From: Clostridiales bacterium
Lineage (GTDB): Bacteria > Bacillota > Clostridia > Lachnospirales > Lachnospiraceae
Reading direction: 5' to 3'
NCBI GenBank assembly: GCA_021204085.1
Contig: JAJPZY010000090.1
Coordinates: forward strand, 1 to 64,000
DNA: 64,000 nucleotides
In this document: positions 1-64,000 of the stretch, one piece after another
How positions within the stretch are numbered: the stretch's first letter is position 1
Layout of the letters: every line of letters starts with the position of its first letter
Translations under genes and position numbers: made by a program
Notes under the pieces: generated by a model
Told to the model about the DNA's origin: nothing
Databases searched by the model: none
What the model saw: the letters and a program-made list of their open reading frames with translations, nothing else

Positions 1-13
1 ATTTGGAAAGACT

Positions 14-37
14 TAATTCCACCCCAAGGTGGAATTT
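14..37. other. short hairpin (AATTCCACC-ccaa-GGTGGAATT)
   Basis: Perfect inverted repeat read in the sequence; no T-tract on the + side; left-edge context missing. Confidence 0.4.
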
Positions 38-150
38 GAGATTGCAAGCGAGAGAAGCGCCGTAGCTTTTATTTTTTTCTTCTCTTTATCGATTAAGTAT
101 GCTATAATCTATTCGTATGGCTTTCTGCCATTCGAGGAAGGGGTTTTTTT

Positions 151-1032
151 ATGAGCAGAGTAGCGATTGTTACTGACAGCAACAGCGGTATCACTCAGAT
201 GGAGGCAAAGCAGCTTGGCGTTTACGTCATGCCGATGCCTTTCTATATTAATGAAGAATTGTTCCTGGAGGATATCACATTGACACAGGAGCAGTTTTAT
301 GAGAAGCTGACTGCCGGTGCGGACATTAAGACTTCGGCGCCTGTTGTTGGCGATTTTATTGAGCTCTGGGACAGATTGCTGACGGCTTACGATGAGATCA
401 TTCATATACCCATGTCCAGCGGACTCTCCAGCACCTGTTCCACGGCGCAGATGATTGCTCAGGATTATGACGGCAAGGTATTTGTGGTGGACAATCAGCG
501 GATCTCGGTGACACAGCGCCAATCGGTACTCGATGCCAAAATGCTTGCAGATGCCGGAAAGAGCGGGCGTGAGATTTCCGAGATTCTTATGGCGAACAAG
601 ATGGAGTCAAGTATTTACATTATGCTGGATACGCTGTATTATCTGAAAAAAGGCGGACGGATTACGCCGGCAGCGGCAGCATTGGGGACACTTCTAAAGC
701 TGAAACCGGTACTGCAGATTCAGGGGGAAAAGCTGGATGCCTTCGCAAAAGCGCGGACCTCAAAGCAGGGGAAGAATATCATGATTAAGCAGATCGTGGA
801 CGACTGTCGGGATCGCTTTGGATCTGAGGCGGGGGAGGGAATTCACATATCCATGGCTTATACACATGATCTGGAACCGGCGGAGGAGTTTAAAAAGGAA
901 GTGCAGGCGGTGTTCCCAAACCATGATATTGTTATGCAGCCGCTGTCTTTAAGTGTTTCCTGCCACATTGGTCCCGGAGCTTTGGCAGTGACGGCGACAA
1001 AAGCAATATCAAAAGAAGAAATGAGTTGTTAG
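151..1032 (+). CDS. DegV family (fatty-acid binding) protein
   Basis: 293-aa ORF; N-terminal VAIVTDSNSGIT and TSAPVVGDF, typical DegV layout; RBS-like aggaaggggt upstream. Confidence 0.9.
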   Translation: MSRVAIVTDSNSGITQMEAKQLGVYVMPMPFYINEELFLEDITLTQEQFYEKLTAGADIKTSAPVVGDFIELWDRLLTAYDEIIHIPMSSGLSSTCSTAQMIAQDYDGKVFVVDNQRISVTQRQSVLDAKMLADAGKSGREISEILMANKMESSIYIMLDTLYYLKKGGRITPAAAALGTLLKLKPVLQIQGEKLDAFAKARTSKQGKNIMIKQIVDDCRDRFGSEAGEGIHISMAYTHDLEPAEEFKKEVQAVFPNHDIVMQPLSLSVSCHIGPGALAVTATKAISKEEMSC

Positions 1033-1035
1033 GAT

Positions 1036-1437
1036 ATGGATTTTGAAAAACTGAAAGAAATCAGAAACACGGGCTTTATCCGGGAGGTCGGTTTTGATAC
1101 TACAGAGATTCATGAGGGCTATGCCAGAGGCGAGATGACGCTTGCTTCAAAACACGGTAACCCGATCGGATCTATTCATGGCGGTGTGATTTTTACAATT
1201 GCGGATACGATCGGAGGAGCTGCGGCAACCAGCCGGGGACGGTATGTTACAACGCTCTCCGGCAATATCAATTACCTGCGGCCGGCCATGAATTGTAAAA
1301 AGCTGATCGGGGAATCCCGGGAGATAAAAGTGGGAAAGAATGTCTGTGTATATGATGTGATGATCACAGACGAAACCGGGCGGGAAATCGCCATGGCCAC
1401 CATGACATATTATTATTTGAAAGAAACTGAATTTTAA
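1036..1437 (+). CDS. PaaI-family hotdog-fold thioesterase
   Basis: 133 aa; HGNPIGSIHGGVIFTIADTIGGAAA hotdog signature. Confidence 0.85.
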   Translation: MDFEKLKEIRNTGFIREVGFDTTEIHEGYARGEMTLASKHGNPIGSIHGGVIFTIADTIGGAAATSRGRYVTTLSGNINYLRPAMNCKKLIGESREIKVGKNVCVYDVMITDETGREIAMATMTYYYLKETEF

Positions 1438-1473
1438 AGTAAATATATCAGGGAGAACAAGGAGGATAACACA

Positions 1474-2748
1474 ATGGTAAAGGCAGTAGTGGGAGCGAAC
1501 TGGGGTGATGAAGGAAAGGGCAAGATCACCGATATGCTTGCGAAGGAAGCGGATATCATCGTTCGTTTTCAGGGAGGCGCCAATGCGGGTCATACAATTG
1601 TGAATGATTATGGAAAGTTTGCATTGCACACACTCCCGTCCGGATGCTTTTATGGACATACCACCAGTGTCATAGGAAACGGTGTGGCGCTGAACATTCC
1701 GATTCTCTTTCAGGAGATTCAGAGTATTGTTGAAAAGGGTGTTCCGATGCCGAAGATCCTGGTCAGTGACCGTGCACAGATGGTGATGCCGTATCATGTA
1801 TTGTTTGATCAGTATGAAGAGGAGCGGTTGGGTGGAAAGTCCTTTGGCTCGACAAAGTCCGGAATTGCGCCGTTTTATTCTGACAAATACGCAAAGATCG
1901 GCTTTCAGGTCAGCGAACTTTTTGATGAGGAACTGTTAAAAGAAAAGGCAGTCCGTGTCTGTGAAACGAAGAATGTTTTGCTGGAGCATCTTTATCATAA
2001 GCCGCTGCTGGATCCGGAGGAGCTTCTTGAAACACTGCATCAGTATAAAGAGATGGTAGAACCTTATGTCTGTGATGTATCCTCTTATCTCTGGAATGCG
2101 CTGAAAGAGGGAAAACAGATTCTTCTGGAGGGTCAGCTCGGAACATTAAAGGATCCGGATCATGGGATTTATCCGATGGTAACTTCTTCGTCTACTCTGG
2201 CGGCCTATGGCGCAATCGGCGCCGGAATTCCGCCGTATGAGATTCAGAAAGTAATCGTTGTCTGCAAGGCATATTCCAGTGCGGTGGGCGCAGGTGCTTT
2301 TGTCAGTGAGATTTTCGGTGATGAAGCGGATGAACTTCGGCGCCGCGGCGGCGACGGCGGTGAGTACGGCGCGACCACAGGCCGTCCGAGACGGATGGGA
2401 TGGTTTGACTGCGTAGCCAGCAAATACGGCTGCCGTCTTCAGGGAGCGACAGATGTAGCTTTCACAGTGCTGGATGTTCTGGGGTATTTAGATGAAATTC
2501 CGGTTTGTGTGGGCTATGAGATTGACGGCGAAGTGACTACGGATTTTCCTGTTACATCGAAACTGGAAAAAGCAAAGCCCGTACTTCAGGTTCTGCCGGG
2601 ATGGAAGACGGATATCCGCGGAATTAAAAAGTATGAGGATTTGCCGGAAAACTGTCGGAAATACGTGGAGTTTATTGAGAAACAGATTGGTTTCCCCATC
2701 ACGATGGTTTCCAACGGACCGGGACGGAATGACATTATTTACAGATAA
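1474..2748 (+). CDS. purA: adenylosuccinate synthetase
   Basis: 424 aa; VGANWGDEGKGKITD, GGANAGHT, GATTGRPRRMGWFD motifs; RBS aaggagg. Confidence 0.97.
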   Translation: MVKAVVGANWGDEGKGKITDMLAKEADIIVRFQGGANAGHTIVNDYGKFALHTLPSGCFYGHTTSVIGNGVALNIPILFQEIQSIVEKGVPMPKILVSDRAQMVMPYHVLFDQYEEERLGGKSFGSTKSGIAPFYSDKYAKIGFQVSELFDEELLKEKAVRVCETKNVLLEHLYHKPLLDPEELLETLHQYKEMVEPYVCDVSSYLWNALKEGKQILLEGQLGTLKDPDHGIYPMVTSSSTLAAYGAIGAGIPPYEIQKVIVVCKAYSSAVGAGAFVSEIFGDEADELRRRGGDGGEYGATTGRPRRMGWFDCVASKYGCRLQGATDVAFTVLDVLGYLDEIPVCVGYEIDGEVTTDFPVTSKLEKAKPVLQVLPGWKTDIRGIKKYEDLPENCRKYVEFIEKQIGFPITMVSNGPGRNDIIYR

Positions 2749-2755
2749 AGAAGAC

Positions 2756-2808
2756 AAAAGCTTTCCGCTGTTCCTGAATGAGGACAGACGGAAAGCTTTT
2801 TGCTTTTT
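2756..2808 (+). terminator. intrinsic terminator after purA
   Basis: AAAAGCTTTCCG...CGGAAAGCTTTTTGCTTTTTT. Confidence 0.85.
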
Positions 2809-2932
2809 TGCTGAATTTTTACAAAAAACTGCTTTTCTATTTGTCTAATTTATAGTATACTATATGGGAGTTGTGATTATCCGATGGTAATTATGACCTG
2901 AAAATTAATACATGGAAAGAGGGGGCAAGGCA

Positions 2933-4141
2933 ATGGGCAAAGAAATAGTCGCTATGCTTCTCGCCGGCGGTCAGGGATCGCGTCTGTACGCACTGACACA
3001 AAAGCTGGCGAAACCGGCAGTTCCTTTTGGCGGAAAGTATCGTATCATCGATTTCCCAATTTCGAACTGCGTGAATTCCGGCATTGATACGGTAGGCGTC
3101 CTGACGCAGTATCAGCCGTTTGTACTGAATGAATATATCGGAAACGGACAGCCGTGGGATTTGGACCGCTTAAATGGCGGTATCCATGTCCTTCCGCCTT
3201 ATCAGAGAGCGAACGGGTCGGATTGGTATAAGGGGACGGCGAATGCCATCTATCAGAATATCTCCTTTATCGAGCGCTATGACCCGGAGTATGTGATTAT
3301 TCTCTCCGGAGATCAGATCTGCAAGCAGGATTATGCAGATTTCCTGCGTTTCCACAAGGAGAAGAACGCGGAGTTTTCCGTGGCGGTCAGAGAAGTACCC
3401 TGGGATGAGGCATCACGTTTCGGCATTATGGTAGCGGACGACGATGATCGGATTTCTGAGTTCCAGGAGAAGCCGAAGGAGTCAAAGTCGAATCTGGCTT
3501 CGATGGGTATCTATATTTTCAACTGGGATGTGCTACGCAAGTATCTGGAAGAAGATGAGGCGGATCCGGAGTCGGAAAATGACTTTGGTAACAATATCAT
3601 TCCGAACCTGCTGCGTGATAGCCGCCGTATGTATGCATATCATTTCAACGGTTACTGGAAGGATGTGGGAACCATTTCTTCCCTTTGGGAGGCAAATATG
3701 GAGGTTCTGGATCCGGAGCACAGCGGAATCAACCTCTTTGATGATGACTGGAAGATTTACAGCCGCAATGCAGGAATGACCGGACATAAGATTGGCGCAG
3801 ATGCCGTGATCGATAATTCCATGATCACAGATGGATGTCTTGTGGACGGCGAAGTTTCTCATTCCATTCTTTACTCCGGCGTAAAGGTGGCAAAAGGAGC
3901 TGTGGTTAAGGATGCGGTCATTATGGGCGGTTCCATTATTAAGGAGGGAGCTGTTGTAGAGCACTGCATCGTTGCGGAGAATGCCATTATTGATGAGAAT
4001 GCTGCAGTCGGTGTTGTAAAAGAGGGAGAGAAGCAGGGCGTTGCTACGATTGGCCCCGGCGTTTACATCGGCAGCGGGACGAAGATCGGTTCTAATGCGA
4101 TGGTGAGTGAAAATGTAAAGGATGGTGAAGAGATATGGTAA
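2933..4141 (+). CDS. glgC: glucose-1-phosphate adenylyltransferase
   Basis: [44 protein letters not shown]; start at MGKEIVAM preceded by agagggggcaagg. Confidence 0.95.
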
Positions 4142-5265
4142 ACAGTGCACTCGGTATTATTTTTCCCAATCAGTATGATGAGCTCGTACCGGAACTGACC
4201 AGCGAGCGCCTGATGGCTTCCATTCCCTTTGCAAGCCGTTACCGTATGATTGACTTTGCCCTGTCCAGTATGGTAAACAGCGGCATTACGAATATTTCAG
4301 TTCTGGCCCGGCAGAATTATCATTCACTGATGGATCATCTGGGATCCGGACGTGAGTGGGATCTGTCCCGCAAAAACGGCGGTCTTACGATCTGGCCTCC
4401 GTTTGCGGAAAAGTCCATGAATGTTTACAGAGGCCGTATTGAGGCTTTAGAGCATATCCTCGGATTCCTGAAATCTCAGAAAGAGCAGTTTATCATTATC
4501 TCTGACACGAACATTGCTGCTTCCTTTGATTTTAAGGCGTTCATCCAGGCACATGTAGACAGCGGCGCGGATGTGACCTGTGCGTACACGCGTCAGCCTT
4601 TGCCGGAAAGCATTATGTCTGCGAGGCTGATGAACAAGGGGATGTACTATACATATGATATCGAAGACGGCATCGTGAAGAAGATGTATATCAATCCTCA
4701 GGAAGACGGGGATCAGAACTTCGGCATGAATATCTACTGCATCGACCGTGAGCTGATGATCAAACTGGTGCGGGAAGCTTATATGCAGGGCGGCGTCTAT
4801 TTTGAGCGCGATGTCCTCTTAAAGAAGCTGGATGAACTGAAGGTTGTCGCTTATCAGTTTACCGGATATTACGGCCGGATCAGCGATATGAAGTCCTATT
4901 TCGACGAGAATATGCGCCTTCTGGATGAGGATAATCTGGACGCGCTGTTCTCCCAGCCGGTTTATACAAAGCTTCGTGATGACAACCCGACGCGTTACTT
5001 TGACGGTGCGGTTGTTCGGAATGTTATGGCAGCTGACGGCTGCGTGATCGAGGGAAATGTAGAGAATTGTGTCCTCTTCAGAGGTGTGAAGATCGGCAAA
5101 GGTGCGACTGTGAAAAATTGTGTCCTGATGCAGGATACAGTTATCGAGGAAGGTGCGGTTCTGGAGCATATCATTACAGATAAGAACGCGTTGATTACTT
5201 CTGGTAAAGAAGTCAGAGGAACAGATTCCTTCCCGGTATTTGTCGCGAAATATCAGGTGATTTAG
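4135..5265 (+). CDS. glgD: glucose-1-phosphate adenylyltransferase subunit GlgD
   Basis: 376 aa; paralogous to the preceding glgC, overlapping its stop; GlgC/GlgD arrangement typical of Firmicutes. Confidence 0.92.
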
Positions 5266-5318
5266 GCCGGATGGAGTATGAATTGGCGTCAAAGATGGTT
5301 TTGATGGCACATTTAAGT

Positions 5319-5355
5319 AAAAACAGCGGGGATTTTTCAATCCCCGCTGTTTTTG
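5319..5355. terminator. bidirectional intrinsic terminator (glgD / convergent small ORF)
   Basis: aaaaacagcggggatttttcaatccccgctgttttt; poly-A on one side, poly-T on the other. Confidence 0.88.
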
Positions 5356-5615
5356 ACGTCATTATTATTGTCCTGAGCGTTCGAAATGGTTTCTTTGTTG
5401 TCTTTGGCGTCTGCTGAGTAATGATCTTTCAGAAGTTTATAAATCATAGTATAGGCCCAGAGCAGTGCCGGCAATACTACCGTTGAGTAAATGGATGCCC
5501 GCAGGAGATTCATTGCCTGCTCGCTGCCGATAATTGCCAGAACCAGCGTCGATATATAGAGTGCAACTAATGCGATCGCGCCGATCAGCGCTATGATGCG
5601 CTTGACTTTTTTCAT
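5337..5615 (-). CDS. small membrane protein of unknown function (two predicted TM helices)
   Basis: 92 aa: MKKVKRIIALIGAIALVALYISTLVLAI...VVLPALLWAYTMIYKLLKDHY; plausible start and hydrophobicity. Confidence 0.75.
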   Translation of the reverse strand: MKKVKRIIALIGAIALVALYISTLVLAIIGSEQAMNLLRASIYSTVVLPALLWAYTMIYKLLKDHYSADAKDNKETISNAQDNNNDVKNSGD

Positions 5616-5666
5616 AGTAAATCACCGCTTTTGAATCAGATATATAAATCAGGAATTGCGAAAAAG

Positions 5667-5707
5667 AAAAGCGTCAAACCGGAGATAAAACAACGGGTGA
5701 CGCTTTT
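5667..5707 (-). terminator. intrinsic terminator downstream of tRNA-Thr
   Basis: AAAAGCGTCA...TGACGCTTTT perfect 10-bp stem. Confidence 0.75.
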
Positions 5708-5708
5708 A

Positions 5709-5780
5709 AGCTGATGACGAGATTTGAACTCGTGACCCCTTCCTTACCAAGGAAGTGCTCTACCCCTGAGCCACATCAGC
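5709..5780 (-). tRNA. tRNA-Thr (GGT)
   Basis: Reverse complement GCTGATGTGGCTCAGGGGTAGAGCACTTCCTTGGTAAGGAAGGGGTCACGAGTTCAAATCTCGTCATCAGCT; cloverleaf, anticodon GGT. Confidence 0.95.
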
Positions 5781-5804
5781 ATGTCAGTTTTCGCTGACTT
5801 ATGT

Positions 5805-5833
5805 ACTATACTACAGGACATTCAAAAAGTCAA
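5805..5833 (-). promoter_or_regulatory. sigma-A-type promoter for tRNA-Thr
   Basis: Minus strand TTGACT-N17-TATAGT. Confidence 0.75.
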
Positions 5834-5883
5834 ATACTTTTTCATTAAAAAAATTGTTGCGCAAAAATATTTTTAAGTTTCTC

Positions 5884-5912
5884 TTGCAATCTGTTCAGTT
5901 TTTGTATATTAT
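5884..5912 (+). promoter_or_regulatory. sigma-A-type promoter for tRNA-Val
   Basis: TTGCAA-N17-TATTAT 11 nt upstream of the tRNA. Confidence 0.65.
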
Positions 5913-5922
5913 AGTTTTCGAT

Positions 5923-5995
5923 GGAGATATAGCTCAGCTGGGAGAGCATCTGCTTGACGTGTAGAGGGTCACAGGTTCGAGTCCTGCTATCTCCA
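5923..5995 (+). tRNA. tRNA-Val (GAC)
   Basis: GGAGATATAGCTCAGCTGGGAGAGCATCTGCTTGACGTGTAGAGGGTCACAGGTTCGAGTCCTGCTATCTCCA; cloverleaf, anticodon GAC. Confidence 0.95.
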
Positions 5996-6001
5996 TTGAT
6001 G

Positions 6002-6031
6002 AAAGCCGGGAAGTTGTATTCCCGGCTTTTA
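6002..6031 (+). terminator. intrinsic terminator after tRNA-Val
   Basis: AAAGCCGGGAAgttgtaTTCCCGGCTTTT. Confidence 0.85.
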
Positions 6032-6145
6032 CTTTGCCTTTCCGGCGGTTTGCTTTTTCAAATTTTTCATACGGTTTTTAGACTATCCGATTGTTTATCT
6101 TACCAAAGCCCTTTATATTTGAAACTGAGAAATCGACAGCGAAAA

Positions 6146-7243
6146 TTACTTTTCATATACAGTATAGTGATGCCGTTTCAGCAATGTCACAGCTTTGTCA
6201 TAGGACTGATGGTCGTAAAACTCCACCTGCAGGACGCCCTGTTGGAACTCCCGGTTATGGATGATACCGATGTTTTTAATGCTGATGCTGTTGGTTGCCA
6301 GAATTGTGGCAATTGTCGCGATTCCGCCCGCTTCATCGATCAGGTCAAGGAACAGCCGGTAAATCGGACGGAGCGCACCGCGGTTGATGTTGAAGGAATC
6401 GCGGTATTCTTTGGCGGAACTGAAAAAATTACGGATTTCCGCCTGGTCTCCGTGCGCGATGGTTTCTTTTGTCTCCTGAAACTTGTCGATAAAATCGTCG
6501 ATCAGTTCAAGTATCTGGTCTTTGTTGGCCACACAGATATTTTCCCACATGCAGGGATCGGAAGAAGCTACACGCGTAATATCCTTGAACCCGCCGGCTG
6601 CGATCGTCCGCAGCGTTTCGCTTTCGTCATCCAGACCTTTTACCAGATTCACCAGGGTACAGGCGATGACAGTCGGAAGATGGCTGATGGAACCCACGGA
6701 AAAATCATGCTTCTTATAATCAAGAATCAGAGGAATCGCGCCGATGCTCTTGATAAATAACTCGAATTCGATGACTTTTGAGTGGGAAACCGTGGGCGTC
6801 GGAGTCAGGACATAATAGGCGTTTTCCAGCATGTAAGGCGTGGAATTCTCATAACCGGTGTGTTCCGTGCCGCACATGGGATGTCCGCCGATGAAATGCT
6901 TCTCCAGATCCGGAAACAGGTGGATGTTTTCGTGAATTTTATTTTTTACACTTCCGACATCAGTTAACAGCATGTTTGCATGCAGAAGATCGGAAAGCTT
7001 CTGTACATACTCATTATTATCCAATACCGGTGCGCACAGGTAGATGTAATCACAGTCCGCAAATGCGTCTGTTACGCCGTCGCAGGCTTCTGTGATCACG
7101 CCGTCTTCCATTGCGGCCGCGAGGGTCTTAGCGCATGTGTCGTATGCGATCAGCGGAATATCCGGATAAATGCGGTGGATCGTTTTTGCGACAGAACCGC
7201 CGATATGTCCGAGACCGATAAAGCCAATTTTCTTTGGATTCAT
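6146..7243 (-). CDS. tyrA: prephenate dehydrogenase with C-terminal ACT-like region
   Basis: MNPKKIGFIGLGHIGGSVAKTIHRIYPD (Rossmann), GGHPMCGTEHTGYEN; start at 7243 preceded by TTTTGGAGGAC on the minus strand. Confidence 0.92.
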   Translation of the reverse strand: MNPKKIGFIGLGHIGGSVAKTIHRIYPDIPLIAYDTCAKTLAAAMEDGVITEACDGVTDAFADCDYIYLCAPVLDNNEYVQKLSDLLHANMLLTDVGSVKNKIHENIHLFPDLEKHFIGGHPMCGTEHTGYENSTPYMLENAYYVLTPTPTVSHSKVIEFELFIKSIGAIPLILDYKKHDFSVGSISHLPTVIACTLVNLVKGLDDESETLRTIAAGGFKDITRVASSDPCMWENICVANKDQILELIDDFIDKFQETKETIAHGDQAEIRNFFSSAKEYRDSFNINRGALRPIYRLFLDLIDEAGGIATIATILATNSISIKNIGIIHNREFQQGVLQVEFYDHQSYDKAVTLLKRHHYTVYEK

Positions 7244-7439
7244 TTGTTTTTTGTCCTCCAAAACAGTGAATTGCATAATCGGTATAGATTTTAATACTTT
7301 TACGTGGGAAAGTCAATGATATGATTTTTGACCGGAAGAGAATCTTCTGTGATATGCATCGAACTGTTTTATATGTGCAAAAATATCTGCTGTTTGTCAG
7401 CCTTTGCGATTCCGCCTTGCCGAAATTGCATAAAAATAG

Positions 7440-7468
7440 TTGCAAAAACGGATAAAGTTTAGTAGAAT
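7440..7468 (+). promoter_or_regulatory. putative promoter of EF-G-like gene
   Basis: TTGCAA-N17-TAGAAT. Confidence 0.55.
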
Positions 7469-7541
7469 GTAACCAGAGTGCGGTTGTGCGGTTCTGAAAT
7501 TGCCGACGAGCGCGAAGAATTTTAAATTGGAGGATACGTTT

Positions 7542-9614
7542 ATGAAGATTTACACCACGGACAAAATCCGTAACGTTGTTGTTTTGGGTCATGGCGGAGC
7601 CGGCAAGACGACACTGGTGGAGGCGATGGCCTACCTTGCGGGCGTTACGACCCGTATGGGAAAGGTAAATGACGGCAATACCATCAGCGATTTTGATAAA
7701 GAGGAGATTAAGAGGGGATTTTCTATCAGCACTTCCGTAGTTCCGGTTGAATGGGGCGACACCAAGATTAACCTTCTGGATACCCCCGGTTTTTTTGATT
7801 TCGTGGGTGAAGTCGAGGAGGCTGCTGCGGCGGCGGATGCTGCGATCATCGTTATCAATGGAAAGTCCGGTGTTGAAGTCGGTACACAGAAAGCGTGGGA
7901 GATTTGCGAGCGGTATCATCTTCCCAGACTGATCTGTGTAACCGGGATGGACGATGACAATGCAAGTTTCCGTCAGGTGGTTCAGGATATGCAGGAGCTC
8001 TACGGAAAGAAGATTGCGCCGTTTCATATTCCTCTTCGCGCGAATGAGAAGCTGGTCGGCCTGATCAATCTGATCACACAGGAAGCGTTTAAGTGGGATC
8101 GAAACGGCAATACGGTTCCGACAGAAGTTCCGGATTATTCCCATGCAAATATTGAACTTCTCCGTGAGGCGCTGATCGAAGCTGTCGCTGAGACCAGCGA
8201 GGAATATATGGAGCGCTATTTTGAGGGCGACGAGTTTTCTGAGAACGAGATTCGTCAGGCGCTTCGTGTCAGCGTGATCGACGGGTCGATTGTTCCGATC
8301 TCGGTTGCGGCCGGGATTGAAGCGCACGGCGTTTTTACCCTGCTGGATGATATCCTGAAGTACCTTCCCAGCCCGGATAAAAAAGAGTGCAAAGCGATCA
8401 ATACAAAGTCAAATGAAGTATTTAACGCGGACTTTAATTTTGCAAAGCCCAAGAGTGCATATATTTTTAAGACGATTGTGGATCCGTTTATCGGTAAATA
8501 TTCCCTGATAAAAGTCACCTCCGGCGTTATTAAGACGGATGATGTTCTTTACAATGAGGAACGGGGTATGGATGATAAGATCGGCAAAGTATATGTGCTT
8601 CGCGGCAATAAGCCGGAAGAAGTATCTGAGCTTCATGCCGGAGATATCGGAGCGCTGGCGAAGCTGAATAAAGTTGTTACGACAGATACACTGTCTACAA
8701 AATCGACTCCCGTCGTCTTTATCCGGACAGCCATTTCCAAGCCGTATACTTACATGAGCTTCAAACCGGTGAACAAGGCGGATGTGGATAAGGTTTCCCA
8801 GTCCCTGCAGAAGATCATGCAGGAAGATCTGACTCTGAAGGTTGTCAATGACAGTGAGAATCATCAGACCCTGCTTTACGGCATCGGCGATCAGCAGCTG
8901 GATGTTGTGGTCAGCAAACTGCAGGAGAAGTATAAAGTACAGATCACACTGGAACAGCCGCGTGTGGCATTCCGTGAGACCATTCGGAAAAAATCAGACG
9001 TGGAAGCCAAGTATAAGAAGCAGTCCGGCGGACATGGTCAGTATGGTCATGTAAAGATGACCTTCGAGCCGTCCGGGGATCTTGAATCTCCGTACGTATT
9101 TGAACAGATTGTTGTCGGCGGTACCGTTCCGAAAAACTACTTCCCGGCAGTTGAGAAGGGAATTCAGGATGCGGTTGAAAAGGGACCTCTGGCCGGATAT
9201 CCGGTTGTCGGTGTAAAGGCAGTTCTCTATGACGGATCTTATCATCCGGTAGATTCCTCCGAGATGGCATTCAAGACCGCATCTATTCAGGCATTTAAGA
9301 AAGGATTTATAGAAGCCTCCCCGGTACTCTTAGAGCCTATTTCCTCTCTTAAAGTTCTGGTTCCGGACGCATACACCGGCGACGTCATGGGCGACCTGAA
9401 CAAGCGCCGCGGCCGTGTGCTCGGCATGAATCCGGTTGACGGCGGAAAGCAGGAGATCATCGCTGATGTACCGACAGCTTCTCTCTTCGGGTACAACACA
9501 GACCTTCGCTCCATGACCGGCGGCAGCGGCACCTACTCCTACGAGTTCGCTCGCTACAAGCAGGCACCGGCTGATATTCAGGAGAAAGAGATCGCTGCGA
9601 GAGCAGAAGAGTAA
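7542..9614 (+). CDS. elongation factor G-like translational-GTPase-family protein
   Basis: EF-G domain order; P-loop GHGGAGKTTL; C-terminal SGGHGQYGHVKMTFEP; start MKIYTTDK preceded by ggagg. Divergent G3/G4, so not called fusA. Confidence 0.88.
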   Translation: MKIYTTDKIRNVVVLGHGGAGKTTLVEAMAYLAGVTTRMGKVNDGNTISDFDKEEIKRGFSISTSVVPVEWGDTKINLLDTPGFFDFVGEVEEAAAAADAAIIVINGKSGVEVGTQKAWEICERYHLPRLICVTGMDDDNASFRQVVQDMQELYGKKIAPFHIPLRANEKLVGLINLITQEAFKWDRNGNTVPTEVPDYSHANIELLREALIEAVAETSEEYMERYFEGDEFSENEIRQALRVSVIDGSIVPISVAAGIEAHGVFTLLDDILKYLPSPDKKECKAINTKSNEVFNADFNFAKPKSAYIFKTIVDPFIGKYSLIKVTSGVIKTDDVLYNEERGMDDKIGKVYVLRGNKPEEVSELHAGDIGALAKLNKVVTTDTLSTKSTPVVFIRTAISKPYTYMSFKPVNKADVDKVSQSLQKIMQEDLTLKVVNDSENHQTLLYGIGDQQLDVVVSKLQEKYKVQITLEQPRVAFRETIRKKSDVEAKYKKQSGGHGQYGHVKMTFEPSGDLESPYVFEQIVVGGTVPKNYFPAVEKGIQDAVEKGPLAGYPVVGVKAVLYDGSYHPVDSSEMAFKTASIQAFKKGFIEASPVLLEPISSLKVLVPDAYTGDVMGDLNKRRGRVLGMNPVDGGKQEIIADVPTASLFGYNTDLRSMTGGSGTYSYEFARYKQAPADIQEKEIAARAEE

Positions 9615-9650
9615 ATACTGTTTTTCAGGATAAAATATGAGTAATAAAGG

Positions 9651-9694
9651 CGGGTATCACATACACAGTGCTGTGTATTGTGATACCCGTTTTT
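9651..9694 (+). terminator. intrinsic terminator
   Basis: CGGGTATCACatacacagtgctgtgtattGTGATACCCG followed by TTTTT. Confidence 0.9.
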
Positions 9695-9876
9695 CCTTCA
9701 GCTGTCCAAATTGTTCGCTCAGGATGAGGCAGGCACAAAACAGAATCACATTCTTTTTCGCACCCTTGTTGATTTCATCGGAATCTTGTGATACACTTTC
9801 TGAATGGATAAATAGATTCGCAAATAGAAGCGCAGATTTTCACACTGCGCCCTAAGTATACAGGAGGAAATGAGTC

Positions 9877-12294
9877 ATGGCAGTACCTTATAATCACAAA
9901 GTAGTGGAGCCGAAGTGGCAGAAAGTCTGGGATGATGAAAAAGCTTTTGCCGCAACCGATGATTATTCAAAACCGAAATATTATGCTTTGGTGGAGTTCC
10001 CCTATCCGTCCGGACAGGGGCTTCATGTGGGTCATCCGAGGCCGTATACAGCCCTGGATATTGTGGCAAGAAAGCGCCGGATGCAGGGATACAATGTCCT
10101 TTATCCTATGGGGTGGGATGCTTTTGGCCTTCCCACAGAGAATTACGCGATCAAAAATAAAATTCATCCGGCGGTTGTGACGGAGAATAACGTGGCGCGT
10201 TTCAAGAACCAGCTGCATTCCCTTGGTTATTCTTTTGACTGGGACCGCGAAATCAATACGACAGATCCGGAATACTATAAGTGGACGCAGTGGATTTTTC
10301 TTCAGCTGTTTAAGAAGGGACTCGCATACAAGAAGGAAATGCCGATTAACTGGTGTACTTCCTGTAAGGTCGGTCTTGCCAACGAGGAGGTTGTAAACGG
10401 CGTCTGTGAGCGCTGCGGTTCTCCGGTTGTCCGCAAGGTAAAGAGCGAGTGGATGCTCAAGATTACGGACTATGCGGATAAGCTGATCGAGGGACTTGAT
10501 GATGTGGATTACATTGAGCGTGTAAAGGTTTCCCAAAAGAACTGGATCGGCCGTTCCACCGGTGCGGAAGTAGATTTCCCAATCAAGGGGAAGGAAGAGA
10601 AGCTTCGGATTTATACGACCCGCGCGGATACGCTGTTCGGTGTTACCTACATGGTAGTTTCCCCGGAGCATCCGTATCTTGATAAATATAAGGATGAGAT
10701 CAAAAACTGGGATGAGATTGCCGCATACCGCGAGATGGCTTCCCGGAAGTCCGATTTTGAACGTGCGGAACTGGCGAAAGATAAGACCGGTGTGGCGATT
10801 GACGGTCTGACCGCGATTAACCCGGTGAATCAGCAGGAGGTGCCGATCTGGGTATCGGATTATGTGCTGATGAGTTACGGTACCGGCGCGATCATGGCAG
10901 TCCCGGCGCATGACAGCAGAGACTGGGAGTTCGCGAAAAAGTTTGATCTTCCGATCATTCAGGTTGTCGCGAAGAACGGGGAAGAAGTGGATGTGAATGA
11001 AGCTGCGTTTACCGACGTGGCTACCGGTGTACTGGTAAATTCCGGTTTTCTGAATGGCCTGGAGGTTCGTGAAGCTAAGAATAAAATGATCGCTTATCTT
11101 GAGGAAAACGGCATTGGTACGGCGAAAGTTAATTACAAGCTCCGTGACTGGGTGTTTTCCCGCCAGAGATACTGGGGGGAGCCGATTCCCATTGTGGAGT
11201 GTGAGAAGTGCGGCTATGTTCCGATTGACGAGAGTGAATTGCCGCTGCTTTTGCCGGAAGTAGACAGTTATATGCCGACAGACAACGGAGAATCTCCGCT
11301 GGCTGCTATGACTGACTGGGTCAACACGACCTGTCCCTGCTGCGGCGGACCGGCAAAGCGAGAGACAGATACCATGCCTCAGTGGGCGGGTTCTTCCTGG
11401 TACTTCCTCCGGTATACAGATCCGAAAAATAAGGAAGCGCTTGCAAGCAAAGAAGCTCTGGAATACTGGATGCCGGTGGACTGGTATAACGGCGGCATGG
11501 AGCACACGACGCTCCACCTTCTGTATTCCCGGTTCTGGCATAAATTCCTTTATGATGAGGACGTTGTGCCTTGCCCGGAGCCGTATCAGAAGCGGACGTC
11601 TCACGGTATGATTCTCGGTGAGAATGGGGAGAAGATGTCCAAATCCCGCGGAAATGTAGTAAATCCGGATGATATAGTCCGTGAATACGGGGCGGATACT
11701 TTGCGTACCTACGAGATGTTTATCGGCGCATTTGATCTGGCTGCTTCCTGGTCGGAGGACGGCGTGAAGGGCTGCCGCAGATTCCTCGAGCGTGTGTGGA
11801 GGCTTCAGGATATCGTAACGGATGAGATCGGTTATTCGAAGGATCTGGAGACGAAGATGCATCAGACAATTAAGAAGGTTTCCAATGATTTTGAAAATCT
11901 CAAATACAATACGGCAATTGCCGCAATGATGGCGCTTCTGAATGATTTCTATACGAAGGGGAGCATTACAAAAGATGAATTAAAGACACTGGTTGTTCTT
12001 CTGAATCCCGTGGCGCCCCATATTACGGAGGAGATCTGGAGTCAGATCGGCAGTGAGGGCAGAGTCTACCAGCAGTCCTGGCCGGAGTATGATGAGGCGA
12101 AGACCGTGGAGTCTACGGTAGAGATTGCGGTTCAGATTAACGGCAAGATGCGGGCAACGATTTCAATCGCGAAGGATGAAGCGAAGGAAGCAGTGCTCGC
12201 CAAAGCGAAGGAAGCGGTAGCCGCAAAACTTACAGGGAATGTTGTAAAAGAAATCTATGTTCCCGGCAGGATTGTTAACCTCGTGATGAAATGA
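9877..12294 (+). CDS. leuS: leucyl-tRNA synthetase
   Basis: 805 aa; [42 protein letters not shown] (KMSKS). Confidence 0.98.
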
Positions 12295-12317
12295 TCGAGA
12301 TGAGGTAAGGAGTTCGT

Positions 12318-13106
12318 ATGAGAGTTGATCTGTTTTCCATCGGTAATTTTACGATTCATACCTATGGGCTGATGATTGCCGTCGGGATTATCCTGGCGGT
12401 GATTATCGCCATGCGCCGGGCAGATAAGCTCGGGCTGGATGGTGAGGAAGCGCTGAACCTGGCGATCATCTGTGTCGTAATCGGTTTCCTGGGGGCGAAG
12501 CTCCTCTTTGTACTGGAAAATTTTCGGGCATTTCTGGAAAATCCGCTTGCTGTACTGGGATCCTCCGGTTTTGTTGTCTACGGCGGTATTGTCATCGGGA
12601 TTCTTGCGGTTCTGATTTACTGCAAAGCGATAAAGAAAATCAGCTTCTTTCGATATACGGATCTGCTGTTCCCATCCGTTGCACTGGCACAGGCATTCGG
12701 ACGGATCGGGTGTTTTTTTGCCGGCTGTTGTTACGGAAAGGAAACGGATGCCTGGTGGGGCGTGGTCTTTCCGGCGGGGAGTTTTGCCCCTGCCGGTGTA
12801 TCTTTAATCCCGACACAGCTGATTTCATCTGCGGGTGATTTTGCTATCTGTGTGATCCTGCTGTTATACAGTAAGCGGGCAAAAAAGGTGGGCGATGTTT
12901 CGGCTCTCTATCTTTTGTTATACGGAATCGGGCGGTTTTGTGTTGAAATCCTGAGAGAAAATACGCAGGGCGGTATCGGTATCTTTACTACCGCACAGGT
13001 TTTTTCGTTTGTCTTTATCGGTGCGTCGATCATTCTTTTTATCCGCAACCGTGTGAGCAGACACTCTGAAAATTATCATGAAAAGGTATATTCCATCTGG
13101 ATGTAG
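12318..13106 (+). CDS. lgt: prolipoprotein diacylglyceryl transferase
   Basis: 262 aa polytopic; IHTYGLMIAVGI, AFGRIGCFFAGCCYGKETDAWWGV. Confidence 0.95.
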   Translation: MRVDLFSIGNFTIHTYGLMIAVGIILAVIIAMRRADKLGLDGEEALNLAIICVVIGFLGAKLLFVLENFRAFLENPLAVLGSSGFVVYGGIVIGILAVLIYCKAIKKISFFRYTDLLFPSVALAQAFGRIGCFFAGCCYGKETDAWWGVVFPAGSFAPAGVSLIPTQLISSAGDFAICVILLLYSKRAKKVGDVSALYLLLYGIGRFCVEILRENTQGGIGIFTTAQVFSFVFIGASIILFIRNRVSRHSENYHEKVYSIWM

Positions 13107-13133
13107 CGGCTGATTAAGACGGGAGGATGTATT

Positions 13134-14207
13134 GTGAGCAAAAAGGCTCTGATTGCGATGAGCGGCGGTGTGGATTCCAGCGTGGCTGCTTTTCTGATGA
13201 GAGAAGCCGGATATGACTGCATCGGAACAACGATGAAACTGTTTCATAATGAGGATGTGGGAATTCCGCGGGAGCACAGCTGCTGTTCCCTGGATGATGT
13301 GGAGGATGCGCGGAGTGTCGCGTACTCTCTCGGAATGCCTTATTATGTTTTTAATTTTGCGGAACGGTTTGAGGAGGCCGTGATTTCCGGCTTTATCGCT
13401 GCATATGAGAATGGGAGAACGCCCAATCCGTGCATTGACTGCAACCGTTATCTGAAGTTTGAAAAGCTGTTTTTGCGCGCACAGGAATTATGCTGTGATT
13501 ATGTTGTGACCGGACACTACGCCCGCATTGAACGGGATGAGTATACGGGGCGGTATCTTTTAAAAAAAGGCGCAGATGCCTCAAAAGACCAGAGCTATGT
13601 CCTGTATTCTCTGACGCAGGAGCAGCTGGCGCACGTGCAGTTTCCTCTGGGAGATCTGTCAAAAAGTGAGGTGCGCCGTATCGCGCAGGAACAGGGATTT
13701 ATCAATGCAAAAAAACTGGACAGCCAGGATATCTGTTTTGTTCAGAACGGAAAATACAGTGATTTTATTGAGTCCTATACGGGGAAACATTATCCGGAAG
13801 GGGATTTCATTGATAAGGACGGTAATGTCCTGGGACGGCATAAGGGAATTATCCGATATACCGTCGGGCAGAGAAAAGGGCTGGGAATTGCATTTTCCCA
13901 ACCGATGTATGTAGTAAAGGTTAACCCATTGGATAATACAGTAACTTTGGGAACCAATGAAGAACTTTTTTCTTCGGTACTGACGGCAAAAGATATCAAT
14001 CTGATTTCTGCGGAGCATCTGGAAGCGCCCATGCGTGTAAAAGCGAAAGTCCGCTATCGCCACGCAGAGCAGTGGGCGACGGTGACGCAGACGGATGAGG
14101 ATACGATTCGTGTGGTTTTTGACGAGCCGCAGCGGGCGATCACAGCCGGACAGGCTGTTGTGCTTTATGACGGAGATGCGGTAGTCGGCGGCGGGACGAT
14201 CGTATGA
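13134..14207 (+). CDS. mnmA: tRNA-specific 2-thiouridylase MnmA (GTG start)
   Basis: ALIAMSGGVDSSVAAFLMREAGYDCIGTTMKLF; TPNPCIDCNRYLKF; RBS gggagga. Confidence 0.95.
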   Translation: MSKKALIAMSGGVDSSVAAFLMREAGYDCIGTTMKLFHNEDVGIPREHSCCSLDDVEDARSVAYSLGMPYYVFNFAERFEEAVISGFIAAYENGRTPNPCIDCNRYLKFEKLFLRAQELCCDYVVTGHYARIERDEYTGRYLLKKGADASKDQSYVLYSLTQEQLAHVQFPLGDLSKSEVRRIAQEQGFINAKKLDSQDICFVQNGKYSDFIESYTGKHYPEGDFIDKDGNVLGRHKGIIRYTVGQRKGLGIAFSQPMYVVKVNPLDNTVTLGTNEELFSSVLTAKDINLISAEHLEAPMRVKAKVRYRHAEQWATVTQTDEDTIRVVFDEPQRAITAGQAVVLYDGDAVVGGGTIV

Positions 14208-14226
14208 GACAGGATAAGGAAAATAT

Positions 14227-15264
14227 ATGGACATAGCAGATAAGCTGATTCGAGAGCATCGACTCACAAAAGAAGAATATGCTGAGCTGATCAGGGCGTA
14301 TGAAGATGAAAATCTTGCGAAAAGACTCGCGGATGAGGCGGTCCGTCTTCGGCGGGAGATTTACGGTGATGCTGTCTATGTCCGCGGCCTGATTGAGTTT
14401 ACAAATATCTGTAAAAATGATTGTTTATACTGCGGAATTCGAAAGAGCAATCCGAATGCGGAGCGTTATCGCCTGACAAAAGAGGAAATCCTGGATTGCT
14501 GTGTTCAGGGATATCATTTGGGGTATCGTACTTTTGTCCTGCAGGGCGGTGAGGACGGGTATTATACGGATGAACGTCTCGCGGACATTGTATCTGCGAT
14601 AAAAAGTAAATATCCGGACTGCGCGGTTACTCTTTCTGTCGGGGAACGCTCTTTTGAAAGCTATCGTCTGCTGAAAAGCGCAGGGGCGGATCGTTATCTG
14701 CTGCGTCATGAAACAGCAAATGTGCAGCACTATCAGAGGCTGCATCCGCCGGAACTTACCCTGGAAAATCGAATGCGGTGTCTGCGCGATTTAAAACAGC
14801 TGGGGTATCAGGTGGGCGCAGGATTTATGGTTGGAAGCCCTTATCAGACCGCAGAATGTCTGGCAGATGATCTTCTGCTTTTACAGGAGTTTCAGCCGGA
14901 GATGGCGGGGATCGGGCCGTTTATTCCGCATCATGATACGGAGTTTGCCAATGAACCGGCCGGCAGTGTGGAACTGACGCTGTTTTTACTTTCGATTATC
15001 CGGATTATGCTGCCGCATGTGCTTCTTCCCGCAACAACAGCTCTCGGAACACTGAATCCGGTCGGCCGCGAACGCGGTATGTTGTGCGGGGCGAACGTAG
15101 TCATGCCCAATCTGTCACCGGTAGAGAACCGGAAAAAATATGAGTTATATGATAATAAGATCTGTACCGGCGAGGAGGCGGCGGAGTGTCGCGGCTGCCT
15201 TGCCAACCGAATGAAATCGGTGGGCTTTCGGCTGGTAACAGACAGAGGAGATTACTGTCCGTGA
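14227..15264 (+). CDS. hydE: [FeFe] hydrogenase H-cluster radical SAM maturase HydE
   Basis: 345 aa; YVRGLIEFTNICKNDCLYCGIRKSN (CX3CX2C radical SAM), HydE-like layout. Confidence 0.87.
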   Translation: MDIADKLIREHRLTKEEYAELIRAYEDENLAKRLADEAVRLRREIYGDAVYVRGLIEFTNICKNDCLYCGIRKSNPNAERYRLTKEEILDCCVQGYHLGYRTFVLQGGEDGYYTDERLADIVSAIKSKYPDCAVTLSVGERSFESYRLLKSAGADRYLLRHETANVQHYQRLHPPELTLENRMRCLRDLKQLGYQVGAGFMVGSPYQTAECLADDLLLLQEFQPEMAGIGPFIPHHDTEFANEPAGSVELTLFLLSIIRIMLPHVLLPATTALGTLNPVGRERGMLCGANVVMPNLSPVENRKKYELYDNKICTGEEAAECRGCLANRMKSVGFRLVTDRGDYCP

Positions 15265-15374
15265 CGTCAATTCGGCATCAGGTACCTCGTCAGAACAGTC
15301 AATTGCCAAATGAATTGAATATATTATATTGTAACCCGTCAGCAGATTTGAAAAATGAACAGGAGCGAGGGAAA

Positions 15375-16343
15375 ATGAATACAGGAATCAGTTCGGGAAA
15401 AACCGTTGAGGATGCGGAAAATATTGTCAATCTGATCATGACTGATTATCAAAAGGGGCGCAATATTGATAAAAAGGACGACTTTTATGATCAGCCCAGC
15501 AAGGAAGTAATTATTGATATCATCAACAAACTGATGAAAATTGTTTATCCCGGTTATTTCCGCGACCGGGAGTACAAGAGTTATAATGCCGGGAACCATC
15601 TGGCTACGCTTATTGAAGACGTTATGTACCGCCTCCATAAGCAGATTGTCCGGGTCGGAAAGTTTTCTCCGCGTTATGAGAATGTATGTCAGGAAAAGAT
15701 AGAGCATGAGGCTTATCTGATCACGCTGGAGTTTTTTCATCGGATTCCAATGATCCGTGAATATCTCGAGGGAGATCTGGAAGCTGCTCTTGAGGGTGAT
15801 CCGGCTGCGCAGAATTATGATGAGATTATTCTTGCCTACCCCGGTTTGTACGCGATTACGGTGAATCGTCTGGCTCACGAACTGTTTCTGTTAAATGTCC
15901 CGCTGATTCCGCGTATCATGACGGAGCACGCGCACAGCCTTACGGGAATCGATATTCATCCGGGGGCGACGATCGGACATCATTTCTTCATTGATCACGG
16001 AACGGGAATCGTTGTGGGTGAGACAACTGTGATCGGCGATAATGTCAAAGTCTATCAGGGAGTGACCCTTGGCGCGCTTTCCACGAAGGGCGGGCAGAAA
16101 CTGCGTCATGTAAGGCGTCATCCGACGATTGAGGACAATGTAACCATTTACTCCGGTGCGTCAATCCTCGGCGGCGAGACGGTGATCGGCAGAGATTCTG
16201 TGATCGGTTCCAATGCGTTTATCACAAAGTCGATTCCGGCCGGGACGCGAGTCAGTATTCGGCAGCAGGAACTGCAGTTTTCCGGGAAGCAGAAGAGCTG
16301 CGGGAATGAATTTGAGGATGATACGTGGTTTTATATCATCTGA
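15375..16343 (+). CDS. serine O-acetyltransferase (EpsC/CysE family)
   Basis: MTEHAHSLTGIDIHPGATIGHHFFIDHGTGIVVGETTVIGDNVKVYQGVTLGALS left-handed beta-helix hexapeptides; internal ATG preferred over 15186. Confidence 0.92.
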   Translation: MNTGISSGKTVEDAENIVNLIMTDYQKGRNIDKKDDFYDQPSKEVIIDIINKLMKIVYPGYFRDREYKSYNAGNHLATLIEDVMYRLHKQIVRVGKFSPRYENVCQEKIEHEAYLITLEFFHRIPMIREYLEGDLEAALEGDPAAQNYDEIILAYPGLYAITVNRLAHELFLLNVPLIPRIMTEHAHSLTGIDIHPGATIGHHFFIDHGTGIVVGETTVIGDNVKVYQGVTLGALSTKGGQKLRHVRRHPTIEDNVTIYSGASILGGETVIGRDSVIGSNAFITKSIPAGTRVSIRQQELQFSGKQKSCGNEFEDDTWFYII

Positions 16344-16451
16344 TTCTGGCAATTTATTCATAATCTTTTAATCCTTTCTTTACGGAAAAGGCACGAATCC
16401 GTGTTATTATAATTCAGAGCCGGACAGGAAGGTATCAATATCAACTCATTG

Positions 16452-16481
16452 ACAGCCGGCCGGATATGGCCGGCTGTCTTA
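16452..16481 (+). terminator. hairpin terminator after serine acetyltransferase gene
   Basis: ACAGCCGGCCggatatGGCCGGCTGTctt. Confidence 0.65.
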
Positions 16482-16529
16482 TGCCTGAAGGATCCGGTCT
16501 GAAGTACAATGACACAGGAGTGAACCATT

Positions 16530-17219
16530 TTGACAGAAATATGTGATATTTTAGACAATTGCAGCGTGGAAGGCGAAGTAGAACAGGTAACATTTTTGCC
16601 GCAGATCAACGATCAGATGGATGATAAGGCGCAGTTTGAACGTCTGATGTTTTTTTATGAGGCGGGAATTCGCCAGATGACTACAAAGCTGGAGATACTA
16701 GACCGCGAGTTCCAGCACGGCAAGGACAGAAATCCGATCGAGAATATTAAGGGAAGGCTGAAGTCGTTGGAGAGCATTGAAAAGAAGATGGAAAAACGCG
16801 GCTTGCCGATGACGATCAGCAGCATGGTGAATAACATTTATGATATCGCGGGGATCCGCGTGATCTGCCCTTTTATCACGGATGTTTACCAGATTGCACA
16901 GATGCTGATTTCTCAGACAGATGTAGAACTTGTCCAGATGAAAGACTATATCCGTAATCCAAAGGAAAACGGATACCGCAGTCTTCATCTGATCGTAAAG
17001 ATTACCGTCTTCTTTTCGGACACGGCGCATCAGGTACCGATTGAGATCCAGCTTCGTACGATAGCGATGAATTTCTGGGCAAGTACAGAGCACCAGCTTC
17101 GCTATAAGAAGGATAAGGAGTTCACTCCCGAGATGCACAAGCGCCTGAAAACCTGTGCGGAGCTTATGGCGGACGCGGATTACCAGATGCAGAAGCTCGC
17201 AGAGGAGATTCATTTTTAA
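16530..17219 (+). CDS. small alarmone synthetase (RelA/SpoT-domain (p)ppGpp synthetase; TTG start)
   Basis: 229 aa; MVNNIYDIAGIRVICPF, YIRNPKENGYRSLHLIV, VPIEIQLRTIAMNFWASTEHQLRYK; no HD hydrolase domain. Confidence 0.92.
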   Translation: MTEICDILDNCSVEGEVEQVTFLPQINDQMDDKAQFERLMFFYEAGIRQMTTKLEILDREFQHGKDRNPIENIKGRLKSLESIEKKMEKRGLPMTISSMVNNIYDIAGIRVICPFITDVYQIAQMLISQTDVELVQMKDYIRNPKENGYRSLHLIVKITVFFSDTAHQVPIEIQLRTIAMNFWASTEHQLRYKKDKEFTPEMHKRLKTCAELMADADYQMQKLAEEIHF

Positions 17220-17222
17220 CTG

Positions 17223-17495
17223 TCATCGTCTTTTTAACATTCTGAGAATCATCTTCGCCCGCTGTTTTTCGGCGGGCGGCATGGATTCCATCAGATGATC
17301 AATCACAAAGTCGGTTTCCTGTTCGGAAAACCGGATTCCCCGGTCTCTGGCTTTCCCGGAAAAAGCCGTAAGCATACGCATCATTTCCCGGGCGCTGCCT
17401 GTTTTTTCCTCACTCATAAAATTCATAAGAAACTCCAGCTTTTCCGGTGAAAGATTTTGAAAAGCCGGATTGTTTTGCATTTCGTCAGTTGTCAT
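17223..17495 (-). CDS. conserved-looking hypothetical protein (90 aa)
   Basis: MTTDEMQNNPAFQNLSPEKLEFLMNFMSEEK...KMILRMLKRR; helical; overlaps upstream ORF stop by 4 nt (ATGA-type coupling). Confidence 0.7.
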   Translation of the reverse strand: MTTDEMQNNPAFQNLSPEKLEFLMNFMSEEKTGSAREMMRMLTAFSGKARDRGIRFSEQETDFVIDHLMESMPPAEKQRAKMILRMLKRR

Positions 17496-17854
17496 AAATC
17501 AAACATCCCTTCTGTCCTCAGGGTTTCATAGGAAGATAACATATCCATTGTGTGAATCATATTATCGATATTATCTGCTTCCTGGGGCGTGCAAAATTCC
17601 TTTATTGCCTGTAGCATATGCAGGGTGCGGTCTGTTGGTGACTCATTTTCGCAGGTATGAAGTTCTGCGGTCTCCGTTTTTGCTTCCGGGTCAAAAAGCT
17701 GCATGGTTTTCTGCAGTTCAATCAGCCGTATCATAAGTGACAGGCCGCGCTGCCGGGTGCTGTCTAAGTATGGCACCATGGCTTTTAAAATTTGCAGATC
17801 CCTGCTCTGAATCAGGGTATCCAGGATCGGTTGTCTGGCTGTCTCATCGCTCAA
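17492..17854 (-). CDS. hypothetical protein (TTG start proposed)
   Basis: LSDETARQPILDTLIQSRDLQILKAMVPYLDSTRQRG...; minus-strand GGAGGGATAAC precedes TTG at 17854. Confidence 0.65.
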   Translation of the reverse strand: MSDETARQPILDTLIQSRDLQILKAMVPYLDSTRQRGLSLMIRLIELQKTMQLFDPEAKTETAELHTCENESPTDRTLHMLQAIKEFCTPQEADNIDNMIHTMDMLSSYETLRTEGMFDL

Positions 17855-18107
17855 GTTATCCCTCCGTTCTGAAAAGACTGTTTGTTCAAAGATTCCCGCC
17901 GTAAAAACAGGCAGAATGTACATGAAATCAGGATACAGGCTGCTATATAATTATGCCTGTATGGCTGAAAATATGAAAAAAGGAGGAACCTTTTTAAAGA
18001 CTATGCGATAACCAATCGGATGAAGGTCAGTTTATAAGACGTTGGAAAACACAGATAAAATCTGAAATTCATAATATAATCAATGAATAAACAAAAAGGA
18101 AACAGCC

Positions 18108-18266
18108 ATGCGGCATATTGTATATGACGGCGAAAGCTTTTATGAACTGGATGAGGAGTGCCTGAAAAAGAAAGAAGAAGAAGAGCGCAGAAAAGAAACT
18201 GCCTGGCAGAGAAAACCGGAATCCGGAACAGATTACAGCGTAAAAAGAAGGAGAAAGCGCAAATAA
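18108..18266 (+). CDS. small highly charged protein, 52 aa (absent from ORF track)
   Basis: MRHIVYDGESFYELDEECLKKKEEEERRKETAWQRKPESGTDYSVKRRRKRK*; aaaaagga upstream. Confidence 0.55.
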   Translation: MRHIVYDGESFYELDEECLKKKEEEERRKETAWQRKPESGTDYSVKRRRKRK

Positions 18267-18310
18267 CGGTTTTTGTTAACCGGAAACGGCAGTTTTTAGT
18301 GAACCGCTGC

Positions 18311-18344
18311 AAAAACCCCGGCATCAGAAATGATACCGGGGTTT
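18311..18344 (-). terminator. intrinsic terminator of the Cys-rich gene
   Basis: Minus strand AAACCCCGGTATCA...TGATGCCGGGGTTTTT. Confidence 0.85.
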
Positions 18345-18366
18345 AAGGAGGAAAAGAAGATACAGA

Positions 18367-18573
18367 CTAGAAACAGAAACCGTTGTTATTGTTTCCGCAG
18401 CAGCAGCACAACAGGCAGATCAAAAGCAGGGTTTCGCAGCTGTCGCCGTTGCCGGAAAGGCAGGAAGAGCCGTTGTTTCCGCAGCAGCAAAGCAGCAGAA
18501 TGATCCAGAGAATGGAAGAGCATCCTCCGCTCTCATTTCCGCACCCGCAGTTTGTAGCAGCCAAATCACTCAT
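18367..18573 (-). CDS. very high-cysteine small protein (resembles proteins annotated 'chorion class high-cysteine HCB protein 13')
   Basis: [76 protein letters not shown] upstream on the minus strand; own terminator. Confidence 0.8.
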
Positions 18574-18716
18574 GTTTTCAGCCTCCGAATAGATATTTAC
18601 ATTTCATAGTATGTGGAAGGCAGGTCCATGTTTCCGGATACTTGACAAAAAAAGATGGGAAAGATATGATACTCGAAGGTGTTACTAAATTACAACGTGA
18701 AAGGAAGGAACGTCTT

Positions 18717-19925
18717 ATGGAAAAAATCAAAATGACTACTCCGCTTGTTGAAATGGATGGAGATGAGATGACGAGGATTCTCTGGCAGTATATCAAGGAT
18801 GAACTGCTTCTTCCGTTTGTCGATTTGAATACAGAATATTATGATCTCGGCCTTGTCCATCGGAATGAGACAGATGATCAGGTGACGATTGACGCTGCGA
18901 ATGCAACCGCTAAGTATGGTGTCGGCGTGAAGTGCGCAACCATTACACCCAATGCCGCGCGAGTGAAAGAGTACAATCTGAAAGAAATGTATAAAAGCCC
19001 GAACGGTACGATCCGGGCCATTTTGGACGGCACGGTTTTCCGGGCGCCGATTAAGGTAAAGGGGATTGAACCCTGTGTGAAGAATTGGAAAAAGCCCATC
19101 ACAATTGCCCGTCATGCGTATGGAGATGTTTATAAATGCAATGAGATGGTAATCCCGGGACCCGGGAAGGTAGAACTGGTGTATACGGCTGAGGACGGGA
19201 CGGAGAGCCGGGCGCTTGTCCATGATTTTACCTCTGCCGGTATCGTACAGGGACAGCATAACCTGAATCAGTCCATAGAGAGCTTTGCCAGAAGCTGTTT
19301 TAATTATGCGCTGGATACGAAGCAGGATCTGTGGTTTGCGACTAAGGATACGATTTCCAAAAAGTATGATCATACATTCAAGGATATCTTTGCGGAAATC
19401 TTTGCGGCGGAGTATGAGGAAAAGTTTAAAGAAGCGGGAATTACATATTTTTACACGCTGATTGACGATGCGGTTGCCCGTGTGATGAAGGCGGAAGGCG
19501 GTTTCATCTGGGCCTGCAAAAACTATGACGGCGACGTGATGAGCGATATGATTTCCTCCGCCTGCGGTTCTCTGGCCATGATGACTTCCGTTCTGGTTTC
19601 GCCGTCCGGAGTCTATGAATATGAGGCAGCTCACGGAACGGTGATGCGGCATTATTACAAACATCTGGCCGGTGAAGAGACTTCCACGAATTCTGTAGCT
19701 ACAATTTTTGCGTGGACCGGAGCGCTTCGGAAGCGCGGTGAGCTGGATCAGATTCCGGAGCTTATGCAGTTCGCGGACAATCTGGAAAAAGCCTGCATTG
19801 ACACGATTGAGTCCGGTCAGATGACCAAAGATCTGGCCCTGATCACAGAGATGCCGGATCCGACCGTGCTTAACAGCCTTGATTTTATTAAAGCAGTCAG
19901 AAAGACGTTAGAGAAGATGTTATGA
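18717..19925 (+). CDS. icd: NADP-dependent isocitrate dehydrogenase
   Basis: [49 protein letters not shown] aaggaagg. Confidence 0.95.
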
Positions 19926-21841
19926 TCTTAGCATGTCAGTCCATAAGTAAATCATTCGGAACAGATGCAGTTTTAAAACAGGTTTCCTTCCATGTGGAGG
20001 AATATGAGAAGGTGGCAGTGGTCGGCATCAACGGTGCCGGCAAGTCTACCCTCTTAAAGATTATTATGAAGGAGCTTGCACCGGACGAAGGTATTGTGAC
20101 GCTGGAAAAAAATAAGACCATCGGCTATCTGGCGCAGCATCAGGAGATTGCCGGACACAGTACTGTTTATGAGGAAGTCCTGGAGGCGAAGCGGGAAATT
20201 ATTGATATGGAAGCCCGGATCCGGGCCATGGAAGAGGAGATGCAGACCCTTCCCGGCGAGGATGTGGATGCATTTATGACCCGTTACCACAGGCTTCTTG
20301 ATACATTTGAGGCGCGGGACGGTTACTCTTATGTCAGCGAAGTTACAGGCGTTTTAAAGGGACTCGACTTTTCGGAGTCCGAGTTTGACAAACCCTGCGG
20401 TACCCTTTCCGGCGGTCAGAAGACAAGAGTCTCACTTGCAAAACTGCTGGTGAGCCGTCCGGATATTATTTTGCTGGATGAGCCGACCAACCATCTGGAT
20501 ATCGAGTCGATCAGCTGGCTGGAGACTTTTCTGCAGAATTATAAAGGCGCGGTGATTCTTGTTTCTCATGACAGGTATTTCCTCGACCGGGTTGTGACAA
20601 AGGTAGTGGAGATCAGTCTGCATCGGTCCGCTGTCTATGTCGGAAATTATTCCGATTATGCGCAGAAAGCGGCGAAGGTCCGTGAGGACAGGCTTCGCGC
20701 TTATTATAATCAGCAAAGAGAGATTCACCGTCAGGAAGAAGTGATCGAAAAACTGAAGTCCTTCAACCGTGAAAAATCGATCAAGCGTGCGGAAAGCCGG
20801 GAGAAGCTGCTGGCAAAGGTTGAGGTGCTGGAAAAGCCGCAGGAAGAAAAGTCCGAGATGAATATGACTTTAAAGCCAGCGGTTGTCAGCGGAAAAGATG
20901 TGTTAATGGTTGAAGGCCTTTCGAAAGCATTCGGCTCAAAAGTTCTGTTTCGGGATATTTCCTTTGAGGTGAAACGCGGGGAGCGTGTAGCGCTGATCGG
21001 GCAGAACGGAACAGGAAAGACGACCATTTTAAAGATTCTCAATCAGATTGCGGATGCGGATGACGGATGCTTTCGGCTTGGGTCCAATGTAAAGATTGGT
21101 TATTATGATCAGGAACAGCAGCAGCTTCACATGGAAAAGACTCTGATGGAGGAAATCGCTGATGATTATCCGAATCTGACACAAACGAGGATCCGATCGG
21201 TGCTGACAGCGTTCCTGTTTACGGAGGATGATGTGTTCAAGAGGGTCGGAGACTTAAGCGGCGGCGAGCGCGGGCGCCTGTCTTTGGCGAAGCTGATGCT
21301 GTCAGAAGCGAATTTCCTGGTCCTGGATGAGCCTACCAATCACCTGGATATTCCCTCGAGGGAAATCCTGGAAGAGGCGCTGAACCGTTATGAGGGTACG
21401 GTGCTTTTTGTTTCCCACGATCGTTACTTTATCAACCGGGCGGCGACACGGATCCTGAATCTGACGGGCGGACAGGTGATCAATTATATCGGAAACTATG
21501 ATTATTATCTGGAGAAACGGGAAACCGCAGAAAAAGCATATTTGCTTTCGGGCGGGGATGCAGCTTTGACAGAAACCGCAGAAGATTCTTCGGGGAAGGC
21601 TGACTGGAAAGCGAGAAAAGAAGAGCAGTCCAGGCTTCGGAAAAGGGAAAATCAGATTCGGCAGACGGAAGAGAAAATTAATGATCTTGAGCAGCGCCTG
21701 GCTGAGATTGACAGGGAGTTTGCGAAGCCGGAAGTGGCGACAAATTCCGCACGTCTCGGTGAACTGCACCGTGAACAGACGAAGCTTTCGGCGGAGTTAG
21801 AAGAATTGTACATAAAATGGGAAAATTTATCGGAATCCTGA
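19922..21841 (+). CDS. ABC-F family ATP-binding protein
   Basis: Two ABC cassettes: [64 protein letters not shown]; no TM; C-terminal coiled coil. Confidence 0.95.
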
Positions 21842-21889
21842 CGAAATCCGATGAAAAATCTGCGTAAACTCCATTTAATTGATAAATAT

Positions 21890-21918
21890 TTGACATATTT
21901 CCTCGCAGTTATTATAAT
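21890..21918 (+). promoter_or_regulatory. consensus sigma-A promoter upstream of rex
   Basis: TTGACA-N17-TATAAT. Confidence 0.85.
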
Positions 21919-22006
21919 GTTTTTTGTAAATATTCGGGAATGATTGCCGGAGGACATTTTCCGTTTCGTTTTTCGAATATATTATTACTATAACAGGAGG
22001 AACAGA

Positions 22007-22642
22007 ATGGTGCAGAAAAAGATTTCACAGGCTGTGATTCGGCGGCTGCCCAGGTATTATCGTTATCTGAGAGATCTTCTGGATGAAGGCGTGGAACGGA
22101 TCTCGTCGAATGAGCTGAGTATAAGGATGAAAGTCACCGCTTCTCAGATTCGTCAGGACCTGAATAATTTTGGCGGCTTCGGACAGCAGGGGTACGGATA
22201 TAATGTCCAGTTTCTTTATGATGAGATTGGTAAGATTCTCGGATTGGATACGCATCATAATATTATTGTACTCGGCGCCGGGAATATGGGTCAGGCTCTC
22301 GCAAAATATGTTAATTTTGAAAAGCGGGGATTTATTATTATCGGGCTGTTTGATGTAAATCCCGAATTGATCGGAAAAGAGGTTCGGAGAATCCATATTT
22401 ACCATATGGATGAGATAGAGGAGTTCCTGAAAAGTCATCAGGTAGACATTGCCGTACTGACGCTTCCGAAGGGGCAGGCGGAAACCGCTGCGGACCAGGT
22501 GGTCCGTCTCGGGATTCATGCAATTTGGAATTTTGCTCATCTGGATCTGGCTCTGCCGAAAGACGTGGTAGTAGAGAATGTTCACCTTTCGGACAGCCTG
22601 ATGCAGTTATCATATAATATCGTAAAAAATAAAACACAGTGA
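22007..22642 (+). CDS. rex: redox-sensing transcriptional repressor Rex
   Basis: winged-helix ISQAVIRRLPRYYRYLRDLLDEGVERISSNELS..TASQIRQDLNNFGGFGQQGYGYNV, GAGNMGQAL Rossmann; aggagg RBS. Confidence 0.97.
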   Translation: MVQKKISQAVIRRLPRYYRYLRDLLDEGVERISSNELSIRMKVTASQIRQDLNNFGGFGQQGYGYNVQFLYDEIGKILGLDTHHNIIVLGAGNMGQALAKYVNFEKRGFIIIGLFDVNPELIGKEVRRIHIYHMDEIEEFLKSHQVDIAVLTLPKGQAETAADQVVRLGIHAIWNFAHLDLALPKDVVVENVHLSDSLMQLSYNIVKNKTQ

Positions 22643-22655
22643 TTCGAAGGATGTT

Positions 22656-24143
22656 ATGAAGTATATTTTAAACAGTTCCCAGATGCAGCAGTGTGACGCC
22701 AACACCATGGGAAAGTTTCAGATGTTATCAGCTGTTCTTATGGAGAGGGCGGCGATGGCTGCGGTTTCAGAGATAGAAAAGCGTTACCCGGAGCCGACGG
22801 CGCGGGTTCTGCTCGTTTGCGGCACAGGCAATAACGGCGGTGACGGGCTGGCGATGGCGCGCCTGCTTTTCCTGAAAGGCTATCCGGTGCAAATCCTTTT
22901 TCCGGGAAATGAGGAAAAATGCAGTGTCGAAGCGGCACGGCAGCTTGCGATTGCACGGGCCTACGGCATATCTGTCTGCACCCGATTTCCGGAAGAGGAA
23001 TATGATATTATTGTAGATGCTCTTTTCGGCATCGGGCTTTCGCGTGAGATCAGCGGTATTTACCGGACTGTGATTGAGCAGATGAATGCTGCCGAAGCGT
23101 GGAAGCTTGCGGTGGATATCGCGTCCGGCGTTTCAGCTGATGACGGCTCCGTTATGGGCATCGCGTTTCGGGCGGATGCGACGGTAACCTTTGGCTTTGC
23201 AAAGATCGGGCAGCTGCTGTATCCCGGTGCTGATTTAACCGGCGTATTATCCGTGAAGGATATTGGAATTGATACACACAGCCTGTCCGGGATTGAACCG
23301 GAGGTTCGTGTTCTGGAGAAAGCGGATCTTGTCTGTTTGCCGGAGCGCAGGAATGATTCCAATAAGGGAACATATGGGAAAATATTGATTTTTGCCGGAT
23401 CTTATAATATGGCCGGAGCCGCTGCGTTTTCAGCTAAGGCTGCATACCGCACCGGAGCCGGACTTGTCCGTGTAGTAACGGATGATTCCAACCGGGAGAT
23501 CATTCAGAATCTTGTCCCGGAAGCGATTCTTACAACCTATGATGACAGGACGGATCTGCGTGCTATGGCAAAAGAACAGCTGAGCTGGGCAGATGCCGTG
23601 ATTCTCGGACCCGGTATCGGTCGTTCTCCTCGGGCAGAGGAGCTGACAGAAAGTGTTCTTCTGGAATCAAAGGTTCCCTGTCTGGTGGATGCTGACGGAT
23701 TAAATATATTGTCAGAACACATGGATTGGATGATCGGATGCAGCGGGATCCTTGTGGTCACTCCTCATCTGGGTGAGATGTCGCGGCTTAGCGGGATGAC
23801 GATCGGGGAGATAAAAAAAGACCTGATTCGCGTTGCGAGAGATTTTTCTGATCGTTATGATATTGTGACTGTTTTAAAGGATGCGCGAACAGTTACCGCA
23901 GCTCCCGATGGCCGGGTTTTCATAAATGTGACAGGTAACCACGGGATGGCGACTGCAGGTTCCGGGGATGTGCTTACCGGGATTATCGGTGCTCTGCTGG
24001 GGCGCAGGATCCCGCCGGATCAGGCGGCTTCCCTGGGCGTGATGATACACGGTATGGCGGGCGATGCAGCTGCAGAAACGGTCGGAAAGACCCCGATGAC
24101 AGCCTCGGACATTATCAACGGGATTACAAAAGTATTGAAATGA
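22656..24143 (+). CDS. nnr: bifunctional NAD(P)H-hydrate epimerase / ADP-dependent dehydratase
   Basis: VLLVCGTGNNGGDGLAMARLL and GNHGMATAGSGDVLTGIIGALL. Confidence 0.95.
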   Translation: MKYILNSSQMQQCDANTMGKFQMLSAVLMERAAMAAVSEIEKRYPEPTARVLLVCGTGNNGGDGLAMARLLFLKGYPVQILFPGNEEKCSVEAARQLAIARAYGISVCTRFPEEEYDIIVDALFGIGLSREISGIYRTVIEQMNAAEAWKLAVDIASGVSADDGSVMGIAFRADATVTFGFAKIGQLLYPGADLTGVLSVKDIGIDTHSLSGIEPEVRVLEKADLVCLPERRNDSNKGTYGKILIFAGSYNMAGAAAFSAKAAYRTGAGLVRVVTDDSNREIIQNLVPEAILTTYDDRTDLRAMAKEQLSWADAVILGPGIGRSPRAEELTESVLLESKVPCLVDADGLNILSEHMDWMIGCSGILVVTPHLGEMSRLSGMTIGEIKKDLIRVARDFSDRYDIVTVLKDARTVTAAPDGRVFINVTGNHGMATAGSGDVLTGIIGALLGRRIPPDQAASLGVMIHGMAGDAAAETVGKTPMTASDIINGITKVLK

Positions 24144-24225
24144 GATATCGGGAACGAAACCGGAACAATCCGGGAAGTTCCCGGTATTTTGTTCGAACTG
24201 GATGGAAAGAAGGATTTGCATATAT

Positions 24226-25395
24226 ATGGAAAAACACAGCAGAATCTGTGCATATATTAATCTGGATGATTTTGAGCATAATCTGGATGAAATCAGGCGT
24301 ATGATTGCTCCGGGAACGAAGATCTGCGCTGTTATTAAAACCGATGGTTACGGGCACGGCGCCGCCGTTCTTGCCGAAGTAATGGAGAAAAGGGAAGAAA
24401 TCTGGGGCTATGCGGTGGCGACGGCAGAGGAGGCGGAGGCTCTTCGCTGTCGTGGACTCAAAAAGCCTGTTTTAATTCTCGGATATGTTTTTGAAGAAGA
24501 TCTGCATACGCTTGTGGAACAGGAGATTCGCCCGACGGTTTTTTCTCTTGCCTCGGCAAAGGAGATATCCGATACGGCAGTACGGCAAAATCGAATTGCA
24601 AGAATCCATATAAAGCTGGATACCGGCATGGGACGGATCGGGTTTCCCTGCAATGGGGAAACTGTCGATACAATTGCGCAGATTGCGGGCCTGCCGAATA
24701 TTATGATAGAGGGGATTTTTACTCATTTTGCAAGAGCGGATGAGACAGATAAGTCCTATACGCAGGAGCAGGCACAGCGGTTTTTCTCGGTGGTAAAAGG
24801 ATTGGAGGCAAAGAATATCCATATTCCGATCCGCCATATTTCAAATAGTGCGGGGATCATTGACCTTCCGCAGTATAATCTTGATATGGTGCGTGCCGGA
24901 ATTATTCTGTATGGTCTTTGGCCGTCTGACGAGGTGCACAGGGAGCGGATTGCTCTCAAGCCGATTTTATCTCTGAAAAGCCATGTAGTACATGTAAAAA
25001 CAATGAGTGAAGGGGAGACCGTCAGCTATGGCGGTACCTATCAGGTACATGGTGTACAGCGGATTGCAACGATCCCGGCTGGCTACGGAGACGGATATCC
25101 GCGTGCGCTTTCCAACTGCGGGTATGTGCTGATTCACGGACAGAAAGCTTCCATCTGCGGCCGTGTCTGTATGGATCAGTTTATGGTAAATGTGACTGAC
25201 ATTCCGAATGTATGTCCGGGAGATGAGGTCACTCTTGTCGGCCGGCAGGGAAAAGAAAAGATTACCATGGATGATATCGGAGCACTTTCCGGGCGGTTTA
25301 ACTATGAGTTTGCTTGCGATCTGGGGAAACGGATTCCGCGGCTTTATTGCAAAGGAGGAAATCTTTTCTCTCCGGAGTCTGAAGAATCGTTTTAA
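24226..25395 (+). CDS. alr: alanine racemase
   Basis: ICAVIKTDGYGHGAAVLAEV (PLP lysine), ATIPAGYGDGYPRALS. Confidence 0.96.
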   Translation: MEKHSRICAYINLDDFEHNLDEIRRMIAPGTKICAVIKTDGYGHGAAVLAEVMEKREEIWGYAVATAEEAEALRCRGLKKPVLILGYVFEEDLHTLVEQEIRPTVFSLASAKEISDTAVRQNRIARIHIKLDTGMGRIGFPCNGETVDTIAQIAGLPNIMIEGIFTHFARADETDKSYTQEQAQRFFSVVKGLEAKNIHIPIRHISNSAGIIDLPQYNLDMVRAGIILYGLWPSDEVHRERIALKPILSLKSHVVHVKTMSEGETVSYGGTYQVHGVQRIATIPAGYGDGYPRALSNCGYVLIHGQKASICGRVCMDQFMVNVTDIPNVCPGDEVTLVGRQGKEKITMDDIGALSGRFNYEFACDLGKRIPRLYCKGGNLFSPESEESF

Positions 25396-25485
25396 ACAGA
25401 TTTCTTTTTGAATACATTCTCGGATATCTGGAAATAATACATATAGAATATATCTGAGATATTCTGAAAATAAACCGGAGAGTGT

Positions 25486-25836
25486 ATGATGTTAATTCGA
25501 AGAGGAGATATTTATTATGCGGATCTGCGTCCCGTAGTGGGATCGGAACAGGGCGGCGTGCGGCCGGTCCTTATCATACAGAATGATGTGGGAAATCGTC
25601 ACAGCCCCACGGTCATCTGTGCAGCCGTCACATCAAGGATGAACAAGGCGAAGCTTCCGACACATATTGAGCTTTCCGCAGCCCGTTATCACATGGTTAA
25701 AGACTCTGTGATCCTTTTGGAACAACTGCGGACGATTGACAAAATTCGCCTGAAGGATAAAATCTGCCATCTGGACGGAGAAATTATGCGAAAAGTCAAC
25801 CGGGTGCTTATGATCAGTCTTGAGCTGGATACATAG
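25486..25836 (+). CDS. mazF: MazF/PemK family endoribonuclease toxin
   Basis: [49 protein letters not shown]. Confidence 0.94.
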
Positions 25837-25930
25837 CTTGACTATTTCGAAGAGAACTGCTATCATAATTATAAGTATGTTTGAAGATAATTTCATACAT
25901 TTCAGACTTGAACAACAGGGAGGAATGAGA

Positions 25931-26659
25931 ATGTCAGGACATTCAAAGTTTGCCAACATCAAGCATAAGAAAGAGAAAAACGATGCGGCAAAAGGAAAGA
26001 TATTTACGGTTATCGGACGTGAGATTGCTGTTGCAGTGAAAGAGGGCGGCCCGGATCCTGCGAACAACAGCAGACTTCGCGATGTGATTGCCAAAGCAAA
26101 AGCGAACAATATGCCGAATGACACGATTGAGCGCGGAATTAAAAAAGCTGCCGGAGATGCAGCTTCCGTCAATTATGTGAGCGCTACATATGAAGGATAC
26201 GGACCCGGAGGAACTGCAATTATTGTCGATACGCTGACGGACAACAAGAACCGTACTGCGGCGAACGTGCGCAGCGCATTTACGAAAGGAAAGGGAAATA
26301 TCGGGACACAGGGATGCGTGTCCTTTATGTTCGACCGGAAAGGCGAGATCATCATTGATAAAGAAGAGTGTGAGATGGATGCAGATGATCTGATGATGGC
26401 GGCTCTTGACGCAGGCGCGGAGGATTTTACGGAGGAAGAGGACAGCTATACCGTGATAACGGATCCGGATTCCTTCAGTGAAGTACGCCAGGCGTTAGAA
26501 GACGGCGGAATTCCTATGGCCAGCGCGGATATAACGATGATTCCGCAGAATTATGTAGAATTGTCCGATGAACAGGATATCAACAATATCAACCGTATTC
26601 TTGATCTTCTGGATGCGGATGACGATGTGCAGCAGGTCTATCATAACTGGGATGAGTAA
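25931..26659 (+). CDS. YebC/PmpR family DNA-binding regulatory protein
   Basis: [29 protein letters not shown] gggagg with 7-nt spacing. Confidence 0.96.
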
Positions 26660-26716
26660 TTGTCTGACCGTTTTGTGGGGTTAACCGATATTATATATTC
26701 AGGAGGAAAAGGTTTT

Positions 26717-28168
26717 ATGAAGAAGGTATTATTTGCAGCGTCCGAGTGTGTGCCGTTTATCAAGACCGGCGGTCTTGCCGATGTTTGCGGCGCTCTTCCG
26801 AAGATGTTTGACAAGGAGGAGTGGGATATCCGGGTTGTGATCCCGAATTATTCCTGTATCCCGGAACAGTACCGCCATGAGTTTAAGTATGTGACTCATT
26901 TTTATATGGGCACCGGTTCTTATGTCCCTTATAAGTATGTAGGTGTGCTCACCTATGAACTGGACGGTATTACTTATTACTTTATTGACAATGAGGAGTA
27001 TTTTAACTGCTTCCTTCCGTATGGCAATATCCGCTTTGACATTGAGAAGTTCTGCTTTTTCGATAAGGCTGTATTGTCCATGCTTCCGCTGATCGGATTC
27101 CAGCCGGACCTGATCCACTGTCATGACTGGCAGACCGGACTGATCCCGGTTTATCTGAAAACAGAGTTCCAGGGCGATATGTTTTTCTGGGGCATGAAGT
27201 CCATGATGACGATCCATAACCTGAAGTTCCAGGGCATCTGGGATGTGAAGACGATGATCGGTCTTACCGGTCTGCCGAAATCTCTGTTTACACCGGATAA
27301 GCTGGAGTTTAAGAAAGACGCGAATATGTTAAAGGGCGGTCTGGTTTATGCAGACTACATCACCACTGTGAGTGATACATATGCCGGTGAGATTCAGACT
27401 CCGTTCTATGGCGAGGGTCTGGACGGACTGCTGTCGGCAAGACACTTTGACATGCAGGGAATTGTCAACGGAATTGATTATGATATCTATGATCCCGCTA
27501 AGGATCCCAGACTTTATGTGAACTATGACGCAGATTCATTCCGCAAGAAGAAAGTTCAGAATAAGCTGAAACTGCAGGAACAGCTCGGCTTAGCGGTTGA
27601 TAAACATATGTATATGATCGGCCTGGTTTCCAGACTGACGGATCAGAAGGGGCTGGATCTTATTGATCAGTGCTTTGAGCGTATTGTAGATGAATTCACG
27701 CAGTTTGTAGTGATCGGCACTGGCTCTGAACAGTATGAGAATATGTTTAAATACTATGCATGGAAGTATCCTGACAGGGTTTCCGCAAATATCTGTTATG
27801 ATGCTGATCTGGCGCAGAAGCTTTACGCTTCGGCGGATGCGTTCCTGATGCCGTCTCAGTTTGAGCCGTGCGGGCTGACACAGCTGATGGCTTTCCGCTA
27901 TGGTACGGTGCCGATCGTTCGTGAGACCGGCGGCCTGAAGGATACCGTGGAGCCTTACAATGAGTATGAGAATACCGGCACAGGCTTCTCCTTTACGGAT
28001 TATAATGCGGAGGATATGCTTCATGTGATCAATTACTCCAAGCAGATTTACTTTGACAAAAAGCGTCAGTGGAATCAGATGGTGGAGCGCGGGATGAAGA
28101 AAGACTTTTCATGGAATAATTCTGCGGGAAAATACCGCGATCTCTATAATTTCCTGATCGGGGATTGA
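26717..28168 (+). CDS. glgA: glycogen synthase (ADP-glucose)
   Basis: MKKVLFAASECVPFIKTGGLADVCGALPK; PSQFEPCGLTQLMAFRYGTVPIVRETGGLKDTV; aggaggaaaa RBS. Confidence 0.96.
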   Translation: MKKVLFAASECVPFIKTGGLADVCGALPKMFDKEEWDIRVVIPNYSCIPEQYRHEFKYVTHFYMGTGSYVPYKYVGVLTYELDGITYYFIDNEEYFNCFLPYGNIRFDIEKFCFFDKAVLSMLPLIGFQPDLIHCHDWQTGLIPVYLKTEFQGDMFFWGMKSMMTIHNLKFQGIWDVKTMIGLTGLPKSLFTPDKLEFKKDANMLKGGLVYADYITTVSDTYAGEIQTPFYGEGLDGLLSARHFDMQGIVNGIDYDIYDPAKDPRLYVNYDADSFRKKKVQNKLKLQEQLGLAVDKHMYMIGLVSRLTDQKGLDLIDQCFERIVDEFTQFVVIGTGSEQYENMFKYYAWKYPDRVSANICYDADLAQKLYASADAFLMPSQFEPCGLTQLMAFRYGTVPIVRETGGLKDTVEPYNEYENTGTGFSFTDYNAEDMLHVINYSKQIYFDKKRQWNQMVERGMKKDFSWNNSAGKYRDLYNFLIGD

Positions 28169-28226
28169 GACCGGTGAGGGTTTTTGCCTGAACAAAGTAT
28201 AATAATATTTTCGGTGATTGATTTTA

Positions 28227-28271
28227 AGCCGCCTGTTTTCTGATGAGAATCAGTTCAGGCGGCTGAATTTT
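28227..28271 (+). terminator. intrinsic terminator after glgA
   Basis: AGCCGCCTG...CAGGCGGCTgaattttt. Confidence 0.8.
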
Positions 28272-28391
28272 TGCTGTTGTACTCTGATTTCCTGTATATA
28301 AAATATAATCGGAAAGATACTATATATATCGCAGAAAAACGAATGGATCTTATAACTGCTGAGAAATTATATACGGATTGGAGCAAATGAA

Positions 28392-29084
28392 ATGGGAAAA
28401 GAAGAGGAAATGAGAGAAACCAGTGCAGAGCAGCTTGAGGACTTCGGGCAGATTCGGCTGGATCACAACCGTCAGGATCACAGCATATACCTTTTGTCAA
28501 TCATTGGTGAAATAGAGGGGCATGAGTGCCTGGCATCAACGTCTAAGACGACGAAATATGAGCATGTGCTGCCGAAGCTGGCTGAAGTAGAGGACGACGC
28601 CGGCGTGGATGGAGTGTTGGTTTTGTTAAACACCATGGGAGGGGATGTGGAATCCGGCCTGGCGATCGCAGAGATGATCGCTTCCTTAAGCAAACCAACC
28701 GTTTCGCTTGTACTCGGAGGAAGTCATTCGATCGGCGTGCCGCTGGCGGTTTCGACGGATTATTCTTATATTGTTCCGACCGGAACCATGGTCATTCATC
28801 CGGTGCGCCTGTCCGGAACCGTGATCGGTGCGCCCCAGACATATGATTATTTTAAACAGATGCAGGCGCGGATCGCGGGATTTATAGAATCGCATTGCGC
28901 GGTCAAAGCGGAGCGTATTGAGGAAATGATGATGAATACCAGTATGCTGACGAAAGACCTGGGGACGATCCTGGTCGGCCATGAGGCCGTGGCGGAAGGA
29001 ATCATCAATGAAGTGGGCGGTATTACTGATGCGGTTAAGAGGCTGCACTTTATGATAAATGAAGATGTTACGATTCGCGGTTAA
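28392..29084 (+). CDS. ClpP-like serine protease (TepA type)
   Basis: LLNTMGGDVESGLAIAEMIASL, GGSHSIGVPLAVS, IHPVRLSGTVIG; located before ftsK/spoIIIE-type gene. Confidence 0.88.
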   Translation: MGKEEEMRETSAEQLEDFGQIRLDHNRQDHSIYLLSIIGEIEGHECLASTSKTTKYEHVLPKLAEVEDDAGVDGVLVLLNTMGGDVESGLAIAEMIASLSKPTVSLVLGGSHSIGVPLAVSTDYSYIVPTGTMVIHPVRLSGTVIGAPQTYDYFKQMQARIAGFIESHCAVKAERIEEMMMNTSMLTKDLGTILVGHEAVAEGIINEVGGITDAVKRLHFMINEDVTIRG

Positions 29085-29218
29085 GCGAAAAAGATAGATG
29101 ACATAACTTCGAAAGTGTGTTAAGATACTCTGTGATATGGATATTTACAGCAGATTTGCCAGCACACAGGTATGGCAGCGCGTTTTTTTCACTCCATGCC
29201 GACGATAAAGGGGATATT

Positions 29219-30094
29219 ATGTCATTATTACAGTCGATATTGATGGGGTTGATTCAGGGGTTGACAGAGTTTTTACCGGTGAGCAGTTCCGGACACCTGG
29301 CCTTATTCAAGATTCTGTTTAATGTTGAAACAGACACCGGCCTTCTGTTTGATGTACTCCTCCACGTGGGGACGCTGGCAGCCGTCTGCCTCATCTATTA
29401 CAAAGATATTATCCGGCTGATCAAAGAGACGGTTTGCATCATTATTGATATTATATATAATATTCGTGTTTTTATTATCAAATTGCGCCATAGGGAGGCG
29501 AAATACCGCCGGATTGTGCGCAACAGCTATCGTAAATTTGTACTGATGATCATTGTTTCGACGATTCCCACGGGAATCATCGGTTATGTGGCTGCGGATT
29601 TTGTTGAGATGGCATCTGAGATTTTACTAATCCCGGGAATCTGTCTTGTGGTCACCGCAGTTCTTCTCTTTGTCAGTGATTTTCTTCCGGACGGTTCCAA
29701 GAAGCCGAAAGAGGCTTCCTGGGCAAATGCGTTTATCATCGGCATCTGCCAGGGGATTGCCACGCTTCCGGGGATTTCCCGTTCCGGGACGACGATCACT
29801 GCCTGTGTCGCCAGCGGTTTTGACCGGAAGTTTGCGGTAAAATATTCGTTTATTTTATCTATCCCGGCGATACTGGGAGCGATGGTTCTTGAGTTGAAGG
29901 ATGCAGGATCTTTGAGTGTTTCTGCTTCGCAGGCCGGGATTTATGTGGTCGGTATGATCGTTGCTGCGGTTGTAGGGTATATCTGTATTAAGACAATGCT
30001 TGTTGTCGTCCGCAACAAAAAGTTTAAGTATTTCGCAGTTTATTGTCTGGCAGTAGGAATTCTCTCTATCGGGGGATATTTTTACCTGGCATAG
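29219..30094 (+). CDS. uppP: undecaprenyl-diphosphate phosphatase
   Basis: ILMGLIQGLTEFLPVSSSGHLALF; GICQGIATLPGISRSGTTI. Confidence 0.95.
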   Translation: MSLLQSILMGLIQGLTEFLPVSSSGHLALFKILFNVETDTGLLFDVLLHVGTLAAVCLIYYKDIIRLIKETVCIIIDIIYNIRVFIIKLRHREAKYRRIVRNSYRKFVLMIIVSTIPTGIIGYVAADFVEMASEILLIPGICLVVTAVLLFVSDFLPDGSKKPKEASWANAFIIGICQGIATLPGISRSGTTITACVASGFDRKFAVKYSFILSIPAILGAMVLELKDAGSLSVSASQAGIYVVGMIVAAVVGYICIKTMLVVVRNKKFKYFAVYCLAVGILSIGGYFYLA

Positions 30095-30160
30095 CGTTTC
30101 ATGTACATCGGCGCTATTCGGAGACAGGAGTGCCCGGCAGTTTCGTATAGTGAGGATTAT

Positions 30161-32680
30161 ATGGCATCGAAAAAAACTTCTTCCCGAAAAAAGTCATCGG
30201 GAAAAAAAAGAACTTCAGGCGCGAGAAAGAAGACAGCGTCTTCCTCTTTTTCCTGGAAGAGTGAGGCGCTATTATTTCTTGTACTTATTTTTTGTGTGAT
30301 CTTATTTATTGCGAATATCGGAAAGGGAGGAGTCGTTGGCAATGCTGTCAGCAACTTCTTTTTTGGCTTGTTCGGGATTCTTTCCTTTGCGTTCCCGGTT
30401 GTTTTATTTCTTGTAGCTGCCTTTTTGATTTCGAATCGCCTGTCGGGACGCGGGAGTAATAGGCGCAAGTATTCCGGGCGTGCGATCATGAAATCTGCGG
30501 CGGCAGTCGTGTTTTTCATTTTCCTGTGTGTATTTTCGCATATGGTATATGTTGGCGGAGCTTCAGATAATCTGCGTGCTGTTTTTGAAAATTGTGCTGT
30601 TCAGAAAACAGGCGGAGGAATCGTAGGGGCAGCGATCGCCTCGGTGCTGGTTCTTGCATTCGGGCTTGCCGCTACATATATCATAGTTTTTTGCGTGCTG
30701 ATTTTCTGTGTGGTACTGATTACCGAAAAATCCCTGTTTAAGGGGATTTCGACAGGAGGCCGGAAAGTACGTGAAAAAGGGAAACGGGACGCCGAAAGAC
30801 GGCGGGAAGCTGCCGCGCAGCGAAAAGCGAAAAAGGAAAAAGAGGAAGCGCAGTCCGCTGCAGGGCAGGCAGGCTTACGACGCGGAAGAAAAGTCTCCGG
30901 CGTATCAACGGATACCGGGCTGAAAAAAACCGGTTCCAATACAGAATCAGACCGTGTCAGTGAGGTGGATATGTCGCAGATGTCTTCCGGAGAAGAGGAT
31001 TCCTGGGGCGGTCATGCGGAGCCGGTGATTCAGATGCCGGGAGAAACTGCAGCCGGTGAGCAGGAGGCTGCGGTGTCTGAGCCGGAAATTACAGAAAAGA
31101 AACGTCGGAGCAGAAAGACGAAACCGTCTTCGCGGGAGGTCGCGGCGTCGGTTTCGGATGTTCGGGAAACCATCCGCGATACAGCTGCGAAAGAACCGTC
31201 GACGGCTTATGTTTATCCTGATATCGCCCTTCTTCAGAAGGGGGATCCGACGAAGACCGGGGATTCCCGGCAGCATTTGCAGCAGATGTCCATGAAGCTC
31301 CAGAAAACACTGGAAACATTCGGCGTCAATGCCAGAGTGACGAATGTCATCTGCGGACCGGCGGTAACGCAGTATGAGATTCAGCCGGAGATGGGGGTCA
31401 AAGTCAGTAAGATCCTGAGTCTGGCGGATGACATCAAGCTGAATCTGATGGTATCCGATATCCGTATCGAGGCGCCGATTCCGGGGAAAGCAGCAATCGG
31501 CATTGAGGTGCCGAATAAGGAAAACGTGCCGGTAGCGTTCCGCGACCTGGTTGAATCCCGTGAGTTTCAGGATCATCCGTCGAAGATTGCGTTTTGTACC
31601 GGAAAAGATATTGCCGGGCATGTGATCGTTGCGGATATTGCAAAGATGCCGCACCTGCTGATCGCCGGCGCAACCGGTTCCGGAAAGTCTGTCTGCATCA
31701 ATACGATTATTATGAGTATTTTATATAAGGCGGACCCGAGCGAGGTAAAGCTGATCATGATTGATCCGAAGGTCGTAGAGCTGAGCGTATATAACAGTAT
31801 TCCTCATCTTCTGATCCCGGTTGTTACGGATCCGAAAAAAGCTGCGGGGGCGCTGAACTGGGCAGTCGCGGAGATGACGGATCGATATAATAAGTTTGCG
31901 GAATACGGCGTCCGGGACATGCAGGGGTACAATAAAAAAGTTGAGTCAATCAGGGATATTGAGGATGAGAATAAACCGCAGAAGATGCCGCAGATTGTAG
32001 TGATTGTCGATGAGCTGGCGGATCTGATGATGGTTGCCGCAGGGGATGTGGAGGATGCGATCTGCCGTCTGGCACAGCTGGCCAGGGCGGCGGGGATTCA
32101 TCTGGTTATCGCGACGCAGCGTCCTTCTGTTAACGTCATTACCGGTCTGATTAAGGCGAATATGCCGTCGCGGATTGCTTTTTCCGTGACATCCGGTGTG
32201 GATTCCAGAACAATACTGGATATGAACGGAGCGGAAAAACTTCTGGGAAAAGGAGATATGCTCTTTTATCCGCAGGGATATGCAAAACCTTTGCGTGTGC
32301 AGGGGTCTTTTGTCTCTGATGCGGAGATTTCACGGGTTGTAAATGACATTGTAGAGAAAAACGGACAGGTTTCGTACAGCTCTGAAATTGAGGAAAAAGT
32401 AAAGTCTTCCGGTTCTTCGATTGGAAGCAGCGGAGGCGGATTTCCTTCTGCGGATGAGGGGAATGACGTATATTTTGAGGATGCGGCCCGGTTCCTTATT
32501 GAAAAAGAAAAGGGATCCATCGGTATGCTTCAGCGCAACTTTAAGATCGGTTTTAACCGGGCGGCCCGTATTATGGATCAGCTGGAGGAAGCCGGTGTTG
32601 TCGGACCGGAGGAGGGCACAAAACCCCGGCGGGTACTGATGACGATGGAGGAGTTTGAGGCTGCCAACAGTGAAGCATGA
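30161..32680 (+). CDS. FtsK/SpoIIIE DNA translocase
   Basis: N-terminal TMs, basic/acidic linker, [22 protein letters not shown] Walker A, C-terminal gamma domain ([23 protein letters not shown]). Confidence 0.96.
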
Positions 32681-32780
32681 AAACGCACAGCGTATTTCAG
32701 ATAGAATATTATTTACTGCGGGGAATGATGATGGGTATTGCCATTTCCTGTAAAGCACTTCAAAGAGGAGGAAAGAGAAA

Positions 32781-34451
32781 ATGAAAACAGACATTGAGAT
32801 TGCACAGGAAGCTGTCATGGAGCCAATCGTCAAGGTGGCGGAACAGTTGGGAATCGGGGAAGATGACCTTGAATTATACGGAAAGTATAAGGCAAAATTA
32901 TCAGATGATCTGATGAAACGGGTAAAAGATAATCCGGACGGGAAGCTGGTTCTGGTTACAGCGATTAATCCGACCCCGGCAGGTGAAGGAAAGACGACCA
33001 CGAGTATCGGTTTGGCACAGGCAATGCCTAAATTAAATAAAAAGGCGATTCTCGCCCTTCGTGAACCGTCGCTTGGTCCGTGCTTCGGCATTAAGGGAGG
33101 AGCGGCCGGCGGCGGATATGCACAGGTAGTTCCGATGGAAGATCTGAATCTCCATTTTACCGGTGATTTTCATGCGATCACTTCAGCGAACAATCTTCTG
33201 GCTGCCATGGTGGATAACCACATCCAGCAGGGAAATGCCCTTGGAATTGATCCGAGGCAGGTAGTCTGGAAGCGTTGTCTGGATATGAATGACAGGGTGC
33301 TGAGAAATGTCGTTGTCGGACTCGGAAATAAGACAGACGGTATGGTTCGTGAGGATCATTTTGTGATTACGGTTGCATCTGAAATCATGGCCGTGCTCTG
33401 TCTGGCGGATGATATGGAAGATCTGAAGCGCCGCCTCGGCAGGATGATCGTGGGATATTCTTTCGCAGGGAAACCCGTGACCGCGTCGGACGTTCAGGCG
33501 GTCGGCGCGATGGCTGCTCTTTTAAAGGATGCGTTAAAGCCGAATCTTATTCAGACACTCGAGCACACGCCGGCAATCGTTCACGGCGGACCGTTTGCGA
33601 ATATTGCTCACGGATGCAACAGTGTGCGTGCAACCAAAATGGCGATGAAACTTGCTGATATCACGATTACAGAGGCAGGATTTGGTGCGGATCTCGGCGC
33701 TGAGAAATTTTTTGATATTAAGTGCCGGATGGCAGGATTAAAACCGGATGCGGTGGTACTTGTTGCAACCGTCCGGGCTTTAAAGTATAATGGCGGTGTG
33801 CCGAAGAATGAGTTGTCCGAAGAGAATCTTGAAGCACTGAAAAAAGGGATCGTGAACCTGGAAAAGCATATTGAAAATTTGCAGAAATATAAGGTGCCTG
33901 TTGTGGTGACGCTTAACTCCTTCCTGACGGATACAGAAGCGGAAGTGTCATACATCGAGAACTTCTGTCGGGAGAGAGGATGCGAGTTCGCTCTTTCCGA
34001 AGTCTGGGAGAAAGGCGGAGAAGGCGGTATTGCACTGGCAGAGAAAGTCCTGTATTCTCTGGAGCATAAAAAGAGTGAATTTGAGGTGCTTTACGGCGAT
34101 GAGCTATCCCTGAAAGAAAAAATCGAGACAATCGCAAAAGAAATCTATGGTGCGGATGGCGTTTCGTATTCAGGCGCAGCCGCGAGGGAATTAAAACGGA
34201 TTGAAGAGATGGGCATGGGCAGTTTCCCCGTCTGTATGGCGAAGACTCAGTATTCTTTGTCGGATGATCAGAATAAACTCGGACGTCCGACCGGATTCAC
34301 GCTGAATGTACGTGAAGTTTATGTCAGTGCAGGAGCCGGATTTGTCGTCGCTATTACCGGCGCCATCATGACGATGCCGGGACTTCCCAAAAAGCCTGCG
34401 GCGAATAATATTGATGTGAACGAGGATGGAATGATCACCGGATTATTCTGA
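32781..34451 (+). CDS. fhs: formate--tetrahydrofolate ligase
   Basis: 556 aa; [62 protein letters not shown]. Confidence 0.98.
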
Positions 34452-34477
34452 TTTTCAAAGAACAGGAATCGTAGATT

Positions 34478-35728
34478 ATGGTTTGCTCTAAATGCGGTGC
34501 GGAACTGAAAGATGGTTATGTTTATTGTCCCATCTGCGGACAGGAAGCACAGATTGTTTCGGATGTCAGTATTCTGGAGGATGAACTGCTGCAGGATCTG
34601 ATGGATGAACAGCTTCATCCGGACACAGATAAGGAAAAAAAGAACGACCCGGGACAGGATATATCGCCGGAGAAAAAACAGGCTCAAAAGAGAGAGGAAA
34701 GGAAACGCGAAAAGAGACGGAAAAAGCGGATCCGCATGCTGGTTACTCTTTTTGCAGTTCTTGCTGCTGCTTTGATCGGAGTTTTTTTGGCAGTTCGCTA
34801 CAGGCAGAATCATTCCGCTGACTACCTGCTGACAAAAGCGCAGGAGGCATATACGCAGAAAAACTATCAGAGTGCCCAAAACTGGCTGGAGAAGCTGCTT
34901 GATCTGGACGCGGACAATATCGACGGACTGCTGCTGTCTGCCTGCATTGATGCGGCCGGGAAAGACTATGATGAGTCGGAGATGCTTTATTTACAGGTGC
35001 TTGATCTGGACGCGGACAATTATGAGGCTTATGAGGGATTGATCGCAATCTATGATGCGCAGGACAGGACAGATCTCATTCTCGCTCTGATGGAAGATGT
35101 TACTGACCCGGAGATTCTGGCGTTATTTGAGGATTATATTATTCCGACACCGGAGATTTCTGTTGAGAGCGGTTCATATTCGGAATTTTTTACTGTAAGG
35201 ATCACTGCTGAAAAGAAGACACTGAGCATCTATTATACCTTGGATGGTTCTACGCCTTCCGCAGATGATACGCTGTATACAGAACCAATAGAAATCAATG
35301 AGCAGGGTACGATCACGCTTACTGCGGTATGCGCGGACGAAGACGGCAATCTGAGTGAGCCTGTGACGGCGGTTTATGAGGTGGCGCTTGATTCTCCGGA
35401 TACGCCGACGGTTTCCCCGGACAGCGGGCAGTTTACGTCTCCGGTCTCGATTACGGTCACCGTTCCGTCCGGGATAACCGTATACTATACATGGGATAAT
35501 TCCACACCGACGACAAGTTCAAGCAAATATACCGGGCCGCTTTCCATGCCGGAGGGGAATAATATCCTGTCTCTGATTGCGGTCGATGAATACGGAATGA
35601 CAAGTGATGTGTTAAAATGTAATTATATCTATTATCCCGAGGTATCGGATGATACAGTGTCCGAAGATGATACAGTGTCCGAAGATGATACGGATACTGA
35701 TACCTCGGAGAATCAGGGGAGCAACTGA
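34478..35728 (+). CDS. membrane-anchored zinc-ribbon / TPR-like / chitobiase C-terminal-domain repeat protein
   Basis: N-terminal CSKCGAELKDGYVYCPICG; one TM; TPR-like helices; two YYTLDGSTPSADD / YYTWDNSTPTTSS beta-domains; acidic Thr/Ser tail. Confidence 0.82.
   Translation: MVCSKCGAELKDGYVYCPICGQEAQIVSDVSILEDELLQDLMDEQLHPDTDKEKKNDPGQDISPEKKQAQKREERKREKRRKKRIRMLVTLFAVLAAALIGVFLAVRYRQNHSADYLLTKAQEAYTQKNYQSAQNWLEKLLDLDADNIDGLLLSACIDAAGKDYDESEMLYLQVLDLDADNYEAYEGLIAIYDAQDRTDLILALMEDVTDPEILALFEDYIIPTPEISVESGSYSEFFTVRITAEKKTLSIYYTLDGSTPSADDTLYTEPIEINEQGTITLTAVCADEDGNLSEPVTAVYEVALDSPDTPTVSPDSGQFTSPVSITVTVPSGITVYYTWDNSTPTTSSSKYTGPLSMPEGNNILSLIAVDEYGMTSDVLKCNYIYYPEVSDDTVSEDDTVSEDDTDTDTSENQGSN
35648..35683 (+). 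repeat. 2 x 18-bp tandem repeat (GATGATACAGTGTCCGAA) in the C-terminal tail
   Basis: Exact tandem copies encoding (DDTVSE)x2, followed by a partial copy. Confidence 0.95.
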
Positions 35729-35755
35729 GTTATATAAAGTGAAAGGAGTAAATTC

Positions 35756-36604
35756 ATGAAGTTTACAAAGATGCATGGGTGCGGCAACGACTATGTATAT
35801 GTGAATTGCTTTGAGGAGAATATACAGAACCCGTCAGCGGTCTCTGAATATGTCAGTGACCGTCATTTCGGCATCGGTTCTGACGGGCTGATCCTGATAT
35901 GCCCTTCCGAGCTTGCTGACTTTCGGATGGCTATGTATAATGCTGACGGTTCCGAAGGAAGTATGTGCGGAAACGGCATTCGCTGTGTGGCCAAATATGT
36001 GTACGACCACAAAATGACAGAGAAAAAGGAAATATCTGTAGAGACGAAGTCCGGGATTAAATATCTGTCATTGACGGTGGAGGATGGGAAAGTCAGCCTT
36101 GTGAAAGTAAATATGGGGGCGCCGATTCTGACTCCGGCTCAGATACCGGTTCGCGTTGCAGGGGAACAGGCGGTAAACGTACCGATTCAGGTATGCGGAA
36201 AAGAGTACCGTATGACCTGCGTTTCGATGGGAAATCCTCACGCGGTTGTGTTTGTTGATGATACGGAGAAGTTTCCGCTGGAGCAGGTGGGACCGTATTT
36301 TGAAAACCATGAATTGTTCCCGGATCGGGTAAATACAGAGTTCGTCCAGTTCATCAGCCGCAGCGAGATTAATATGCGCGTCTGGGAGAGGGGAGCCGGC
36401 GAGACCTGGGCCTGCGGCACAGGTACCTGTGCGTCCGTTGTTGCCTGTGTTTTGAACGGGTATACGGATGAGGACGTTCTTGTGCATCTTCGGGGCGGAG
36501 ATCTTCGGATTTCATATGATCAGGCGGCAGATACAGTCTGGATGACCGGGCCGGCAGCTACCGTCTTTGAAGGCGAGATCGACATCAGCGAAATTGACAG
36601 ATGA
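35756..36604 (+). CDS. dapF: diaminopimelate epimerase
   Basis: MKFTKMHGCGNDYVYVNC; GSMCGNGIRCVAKYVYD; ETWACGTGTCASVVAC. Confidence 0.98.
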   Translation: MKFTKMHGCGNDYVYVNCFEENIQNPSAVSEYVSDRHFGIGSDGLILICPSELADFRMAMYNADGSEGSMCGNGIRCVAKYVYDHKMTEKKEISVETKSGIKYLSLTVEDGKVSLVKVNMGAPILTPAQIPVRVAGEQAVNVPIQVCGKEYRMTCVSMGNPHAVVFVDDTEKFPLEQVGPYFENHELFPDRVNTEFVQFISRSEINMRVWERGAGETWACGTGTCASVVACVLNGYTDEDVLVHLRGGDLRISYDQAADTVWMTGPAATVFEGEIDISEIDR

Positions 36605-36622
36605 GTTTGAGGAAGGTTATCC

Positions 36623-38092
36623 ATGAAATTATCAGATTTACTTAAAAAAACAGATTACAGATGTATACAGGGAACGACAGACTGTGAGATTACGACACTG
36701 GTCTATGATTCCAGAAAAATAGAGGCAGGTTCTGTATTTGTCTGCATTACAGGGGCAGTCAGCGACGGGCATCAGTACATCGCGCAGGCTGCGGCTAACG
36801 GCGCAGCGGCGATTATTGCGGAGAAAGATGTACAGGCACCGGATACGGTGACGCTGATCCGCGTGGAAGATACCAGAGCTGCACTGGCGGAGATGGCAGC
36901 CGCCTATTTCGGATATCCGGCTGAAAAGCTGACGACGATAGGTATTACCGGTACCAAGGGGAAAACCACGGCTACCTATATGGTGAAGTCCATCCTGGAG
37001 CATTCCGGCTATCGATGCGGGCTCATTGGAACGATTGAGATTCTCATTGGTGATGAAGCAATACCGGCATCCAACACGACTCCGGAGTCCTATCTTGTTC
37101 AGGAGTATTTTCGAAAGATGGTGGATGCCGGCTGTGATTGCGTGGCCATGGAGGTGTCTTCCCAGGGGCTGATGCTGCACAGAGTCGGAGGCTTTATCTT
37201 TGATTACGGCATCTTTACCAATCTCGAGCCGGATCACATCGGCCCTAATGAACACAAAGACCTGGATGATTATATTCATTGTAAAAGCCTGCTGTTTCAG
37301 CAGTGCCGCCACGGTATTTTCAACGCGGATGACGCACATCTGGAGAAGATTCTGGAGGGTCATACCTGTGAAGTGGAGACCTACGGCTTTTCGAAGGATG
37401 CGGATCTTGTCGCAGAGGATGTTCATCTCTTCGATAAAGGGGGCAGCCTCGGTGTGGCCTATCACATGAGCGGAAAGCTGGATATGGATGTGGAGATTGA
37501 TATCCCTGGCAAGTTCAGCGTATATAATTCCATGACGGCAATATCCATCTGCCGGCATTTTGGAGTGAAGACTGATACGATTCGCCGGTCTCTTTCGCAG
37601 ATTCATGTAAAGGGCAGAGTGGAAATTCTGCCGGTTTCTTCCAGATTTACATTGATGATTGACTACGCGCATAATGCCATGAGCCTGGAAAGTCTGCTTA
37701 CGACTTTAAAGGAATATCATCCGAAACGTCTGGTATGTCTGTTTGGCTGCGGCGGCAACCGTTCCCGCGACCGCCGTTTTCAGATGGGAGAGGTGTCTTC
37801 CCGGCTGGCGGATTTGACGATCGTGACTTCGGACAATCCGAGAAATGAGGAACCGGAGGCGATTATTGAGGATATCATCACAGGTGTCAAAAAGGCCGAC
37901 GGCAGATACATTTCTATTGTTGACCGTGCAGAGGCCATTCGTTATGCGATCGAGCATGCCGAAGAGGGGGATGTGATCGTTCTGGCCGGAAAAGGGCATG
38001 AGGATTATCAGGAAATCTGCGGGAAAAAGCACCATATGGATGAACGCGAACTGGTGGCGGACGTGGTGAAAGACGGGAATTTCATAAAATAA
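36623..38092 (+). CDS. murE: UDP-N-acetylmuramyl-tripeptide synthetase
   Basis: ITGTKGKTTATYMVKSILE; SNTTPESYLVQ; DYAHNAMSLESLL; TSDNPRNEEPEAIIEDI. Confidence 0.94.
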   Translation: MKLSDLLKKTDYRCIQGTTDCEITTLVYDSRKIEAGSVFVCITGAVSDGHQYIAQAAANGAAAIIAEKDVQAPDTVTLIRVEDTRAALAEMAAAYFGYPAEKLTTIGITGTKGKTTATYMVKSILEHSGYRCGLIGTIEILIGDEAIPASNTTPESYLVQEYFRKMVDAGCDCVAMEVSSQGLMLHRVGGFIFDYGIFTNLEPDHIGPNEHKDLDDYIHCKSLLFQQCRHGIFNADDAHLEKILEGHTCEVETYGFSKDADLVAEDVHLFDKGGSLGVAYHMSGKLDMDVEIDIPGKFSVYNSMTAISICRHFGVKTDTIRRSLSQIHVKGRVEILPVSSRFTLMIDYAHNAMSLESLLTTLKEYHPKRLVCLFGCGGNRSRDRRFQMGEVSSRLADLTIVTSDNPRNEEPEAIIEDIITGVKKADGRYISIVDRAEAIRYAIEHAEEGDVIVLAGKGHEDYQEICGKKHHMDERELVADVVKDGNFIK

Positions 38093-38174
38093 ATGATGTT
38101 GAAAAAGAGTACTTATGCGATTCTTAAGTAAAAGTTTATTGCTTTGGGGCTAGGTTTTTTGAATCTGATGTGAT

Positions 38175-38191
38175 ATGCTGTAATACAGCAT
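38175..38191. promoter_or_regulatory. 17-bp perfect palindrome ATGCTGTAATACAGCAT in pyrH upstream region
   Basis: 7-bp inverted repeat with 3-nt spacer overlapping possible -10 element. Confidence 0.45.
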
Positions 38192-38260
38192 CTGAACGAT
38201 TGAAGACTGCTCAAAATATTTTTAAAACCTTTGAATTGTCAAAGAGGAGGATATGTCCTG

Positions 38261-38956
38261 ATGAAGCGAGTATTATTAAAACTAAGCGGCGAAGCCCTGG
38301 CGGGCGATAAGAAGACAGGATTTGATGAAAAAACCGTGCTTATGGTTGCAGGCCAGGTCAAACAGCTGGTTGACAGGGGAATCGAAGTCGGCATTGTGAT
38401 CGGCGGAGGTAATTTCTGGCGGGGCCGTACAAGTGAGAACATCGACCGGACAAAGGCTGACCAGATCGGCATGCTGGCGACGGTCATGAACTGCATTTAT
38501 GTGTCTGAAGTTTTCCGGTCGGTGGGCATGATGACGAATATACTGACACCGTTTGAATGCGGCTCTTTTACCAAACTGTTCTCAAAGGATCGGGCAAATA
38601 AGTACTTTGCAAAGAATATGGTTGTCTTTTTCGCGGGCGGCACCGGACATCCTTATTTTTCAACAGATACAGCGACGGTTCTGCGTGCGATCGAGATTGA
38701 GGCGGACGGTATTCTGCTGGCAAAGTCGATTGACGGAGTGTACGACAGCGACCCGAAGCAGAACCCGGACGCAAAACGGTATGACGAGATCTCTATCCGC
38801 GAGGTGATTAATCAGAAGCTGGAAGTGGTGGATCTGGCTGCTTCCATTCTCTGCATGGAAAATCATATGCCTATGTATGTGTTTGCGCTGAATGAGGAGA
38901 ACAGCATTGTGAAAGCGCTTTCCGGGGAATTTAACGGAACCGTGGTAACGGTCTGA
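38261..38956 (+). CDS. pyrH: UMP kinase
   Basis: MKRVLLKLSGEALAGDKKTGFDEKTV; GIVIGGGNFWRG; RBS gaggagg. Confidence 0.97.
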   Translation: MKRVLLKLSGEALAGDKKTGFDEKTVLMVAGQVKQLVDRGIEVGIVIGGGNFWRGRTSENIDRTKADQIGMLATVMNCIYVSEVFRSVGMMTNILTPFECGSFTKLFSKDRANKYFAKNMVVFFAGGTGHPYFSTDTATVLRAIEIEADGILLAKSIDGVYDSDPKQNPDAKRYDEISIREVINQKLEVVDLAASILCMENHMPMYVFALNEENSIVKALSGEFNGTVVTV

Positions 38957-39012
38957 AATGAATGGTAAACAGAAATATTTCAAATAAAATACATATAACG
39001 GAGGTTTACAAG

Positions 39013-39567
39013 ATGAATGAAAAAATAAAACCCTATGAGGATAAGATGCAGAAATCCTATCAGAGTCTGCTGAATGAGTTCGGTTCCATTCGCGCGGGAC
39101 GCGCGAACCCCCATGTGCTCGACCAGCTTCGCGTGGATTATTATGGTTCTCCGATGCCGATCCAGCAGGTGGCGAATGTATCTGTTCCGGAGCCTCGGAT
39201 GATCATGATTCAGCCGTGGGAGGCTTCCATGGTAAAGGCAATCGAGAAAGCAATCCTGACTTCTGATCTCGGCTTAAATCCTACGAATGACGGCAAGTCA
39301 ATTCGCCTGATCTTCCCGGAACTGACGGAGGAAAGACGTAAAAGCTTATCGAAAGATGTGCGGAAAAAGGGCGAGGGTGCAAAGGTTGCAGTCCGCAACA
39401 TCCGCCGGGACGGCAATGATGCGATGAAGAAGCAGGGAAAGGCGGAAGGCATTTCCGAAGACGGAATCAAGGATCTGCAGAACGAGGTTCAGAAGCTGAC
39501 GGATAAGTATATCGCGATGGTTGACGACGCGGTAGAGGAAAAAGTCAAAGAGATTATGACCGTGTAA
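39013..39567 (+). CDS. frr: ribosome recycling factor
   Basis: EDKMQKSYQSLLNEFGSIRAGRANPHVLDQLRVDYYGSPMPIQQVANVSVPEPR; RBS ggagg. Confidence 0.98.
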   Translation: MNEKIKPYEDKMQKSYQSLLNEFGSIRAGRANPHVLDQLRVDYYGSPMPIQQVANVSVPEPRMIMIQPWEASMVKAIEKAILTSDLGLNPTNDGKSIRLIFPELTEERRKSLSKDVRKKGEGAKVAVRNIRRDGNDAMKKQGKAEGISEDGIKDLQNEVQKLTDKYIAMVDDAVEEKVKEIMTV

Positions 39568-39599
39568 TCTGATATATTTTATTGAAAAGATAAAACAAA

Positions 39600-39629
39600 G
39601 GGAAAATCCACCGTATGGTGGGTTTTCCC
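39600..39629. other. strong hairpin between frr and uppS
   Basis: GGGAAAATCCACCgtatGGTGGGTTTTCCC; 13-bp stem (one G.U), no following T-tract. Confidence 0.7.
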
Positions 39630-39684
39630 ATATATAATGAGACCGTTTGTCTCTTTGATCAAATGATGGAAAGGTAAACTGTCA

Positions 39685-40407
39685 ATGAATATAGAGGACT
39701 TGAAAATTCCCACCCATGTCTCAATTATTATGGACGGAAACGGAAGATGGGCGAAAAAGCGCGGGATGCCGCGGACATATGGGCACAGGAAGGGTGCGGA
39801 AGTCGTGATAGATATCTGTCGGGATGCGGGGAATCTGGGTATTAAATATCTGACGATCTACGCTTTTTCGACTGAAAACTGGAGCAGGCCGGAGCCGGAA
39901 GTAAAGACACTCATGCTCTTATTTGGAAAGTATCTGAAAATCTGTTATGATGAGGCGCAGGAGAACCATATGCGTGTCCGGGTGATCGGTGACAGGTCCG
40001 GGCTCTCTCGGGAGCTTCAGGAAAAAATTCGTGTGCTGGAGGAGGATACAAAAGATTTTACGAATTTTTATCTTCAGATTGCCATTAACTACGGAAGCCG
40101 GGATGAGATGATCCGTGCGATGAAGCGGATGATAGCCGATTACAGAGACGGACGGATTACGCTGGATGAGTTGGATGAGAGCCGTTTCGGAAGCTACCTG
40201 GATACGGCGGATATCCCGGATCCGGATCTGATGATCCGTACCAGCGGGGAACTGCGGCTGTCGAATTATCTGATGTGGCAGCATGCTTACAGTGAATTTT
40301 ATTTCACCGATACGCCGTGGCCGGATTTTAATAAGGCAGAGCTGGTGAAGGCGATTGAGGCATATACGATGCGGGACAGAAGATATGGGAAGGTAAAGGA
40401 AGCGTAG
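39685..40407 (+). CDS. uppS: isoprenyl transferase (undecaprenyl diphosphate synthase)
   Basis: HVSIIMDGNGRWAKKRGMPRTYGHRKGAE; TIYAFSTENWSRP. Confidence 0.97.
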   Translation: MNIEDLKIPTHVSIIMDGNGRWAKKRGMPRTYGHRKGAEVVIDICRDAGNLGIKYLTIYAFSTENWSRPEPEVKTLMLLFGKYLKICYDEAQENHMRVRVIGDRSGLSRELQEKIRVLEEDTKDFTNFYLQIAINYGSRDEMIRAMKRMIADYRDGRITLDELDESRFGSYLDTADIPDPDLMIRTSGELRLSNYLMWQHAYSEFYFTDTPWPDFNKAELVKAIEAYTMRDRRYGKVKEA

Positions 40408-40514
40408 CCCGCTTAAGCAGAGAAAGAAGCGCGCAGAAAGTATAGTATACGCAACGGGCAATGAGAGGTGCAGAATTTTCGAAATTGCCCGACGGATAAT
40501 GAAAGGGAAAAGCG

Positions 40515-41315
40515 ATGTTTAAGACGAGACTGGCAAGCGGTGCAGTGCTTGTCGTACTGGCATTATTGTTTATTATACATGGAGGGTACCTGCTTCTGGC
40601 GGTTATGGGAATCATTTCATTGATCGGCATGTACGAGCTCTACCGTGTTCTTAAAGTGGAAAAAACCCTCGGGATTGCCGGATACGCGGCGGCGGTTATT
40701 TATTATCTGAATCTGGCGTTTGATTTTATGCCGGATACGATGGCGCTGATCATGGGTTTTCTGGTCGTCTGTATGTGTATTTTTGTTTTCGGATATCCCC
40801 GGTTTCACGCGTCACAGGTCTTTGGTACATTTTTCGGATTCTTTTATGTGGCAATCATGCTGTCCTGTATATACCTGACCCGGTCACTGACCGGCGGCGT
40901 GTATCTGGTCTGGCTGATTTTCCTGTGCTCCTGGGGCTGCGATACCTGCGCGTACTGTTTCGGGATGCTTTTCGGCAAACACAAGATGTCGCCGAAGCTG
41001 AGCCCGAAGAAATCGGTGGAGGGCGCGGTCGGCGGTGTGTTCGGAGCCGTTGTCCTGACTTTGATCTACGGATTTTTATTCCGGAGTTCTATGGGCGCGG
41101 ATGTGGCGTATATAATGATGATGGCCGGAATCTGCGCGGCAGGCGCGCTGATCTCCATGGTAGGCGATCTGGCGGCTTCGGCAATCAAGCGGAATTATGA
41201 GATCAAGGATTACGGCAAGCTGATCCCGGGCCACGGCGGAATATTGGACCGCTTTGACAGTGTGATTTTCACGGCGCCGATCATCTATTTTCTCTCATTG
41301 TATCTGATCTGCTGA
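40515..41315 (+). CDS. cdsA: phosphatidate cytidylyltransferase
   Basis: Polytopic; SPKKSVEGAVGGVFGA; SMVGDLAASAIKRNYEIKDYGKLIPGHGGILDRFDS. Confidence 0.96.
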   Translation: MFKTRLASGAVLVVLALLFIIHGGYLLLAVMGIISLIGMYELYRVLKVEKTLGIAGYAAAVIYYLNLAFDFMPDTMALIMGFLVVCMCIFVFGYPRFHASQVFGTFFGFFYVAIMLSCIYLTRSLTGGVYLVWLIFLCSWGCDTCAYCFGMLFGKHKMSPKLSPKKSVEGAVGGVFGAVVLTLIYGFLFRSSMGADVAYIMMMAGICAAGALISMVGDLAASAIKRNYEIKDYGKLIPGHGGILDRFDSVIFTAPIIYFLSLYLIC

Positions 41316-41358
41316 GAGTGTTTTTCTAAAATATGTTAAAAATGGATGGAGATATCAG

Positions 41359-42522
41359 ATGAAGACAATAGCGATTCTCGGATCAACAGGATCCATCGGG
41401 ACACAGACGCTGGACGTCATCCGTCAGCATAAGGAGGATTTTTGCGTAAGCGCCCTCTCCGCAGGCGGCAATGTGGCGCTGCTTGAGAAGCAGATACGGG
41501 AGTTTCATCCGGCACTGGTTTCGGTTGCATCGGAAAAGAAAGCAAAAGAGCTGCGGATTCTGACCGCAGACCTGGATATTGAGATTTTATACGGCATGGA
41601 GGGGCTCCTGGCTGTGGCGACGCAGGAGCAGTCAGAGATACTGGTGACGGCTGTCGTCGGTATGATGGGAATACGCCCCACGATGGCGGCTATCAAAGCC
41701 GGTAAGGATATTGCGCTGGCGAACAAGGAGACGCTGGTCACGGCCGGGCATCTGATCATGCCGATGGCAGAAGCGTGCGGCGTAAAAATCCTGCCGGTAG
41801 ACAGTGAACATTCCGCAATCTTCCAGTCCTGGCACGGGGAGAAAGCCTGCGGCAACCGTATTGATAAAATCCTCCTGACCGCTTCCGGAGGGCCGTTCCG
41901 CGGGAAAAAACGGGGGGACCTGGAGACCGTGATATTGGCGGACGCTCTCCATCATCCAAACTGGTCCATGGGAAGAAAAATCACCGTGGATTCCGCGACG
42001 ATGGTAAACAAAGGGCTGGAAGTGATGGAGGCGAAGTGGCTGTTTGGCGTGGAGCTGGATCAGATTCAGGTGGTGGTTCACCCGCAGAGTGTGATTCATT
42101 CGATGGTGCAGTATGAGGACGGCGCGGTCATCGCACAGCTCGGCACACCGGATATGCGGCTGCCAATTCAGTATGCGCTTTATTATCCGGAAAGAAGATA
42201 TCTGAATGAGGAAAGACTGGATTTCTATAAGCTGGCCTCGCTGACTTTTGAAAAACCGGATGCGGAGACATTTACCGGACTGCATCTCGCTCTTGAGGCG
42301 ATGCGCCGCGGCGGGAATATGCCGACTGTCTTTAACGCTGCCAATGAAAAAGCAGTTGCCCTGTTTCTGGATCAGAAAATCCGCTTCCTTGAGATCGCAG
42401 ATCTGATCGCGGAATCTATGGCAAATGTGCCATTTAAAGAACATCCTGATCTGGATGATATCCTGAACACAGAAAAAGCAGTATATGAATATATTGACCG
42501 GGGAGAGAAAGGAATAAGGTAG
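41359..42522 (+). CDS. dxr: 1-deoxy-D-xylulose 5-phosphate reductoisomerase
   Basis: IAILGSTGSIGTQTLDVI; LPVDSEHSAIFQ; LTASGGPFRG. Confidence 0.97.
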   Translation: MKTIAILGSTGSIGTQTLDVIRQHKEDFCVSALSAGGNVALLEKQIREFHPALVSVASEKKAKELRILTADLDIEILYGMEGLLAVATQEQSEILVTAVVGMMGIRPTMAAIKAGKDIALANKETLVTAGHLIMPMAEACGVKILPVDSEHSAIFQSWHGEKACGNRIDKILLTASGGPFRGKKRGDLETVILADALHHPNWSMGRKITVDSATMVNKGLEVMEAKWLFGVELDQIQVVVHPQSVIHSMVQYEDGAVIAQLGTPDMRLPIQYALYYPERRYLNEERLDFYKLASLTFEKPDAETFTGLHLALEAMRRGGNMPTVFNAANEKAVALFLDQKIRFLEIADLIAESMANVPFKEHPDLDDILNTEKAVYEYIDRGEKGIR

Positions 42523-42526
42523 CATT

Positions 42527-43567
42527 TTGATTGTAAGATATATAGTTGCGATTGTCCTCTTCAGCGTCATCATTCTTTTTCATGAACTGGGGCATTTCCT
42601 TCTTGCGAAGGCGAACAATATCCGCGTGAACGAGTTTTGCCTCGGATTCGGACCGACCATCGTCGGATTCACTAGGGGAGAGACGAAGTATTCCCTTAAG
42701 CTGCTTCCTTTCGGCGGCGCCTGCATGATGGAGGGAGAAGACAGCGAGAGTGACGATGAACGTTCTTTCCAGAAAAAATCGGTCTGGGCGAGAATCAGCG
42801 TGGTCGCCGCCGGACCCATTTTTAATTTCATCATGGCGCTGGTCTTCTCGGTTATCATTATTGCCAGCCTGGGTGTGATGAAGCCGGTGGTCGGAGACGT
42901 TATGGAGGGATATTCGGCGGCGGAAGCCGGACTGCAGGCCGGAGATGAGATTGTAAAACTCGGCAGCAAGAATATCCACTTTTATAAGGAAGTCAGCATG
43001 TACTCCCTGTTTCATGAAGGGGAAACGACCGAGGTAACTTTCGTGCGTGACGGCGAGACTTTGACGGCAACATTGACGCCAACCTATGATGAGGAAAGCG
43101 GACGGTATCTCTATGGGATTTATGCGGAGGGCTCTTACACCAGGATGGGCCCGGCCCAAACAATTCTGTATGGGGTCTATGATGTCAAATACTGGATTCA
43201 ATACACGTTTAAGAGCCTCGGTATGCTGGTCACGGGGCAGGTTACCGTAAATGACCTCTCCGGACCGGTCGGAATCGTAAAAACCATCGGGGATACCTAT
43301 GAAGAGAGCATGGCGGACGGGTATTTTTATGTGTTTTTAAATATGCTGAATATCGGAATCCTTTTGTCAGCAAACCTGGGGGTCATGAATCTGCTCCCGC
43401 TGCCTGCGCTGGACGGCGGACGGCTGGTTTTCCTCTTTATTGAGGCAATACGCGGGAAACGCATCAGCGAAAACAAAGAGGGCATGGTACACTTTATCGG
43501 TCTGATGTGTCTGTTTGCGCTGATGATCTTTGTGATGTTCAATGATGTCCGGAAGCTGTTTTTGTAA
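42527..43567 (+). CDS. rseP: RIP metalloprotease RseP (TTG start)
   Basis: ILFHELGHFLLAKANNIRVNEFCLGFGP (HExxH), PDZ, NLLPLPALDGGRLVF. Confidence 0.93.
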   Translation: MIVRYIVAIVLFSVIILFHELGHFLLAKANNIRVNEFCLGFGPTIVGFTRGETKYSLKLLPFGGACMMEGEDSESDDERSFQKKSVWARISVVAAGPIFNFIMALVFSVIIIASLGVMKPVVGDVMEGYSAAEAGLQAGDEIVKLGSKNIHFYKEVSMYSLFHEGETTEVTFVRDGETLTATLTPTYDEESGRYLYGIYAEGSYTRMGPAQTILYGVYDVKYWIQYTFKSLGMLVTGQVTVNDLSGPVGIVKTIGDTYEESMADGYFYVFLNMLNIGILLSANLGVMNLLPLPALDGGRLVFLFIEAIRGKRISENKEGMVHFIGLMCLFALMIFVMFNDVRKLFL

Positions 43568-43598
43568 TTTTGGTAATTCGGGAAAATCAGGTGATGTT

Positions 43599-44660
43599 AT
43601 GAGAATGAAAACAAGAGAAATTAAAATCGGCGATGTTGCCATTGGCGGGAATCATCCCATCGCCATCCAGTCCATGACGAACACAAAGACGCAGGATGTG
43701 GAGGCGACGGTTGCGCAGATTCTCCGGCTGGAACGGGCGGGATGCCAGATCATCCGCTGCACGGTGCCGGATATGGAGGCCGCGCGGGCATTTGCTGAGA
43801 TCAAAAAACAGATTCACATTCCTCTGGTGGCGGATATCCATTTTGATTACCGTCTGGCAATCGCTGCTATGGAAAACGGTGCAGATAAAATCCGTATTAA
43901 CCCCGGGAATATCGGCTCGCCCGAAAAGCTGAAAGCCGTGGTGGATGCGGCGCGGGAGCGCAATATCCCGATCCGTGTTGGTGTCAACAGCGGTTCGCTG
44001 GAAAAAGAACTGCTGGAGAAATACGGCGGCGTGACAGCGGAGGGTCTGGTGGAGAGTGCGCTGGACAAGGTGCGTATGATCGAGGAATACGGGTATCATA
44101 ACCTGGTTATCAGTATTAAGTCTTCGGATGTGCTGATGTGCGTCCGCGCCCATGAGCTGATTTCCACGCAGACGGATTATCCTCTCCATGTGGGAATCAC
44201 GGAGGCAGGAACGGTTTTCAGCGGCAATATTAAGTCGGCCATCGGTCTGGGGCTGATCTTGCATCAGGGAATCGGCGACACGATCCGGGTATCCCTGACC
44301 GGAGACCCGGCGGAGGAAATCCGTTCCGCAAAGCAGATCCTGCGGACACTGGGGCTGCGAAAGGGAGGCGTCGAGGTGGTTTCGTGTCCGACCTGCGGGC
44401 GGACCAGCATTGACCTGATTTCTTTGGCAAATCAGGTGGAGACCATGGTGATGGAATTTCCGCTGGATATCAAAGTGGCGGTCATGGGCTGCGTGGTCAA
44501 CGGACCGGGCGAAGCGCGAGAGGCCGATATCGGCATCTGCGGCGGGCAGGGCGAAGGGCTGCTCATCCACCGGGGCGAGGTGATCCGCCGTGTGCCGGAA
44601 GACCAGCTGCTGGATGCGCTGCGCGGAGAACTGATGAACTGGAAAGAAAGTGCGTTGTAA
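43599..44660 (+). CDS. ispG: (E)-4-hydroxy-3-methylbut-2-enyl-diphosphate synthase
   Basis: GGNHPIAIQSMTNTKTQDVEATVAQI; SCPTCGRTSIDL; CVVNGPGEAREADIGICGG. Confidence 0.96.
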   Translation: MRMKTREIKIGDVAIGGNHPIAIQSMTNTKTQDVEATVAQILRLERAGCQIIRCTVPDMEAARAFAEIKKQIHIPLVADIHFDYRLAIAAMENGADKIRINPGNIGSPEKLKAVVDAARERNIPIRVGVNSGSLEKELLEKYGGVTAEGLVESALDKVRMIEEYGYHNLVISIKSSDVLMCVRAHELISTQTDYPLHVGITEAGTVFSGNIKSAIGLGLILHQGIGDTIRVSLTGDPAEEIRSAKQILRTLGLRKGGVEVVSCPTCGRTSIDLISLANQVETMVMEFPLDIKVAVMGCVVNGPGEAREADIGICGGQGEGLLIHRGEVIRRVPEDQLLDALRGELMNWKESAL

Positions 44661-44743
44661 TTTGCTGCGCCCTGAGGAAAGCGTGAAGGGTGTCTGAGGC
44701 GTACATTGGATAAAGGGAACGATAAGGGAGATACGGCAGCGGC

Positions 44744-47700
44744 ATGGCAAAGAATTTTTTTGAGGTGTTTCCTCAGTTAAAACTGAATGGCGATCTGGCA
44801 GGGATGCTCGAGGACACTACGGTGTCGCGGGTTTCCACGACCTCGCGCCGGGATTTTCTGCGCATCTACCTCTCCAGCAGCCGCCTGATTCCCAAACAGA
44901 AGGTATTTGTTCTGGAGCAGGAGATTAAGTGTCAGCTTTTTGCAAAGAAAAAAATCCGCATCTGTGTCATGGAAAAATTCTGCCTTTCCGAACAGTATAC
45001 GCTGCCGAATCTGATGGAGGCTTACTGGCCGTCTATCTTAAAAGAGTTTCAGAATTACAGCCAGGTGGAGTACAACCTGCTCCGCCATGCGAAATATGAA
45101 TGCACGGATCCGGGACATCTGGTCCTGACGCTGGAGGATTCTCTTCTGGCGCATCAGAAAGAGGATGAGATTTATCATATTATCGAAAAAATCCTTAATG
45201 AGCGCTGCGGAATGTCCGCACAAGTGATGATTCGTTTCTGTGAGAAAAAAGAATCTAAACTGAAACGAAACGCTGAGATTCAGATAAAGAATGAGGTGGA
45301 AAACATCATCCGTCAGTCTTCCTTCGGCAGGAATGACAGGGAAGAGTATCTGTCCGATGAGACAGTCTCGGAGGCTCCGTGGGAGGAGCCGGCGAAAGAA
45401 GGAAAACAAAAGCACAGTTACGGCTCAGGTGCGGAGCGGCCTGAAAAGAAACAAAAGGCGGGGAAAACAGGGAGTACTGCAGCCGGAACGCGAAGAGCAG
45501 ATTCCGGATTCAATCCGCAGGATGGAAATTCCGCTGAAAAAAGACAATACAGCGGCGGAAAAAATCGTTTTAATGGTCAGAATCGGGATGGCGCGGGAAG
45601 AGGCAGTTATCGCCGCAGCGACAATCCGGATGTAATTTATGGGCGTGATTTTGAAGAGGAATCAATCCGCATCGAACAGATCGCCGGTGAGATGGGCGAT
45701 GTCGTCATTCGCGGACAGGTACTCTCAGTGGAAGACCGTCCGATCCGAAATGAGAAGACCATTCTGATGTTTGCGGTTACAGACTTTACAGACACAATAA
45801 AAGTAAAGATGTTCTGCAGAAATGACATTCTCCCGGAAATCAAAGAGGGGGTAAAAGAAGGAGCATTTTTAAAAATCAAAGGCGTGACGACCATCGATCG
45901 CTTTGATCATGAGCTGACGATCGGTTCTGTCCTTGGAATGAAAAAAATTCCTTCCTTTGTGACGACACGGATGGATACCAGCCCGGAGAAACGGGTGGAA
46001 CTTCACTGTCATACGAAGATGAGTGACATGGACGGTGTCTCCGATGTAAAGGATATCATCAAACGGGCCATGAAATGGGGACATAAGGCAATCGCCATCA
46101 CAGATCATGGCGATGTGCAGGCGTTTACGGACGCTGCTCATATGTTGGGAAAAGGGGATGATTTCAAGATCCTGTATGGAATGGAGGCTTATCTCGTTGA
46201 TGATCTTAAAGGTCTGGTAGAAAACCCGCACGGACAGAAGCTGGATCATACATTTGTTGTCTTTGACCTGGAAACAACGGGATTTTCTCCTGAGAAGAAT
46301 AAGATCATTGAGATCGGGGCGGTAAAAGTGGAGGACGGAAAAATCACGGAGCGGTTTTCCACTTTTGTAAACCCTCAGACGCCGATCCCCTATGATATTG
46401 AGAAACTGACGGACATCAATGATGAGATGGTTCTTGACGCGCCGCTGATCGATCAGGCACTGCCGGAATTTATGGAGTTTTCAAAAGATGCGGTAATGGT
46501 GGCGCATAACGCGGATTTTGACATGAGTTTTATCAGAAAAAACTGTGAGCTTCTGGAAATCCCCTGTGAGAAAACCGTGCTCGATACGGTTTCGCTGGCG
46601 CGCGCGCTTCTTCCTCAGCTGAACCGCTATAAGCTGGATACGGTGGCGAAGGCTTTGCAGATTCCGCTGAACCATCATCACAGAGCGGTGGATGACGCGG
46701 GTTGTACCGCAGAGATTTTTGTGAAATTTATTGAGATGCTCCGTGCCCGGGATATTGAGAACCTGGATCAGCTGGAGATGATGGATGCATCTTCGGAGGA
46801 AAGTGTCCGCAAGCTTCCTACATACCATGCCATTATGATTGCGCAGAATGATATCGGCAGAGTGAATTTATACAAGCTTGTATCCGATTCCCATATTAAA
46901 TATTTTAACCGGCGTCCGCGCGTGCCGAAAAGTGAATTTGCACAGTGCAGGGAGGGAATTCTTCTCGGCTCCGCCTGTGAGGCCGGCGAGCTGTACCGGG
47001 CGATTTTAAATGGGCGTCCGGCGGAGGAGATTACACGGATTGCCGCATTTTACGATTATCTGGAGATTCAGCCGCTCGGAAACAATGCCTTCATGCTCCG
47101 TGATGAGAAGAGTCCGGTGGATTCGATGGAGGATATTCAGGATATCAACCGCAGAATTGTTGACCTCGGAGAACAGTTAAATAAGCCGGTGGTGGCGACC
47201 TGCGACGTGCATTTCCTGGATCCGGAGGATGAGATTTACCGGCGTATTATCATGGCCGGTAAGGGATTTAAGGACGCGGACGACCAGGCGCCGCTTTATT
47301 TGCGGACGACGGAAGAGATGCTGGAGGAGTTTTCTTATCTCGGAAGTGAGAAAGCGGAAGAGGTGGTTATCACAAATACCAATAAAATCGCGGATATGTG
47401 TGAACGCATCGATCCGGTGCGGCCGGATAAGTGTCCGCCGGAGATTGAGAATTCCGATCAGATGCTGCGTAAGATCTGCTACAACCGGGCGCATGAGATA
47501 TACGGGGAAAAGCTGCCGGAAATCGTGGAAGAACGGCTGGAGCGGGAGCTGAACTCGATCATCTCCAATGGGTTTGCCGTGATGTATATCATCGCCCAGA
47601 AGCTGGTATGGAAGTCGAACGAGGATGGCTATCTGGTGGGATCCCGCGGTTCTGTCGGCTCCTCCCTGGTGGCGACGATGGCGGGAATTACGGAGGTAAA

Positions 47701-49342
47701 CCCGTTAAGTCCGCATTACATATGCCCGAATTGCCATTACGTGGATTTTGATTCGGAAGAGGTCAGGCAGTATGCCGGGCGTGCAGGCTGCGATATGCCG
47801 GATCGTGATTGTCCGGTCTGCGGGACAAAACTAAAGAAAGAGGGTTTCGATATTCCGTTTGAGACTTTTCTTGGATTTAAGGGGAATAAGGAGCCGGATA
47901 TCGACCTGAACTTTTCCGGCGAGTATCAGAGCAAAGCGCACAAATACACAGAGGTTATTTTCGGAGACGGCCAGACCTTCCGTGCGGGAACCATCGGAAC
48001 GCTGGCAGACAAGACTGCTTTCGGATATGTGAAAAACTATTTTGAAGAGCGGGATATTCATAAGCGTAACTGTGAGATTGACCGTATTCTTCAGGGATGT
48101 GTCGGGGTGCGCCGGACGACAGGGCAGCATCCGGGCGGTATTATCGTTTTGCCCCGGGGGGAAAATATCTATTCCTTTACTCCGGTGCAGCATCCGGCCA
48201 ATGATATGGATACGGATATTATCACGACACACTTTGATTATCACTCCATTGATCATAACCTCCTAAAGCTTGATATACTGGGACACGATGATCCGACCAT
48301 GATCCGTATGCTGCAGGATCTGACGGGGGTCGACCCGCAGGATATTCCGCTGGATTCGCCGGAGGTCATGTCGCTTTTCCAGAACACTTCTGCGCTCGGC
48401 ATTGAACCGGAGGACATCGGCGGCTGCCAGCTGGGAGCGCTCGGCATTCCGGAGTTCGGCACGGACTTTGCCATGCAGATGCTGATTGATACGAAGCCGA
48501 CGCAGTTTTCCGACCTGGTGCGGATCGCGGGACTTTCCCACGGAACAGATGTGTGGCTTGACAACGCGCAGACACTGATCCAGGAGGGAAAGGCAACTAT
48601 CTCAACGGCAATCTGTACCCGTGATGATATCATGATATATCTCATCGGAAAAGGAATGGATTCCGAGGAGTCTTTTAACATCATGGAAAAAGTCCGGAAG
48701 GGTGTGGTTGCCAAGGGCAAATGCGCAGAATGGCCGCAGTGGAAGCAGGATATGATCGACCACGACGTGCCGGACTGGTATATCTGGTCCTGTGAGAAGA
48801 TCAAATATATGTTCCCGAAAGCCCATGCGGCGGCTTATGTTATGATGGCGTGGCGGATTGCCTGGTGCAAGGTATTTTATCCCCTGGCTTACTATGCGGC
48901 GTTTTTCAGTATTCGTGCTACCGCTTTTAACTACGAGCTCATGTGTCAGGGGCGCGACCGCCTGGAGTATTATCTGGAGGATTACCGGAAGCGGAAGGAT
49001 ACCCTGACAAAAAAGGAGCAGGATACGCTCCGCGACATGCGTGTTGTCGAGGAAATGTATGCGCGGGGATTTGAATTCTGGCCGCTGGATATCTATAAAG
49101 CGAAGGCCCGCCATTTTCAGATCATTGACGGAAAGCTGATGCCGGCGATCAATACCATCGACGGGATGGGCGATAAGGCGGCGGAGGGAGTCGTTGAGGC
49201 GGCGAAGGACGGACCTTTCCTTTCGCGGGATGATTTTCGGGAACGTTCGAAAGTCAGTAAGACAGTGGTAGATCTTATGGGTGACCTGGGATTGCTCGGA
49301 GATCTGCCGGAATCCAATCAGCTGTCACTGTTTGATCTTTAA
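44744..49342 (+). CDS. polC: DNA polymerase III alpha subunit, PolC type
   Basis: 1532 aa; OB fold, PHP (VELHCHTKMSDMDGVSD), DnaQ-like exonuclease (FVVFDLETTGFSPEKNKIIEIGAVKV), polymerase core. Confidence 0.98.
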   Translation: MAKNFFEVFPQLKLNGDLAGMLEDTTVSRVSTTSRRDFLRIYLSSSRLIPKQKVFVLEQEIKCQLFAKKKIRICVMEKFCLSEQYTLPNLMEAYWPSILKEFQNYSQVEYNLLRHAKYECTDPGHLVLTLEDSLLAHQKEDEIYHIIEKILNERCGMSAQVMIRFCEKKESKLKRNAEIQIKNEVENIIRQSSFGRNDREEYLSDETVSEAPWEEPAKEGKQKHSYGSGAERPEKKQKAGKTGSTAAGTRRADSGFNPQDGNSAEKRQYSGGKNRFNGQNRDGAGRGSYRRSDNPDVIYGRDFEEESIRIEQIAGEMGDVVIRGQVLSVEDRPIRNEKTILMFAVTDFTDTIKVKMFCRNDILPEIKEGVKEGAFLKIKGVTTIDRFDHELTIGSVLGMKKIPSFVTTRMDTSPEKRVELHCHTKMSDMDGVSDVKDIIKRAMKWGHKAIAITDHGDVQAFTDAAHMLGKGDDFKILYGMEAYLVDDLKGLVENPHGQKLDHTFVVFDLETTGFSPEKNKIIEIGAVKVEDGKITERFSTFVNPQTPIPYDIEKLTDINDEMVLDAPLIDQALPEFMEFSKDAVMVAHNADFDMSFIRKNCELLEIPCEKTVLDTVSLARALLPQLNRYKLDTVAKALQIPLNHHHRAVDDAGCTAEIFVKFIEMLRARDIENLDQLEMMDASSEESVRKLPTYHAIMIAQNDIGRVNLYKLVSDSHIKYFNRRPRVPKSEFAQCREGILLGSACEAGELYRAILNGRPAEEITRIAAFYDYLEIQPLGNNAFMLRDEKSPVDSMEDIQDINRRIVDLGEQLNKPVVATCDVHFLDPEDEIYRRIIMAGKGFKDADDQAPLYLRTTEEMLEEFSYLGSEKAEEVVITNTNKIADMCERIDPVRPDKCPPEIENSDQMLRKICYNRAHEIYGEKLPEIVEERLERELNSIISNGFAVMYIIAQKLVWKSNEDGYLVGSRGSVGSSLVATMAGITEVNPLSPHYICPNCHYVDFDSEEVRQYAGRAGCDMPDRDCPVCGTKLKKEGFDIPFETFLGFKGNKEPDIDLNFSGEYQSKAHKYTEVIFGDGQTFRAGTIGTLADKTAFGYVKNYFEERDIHKRNCEIDRILQGCVGVRRTTGQHPGGIIVLPRGENIYSFTPVQHPANDMDTDIITTHFDYHSIDHNLLKLDILGHDDPTMIRMLQDLTGVDPQDIPLDSPEVMSLFQNTSALGIEPEDIGGCQLGALGIPEFGTDFAMQMLIDTKPTQFSDLVRIAGLSHGTDVWLDNAQTLIQEGKATISTAICTRDDIMIYLIGKGMDSEESFNIMEKVRKGVVAKGKCAEWPQWKQDMIDHDVPDWYIWSCEKIKYMFPKAHAAAYVMMAWRIAWCKVFYPLAYYAAFFSIRATAFNYELMCQGRDRLEYYLEDYRKRKDTLTKKEQDTLRDMRVVEEMYARGFEFWPLDIYKAKARHFQIIDGKLMPAINTIDGMGDKAAEGVVEAAKDGPFLSRDDFRERSKVSKTVVDLMGDLGLLGDLPESNQLSLFDL

Positions 49343-49367
49343 AAAAATGAAAGGGGTTGACGGTATT

Positions 49368-50303
49368 ATGAAGGATTTACAGGAGATCCGTAAGGATATT
49401 GATGCGATTGACCGACAGATTGTAGAATTGTATGAGGAACGGATGGAACTGACTACACAGGTGGCGGATTACAAAATCTCTACCGGGAAACAGGTGTTTG
49501 ACGCGGAGCGGGAGGTCTCGAAGCTGAATACGGTGGCGCAGATGGCGCACTCGGATTTTACCAGCCACGGAGTTCGCGAACTCTTTGAGCATATCATGTC
49601 GATGAGCCGGAAGAAACAGTACCAGCTTCTGACGGAACACGGAAAATTTGCTCCGACCGGTTTCGTGGAAGTCAGTGAACTGGATTTTTCCCACGCTGCC
49701 GCCGCGTGTATTGAAGCTTCTCAGGCTGCGGCGAAGAGCTATTTTTCCTCGGAAAGAAAAACAGGCATGCTTCCTGAGACGAAGGATATGAAGCCGGGAA
49801 AATCAGCCGATAGCGGGGAGGGTTTATGCGGACTTCTTCTTTGCGAAGACTGGCGGGAAGCCTGCGAAACATTGAAAAAGGGGGAGGTCAATTATCTCTT
49901 CCTTCCGGTTCAGGATCCGAAGTCCGGGTATGTATCATCCAATTATAACCTGGTAGCGGAATATGGGTTTTATATATTGGAAGAATACCGTACCAGCCCG
50001 GAGCCGAAGGATCGGTATGCGCTGATTTCACGGGACAAGCTTTCCTTAAGCGGCGCGGATAAGATCACCATTTGTTTTGAGGCGCCGGACGTCTGCGGCT
50101 CCCTTTACCACCTGATGTCGCATCTGACTTATAACAACCTGAATATGAATCGTATTGAATCAATCGTGATCTCCAGGGAACCGCTGGATTATCGGTTTTT
50201 TATGGATTTAAGCGGAAACTTAAATGACAGTGCGATCAAAAATGCGATTCTCGGCCTGGGAGGCGAAGCGCGGAATTTCAAGATTCTGGGAAATTATCGA
50301 TAG
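49368..50303 (+). CDS. chorismate mutase domain protein with C-terminal ACT domain; prephenate dehydratase core apparently shortened/degenerate
   Basis: N-term LQEIRKDIDAIDRQIVELYEERMELTTQVADYK (AroQ type); C-term DVCGSLYHLMSHLTYNNLNMNRIESIVIS (ACT); middle lacks TRF and NTA-type motifs. Confidence 0.8.
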   Translation: MKDLQEIRKDIDAIDRQIVELYEERMELTTQVADYKISTGKQVFDAEREVSKLNTVAQMAHSDFTSHGVRELFEHIMSMSRKKQYQLLTEHGKFAPTGFVEVSELDFSHAAAACIEASQAAAKSYFSSERKTGMLPETKDMKPGKSADSGEGLCGLLLCEDWREACETLKKGEVNYLFLPVQDPKSGYVSSNYNLVAEYGFYILEEYRTSPEPKDRYALISRDKLSLSGADKITICFEAPDVCGSLYHLMSHLTYNNLNMNRIESIVISREPLDYRFFMDLSGNLNDSAIKNAILGLGGEARNFKILGNYR

Positions 50304-50318
50304 GGAGGCAAATGAGTT

Positions 50319-51128
50319 ATGGACAGGAAAATGTTTTTCCTGGATATGGACGGGACGACGCTGCGCGATGACAAATCCATCCCGGAGGAGAATATTGAGG
50401 CGATTCAGGCAGCGCTTGCTCTCGGAAATTTTATTACGATTGCTACCGGTAGGACGTATGTCAGCATGCAGCCTCTCATCCGTAAGCTTGGCATGCAGCG
50501 GGAAGGATGTTTTCTGATTGCCTGTAACGGTGCGCTCCTGTATGATCTGAAAACCGGGGAAATCCTGTACGAGAGAAATCTGCCGGATGCTTACGCGGCA
50601 TATCTGTTCGCAGAAGCGGAGAAGTATGATCTGTACATGCAGTCGTTTGACGGCAGTGGTTTCCTCGCGCGGCAGGTTTGTCCGGAGGCGGAGCTTTATA
50701 CGCGGACATCCTTTCTGAATTACCGCATTGTTCCGGATCTCTGCCATTTGGAAAAATACAATACGCCGAAGGTGATGCTGATCTCCGTGGATGACCGCGC
50801 CGCTCTGCAAAAGTTTCAGGATGATCACCGTGCGTGGGAGAACGGCAGATGCATCAGTTTCTTCACATCCCCGCAGTATCTGGAATATTGCCCTGCGGGC
50901 TGTACCAAGGCCTCCGGTATTCCGTTTTTTGAGCAGCGCTTCGGTATTGCGCATGAAAACACCATTGCGGTCGGCGATGAGGAAAACGACCTGCCGATGA
51001 TCCAGGCGGCCGGCATCGGAATCGCCATGAAAAATGCCGGGGAAAACATCCGTAAATATGCGGATGAAGTCACGGAAAGAGACAATAATCATGGCGGGGT
51101 CGCCGATGTGATCCGGCGGTATATGTGA
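50319..51128 (+). CDS. Cof-type HAD-IIB family hydrolase
   Basis: FFLDMDGTTLRDDKSIPEENIEAI; IAVGDEENDLPMIQAAGIGIAMKNA. Confidence 0.93.
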   Translation: MDRKMFFLDMDGTTLRDDKSIPEENIEAIQAALALGNFITIATGRTYVSMQPLIRKLGMQREGCFLIACNGALLYDLKTGEILYERNLPDAYAAYLFAEAEKYDLYMQSFDGSGFLARQVCPEAELYTRTSFLNYRIVPDLCHLEKYNTPKVMLISVDDRAALQKFQDDHRAWENGRCISFFTSPQYLEYCPAGCTKASGIPFFEQRFGIAHENTIAVGDEENDLPMIQAAGIGIAMKNAGENIRKYADEVTERDNNHGGVADVIRRYM

Positions 51129-51139
51129 TAAAACTCCGG

Positions 51140-51991
51140 TTATTCCGCAGTGAAATGCCGGCGCTTCAATTCTTCTAAAAACTCATAGGGGACGGACAGA
51201 TTGCCTTTTCCGCTTCCGAGCTTTATCTGAGGCTTGTTGGAACCGTGAAAGTCGGAACCGCCGGAGAGGAGAAGGCCGAAATCCGCGGCGATGCGGCGGT
51301 ATTTCTGCTCGTCATCCCCTTCATTGCAGGAGTAGACCGCCTCAATTCCGTCCAGCCCGACGGCTTTCATTTCGGTAATCATCTGAAGCAGGGTTTCGTC
51401 TGAGAGTTTGTACAGGCACGGATGCGCCAGAACCGCAAGACCGCCTGCTTCATGGATCAGTTCCACCGCCCGCATGGGAGTAATCTTGTATCTCTCAACG
51501 TAACAGATGCAGCCGCTGCCGATATAGCGGTCAAAGGCGGTCTGTATATCGGGAATCTGATGGGTATCGGCCAGATAGCGGGCGATGTGCGGCCGCGCCA
51601 CGACAGAGTCCGGGTTTCGCTCGTAGATCGCTTCCGCGGTGATGTCAAATCCTTCCTCCCGCAGCCGGTCGATCATTTTCAGGTTCCGGTTGTCCCGGTT
51701 GTCCCGAAAGATTCGAAGCTGCTCACGCAAAGATTCGTTATCCGGATCGATAAAGAGACCGACCACATGGATTTCTTCCTCTGCGTATTCGGTAGAAAGC
51801 TCTACGCCGGGAATCGTTTCAATTCCGTATTTTTGTCCGGCAGCCATCAGCTCGGCAATCCCATCTGTGGAATCGTGGTCCGTAAGGGCAATAGCGGAAA
51901 GGCCGGTTTTTTTGGCTTCCGTCACCAGCTCGGCCGGCGTGAATGTTCCGTCAGAACCGGTGGAATGCGTATGCAGGTCGATTTGTTTCAT
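51140..51991 (-). CDS. PHP domain phosphoesterase
   Basis: MKQIDLHTHSTGSDGTFTPAELV; ALTDHDSTDGI; LAHPCLY; GGSDFHGSN; start at 51991 preceded by AAAGGAACC. Confidence 0.92.
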   Translation of the reverse strand: MKQIDLHTHSTGSDGTFTPAELVTEAKKTGLSAIALTDHDSTDGIAELMAAGQKYGIETIPGVELSTEYAEEEIHVVGLFIDPDNESLREQLRIFRDNRDNRNLKMIDRLREEGFDITAEAIYERNPDSVVARPHIARYLADTHQIPDIQTAFDRYIGSGCICYVERYKITPMRAVELIHEAGGLAVLAHPCLYKLSDETLLQMITEMKAVGLDGIEAVYSCNEGDDEQKYRRIAADFGLLLSGGSDFHGSNKPQIKLGSGKGNLSVPYEFLEELKRRHFTAE

Positions 51992-52106
51992 GAGAGGTTC
52001 CTTTCTGTATTTATAATGATGCCGAAGATTCATTTTTATGATTGTTTGCTTTTTACGGTCTTTTATTGTATTCGGTTTTTTTGTGTTTGTAAAGTAAAAA
52101 AAGTAC

Positions 52107-52135
52107 TTGACGAATGGGATGCTCTGTGCCATAAT
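52107..52135 (+). promoter_or_regulatory. sigma-A promoter of infC operon
   Basis: TTGACG-N17-CATAAT. Confidence 0.75.
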
Positions 52136-52141
52136 AGCGAT

Positions 52142-52312
52142 GTTGCGAAAACAAAGCAGAGTATCCACTCTCACCCCGGCACAAGCAAGTGACCTGCGGT
52201 TAATACTTCAATCTTTTTGCCTGACAGGTATCTCTTGTCTGTCGGACAGAGATGTTTGATTTGTGTGGATAATCTGTTATCCACATTTTTTAGTTTACGG
52301 AGGTAAAGAACC
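52142..52312 (+). promoter_or_regulatory. infC/L20-type ribosomal-protein leader with attenuator
   Basis: AGAGTATCCACTCTCACCCCGGCACAAGCAAGTGACCTGCGGTTAATACTTC followed by terminator TGTGGATAAtctgTTATCCACATTTTTT just before infC-rpmI-rplT. Confidence 0.8.
52264..52291 (+). terminator. attenuator hairpin in infC leader
   Basis: TGTGGATAA-tctg-TTATCCACA + TTTTTT. Confidence 0.9.
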
Positions 52313-52834
52313 ATTAGCGAATTGCAGATTAATGAACAGATCAGAGACCGGGAGGTTCGGGTAGTTTCCGCAGACGGAGCTCAGTTGGGCATCATGTCAG
52401 CGAGAGATGCGTACAAACTGGCGCAGGAGGCGGAGCTTGACCTGGTGAAGATCGCGCCGGGCGCGAAGCCGCCGGTAGTAAAGATTATTGACTACGGCAA
52501 GTACCGTTACGAGCAGAATCGCCGTGAGAAAGAGGCGCGCAAAAAGCAGAAGACCGTTGAGATCAAGGAAGTACGGCTTTCTCCCAATATTGACACGAAT
52601 GATCTGAATACCAAAGTAAGCGCTGCCAGAAAGTTTCTCTCCAAGGGCGACAGGGTGAAAGTATCCCTTCGGTTTCGCGGCAGAGAGATGGCGCATGTGC
52701 AGAACAGCAAGCATATCCTTACAGATTTTGCAGAGGCTCTTGCTGATGTTGCCGTTGTGGAGAAGCCGCCGAAGATGGAAGGGCGCAGCATGACGATGGT
52801 GTTGGGTCAGAAACGTCAGGGCGGGAAATCGTGA
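52313..52834 (+). CDS. infC: translation initiation factor IF-3 (rare ATT start codon)
   Basis: ATT AGC GAA TTG CAG ATT AAT GAA CAG gives (M)SELQINEQIRDREVRVVSADGAQLGIM; RBS ggagg; ORF track starts 9 nt late at TTG. Confidence 0.93.
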   Translation: MSELQINEQIRDREVRVVSADGAQLGIMSARDAYKLAQEAELDLVKIAPGAKPPVVKIIDYGKYRYEQNRREKEARKKQKTVEIKEVRLSPNIDTNDLNTKVSAARKFLSKGDRVKVSLRFRGREMAHVQNSKHILTDFAEALADVAVVEKPPKMEGRSMTMVLGQKRQGGKS

Positions 52835-52865
52835 GACACATTTTTAGATACAGGAGGAATTTATT

Positions 52866-53063
52866 ATGCCGAAAATGAAAACAAAAAGAGCTGCCGCAAA
52901 GCGTTTTTCCAAAACAGGATCCGGTCAGTTAAAGAGACACAAAGCTTATAAGAGCCACATCTTAACCAAGAAGACGACAAAGAGGAAGAGAAACCTTCGC
53001 AAAGCTACGATGACGGATGCTTCGAATGTAAAGAATATGAAGAAGATCATGCCGTATCTGTAA
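52866..53063 (+). CDS. rpmI: 50S ribosomal protein L35
   Basis: [46 protein letters not shown]. Confidence 0.99.
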
Positions 53064-53114
53064 GCAGTCTGACGGTGAGCGAAAAGGCAGAATAAAGTTT
53101 AGGAGGTAGATGAA

Positions 53115-53483
53115 ATGGCAAGAATTAAAGGCGGATATAACGCAAAGAAAAAACATAAGAGAGTGTTAAAACTGGCAAAGGGTTACAGAGGAGCCAGATC
53201 AAAGCAGTACAGAGTGGCCAAGCAGTCCGTGATGCGCGCACTGACCAGCGCATATGCAGGACGGAAGCAGAAGAAGAGACAGTTCCGTCAGCTCTGGATC
53301 GCACGTATCAATGCAGCTGCACGTATCAACGGTCTTTCTTACAGCAGGTTTATGTATGGGCTGAAGCTGGCTGATATCGAGATCAACCGCAAGATGCTGG
53401 CAGAGATGGCTGTAAATGATGCGGATGGATTTGCTGCACTGGTTGAGACGGCAAAGACAAAGCTGGCTGAAAAAGCAGCATAA
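53115..53483 (+). CDS. rplT: 50S ribosomal protein L20
   Basis: [43 protein letters not shown]. Confidence 0.99.
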
Positions 53484-53535
53484 GTTGTCAGAAAAATCAG
53501 TAAAAAATCATTCAAAATATTTTTTGAAAAAATAG

Positions 53536-53564
53536 TTGACAAGAACAAGACTTGTCTGTATAAT
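53536..53564 (+). promoter_or_regulatory. consensus sigma-A promoter of tRNA-Glu
   Basis: TTGACA-N17-TATAAT. Confidence 0.88.
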
Positions 53565-53579
53565 GAGTCTTGTTGTTGC

Positions 53580-53651
53580 GGTTCGTTGGTCAAGCGGCTA
53601 AGACGCCGCCCTCTCACGGCGGAAACAGGGGTTCGATTCCCCTACGAACTA
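53580..53651 (+). tRNA. tRNA-Glu (CTC)
   Basis: GGTTCGTTGGTCAAGCGGCTAAGACGCCGCCCTCTCACGGCGGAAACAGGGGTTCGATTCCCCTACGAACTA; cloverleaf, anticodon CTC. Confidence 0.94.
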
Positions 53652-53689
53652 CTGACTGTTAAGTGAACAGCCCAACCCAAAGAAGTCTG

Positions 53690-53733
53690 AAAAGTTTGCA
53701 TTTTAGCAGCTTTGCAGGCTTTTTCTTTTTAGG
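53690..53733 (+). terminator. probable intrinsic terminator after tRNA-Glu
   Basis: AAAAGTTTGCA...TGCAGGCTTTTTCTTTTT (two G.U pairs). Confidence 0.6.
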
Positions 53734-53742
53734 AGGAAGCTT

Positions 53743-55320
53743 ATGTTTCGTTTACTGTTATTGGACGATGAGCGGGTCGTGTTAAACGGCATACAAAAGG
53801 TTTTTTCTCTTAGAGATTACGGCTTTGAAGTAGTGGGTGCCCTGCAACAGCCGCTGGAAGCCCTGGCACAGCTAGAGGCTTTGCGGCCGGATCTGATCAT
53901 TACGGATGTAAAGATGCCGAAGATGGACGGACTGGAGTTTTCAACCAGGGTAAAGCAAATTCTGCCGGAAGTGGAGATCGTCATTCTTTCCGGGTACAGT
54001 GATTTTTCCTATGCGCAGACCGCAGTTCGCCTGGGCGTGCGGGATTATCTGCTGAAACCGATCAAGAAAGACGATTTTTCGAAGATGCTTAAGCGTATGT
54101 ATGCCAGAATCGAAGCAAAACAGTCGAGAGAATCATACTTTCAATCCCTGCACAAGCTATTCTTAAACAATTACGAGGAGCTGCGAAATCAGTTTTTTGT
54201 CTCGCTGACGGAGGAGGGAAGCTACGACCGGAATCTGTATCAGCTTGTTATGAAAGAATATCCGAAGGATCTGTTTGATTCCGACTTTATCCTGGTGCGT
54301 ATGGATATTTATCAGATGTCTTTTTCCAATGACTTTGTCTCGGAGATCGGCCGACTGACGGAGCAGGTTACCCGGGCGCTGAACATTTACGGCAGGGTGG
54401 AGAGCTATTTTACGGATGAATGTCTCTATCTGGTTTTGTTTTATGTGAAACCGGAGGACGAGCAGCGGATTCGGACCGTCTTTCATGTTTTCATGGAATC
54501 GAAGACGCAGGAAGGGTACACGCTTCCGGCAGGCATCAGCCGTATCCATCGAAATATAGAGTCGTTATACCTGGCATATAACGAGTGCCTGCAGCAGATT
54601 TTTATGGCAGAGGCAAACATTGACGCGGACTCCGAGCACAATCCGGTCAGAAGCCGTGAGATGGGCGTACAGATTCCTTATGCGGAGCTGGATGAGCTGT
54701 TTCACCGAATCGCCCTCGGAATTACGGAGGGGATGGGAGAACTGGTTGAGAAGATATATAAGAAACCGAAAAATGGAAATCTTCTTTATCGTGATTTCAG
54801 CTACAGCATAACTTTTCTGATTTTGCTGCGGATTTATCAGCTTCAGGATAAGTATGACACGAAGGCAGATATTATTCAGCCTTCCTGTCTTGACCTGAGG
54901 TATCTGACAAGGCAGTATCCTACCCTGGACAGCCAGAAACATATGGTTCAGGAGAGACTGACACAGCTTTCTGCCCTGAGTGCTGACCAGGGAACATCTC
55001 AGGCTTCAAAGATGGTCCATGCCGCCGTGGATTATACAAACCGTCATTTTTGCGAGAATATTTCCCTTCAGGATGTGGCGGATGAGATCGGCATCAGCAA
55101 GAATTATCTCTGTGATATCTTTAAAAAAGAGCTGGGAATGACTTTTATCAGTTATGTGACTAATCTGCGCATTGAGAAAGCGAAAGAGCTGTTGACAGGT
55201 TCGGATATGAAAATGTATGAGATATCGGATGCTGTCGGATATAATGATTACGCGTATTTTTCGCAGCTGTTTAAAAAACATACCGGGCAGACGCTGTCTG
55301 CCTGGCGGGGAAAAGCGTAA
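53743..55320 (+). CDS. YesN-type response regulator (REC + AraC HTH)
   Basis: LLLDDERVVLNGIQKVF...LIITDVKMPKMDGLEF; C-term ISLQDVADEIGISKNYLCDIFKKELGMTFISYVTNLRIEKAKELL. Confidence 0.95.
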   Translation: MFRLLLLDDERVVLNGIQKVFSLRDYGFEVVGALQQPLEALAQLEALRPDLIITDVKMPKMDGLEFSTRVKQILPEVEIVILSGYSDFSYAQTAVRLGVRDYLLKPIKKDDFSKMLKRMYARIEAKQSRESYFQSLHKLFLNNYEELRNQFFVSLTEEGSYDRNLYQLVMKEYPKDLFDSDFILVRMDIYQMSFSNDFVSEIGRLTEQVTRALNIYGRVESYFTDECLYLVLFYVKPEDEQRIRTVFHVFMESKTQEGYTLPAGISRIHRNIESLYLAYNECLQQIFMAEANIDADSEHNPVRSREMGVQIPYAELDELFHRIALGITEGMGELVEKIYKKPKNGNLLYRDFSYSITFLILLRIYQLQDKYDTKADIIQPSCLDLRYLTRQYPTLDSQKHMVQERLTQLSALSADQGTSQASKMVHAAVDYTNRHFCENISLQDVADEIGISKNYLCDIFKKELGMTFISYVTNLRIEKAKELLTGSDMKMYEISDAVGYNDYAYFSQLFKKHTGQTLSAWRGKA

Positions 55321-55353
55321 GGTTCGCTTAAAAAAAGCAAAAACCTTGCGCTA
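55314..55353. terminator. shared hairpin spanning both stop codons of the convergent RR and HK genes
   Basis: AGCGTAAGGTT...AACCTTGCGCT (one G.U). Confidence 0.6.
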
Positions 55354-57192
55354 TAGAGAGGTTTTGATCGGCAGAGTGATGGTGCAGATCGTCTGCGAGT
55401 CGGTTTTGCTGTAGGACATCCCGTATTCATCCCCGCAGATGATTTTGATCCGGCGATAGATGTTCTGCACACCATAGCCGTCTTTTTTGAAATTAAGCAG
55501 GTCGCTCGCGGCAGGATCAAATGTGAGTATTTCCGCCATTTTGTCCAGGTCGATATCATTGCCGTCGTTCGTGACGGTGAATACCACCCGGCTGTCGATC
55601 GAAAGGGTGATTTTGATCGTTCCGCCGTCGTTTAACTGATCAATGCCGTGTTTTAATGCGTTCTCTGCAACCGGTTGCAGAATAAACCGCGGAATATACA
55701 GGTCCGGCAGCGGATCCGGCAGGTCAAAAATGCTGCGGAGGCGTTCCCCGTAACGGAACTGCTGCAGCGTCAGATAACTCTGTACATACCGGATTTCCTG
55801 GGAAAGCTCAGTGAATGAACTGCTGTTTTTCATCAGGCTCAGCCGGAACATATCCGCCAGAGCAGTGATCATATCACTGATCTCATCCTGATCATTGGCC
55901 AGTGCGATCCAGTTGATGGAGTCGAGCGTATTATAAAGAAAATGCGGGTCGATCTGGCTTTGGATCAGCGCCAGCTCTGCGTCTTTTTTCTCCAGATTTT
56001 TTACGTAGATTTCCTGAATCAGTGTGTTGATACGGTCTTCCAGCTGATAGTAGGAGCGATACATCTGCCCGATTTCATCTGTCCGTTTCTGATAGATCGC
56101 GAGTGATTCTGCGTCGATGTCTTTGTCTTCGCCATGATAGGTGTCCATCAGGCGGGACAGCGTGACAATGGGAAGCGCCATGTTGATGGAGTTAAATCGG
56201 GCGATCAGGAAGAGAATCAGGATAACCGCAGACATCATGATCACCAGCTGCAGGACCAGGTTCGTCACACTGCTGTTTACTTCGTTATAAGGCGTGATCA
56301 TACACAGCGTCCACCTGTTTTGTGAAAAGTCGGAGAAGGTAAATACATATCTTTTTCCCTCTGCGCGCAGGGTGGAGCTTCCGGATTTCTCTGACATAAT
56401 CTCTTCCAACAGGGATGCCTGCGCGGACGTGTGGTTCCCGGCAAAGATCTGTCCGTTTTTGTCCAGCATACAGATGGCAGAGGTCTCACCGTACGTTACG
56501 CTCCCGAGGATATCATTTAAGTAGTCTTCATCCAGATAAATCATCATATAACCGAGCAGAGTCGTGTAATCAGACATATCATAGATCGGGCGCGCAAGCA
56601 TAAGCGCGTTCTGACTGTTATTTTCCGTTGATTCGGCAAGAAGGTAATCTTCGCTGTCGAGGTGGGAATAAGAATACCAGCTGTAGGAACGGGTGCCGGA
56701 AATCATATCCGGATACCACCATTTATTCTCAATATTATCAAAGGCCGAGAGGTTGGTGTACGCGCGTTTCGTTGAAAAAACGGTATGGTCAATCCCGCAC
56801 AGCACGACACAGTCTACAAAATCCCGGTTGGCGAGGAAACTGTTGACATAGTAAGTGACATCGCTGTCTTCCGGATAATTCTCTCTCTGATAACTTTCTA
56901 TCATAATTTCCTGAACAGCGTCATTGAAAATAAGCTCTCTGGAAAGATTTTCGGTATCGCTGATGACATACAGAAGCTGTGCGCTGACGCGTTCCAGCTC
57001 GGTAGCCTGCGACTTCTGGATGCTTTCGCGGGTGCTGACCTGAAAAACAGCGAGAAAACCGATACAAACCGTCAGGAGAATGGGGACGGCAATCAGAAAG
57101 AAGGACAGAAAAAGACGGGTTTTAAAGTCCATCGAATCTTTCATCCTGTTAAAAATCTGAAATAACGGTTTTTTCGGGGTGTTTTTTTTCAT
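55351..57192 (-). CDS. YesM-type sensor histidine kinase (dCache-like sensor, HAMP, His_kinase, HATPase)
   Basis: MKKNTPKKPLFQIFNRMKDSMDFKTRLFLSFFLIAVPILL; ALIQSQIDPHFLYNTLDSINWIA; PRFILQPVAENALKHGI; minus-strand GGGAGG RBS. Confidence 0.94.
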   Translation of the reverse strand: MKKNTPKKPLFQIFNRMKDSMDFKTRLFLSFFLIAVPILLTVCIGFLAVFQVSTRESIQKSQATELERVSAQLLYVISDTENLSRELIFNDAVQEIMIESYQRENYPEDSDVTYYVNSFLANRDFVDCVVLCGIDHTVFSTKRAYTNLSAFDNIENKWWYPDMISGTRSYSWYSYSHLDSEDYLLAESTENNSQNALMLARPIYDMSDYTTLLGYMMIYLDEDYLNDILGSVTYGETSAICMLDKNGQIFAGNHTSAQASLLEEIMSEKSGSSTLRAEGKRYVFTFSDFSQNRWTLCMITPYNEVNSSVTNLVLQLVIMMSAVILILFLIARFNSINMALPIVTLSRLMDTYHGEDKDIDAESLAIYQKRTDEIGQMYRSYYQLEDRINTLIQEIYVKNLEKKDAELALIQSQIDPHFLYNTLDSINWIALANDQDEISDMITALADMFRLSLMKNSSSFTELSQEIRYVQSYLTLQQFRYGERLRSIFDLPDPLPDLYIPRFILQPVAENALKHGIDQLNDGGTIKITLSIDSRVVFTVTNDGNDIDLDKMAEILTFDPAASDLLNFKKDGYGVQNIYRRIKIICGDEYGMSYSKTDSQTICTITLPIKTSL

Positions 57193-57323
57193 GAGTCCTC
57201 CCGGAGTGAATGGATTGAAAAAATTTATGCTGGAAGCCATGATTTAACTATACAATAAAGAGTGGTTTTTGTAAAATAGAAAGAAATCGTGTATACTTTA
57301 AAAAAGCGCTTTGGGAGGAATAT

Positions 57324-58643
57324 ATGAGGGGAAAAATTCGAAGAATAGTATCGGTTCTGCTCCTGGCAGGATTACTCGGTGTCCTGTGTTCCGGCTGCAC
57401 CGAATCACAGAAGCAGGAAGAAACGGAAACAGAGACCAGTGAGGTGGAACTGGAAATCTGGACGTTTTTTGATATGAATACTCCGGAAACACATTATCAG
57501 GACCTATGGGATACGCTGGCGGAGGAATACGGGTACTCGATCGATGTAAAGTTTTATTCGACGCAGCAGATCAAGGACAAGCTGCGGATCGCCCTGGCGT
57601 GTAATGAGCTGCCGGATGTTTTCCTTGTCTGGGGCGGCAGGTATCCGGATTATTTGTTTGACGCGGGAGCCTGTGTGCCGGTGCAGGATTACCTGGAGAG
57701 TGCGGACTTTCGATTCAGAGATCAGTATATTCAGACTTACACGGACGGCAATAATTATATTATCCCCTGTCTGGTAGAGGCTTACGCAGTGAATTATTGC
57801 AATACAGAGCTGATGGAGGAGATGGGCCTGACGGTTCCCGAGACCTGGGAAGACCTGGTGGCTCTGGTGGAGCAGGTAAACGCCTATAATGAGGCAAACG
57901 GCACGGATTACGCTGCCATTGAGACCGGAGTAAAAGACAGCTGGCTGGGAGAACTTCTGTATTGTATGATCGTCAATCGTATGGATCCTTACGCCTATGA
58001 CCGACTTTCTTCCGGTGAGTCTGATTTTTCGGAGGAAGTCTATGCGGATGCGGCTGAAAAGATTCGGGAACTGGTGGATATGGGGGCGTTTCCCGATGAT
58101 TATATGGAAACCGGTGAAGTGGAAGCGGTAGAAAATTTCATCGATGGAGAAGCCGTTCTTTTTCCTCATCAGTCAACGATCGTTTTTTATCTGATGGAAA
58201 ATATGGGAGAAGATGCTTTTGAGATGGTGCAGTTTCCCTGCTGTGCGAAAGAATTTGATGCGGACTATGCCGCGTACCTGATGGATATCAATCATACCTT
58301 AACGCCGGGATTGTGCATCAGTTCGCAGACGGAGTATCAGGATGAAGCGGCTGAACTATGCCTTGAGTTTGCACAGAGGGTGAATGAGATTAATGTTACG
58401 GAATACGGATACCTGAATATGACGGAGGAGGATCTGGAGCCCGCGTCTGATCTGGCGCTTCCGGTTCGGCAGTTCCGCCGGATGATTGAGGAATCGCAGA
58501 AGGTTACGGCGTACTGGTACGCGGAGCTTTCCAGAGAAAACGGAGAAAACTGGCGGAATCTGACGAAAAAGCTGTTTGCGGGAGAAGTCGAGGTAAGTGA
58601 ATTCATCGAGAGAGGATCTGACTACTTAAAATTTGATGAATAA
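57324..58643 (+). CDS. extracellular solute-binding lipoprotein (ABC sugar-type family 1)
   Basis: Lipobox LLGVLCSGC; LEIWTFFDMNTPETHYQDLWDTLAEEYGYSIDVKFYSTQQIKDKLRIALACNELPDVFLVWGG. Confidence 0.92.
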   Translation: MRGKIRRIVSVLLLAGLLGVLCSGCTESQKQEETETETSEVELEIWTFFDMNTPETHYQDLWDTLAEEYGYSIDVKFYSTQQIKDKLRIALACNELPDVFLVWGGRYPDYLFDAGACVPVQDYLESADFRFRDQYIQTYTDGNNYIIPCLVEAYAVNYCNTELMEEMGLTVPETWEDLVALVEQVNAYNEANGTDYAAIETGVKDSWLGELLYCMIVNRMDPYAYDRLSSGESDFSEEVYADAAEKIRELVDMGAFPDDYMETGEVEAVENFIDGEAVLFPHQSTIVFYLMENMGEDAFEMVQFPCCAKEFDADYAAYLMDINHTLTPGLCISSQTEYQDEAAELCLEFAQRVNEINVTEYGYLNMTEEDLEPASDLALPVRQFRRMIEESQKVTAYWYAELSRENGENWRNLTKKLFAGEVEVSEFIERGSDYLKFDE

Positions 58644-58783
58644 ATGTTAGAAAAAATATTCCGAAGAAAATAAATAAAATAAGAATTCTTCCTCATATTT
58701 TTCGAAAAATATTTCCGATACAATACTTCCTGGAAAAATATCAGCGGTTTATCTGCAAAAGGAAAGGGAGGAAAACAGGAAAT

Positions 58784-60103
58784 ATGAGCAGTAAGAAGAA
58801 GGATAACAGAGATTCTGTTGTGGACTTTGGAGGGTATGGATGGTTTACCATTATCTATATGCTCCTGATGTTCTGGTTTTACGTGGGGATGATCAATGAC
58901 GGCAGCAACAACATTGCTTCCTATATCGCGGAGCGGATGTTGGGTAGTACGGAGTATGTAGGGCAGATTTCTAACTGTAACTCAATCGCCGGCATCCTCG
59001 GCGTATTGATTTTCCTTGTAATTGGTGTGCTGAACAGAAAAATCGGACCGCGAAAGATGTCCGGTATTAACTGCATTATTGCGGGCTTCACATATATCGG
59101 AGTGTTAAACGCAATGAATCTTGTTCTTTACACGATCATGATGGCGATTACCTGCGGCACGATCATGTCCGCCGGCTATCTTTGCGGCGGAGTGCTGGTG
59201 GCGAACTGGTTCCCGAAGAAGAAAGGTATCGTTATGGGTTATACCACGATGGGACATAACCTGGCAACAGCAGTCTATGTGCCGATCATCGTAGCGCTTG
59301 TTACTTCGCTCGGCGTAAACAGAGCCTGCTACCCGATTTCGATCGCCTGCATTATCCTCGGAATTCTCGGTATCCTCTTTATCCGCGATACGCCGTTCGA
59401 GCGGAATATGTATCCGGATAATGCTTCAAAGGAAGTATATGAAAAGTATTATGACACCTCCGACGATGAGGGAGACGCGGACGGCGGCTGGACAGTAAAG
59501 AAGCTGTTAAAATGCGACCAGGTCTGGTGCGCGGCGATCAGCACCGGAATTTTCCAGATCTGTTCCGTAGGAACCATGTCCCAGATGCTGAACCGTACGA
59601 CAAACGGATTCGGGTTTTCCACGGCAACAGCAGTTACGATCATGTCAGTCTGCGCGGTTGTCGGTGTGGTCGGTTCGTTTCTGATCGGTGTTCTGGATCA
59701 GAAAATCGGTACAAAGCGCGCAATGATCGTGTTCGGATGCTGGTATGCAACGGCTCTGCTTTGTAATTTTACAAATACGATGGTTGGATTCTGGATCTCC
59801 ATTGTGATGATCGGTATCGGCATCGGCGGAAGCGCAAACTTCACAACATCGCTGCCCACCTCCATTTTCGGACGTCAGGGTTACGACAAAGTAAACTCCG
59901 TACTTTTCCCGATTCAGGGAATTATCACTGCGTTGACGTTTGCGATTAACGGCATGGTAATGAATATGACCGGCGGCAATATCCGGATGGCTTATCTGAT
60001 CGATGCCTGCCTGGCATTGCTGAATGTTCTGTTTATCTTTATCTGTGTAAAAGATCATAAGTATAACAGAGACTGGATTGCGGAGCATGGTAAAAAACAG
60101 TAA
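58784..60103 (+). CDS. MFS transporter
   Basis: 439 aa, ~12 TM; VANWFPKKKGIVMGYTTMGHNLATAVYVPII; cytoplasmic loop in middle. Confidence 0.9.
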   Translation: MSSKKKDNRDSVVDFGGYGWFTIIYMLLMFWFYVGMINDGSNNIASYIAERMLGSTEYVGQISNCNSIAGILGVLIFLVIGVLNRKIGPRKMSGINCIIAGFTYIGVLNAMNLVLYTIMMAITCGTIMSAGYLCGGVLVANWFPKKKGIVMGYTTMGHNLATAVYVPIIVALVTSLGVNRACYPISIACIILGILGILFIRDTPFERNMYPDNASKEVYEKYYDTSDDEGDADGGWTVKKLLKCDQVWCAAISTGIFQICSVGTMSQMLNRTTNGFGFSTATAVTIMSVCAVVGVVGSFLIGVLDQKIGTKRAMIVFGCWYATALLCNFTNTMVGFWISIVMIGIGIGGSANFTTSLPTSIFGRQGYDKVNSVLFPIQGIITALTFAINGMVMNMTGGNIRMAYLIDACLALLNVLFIFICVKDHKYNRDWIAEHGKKQ

Positions 60104-60134
60104 ATTACGTAGTATGAAGGCAGAAAATCCGAGG

Positions 60135-60163
60135 TTGACAGATACCCGGAATGATGGTAGTAT
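60135..60163 (+). promoter_or_regulatory. trp operon promoter
   Basis: TTGACA-N17-TAGTAT. Confidence 0.75.
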
Positions 60164-60179
60164 TAAAAAAGTTTAACAG

Positions 60180-60504
60180 GTAAAGTCGATGAGCAAAAAG
60201 AGTACTTTTACAGACTGTTCTACAGAGAGCCGGAGGAGCTGAGATTCCGGAGTACAAGTGTAAAGGGAATGGGTTTGTGAGACGTGACTGCGAAAGGTTT
60301 CTCAGTTTAGTAGCAGCCGCCGTGTTCCTCACGTTACAGAGGGCAGATATCGAATCGAAGCTGATGATATACGTTTTATTGAATGAGCAGCAGATGATTC
60401 TGTATCGGTTGAGGTTGACATGTCCTTCTGACATTGTCGATGAACAAGGGTGGCATCACGATGATTCGTCCCTGATTGTGATTTTTCACAATCAGGGATT
60501 TTTT
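60180..60504 (+). promoter_or_regulatory. T-box leader (tRNA-Trp specific, specifier TGG proposed at 60270-60272)
   Basis: Stem I elements AGAGAGCCGGAGGAGCTGAGATTCCGG and GGGAATGGGTTTG; T-box AAGGGTGGCATCACG at 60446-60460; terminator TCCCTGATTGTGatttttCACAATCAGGGATTTTTT. Confidence 0.92.
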
Positions 60505-60524
60505 AGTATTGAGAGGATTATCAT

Positions 60525-61940
60525 ATGAAGCGCATTTTAAAACTCTATAAAAAGACGGTAAGCGTAATCAACGAGACTCCCATTGAGATGTATGAGAATC
60601 TTGTCGGAACGAAAAAAGGATTCCTTCTGGAAAGCTATGACAAGAACTATGATATGTTTACGATTTTCGGTGCGGAACCGGAGGAAATCATCACTTCACG
60701 CGGGAATGCGCTGGTCATACAGAAGGCGGACGGCTCTGAGGAGGTGCGGGAAGGGAATCCTCATGAGCGGCTGAAGGAGTATTACAGTGAGTTTGAGATC
60801 CGTAAGGATAATCATGAGATCAGCTTCAGCGGCGGCCTGGTCGGAAACCTTGGCTATGATTATATCAGATATACCGAGGAACTTCCGGATGAGAACCCGG
60901 ACGATATCGGCATTGAGACCATTCAGATGATGCTGATGACCCGGTTTATCGTGGTCGACCATGTGTCTGAGACCATGACGGCAGTGGTTCTGGACGAGGA
61001 CAGTGAGGCCGGAAAGGCACATGCGCTGGCGCTAGCGGCCGACATGCTGAATACAGCCCGGACAGACCGGCCGGGGAACCATAAAAATACTCCGTTTATC
61101 CGCGACGGCAGGATTGTTCATAAGACGGACACATTGGAGGAGTATAGTAAAAAAGTTGAAAAAATTCGCCACTATATCAGAGAAGGACATATTTTCCAGA
61201 CCGTCCTTTCCCAGCGGTGGACGATTGAGACCGGACAGGATGGATTTACGCTCTATAAGCATCTGCGGGAGATCAATCCGTCGCCTTACCTGTACTATTA
61301 TAATTACGGGGACTTTGAGGTGATCGGGAGTTCGCCGGAGATGATCGTAAAGCAGCAGGGGAACCGTGTTTATACCTGCCCGATCGCCGGCAGCCGTCCG
61401 CGCGGGAAGTCCAAAGAGGAAGACATCGCCCTGACGGAGGAACTGCTGGCGGATGAAAAAGAGCAGGCGGAACATGTCATGCTGGTCGACCTGGCACGAA
61501 ATGATATGGGCCGTATTTCCGAATTCGGAACCGTAAAGGTTACGGATTTTATGAAAGTTCAGTACTATTCCCACGTGATGCATATTGTGTCTCTGGTAGA
61601 GGGGCGGAAAAAGGGCGTCTATCACCCGCTGGATCTCATTGCATCCTTCCTGCCGGCCGGAACCTTAAGCGGCGCACCGAAGATCCGGGCCATGGAGATT
61701 ATCGACGAACTGGAGACGACGCGCCGCGGACTCTACGGCGGAGCGACCGGTTATGTGGACTTTTCCGGGGACATGGATTTCTGCATCACGATCCGCACCA
61801 TGGTGAAGCAGGGGAAGAAGGTATACCTGCAGGCGGGAGCCGGTATTGTGGCGGATTCCGTGCCTGCGAATGAATATCAGGAGTGCTGCAATAAGGTGAT
61901 GGCGCTGGCAAAAACACTGGTGACGGAGGAGAACTTATGA
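60525..61940 (+). CDS. trpE: anthranilate synthase component I
   Basis: EGHIFQTVLSQRW; CPIAGSRPRGKSKEEDIALTEELLADEKEQAEHVMLVDLARNDMGRI; PAGTLSGAPKIRAMEII. Confidence 0.96.
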   Translation: MKRILKLYKKTVSVINETPIEMYENLVGTKKGFLLESYDKNYDMFTIFGAEPEEIITSRGNALVIQKADGSEEVREGNPHERLKEYYSEFEIRKDNHEISFSGGLVGNLGYDYIRYTEELPDENPDDIGIETIQMMLMTRFIVVDHVSETMTAVVLDEDSEAGKAHALALAADMLNTARTDRPGNHKNTPFIRDGRIVHKTDTLEEYSKKVEKIRHYIREGHIFQTVLSQRWTIETGQDGFTLYKHLREINPSPYLYYYNYGDFEVIGSSPEMIVKQQGNRVYTCPIAGSRPRGKSKEEDIALTEELLADEKEQAEHVMLVDLARNDMGRISEFGTVKVTDFMKVQYYSHVMHIVSLVEGRKKGVYHPLDLIASFLPAGTLSGAPKIRAMEIIDELETTRRGLYGGATGYVDFSGDMDFCITIRTMVKQGKKVYLQAGAGIVADSVPANEYQECCNKVMALAKTLVTEENL

Positions 61941-62536
61941 TTTTACTGATTGATAATTACGATTCATTTACTTACAATCTGTACCAGTTTATGGGGATTT
62001 TCAACGATGATATCCGGGTTGTGCGGAATGACAGGATTACACTTGAAGACATTCATGCATTGCATCCGGAAAAAATTGTTCTCTCGCCGGGACCGAAAAG
62101 CCCGAAAGAGGCCGGTATCTGCATGGACGTGATTCGGGAGTTTTACGATAAAGTACCGCTTCTCGGCATCTGTCTCGGACATCAGTGCATCGGGGAAGCG
62201 CTTGGCGGAAAAGTTTCTTATGCAAAAAAGCTGCTTCACGGAAAACAGTCCGTGATCGAGCATTCCGGAACCGGCATCTTTGAGGGAGTTCCGTCGCCGC
62301 TGAAAGTGGCGCGGTATCACTCGCTGGCGGTGCTCGAGGAGGGGCTTCCGGACTGTCTGGAGATTCTGGCTCAAACGGAGGACGGAGAAATCATGGCGAT
62401 CCGGCATCGGGAGTATCCGTTGTTCGGGATGCAGTTTCACCCGGAATCCATTTATACGGAGCACGGGAAAAAAATAATTGAAAATTTTCTTTCTATGTCG
62501 AATTTCCCATTTACGGTTGAAGAGGGAAACGGATGA
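61937..62536 (+). CDS. trpG: anthranilate synthase component II (glutamine amidotransferase)
   Basis: ILLIDNYDSFTYNLYQF; LLGICLGHQCIGEALGGKV; FGMQFHPESIYTEHG; ATGA overlap with trpE. Confidence 0.96.
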   Translation: MILLIDNYDSFTYNLYQFMGIFNDDIRVVRNDRITLEDIHALHPEKIVLSPGPKSPKEAGICMDVIREFYDKVPLLGICLGHQCIGEALGGKVSYAKKLLHGKQSVIEHSGTGIFEGVPSPLKVARYHSLAVLEEGLPDCLEILAQTEDGEIMAIRHREYPLFGMQFHPESIYTEHGKKIIENFLSMSNFPFTVEEGNG

Positions 62537-62623
62537 TGGATTTCCTTCTGACACTTGAATCTGAAAAATGAATGTTTGATATGCTTTATTGGATTGCAGA
62601 ATAAAAACAGGATGGTAAAAAAG

Positions 62624-63421
62624 ATGATTCTTGATGAAATTGTGAAAGATAAGAAAATACGCCTGGCGGAGTACAAGGCGCGCATCGGTTTCGCAGAGAT
62701 GCGCCGCATGGCGGAGGAGTATGACGGCATTTCCCCGAGTTTTAAAGAGGGGCTTGCGAGACCGGGGATTTCGATTATCGGGGAGTTTAAGAAAGCGTCG
62801 CCGAGCCTCGGAAATATCACGAGTAAGATTTCTCTGACGGATCGGATTGATGAATATAATGATTCCGTGGACTGCATTTCCTGCCTGACAGAGGAGGACC
62901 ATTTCCACGGGAATGTGGATTATTTAAAAGAGATCCGGGCCATTTCTCCCTTGCCGATCCTGCGGAAGGATTTTATGATCGATGAGTATCAGTTTTATGA
63001 GGCGAAGGCGATCGGAGCCAACGCAATCCTGCTGATCACGGGAATTTTAGATGATGTACAGCTCCGTGATTTTTATCAGCTGACGAAGGAATTGGGGTTG
63101 GACGCGCTCTTTGAGGCGCATGACGAGGAGCAGATGGACCGCGCGTTAAACTGCGAAGCGGAGATTGTCGGTGTGAACAACCGGGATCTGCGGGATTTTA
63201 CCATTCATCTTGAGACCACAAAGCGTCTCTCGAACATGGTGCCGCAGGATCGGCTTTTTGTGGCTGAGAGCGGAATCGTGGCAGACGCGGATGTGGAATT
63301 CCTGGCCGAATGCCGCGTGGATGCTTTCCTGATCGGGAGAGCATTTATGGAATCGGATAATCCGCGGGCGCTTGCAAAGCACTGGAAGGATGTTTATCAG
63401 GCGAAACGTGTATGCAGGTGA
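62624..63421 (+). CDS. trpC: indole-3-glycerol phosphate synthase
   Basis: MILDEIVKDKKIRLAEYK; IIGEFKKASPSLGNI; PILRKDFMIDEYQFYEAKAIGANAILLI; GVNNRDLRDFTIHLETT. Confidence 0.96.
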   Translation: MILDEIVKDKKIRLAEYKARIGFAEMRRMAEEYDGISPSFKEGLARPGISIIGEFKKASPSLGNITSKISLTDRIDEYNDSVDCISCLTEEDHFHGNVDYLKEIRAISPLPILRKDFMIDEYQFYEAKAIGANAILLITGILDDVQLRDFYQLTKELGLDALFEAHDEEQMDRALNCEAEIVGVNNRDLRDFTIHLETTKRLSNMVPQDRLFVAESGIVADADVEFLAECRVDAFLIGRAFMESDNPRALAKHWKDVYQAKRVCR

Positions 63422-63530
63422 TGTCAGAATTTATGGAATCGCAAAACTTCGAGAAGATATCATACCTGTTTATAAGCCTGTTCATATTGTAAGGTGAAAC
63501 CAAATGAAGTGACTGAAAGGAGAATATTTC

Positions 63531-64000
63531 ATGTCTGTAAAAGTGAAAATCTGCGGCTTAAAACGTCCGGAAGATATCCTCGCGGTGAATGAAGCGAAAG
63601 CGGATTATGCGGGATTTGTCTTTTTTGAGAAAAGCAGGCGAAATATCAGTTTTGACACAGCCGAAAAATTGCTGCGGCTGTTGGCTCCGGGGATAGAGTC
63701 TGTTGCCGTCTGTGTAAGTCCGACAGAGGAATTTATCCATGAGATTTCGAAACTCGGCTTCGACCGAATCCAGATTCACGGAGACATCTCTCCGGAAATC
63801 CTGGATCAGATTCAGACTCCTGTCTGGCAGGCGGTGAATGTAAAAGACGGCCTGGCTCCGGCGCTGTTTTTAAAGCATGAAAGCATCGACGGGTATGTGG
63901 TAGACGGAGCGGATTACGGAGGCGGCAAGACCTTCGGATGGGAAGATGACAGTATCGGCTCCTCCGCAGCGGCAGCCGTCCGGGAGACTCTGGAAGGAAA
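63531..64000 (+). CDS. trpF: phosphoribosylanthranilate isomerase, truncated by window edge
   Basis: MSVKVKICGLKRPEDILAVNEAKADYAGFVFFEKSRRNIS; open at right edge (not in ORF track). Confidence 0.93.
   Translation, partial: MSVKVKICGLKRPEDILAVNEAKADYAGFVFFEKSRRNISFDTAEKLLRLLAPGIESVAVCVSPTEEFIHEISKLGFDRIQIHGDISPEILDQIQTPVWQAVNVKDGLAPALFLKHESIDGYVVDGADYGGGKTFGWEDDSIGSSAAAAVRETLEG

Follow-up and report, generated by a model that had tools for sequence, protein, structure and literature searches.

A chorismate mutase that carries one dead lobe of prephenate dehydratase and an ACT domain, probably half of a split P-protein in a Lachnospiraceae genus

A stop-free open reading frame at 49368-50303 (+) of the window, by which we mean the whole 64,000-nucleotide stretch of Lachnospiraceae DNA analyzed here, encodes a 311-aa protein that joins an intact chorismate mutase (CM) active site to a single, catalytically dead lobe of prephenate dehydratase (PDT) and a C-terminal ACT domain. 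The reading that we consider probable is that this protein is half of a naturally split P-protein, in which it serves as the sole CM of the genome, presumably regulated through its ACT domain, while a separate single-domain PDT carries out the dehydration. The coordinates of the features are given in Table 1.

Table 1. Features of the 311-aa protein gene and of related genes, in window coordinates.
Feature	Coordinates	Strand	Basis
AroQ-type chorismate mutase domain, residues 1-90	49368..49637	+	R8, R25, K36, D45, R48, E49, S80, Q84 present
Front of PDT lobe 1, residues 97-126, with short GxxGxYS loop	49656..49745	+	Alignment; strand 111-115, helix 116-128 in model
Variable linker within lobe 1, residues 127-152, partly disordered	49746..49823	+	Alignment, pLDDT, dN/dS 0.66
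Remainder of PDT lobe 1 and strand to ACT, residues 153-228	49824..50051	+	PF00800 partial match, model, dN/dS
LPVQDP replacing catalytic LPIENS (N to D)	49902..49919	+	Motif alignment
Junction RTSPEPK standing where lobe 2 (~90 residues) is in relatives	49989..50009	+	Alignment; matches lobe lost in 7ALZ
DRY replacing catalytic TRF	50010..50018	+	Alignment
ACT domain, residues 229-311	50052..50300	+	Alignment to solved PDT ACT domains, model, dN/dS
ESIV replacing Phe-binding ESRP of ACT	50157..50168	+	Motif alignment
polC, conserved upstream neighbor	44744..49342	+	
HAD-family hydrolase, conserved downstream neighbor	50319..51128	+	
TyrA prephenate dehydrogenase, weak ACT-like tail, second consumer of CM product	6146..7276	-	

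The N-terminal region matched the Pfam CM_2 model over its whole length (residues 7-85, E 1.6e-22, 80 bits, cut-off 27). All eight CM active-site positions examined, with a numbering that we take from E. coli PheA, are present and invariant across 45 aligned proteins, bearing out the AroQ-type domain proposed in the initial annotation. The Pfam search returned no ACT match in the 311-aa protein, yet residues 231-310 can be aligned to the ACT domains of solved PDTs and adopt the ACT fold in a structural model, and the ACT domain that had been assigned to the C-terminus stands. The PF00800 match between the two is limited to model positions 25-77 of 181 (residues 156-208) and, at 18 bits, lies below the 25.2 cut-off, which together with the replaced catalytic threonine speaks against an intact PDT domain.

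Alignment with full-length PheAs of the family locates the missing part of the PDT. Lobe 1 is kept from its first strand through the GEQ strand, which reads EEY here; the gap opens after EEY and the sequence resumes at the TRF strand, which reads DRY, leaving out the approximately 90 residues of lobe 2 and with them the SHPQ and NTA stretches whose absence had been noted from the sequence. Within lobe 1, the GxxGxYS loop is also shorter, by about 4 residues, and this genome's protein contains an extra linker of about 26 residues (127-152) that several relatives do not have. The asparagine of PIEN and the glutamine of SHPQ have catalytic roles in E. coli PheA. In the 311-aa protein, PIENS has become VQDPK and TRF has become DRY, so that the catalytic N and T positions are both replaced (the latter by Asp, as initially read), and the region of the SHPQ glutamine is deleted. 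The earlier conclusion that this is not a functional dehydratase is thus well supported. The TRF, ESRP, and GALV motifs are documented for PDT and PheA (PMC10845154, PMC11980547). The ACT domain of the 311-aa protein has CGSL, and it has ESIV where ESRP is expected; this position reads ESIV in 12 of 12 genus members, GSVV in the L079 and L080 genes of another lineage, and [EQ]SRP in 31 of 31 full PheAs.

The protein shares with bifunctional PheA (P-protein) its domain order, CM active site, PDT lobe 1, and ACT domain, and the two are related by common descent, with 40-49% identity across aligned columns. It differs in having neither lobe 2 nor the catalytic N, Q, and T, in ESIV for ESRP, and in a PDT that resides in a separate gene. 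As the CM active site is complete and the defining features of the PDT, two lobes and the catalytic N/Q/T, are absent, the protein should not be annotated as a bifunctional PheA; a more fitting name is AroQ chorismate mutase with a tail of PDT lobe 1 and ACT.

Structure prediction, which the initial annotation had proposed, yielded an AlphaFold2 model (45 sequences, pLDDT 89.8, pTM 0.82) with a well-ordered half-domain of one lobe instead of two, in which strands and helices alternate (residues 111-115, 116-128, 155-159, 162-170, 176-180, 189-199, 202-208, and 216-221). The linker is the sole disordered part of this half-domain, with pLDDT below 50 at residues 133-139. The top 15 Foldseek matches in the PDB were all PDTs, the best being 7ALZ, the Komagataeibacter protein GqqA. 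During crystallization, the selenomethionine form of GqqA (SeGqqA) lost residues 86-170, one whole subdomain, through proteolysis, and the lobe-less protein retained the remaining fold (0.76 A) as well as L-Phe binding (PMC8192741). In our alignments, GqqA V85 and H171 lie no more than a few residues from where lobe 2 is missing in the 311-aa protein, and the lobe boundary used here was defined from the GqqA paper and these alignments. Because 7ALZ lost its lobe without collapsing, evolution here appears to have removed a physically dispensable lobe. Both cases present a folded PDT-ACT chain without the middle lobe; they differ in that SeGqqA is a crystal proteolysis product and not a gene, has no CM, and binds Phe through its own ACT motif. 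In the S. mutans PDT structure 4LUB, the chains as solved contain 188-190 of 276 residues, which may reflect the same effect.

The CM-halfPDT-ACT architecture is present in 17 of the 20 genomes of the genus, whose members include Eubacterium ramulus ATCC 29099 and strain 21 (public collection names), and the polC-[gene]-HAD synteny is visible in nearly all of them; orthologs within the Lachnospiraceae do, at the level of this genus, share the deletion. Pooled across five independent close pairs (Nei-Gojobori), dN/dS was 0.042 for CM, 0.064 for the front of the half-PDT, 0.050 for the rest of it, 0.005 for ACT, and 0.664 for the linker, a near-neutral yardstick inside the same genes. The corresponding values in ordinary fused PheAs were 0.060 (CM), 0.029 (lobe 1), 0.053 (lobe 2), and 0.020 (ACT). 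With the half-PDT at 0.05 and ACT at 0.005 against 0.66 for the linker, the half-domain is maintained by selection, and the constraint on ACT is at least as strong as in ordinary PheA. The initial description of a collapsed remnant therefore holds insofar as the PDT core is incomplete, but one whole lobe has been excised and the other is held under selection. The window does belong to a 151-contig draft genome; still, the probability of a sequencing or assembly artifact, or of a pseudogene restricted to this genome, is negligible, as the in-frame deletion is repeated in 17 species genomes, including E. ramulus isolates, with purifying selection. An artifact, a frameshift, or a decaying gene was rejected on these grounds. 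At the gene, an Rfam scan found no T-box and no other leader, and promoter and terminator scans were near the shuffled background. A T-box leader (99.5 bits) lies at 60180-60476 (+) of the window, 5' of trpE-, trpG-, and trpC-like ORFs.

The genome, which is 95% complete, holds one CM_2 match, the 49368-50303 gene itself, and one full PDT match, a solo protein of 186-188 aa without CM or ACT, encoded at G000:C14:5391-5957 (minus; L002:5391-5957). A PDT profile search found no second intact pheA in the genome, the solo PDT being its only full PDT domain. The solo PDT matches PF00800 above the cut-off (131 bits, positions 1-176) and keeps the catalytic N of PIEN, Q of SHPQ, and T of TRF, in motifs that read GISN or GVRN for PIEN and TTF for TRF. 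No NCBIfam PDT model reached its cut-off with this protein, and BLASTP of the 311-aa protein against it gave no meaningful alignment. Its gene and one for a class I/II aminotransferase point away from each other, the two being neighbors in five sampled genomes. Within the genus, a full PheA occurs in 0 of 20 genomes and the solo PDT in 16 of 20; the four genomes in which it was not found include G012, which is 97% complete and whose close relative ATCC 29099 has the gene. No CM was found in G016.

Across the family, PDT is present in 193 of 200 sampled genomes, nearly all as ORFs of fused-PheA length. Of 334 sampled Lachnospiraceae genera, two, the source genus and g35, have the solo type, and a 399-genome phylum sample contained no further genome with it. 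In the PDT tree, the solo proteins form one clade on a very long stem (3.3 changes per column) with no closer kin in the phylum sample. Direct descent from the local PheA is unsupported by this placement, and the long stem is compatible with two origins: the solo PDT may be a fast-evolved local copy or an import. Other PDT arrangements were also observed. L159, a 575-aa ORF, fuses FolB, HPPK, PDT, and ACT (Pfam) and so combines steps of folate and Phe synthesis. The PDT proteins L158, L166, and L167 carry an N-terminal lipoprotein-like signal (SGCGSK, AAGCGNK, or FAGCGKA) and are apparently exported; their host genomes (G225, G174, and G195) hold another PDT gene as well.

A series of states is seen at the polC position of the genus: the CM-halfPDT-ACT gene in 17 genomes, a CM with a very diverged second half and ACT in G013, and a CM alone in G008. 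By PolC, G008 is the sister of G003, which keeps the whole protein. The CM-only gene of G008 (L023:1501-1824) is strongly diverged, though the PolC of G008 is nearly identical to that of G003, which suggests faster change once the ACT part was lost. In genus g35 (G066), polC is likewise followed by a CM alone, and the solo PDT adjoins an aminotransferase gene. The loss in G008 and g35 and the near-loss in G013 indicate that the half-PDT-ACT part is useful yet losable.

A homologous CM-halfPDT-ACT gene lies beside addB-maf in a third lineage (L079, L080, and L118); it is complete in L079 and L080, and the L118 copy is cut by a contig end. The genomes of L080 and L118 also hold a PDT-ACT protein (L147 and L148) with a shortened CM part, which in L148 goes unrecognized by Pfam. 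As a degenerate CM in one protein accompanies a degenerate PDT in the other, the losses are reciprocal, and the two reactions are again divided between two proteins. A tree of the CM and ACT columns unites the L079/L080 group with the genus in a single clade (100/100), although the AU test still allows the genus to be a clade by itself (p-AU 0.19). The PolC tree places the L079/L080 group outside the genus, and together with the gene neighborhood this is suggestive, but not proof, of horizontal transfer into that lineage. A further family genome, G047, carries a CM-only protein after pyrBI-like genes (L142:1997-2431) and an unrelated solo PDT (a 189-aa ORF, L151), an independent split of PheA.

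We propose that the gene arose from an ordinary CM-PDT-ACT pheA by excision of the second PDT lobe. The 311-aa protein, as the only CM, would supply prephenate for both Phe and Tyr, since the presence of TyrA in the window means that CM feeds two branches. PDT lobe 1 would remain as a folded, non-catalytic connector between CM and ACT, and the dehydration of prephenate would fall to the solo PDT. By analogy with PheA and 7ALZ, the ACT domain would pair two chains and bind a ligand; most likely it dimerizes the protein and tunes CM to an aromatic amino acid or a related ligand. As the solo PDT lacks an ACT domain, feedback would be exerted on CM. Candidate ligands are Phe in a different binding mode, Tyr, and some other metabolite, since the ESRP motif, on which Phe sensing by PheA depends, has been replaced by ESIV across the genus and by GSVV in the third lineage. 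A change in this motif desensitizes the E. coli PDT to Phe (PMC11980547), which counts against Phe regulation here. The initial suggestion of a Phe-regulated CM thus finds support in the intact CM and in an ACT domain under tighter constraint than any other part, but less in the choice of Phe as the ligand, given the changed motif. We infer CM activity for the 311-aa protein, PDT activity for the solo protein, and regulation of the former by a ligand.

Such a division of labor agrees with the behavior of E. coli PheA, of which residues 1-109, 101-285, and 286-386 carry CM, PDT, and regulation separately (PMC8192741), and with the fused PheAs found in other Lachnospiraceae genera. Against it stand the lineages in which ACT is dispensable (G008 and g35 with CM only, G013 with a very diverged ACT), as well as the four genus genomes without a detected solo PDT, the missing CM of G016, and the divergence of the solo PDT with its TTF motif. 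The dispensable ACT fits a plain monofunctional CM, in which the half-PDT and ACT are leftover pheA baggage without a regulatory role, and so does the changed ESRP motif; we nevertheless judge this quite unlikely, as dN/dS for half-PDT (0.05) and ACT (0.005) lies far below that of the linker (0.66) within the same genes and the whole architecture is kept in 17 of 20 genomes.

Selection on a catalytically dead lobe would also be expected if the lobe 1-ACT part docked the solo PDT, rebuilding a P-protein in trans with ACT in control of the solo enzyme. The two genes are found together in the genus, and nearly every other sampled genus has the single-chain arrangement. In g35 and G008, however, the solo PDT is accompanied by a CM-only protein, which means that it can do without a partner lobe; in L080 the half-domain protein occurs in the absence of any solo PDT, and the two genes are unlinked. 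We consider such a complex improbable. An equally unlikely reading is that the solo protein is a related enzyme, for example a prephenate decarboxylase, and that these bacteria are unable to make Phe. Its long stem, its TTF and GISN/GVRN motifs, and the failure of any NCBIfam PDT model to reach cut-off would fit this, whereas its full-domain PF00800 match exceeds the cut-off, it keeps SHPQ and the catalytic N, Q, and T, and an aminotransferase gene adjoins it in five sampled genomes; the genome also has TyrA and a T-box-led trp operon. The split P-protein remains our preferred reading.

Allosteric AroQ chorismate mutases include the M. tuberculosis CM with DAHP synthase and the fungal Aro7/AroC. 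These are controlled from outside the CM active site, and by analogy the same would be expected of the 311-aa protein; in their case, however, control comes from a partner DAHP synthase or from a site within the protein, and not from a dead PDT lobe with ACT. The nearest published idea is the TyrA of Pseudomonas syringae with a truncated AroF remnant, where one enzyme of an aromatic-pathway fusion was lost, a new gene for the step arose elsewhere, and the authors suggest that the remnant might become a regulatory domain (PMC1173090). In both cases a remnant is kept on the other enzyme; the P. syringae case concerns another pathway step and one species, with no selection on the remnant reported in the passage concerned. 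The same paper describes an enteric lineage in which the pheA domain of aroQ-pheA is turning into a pseudogene (PMC1173090). We found no paper on a lobe-less PheA in the open-access literature, where absence is no proof.

A further idea, of low probability, is a new allosteric CM whose ESIV-type ACT, together with the dead lobe of PDT, senses a ligand other than the original one, or else serves the solo PDT as a docking platform, giving a two-gene P-protein; the addB-maf module (L079/L080 with L147/L148) would then look like exchangeable halves, possibly transferred horizontally. In total, fused, half-domain, nearly ACT-less, and CM-only forms within one family present a case of natural domain surgery, and they raise the question of whether an ACT domain evolved for control of the dehydratase can be rewired to the mutase after lobe loss. 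For annotation, the standard full-length PheA architecture is found in neither gene of this genome, and the group would depend on an unusual solo PDT for its Phe prototrophy.
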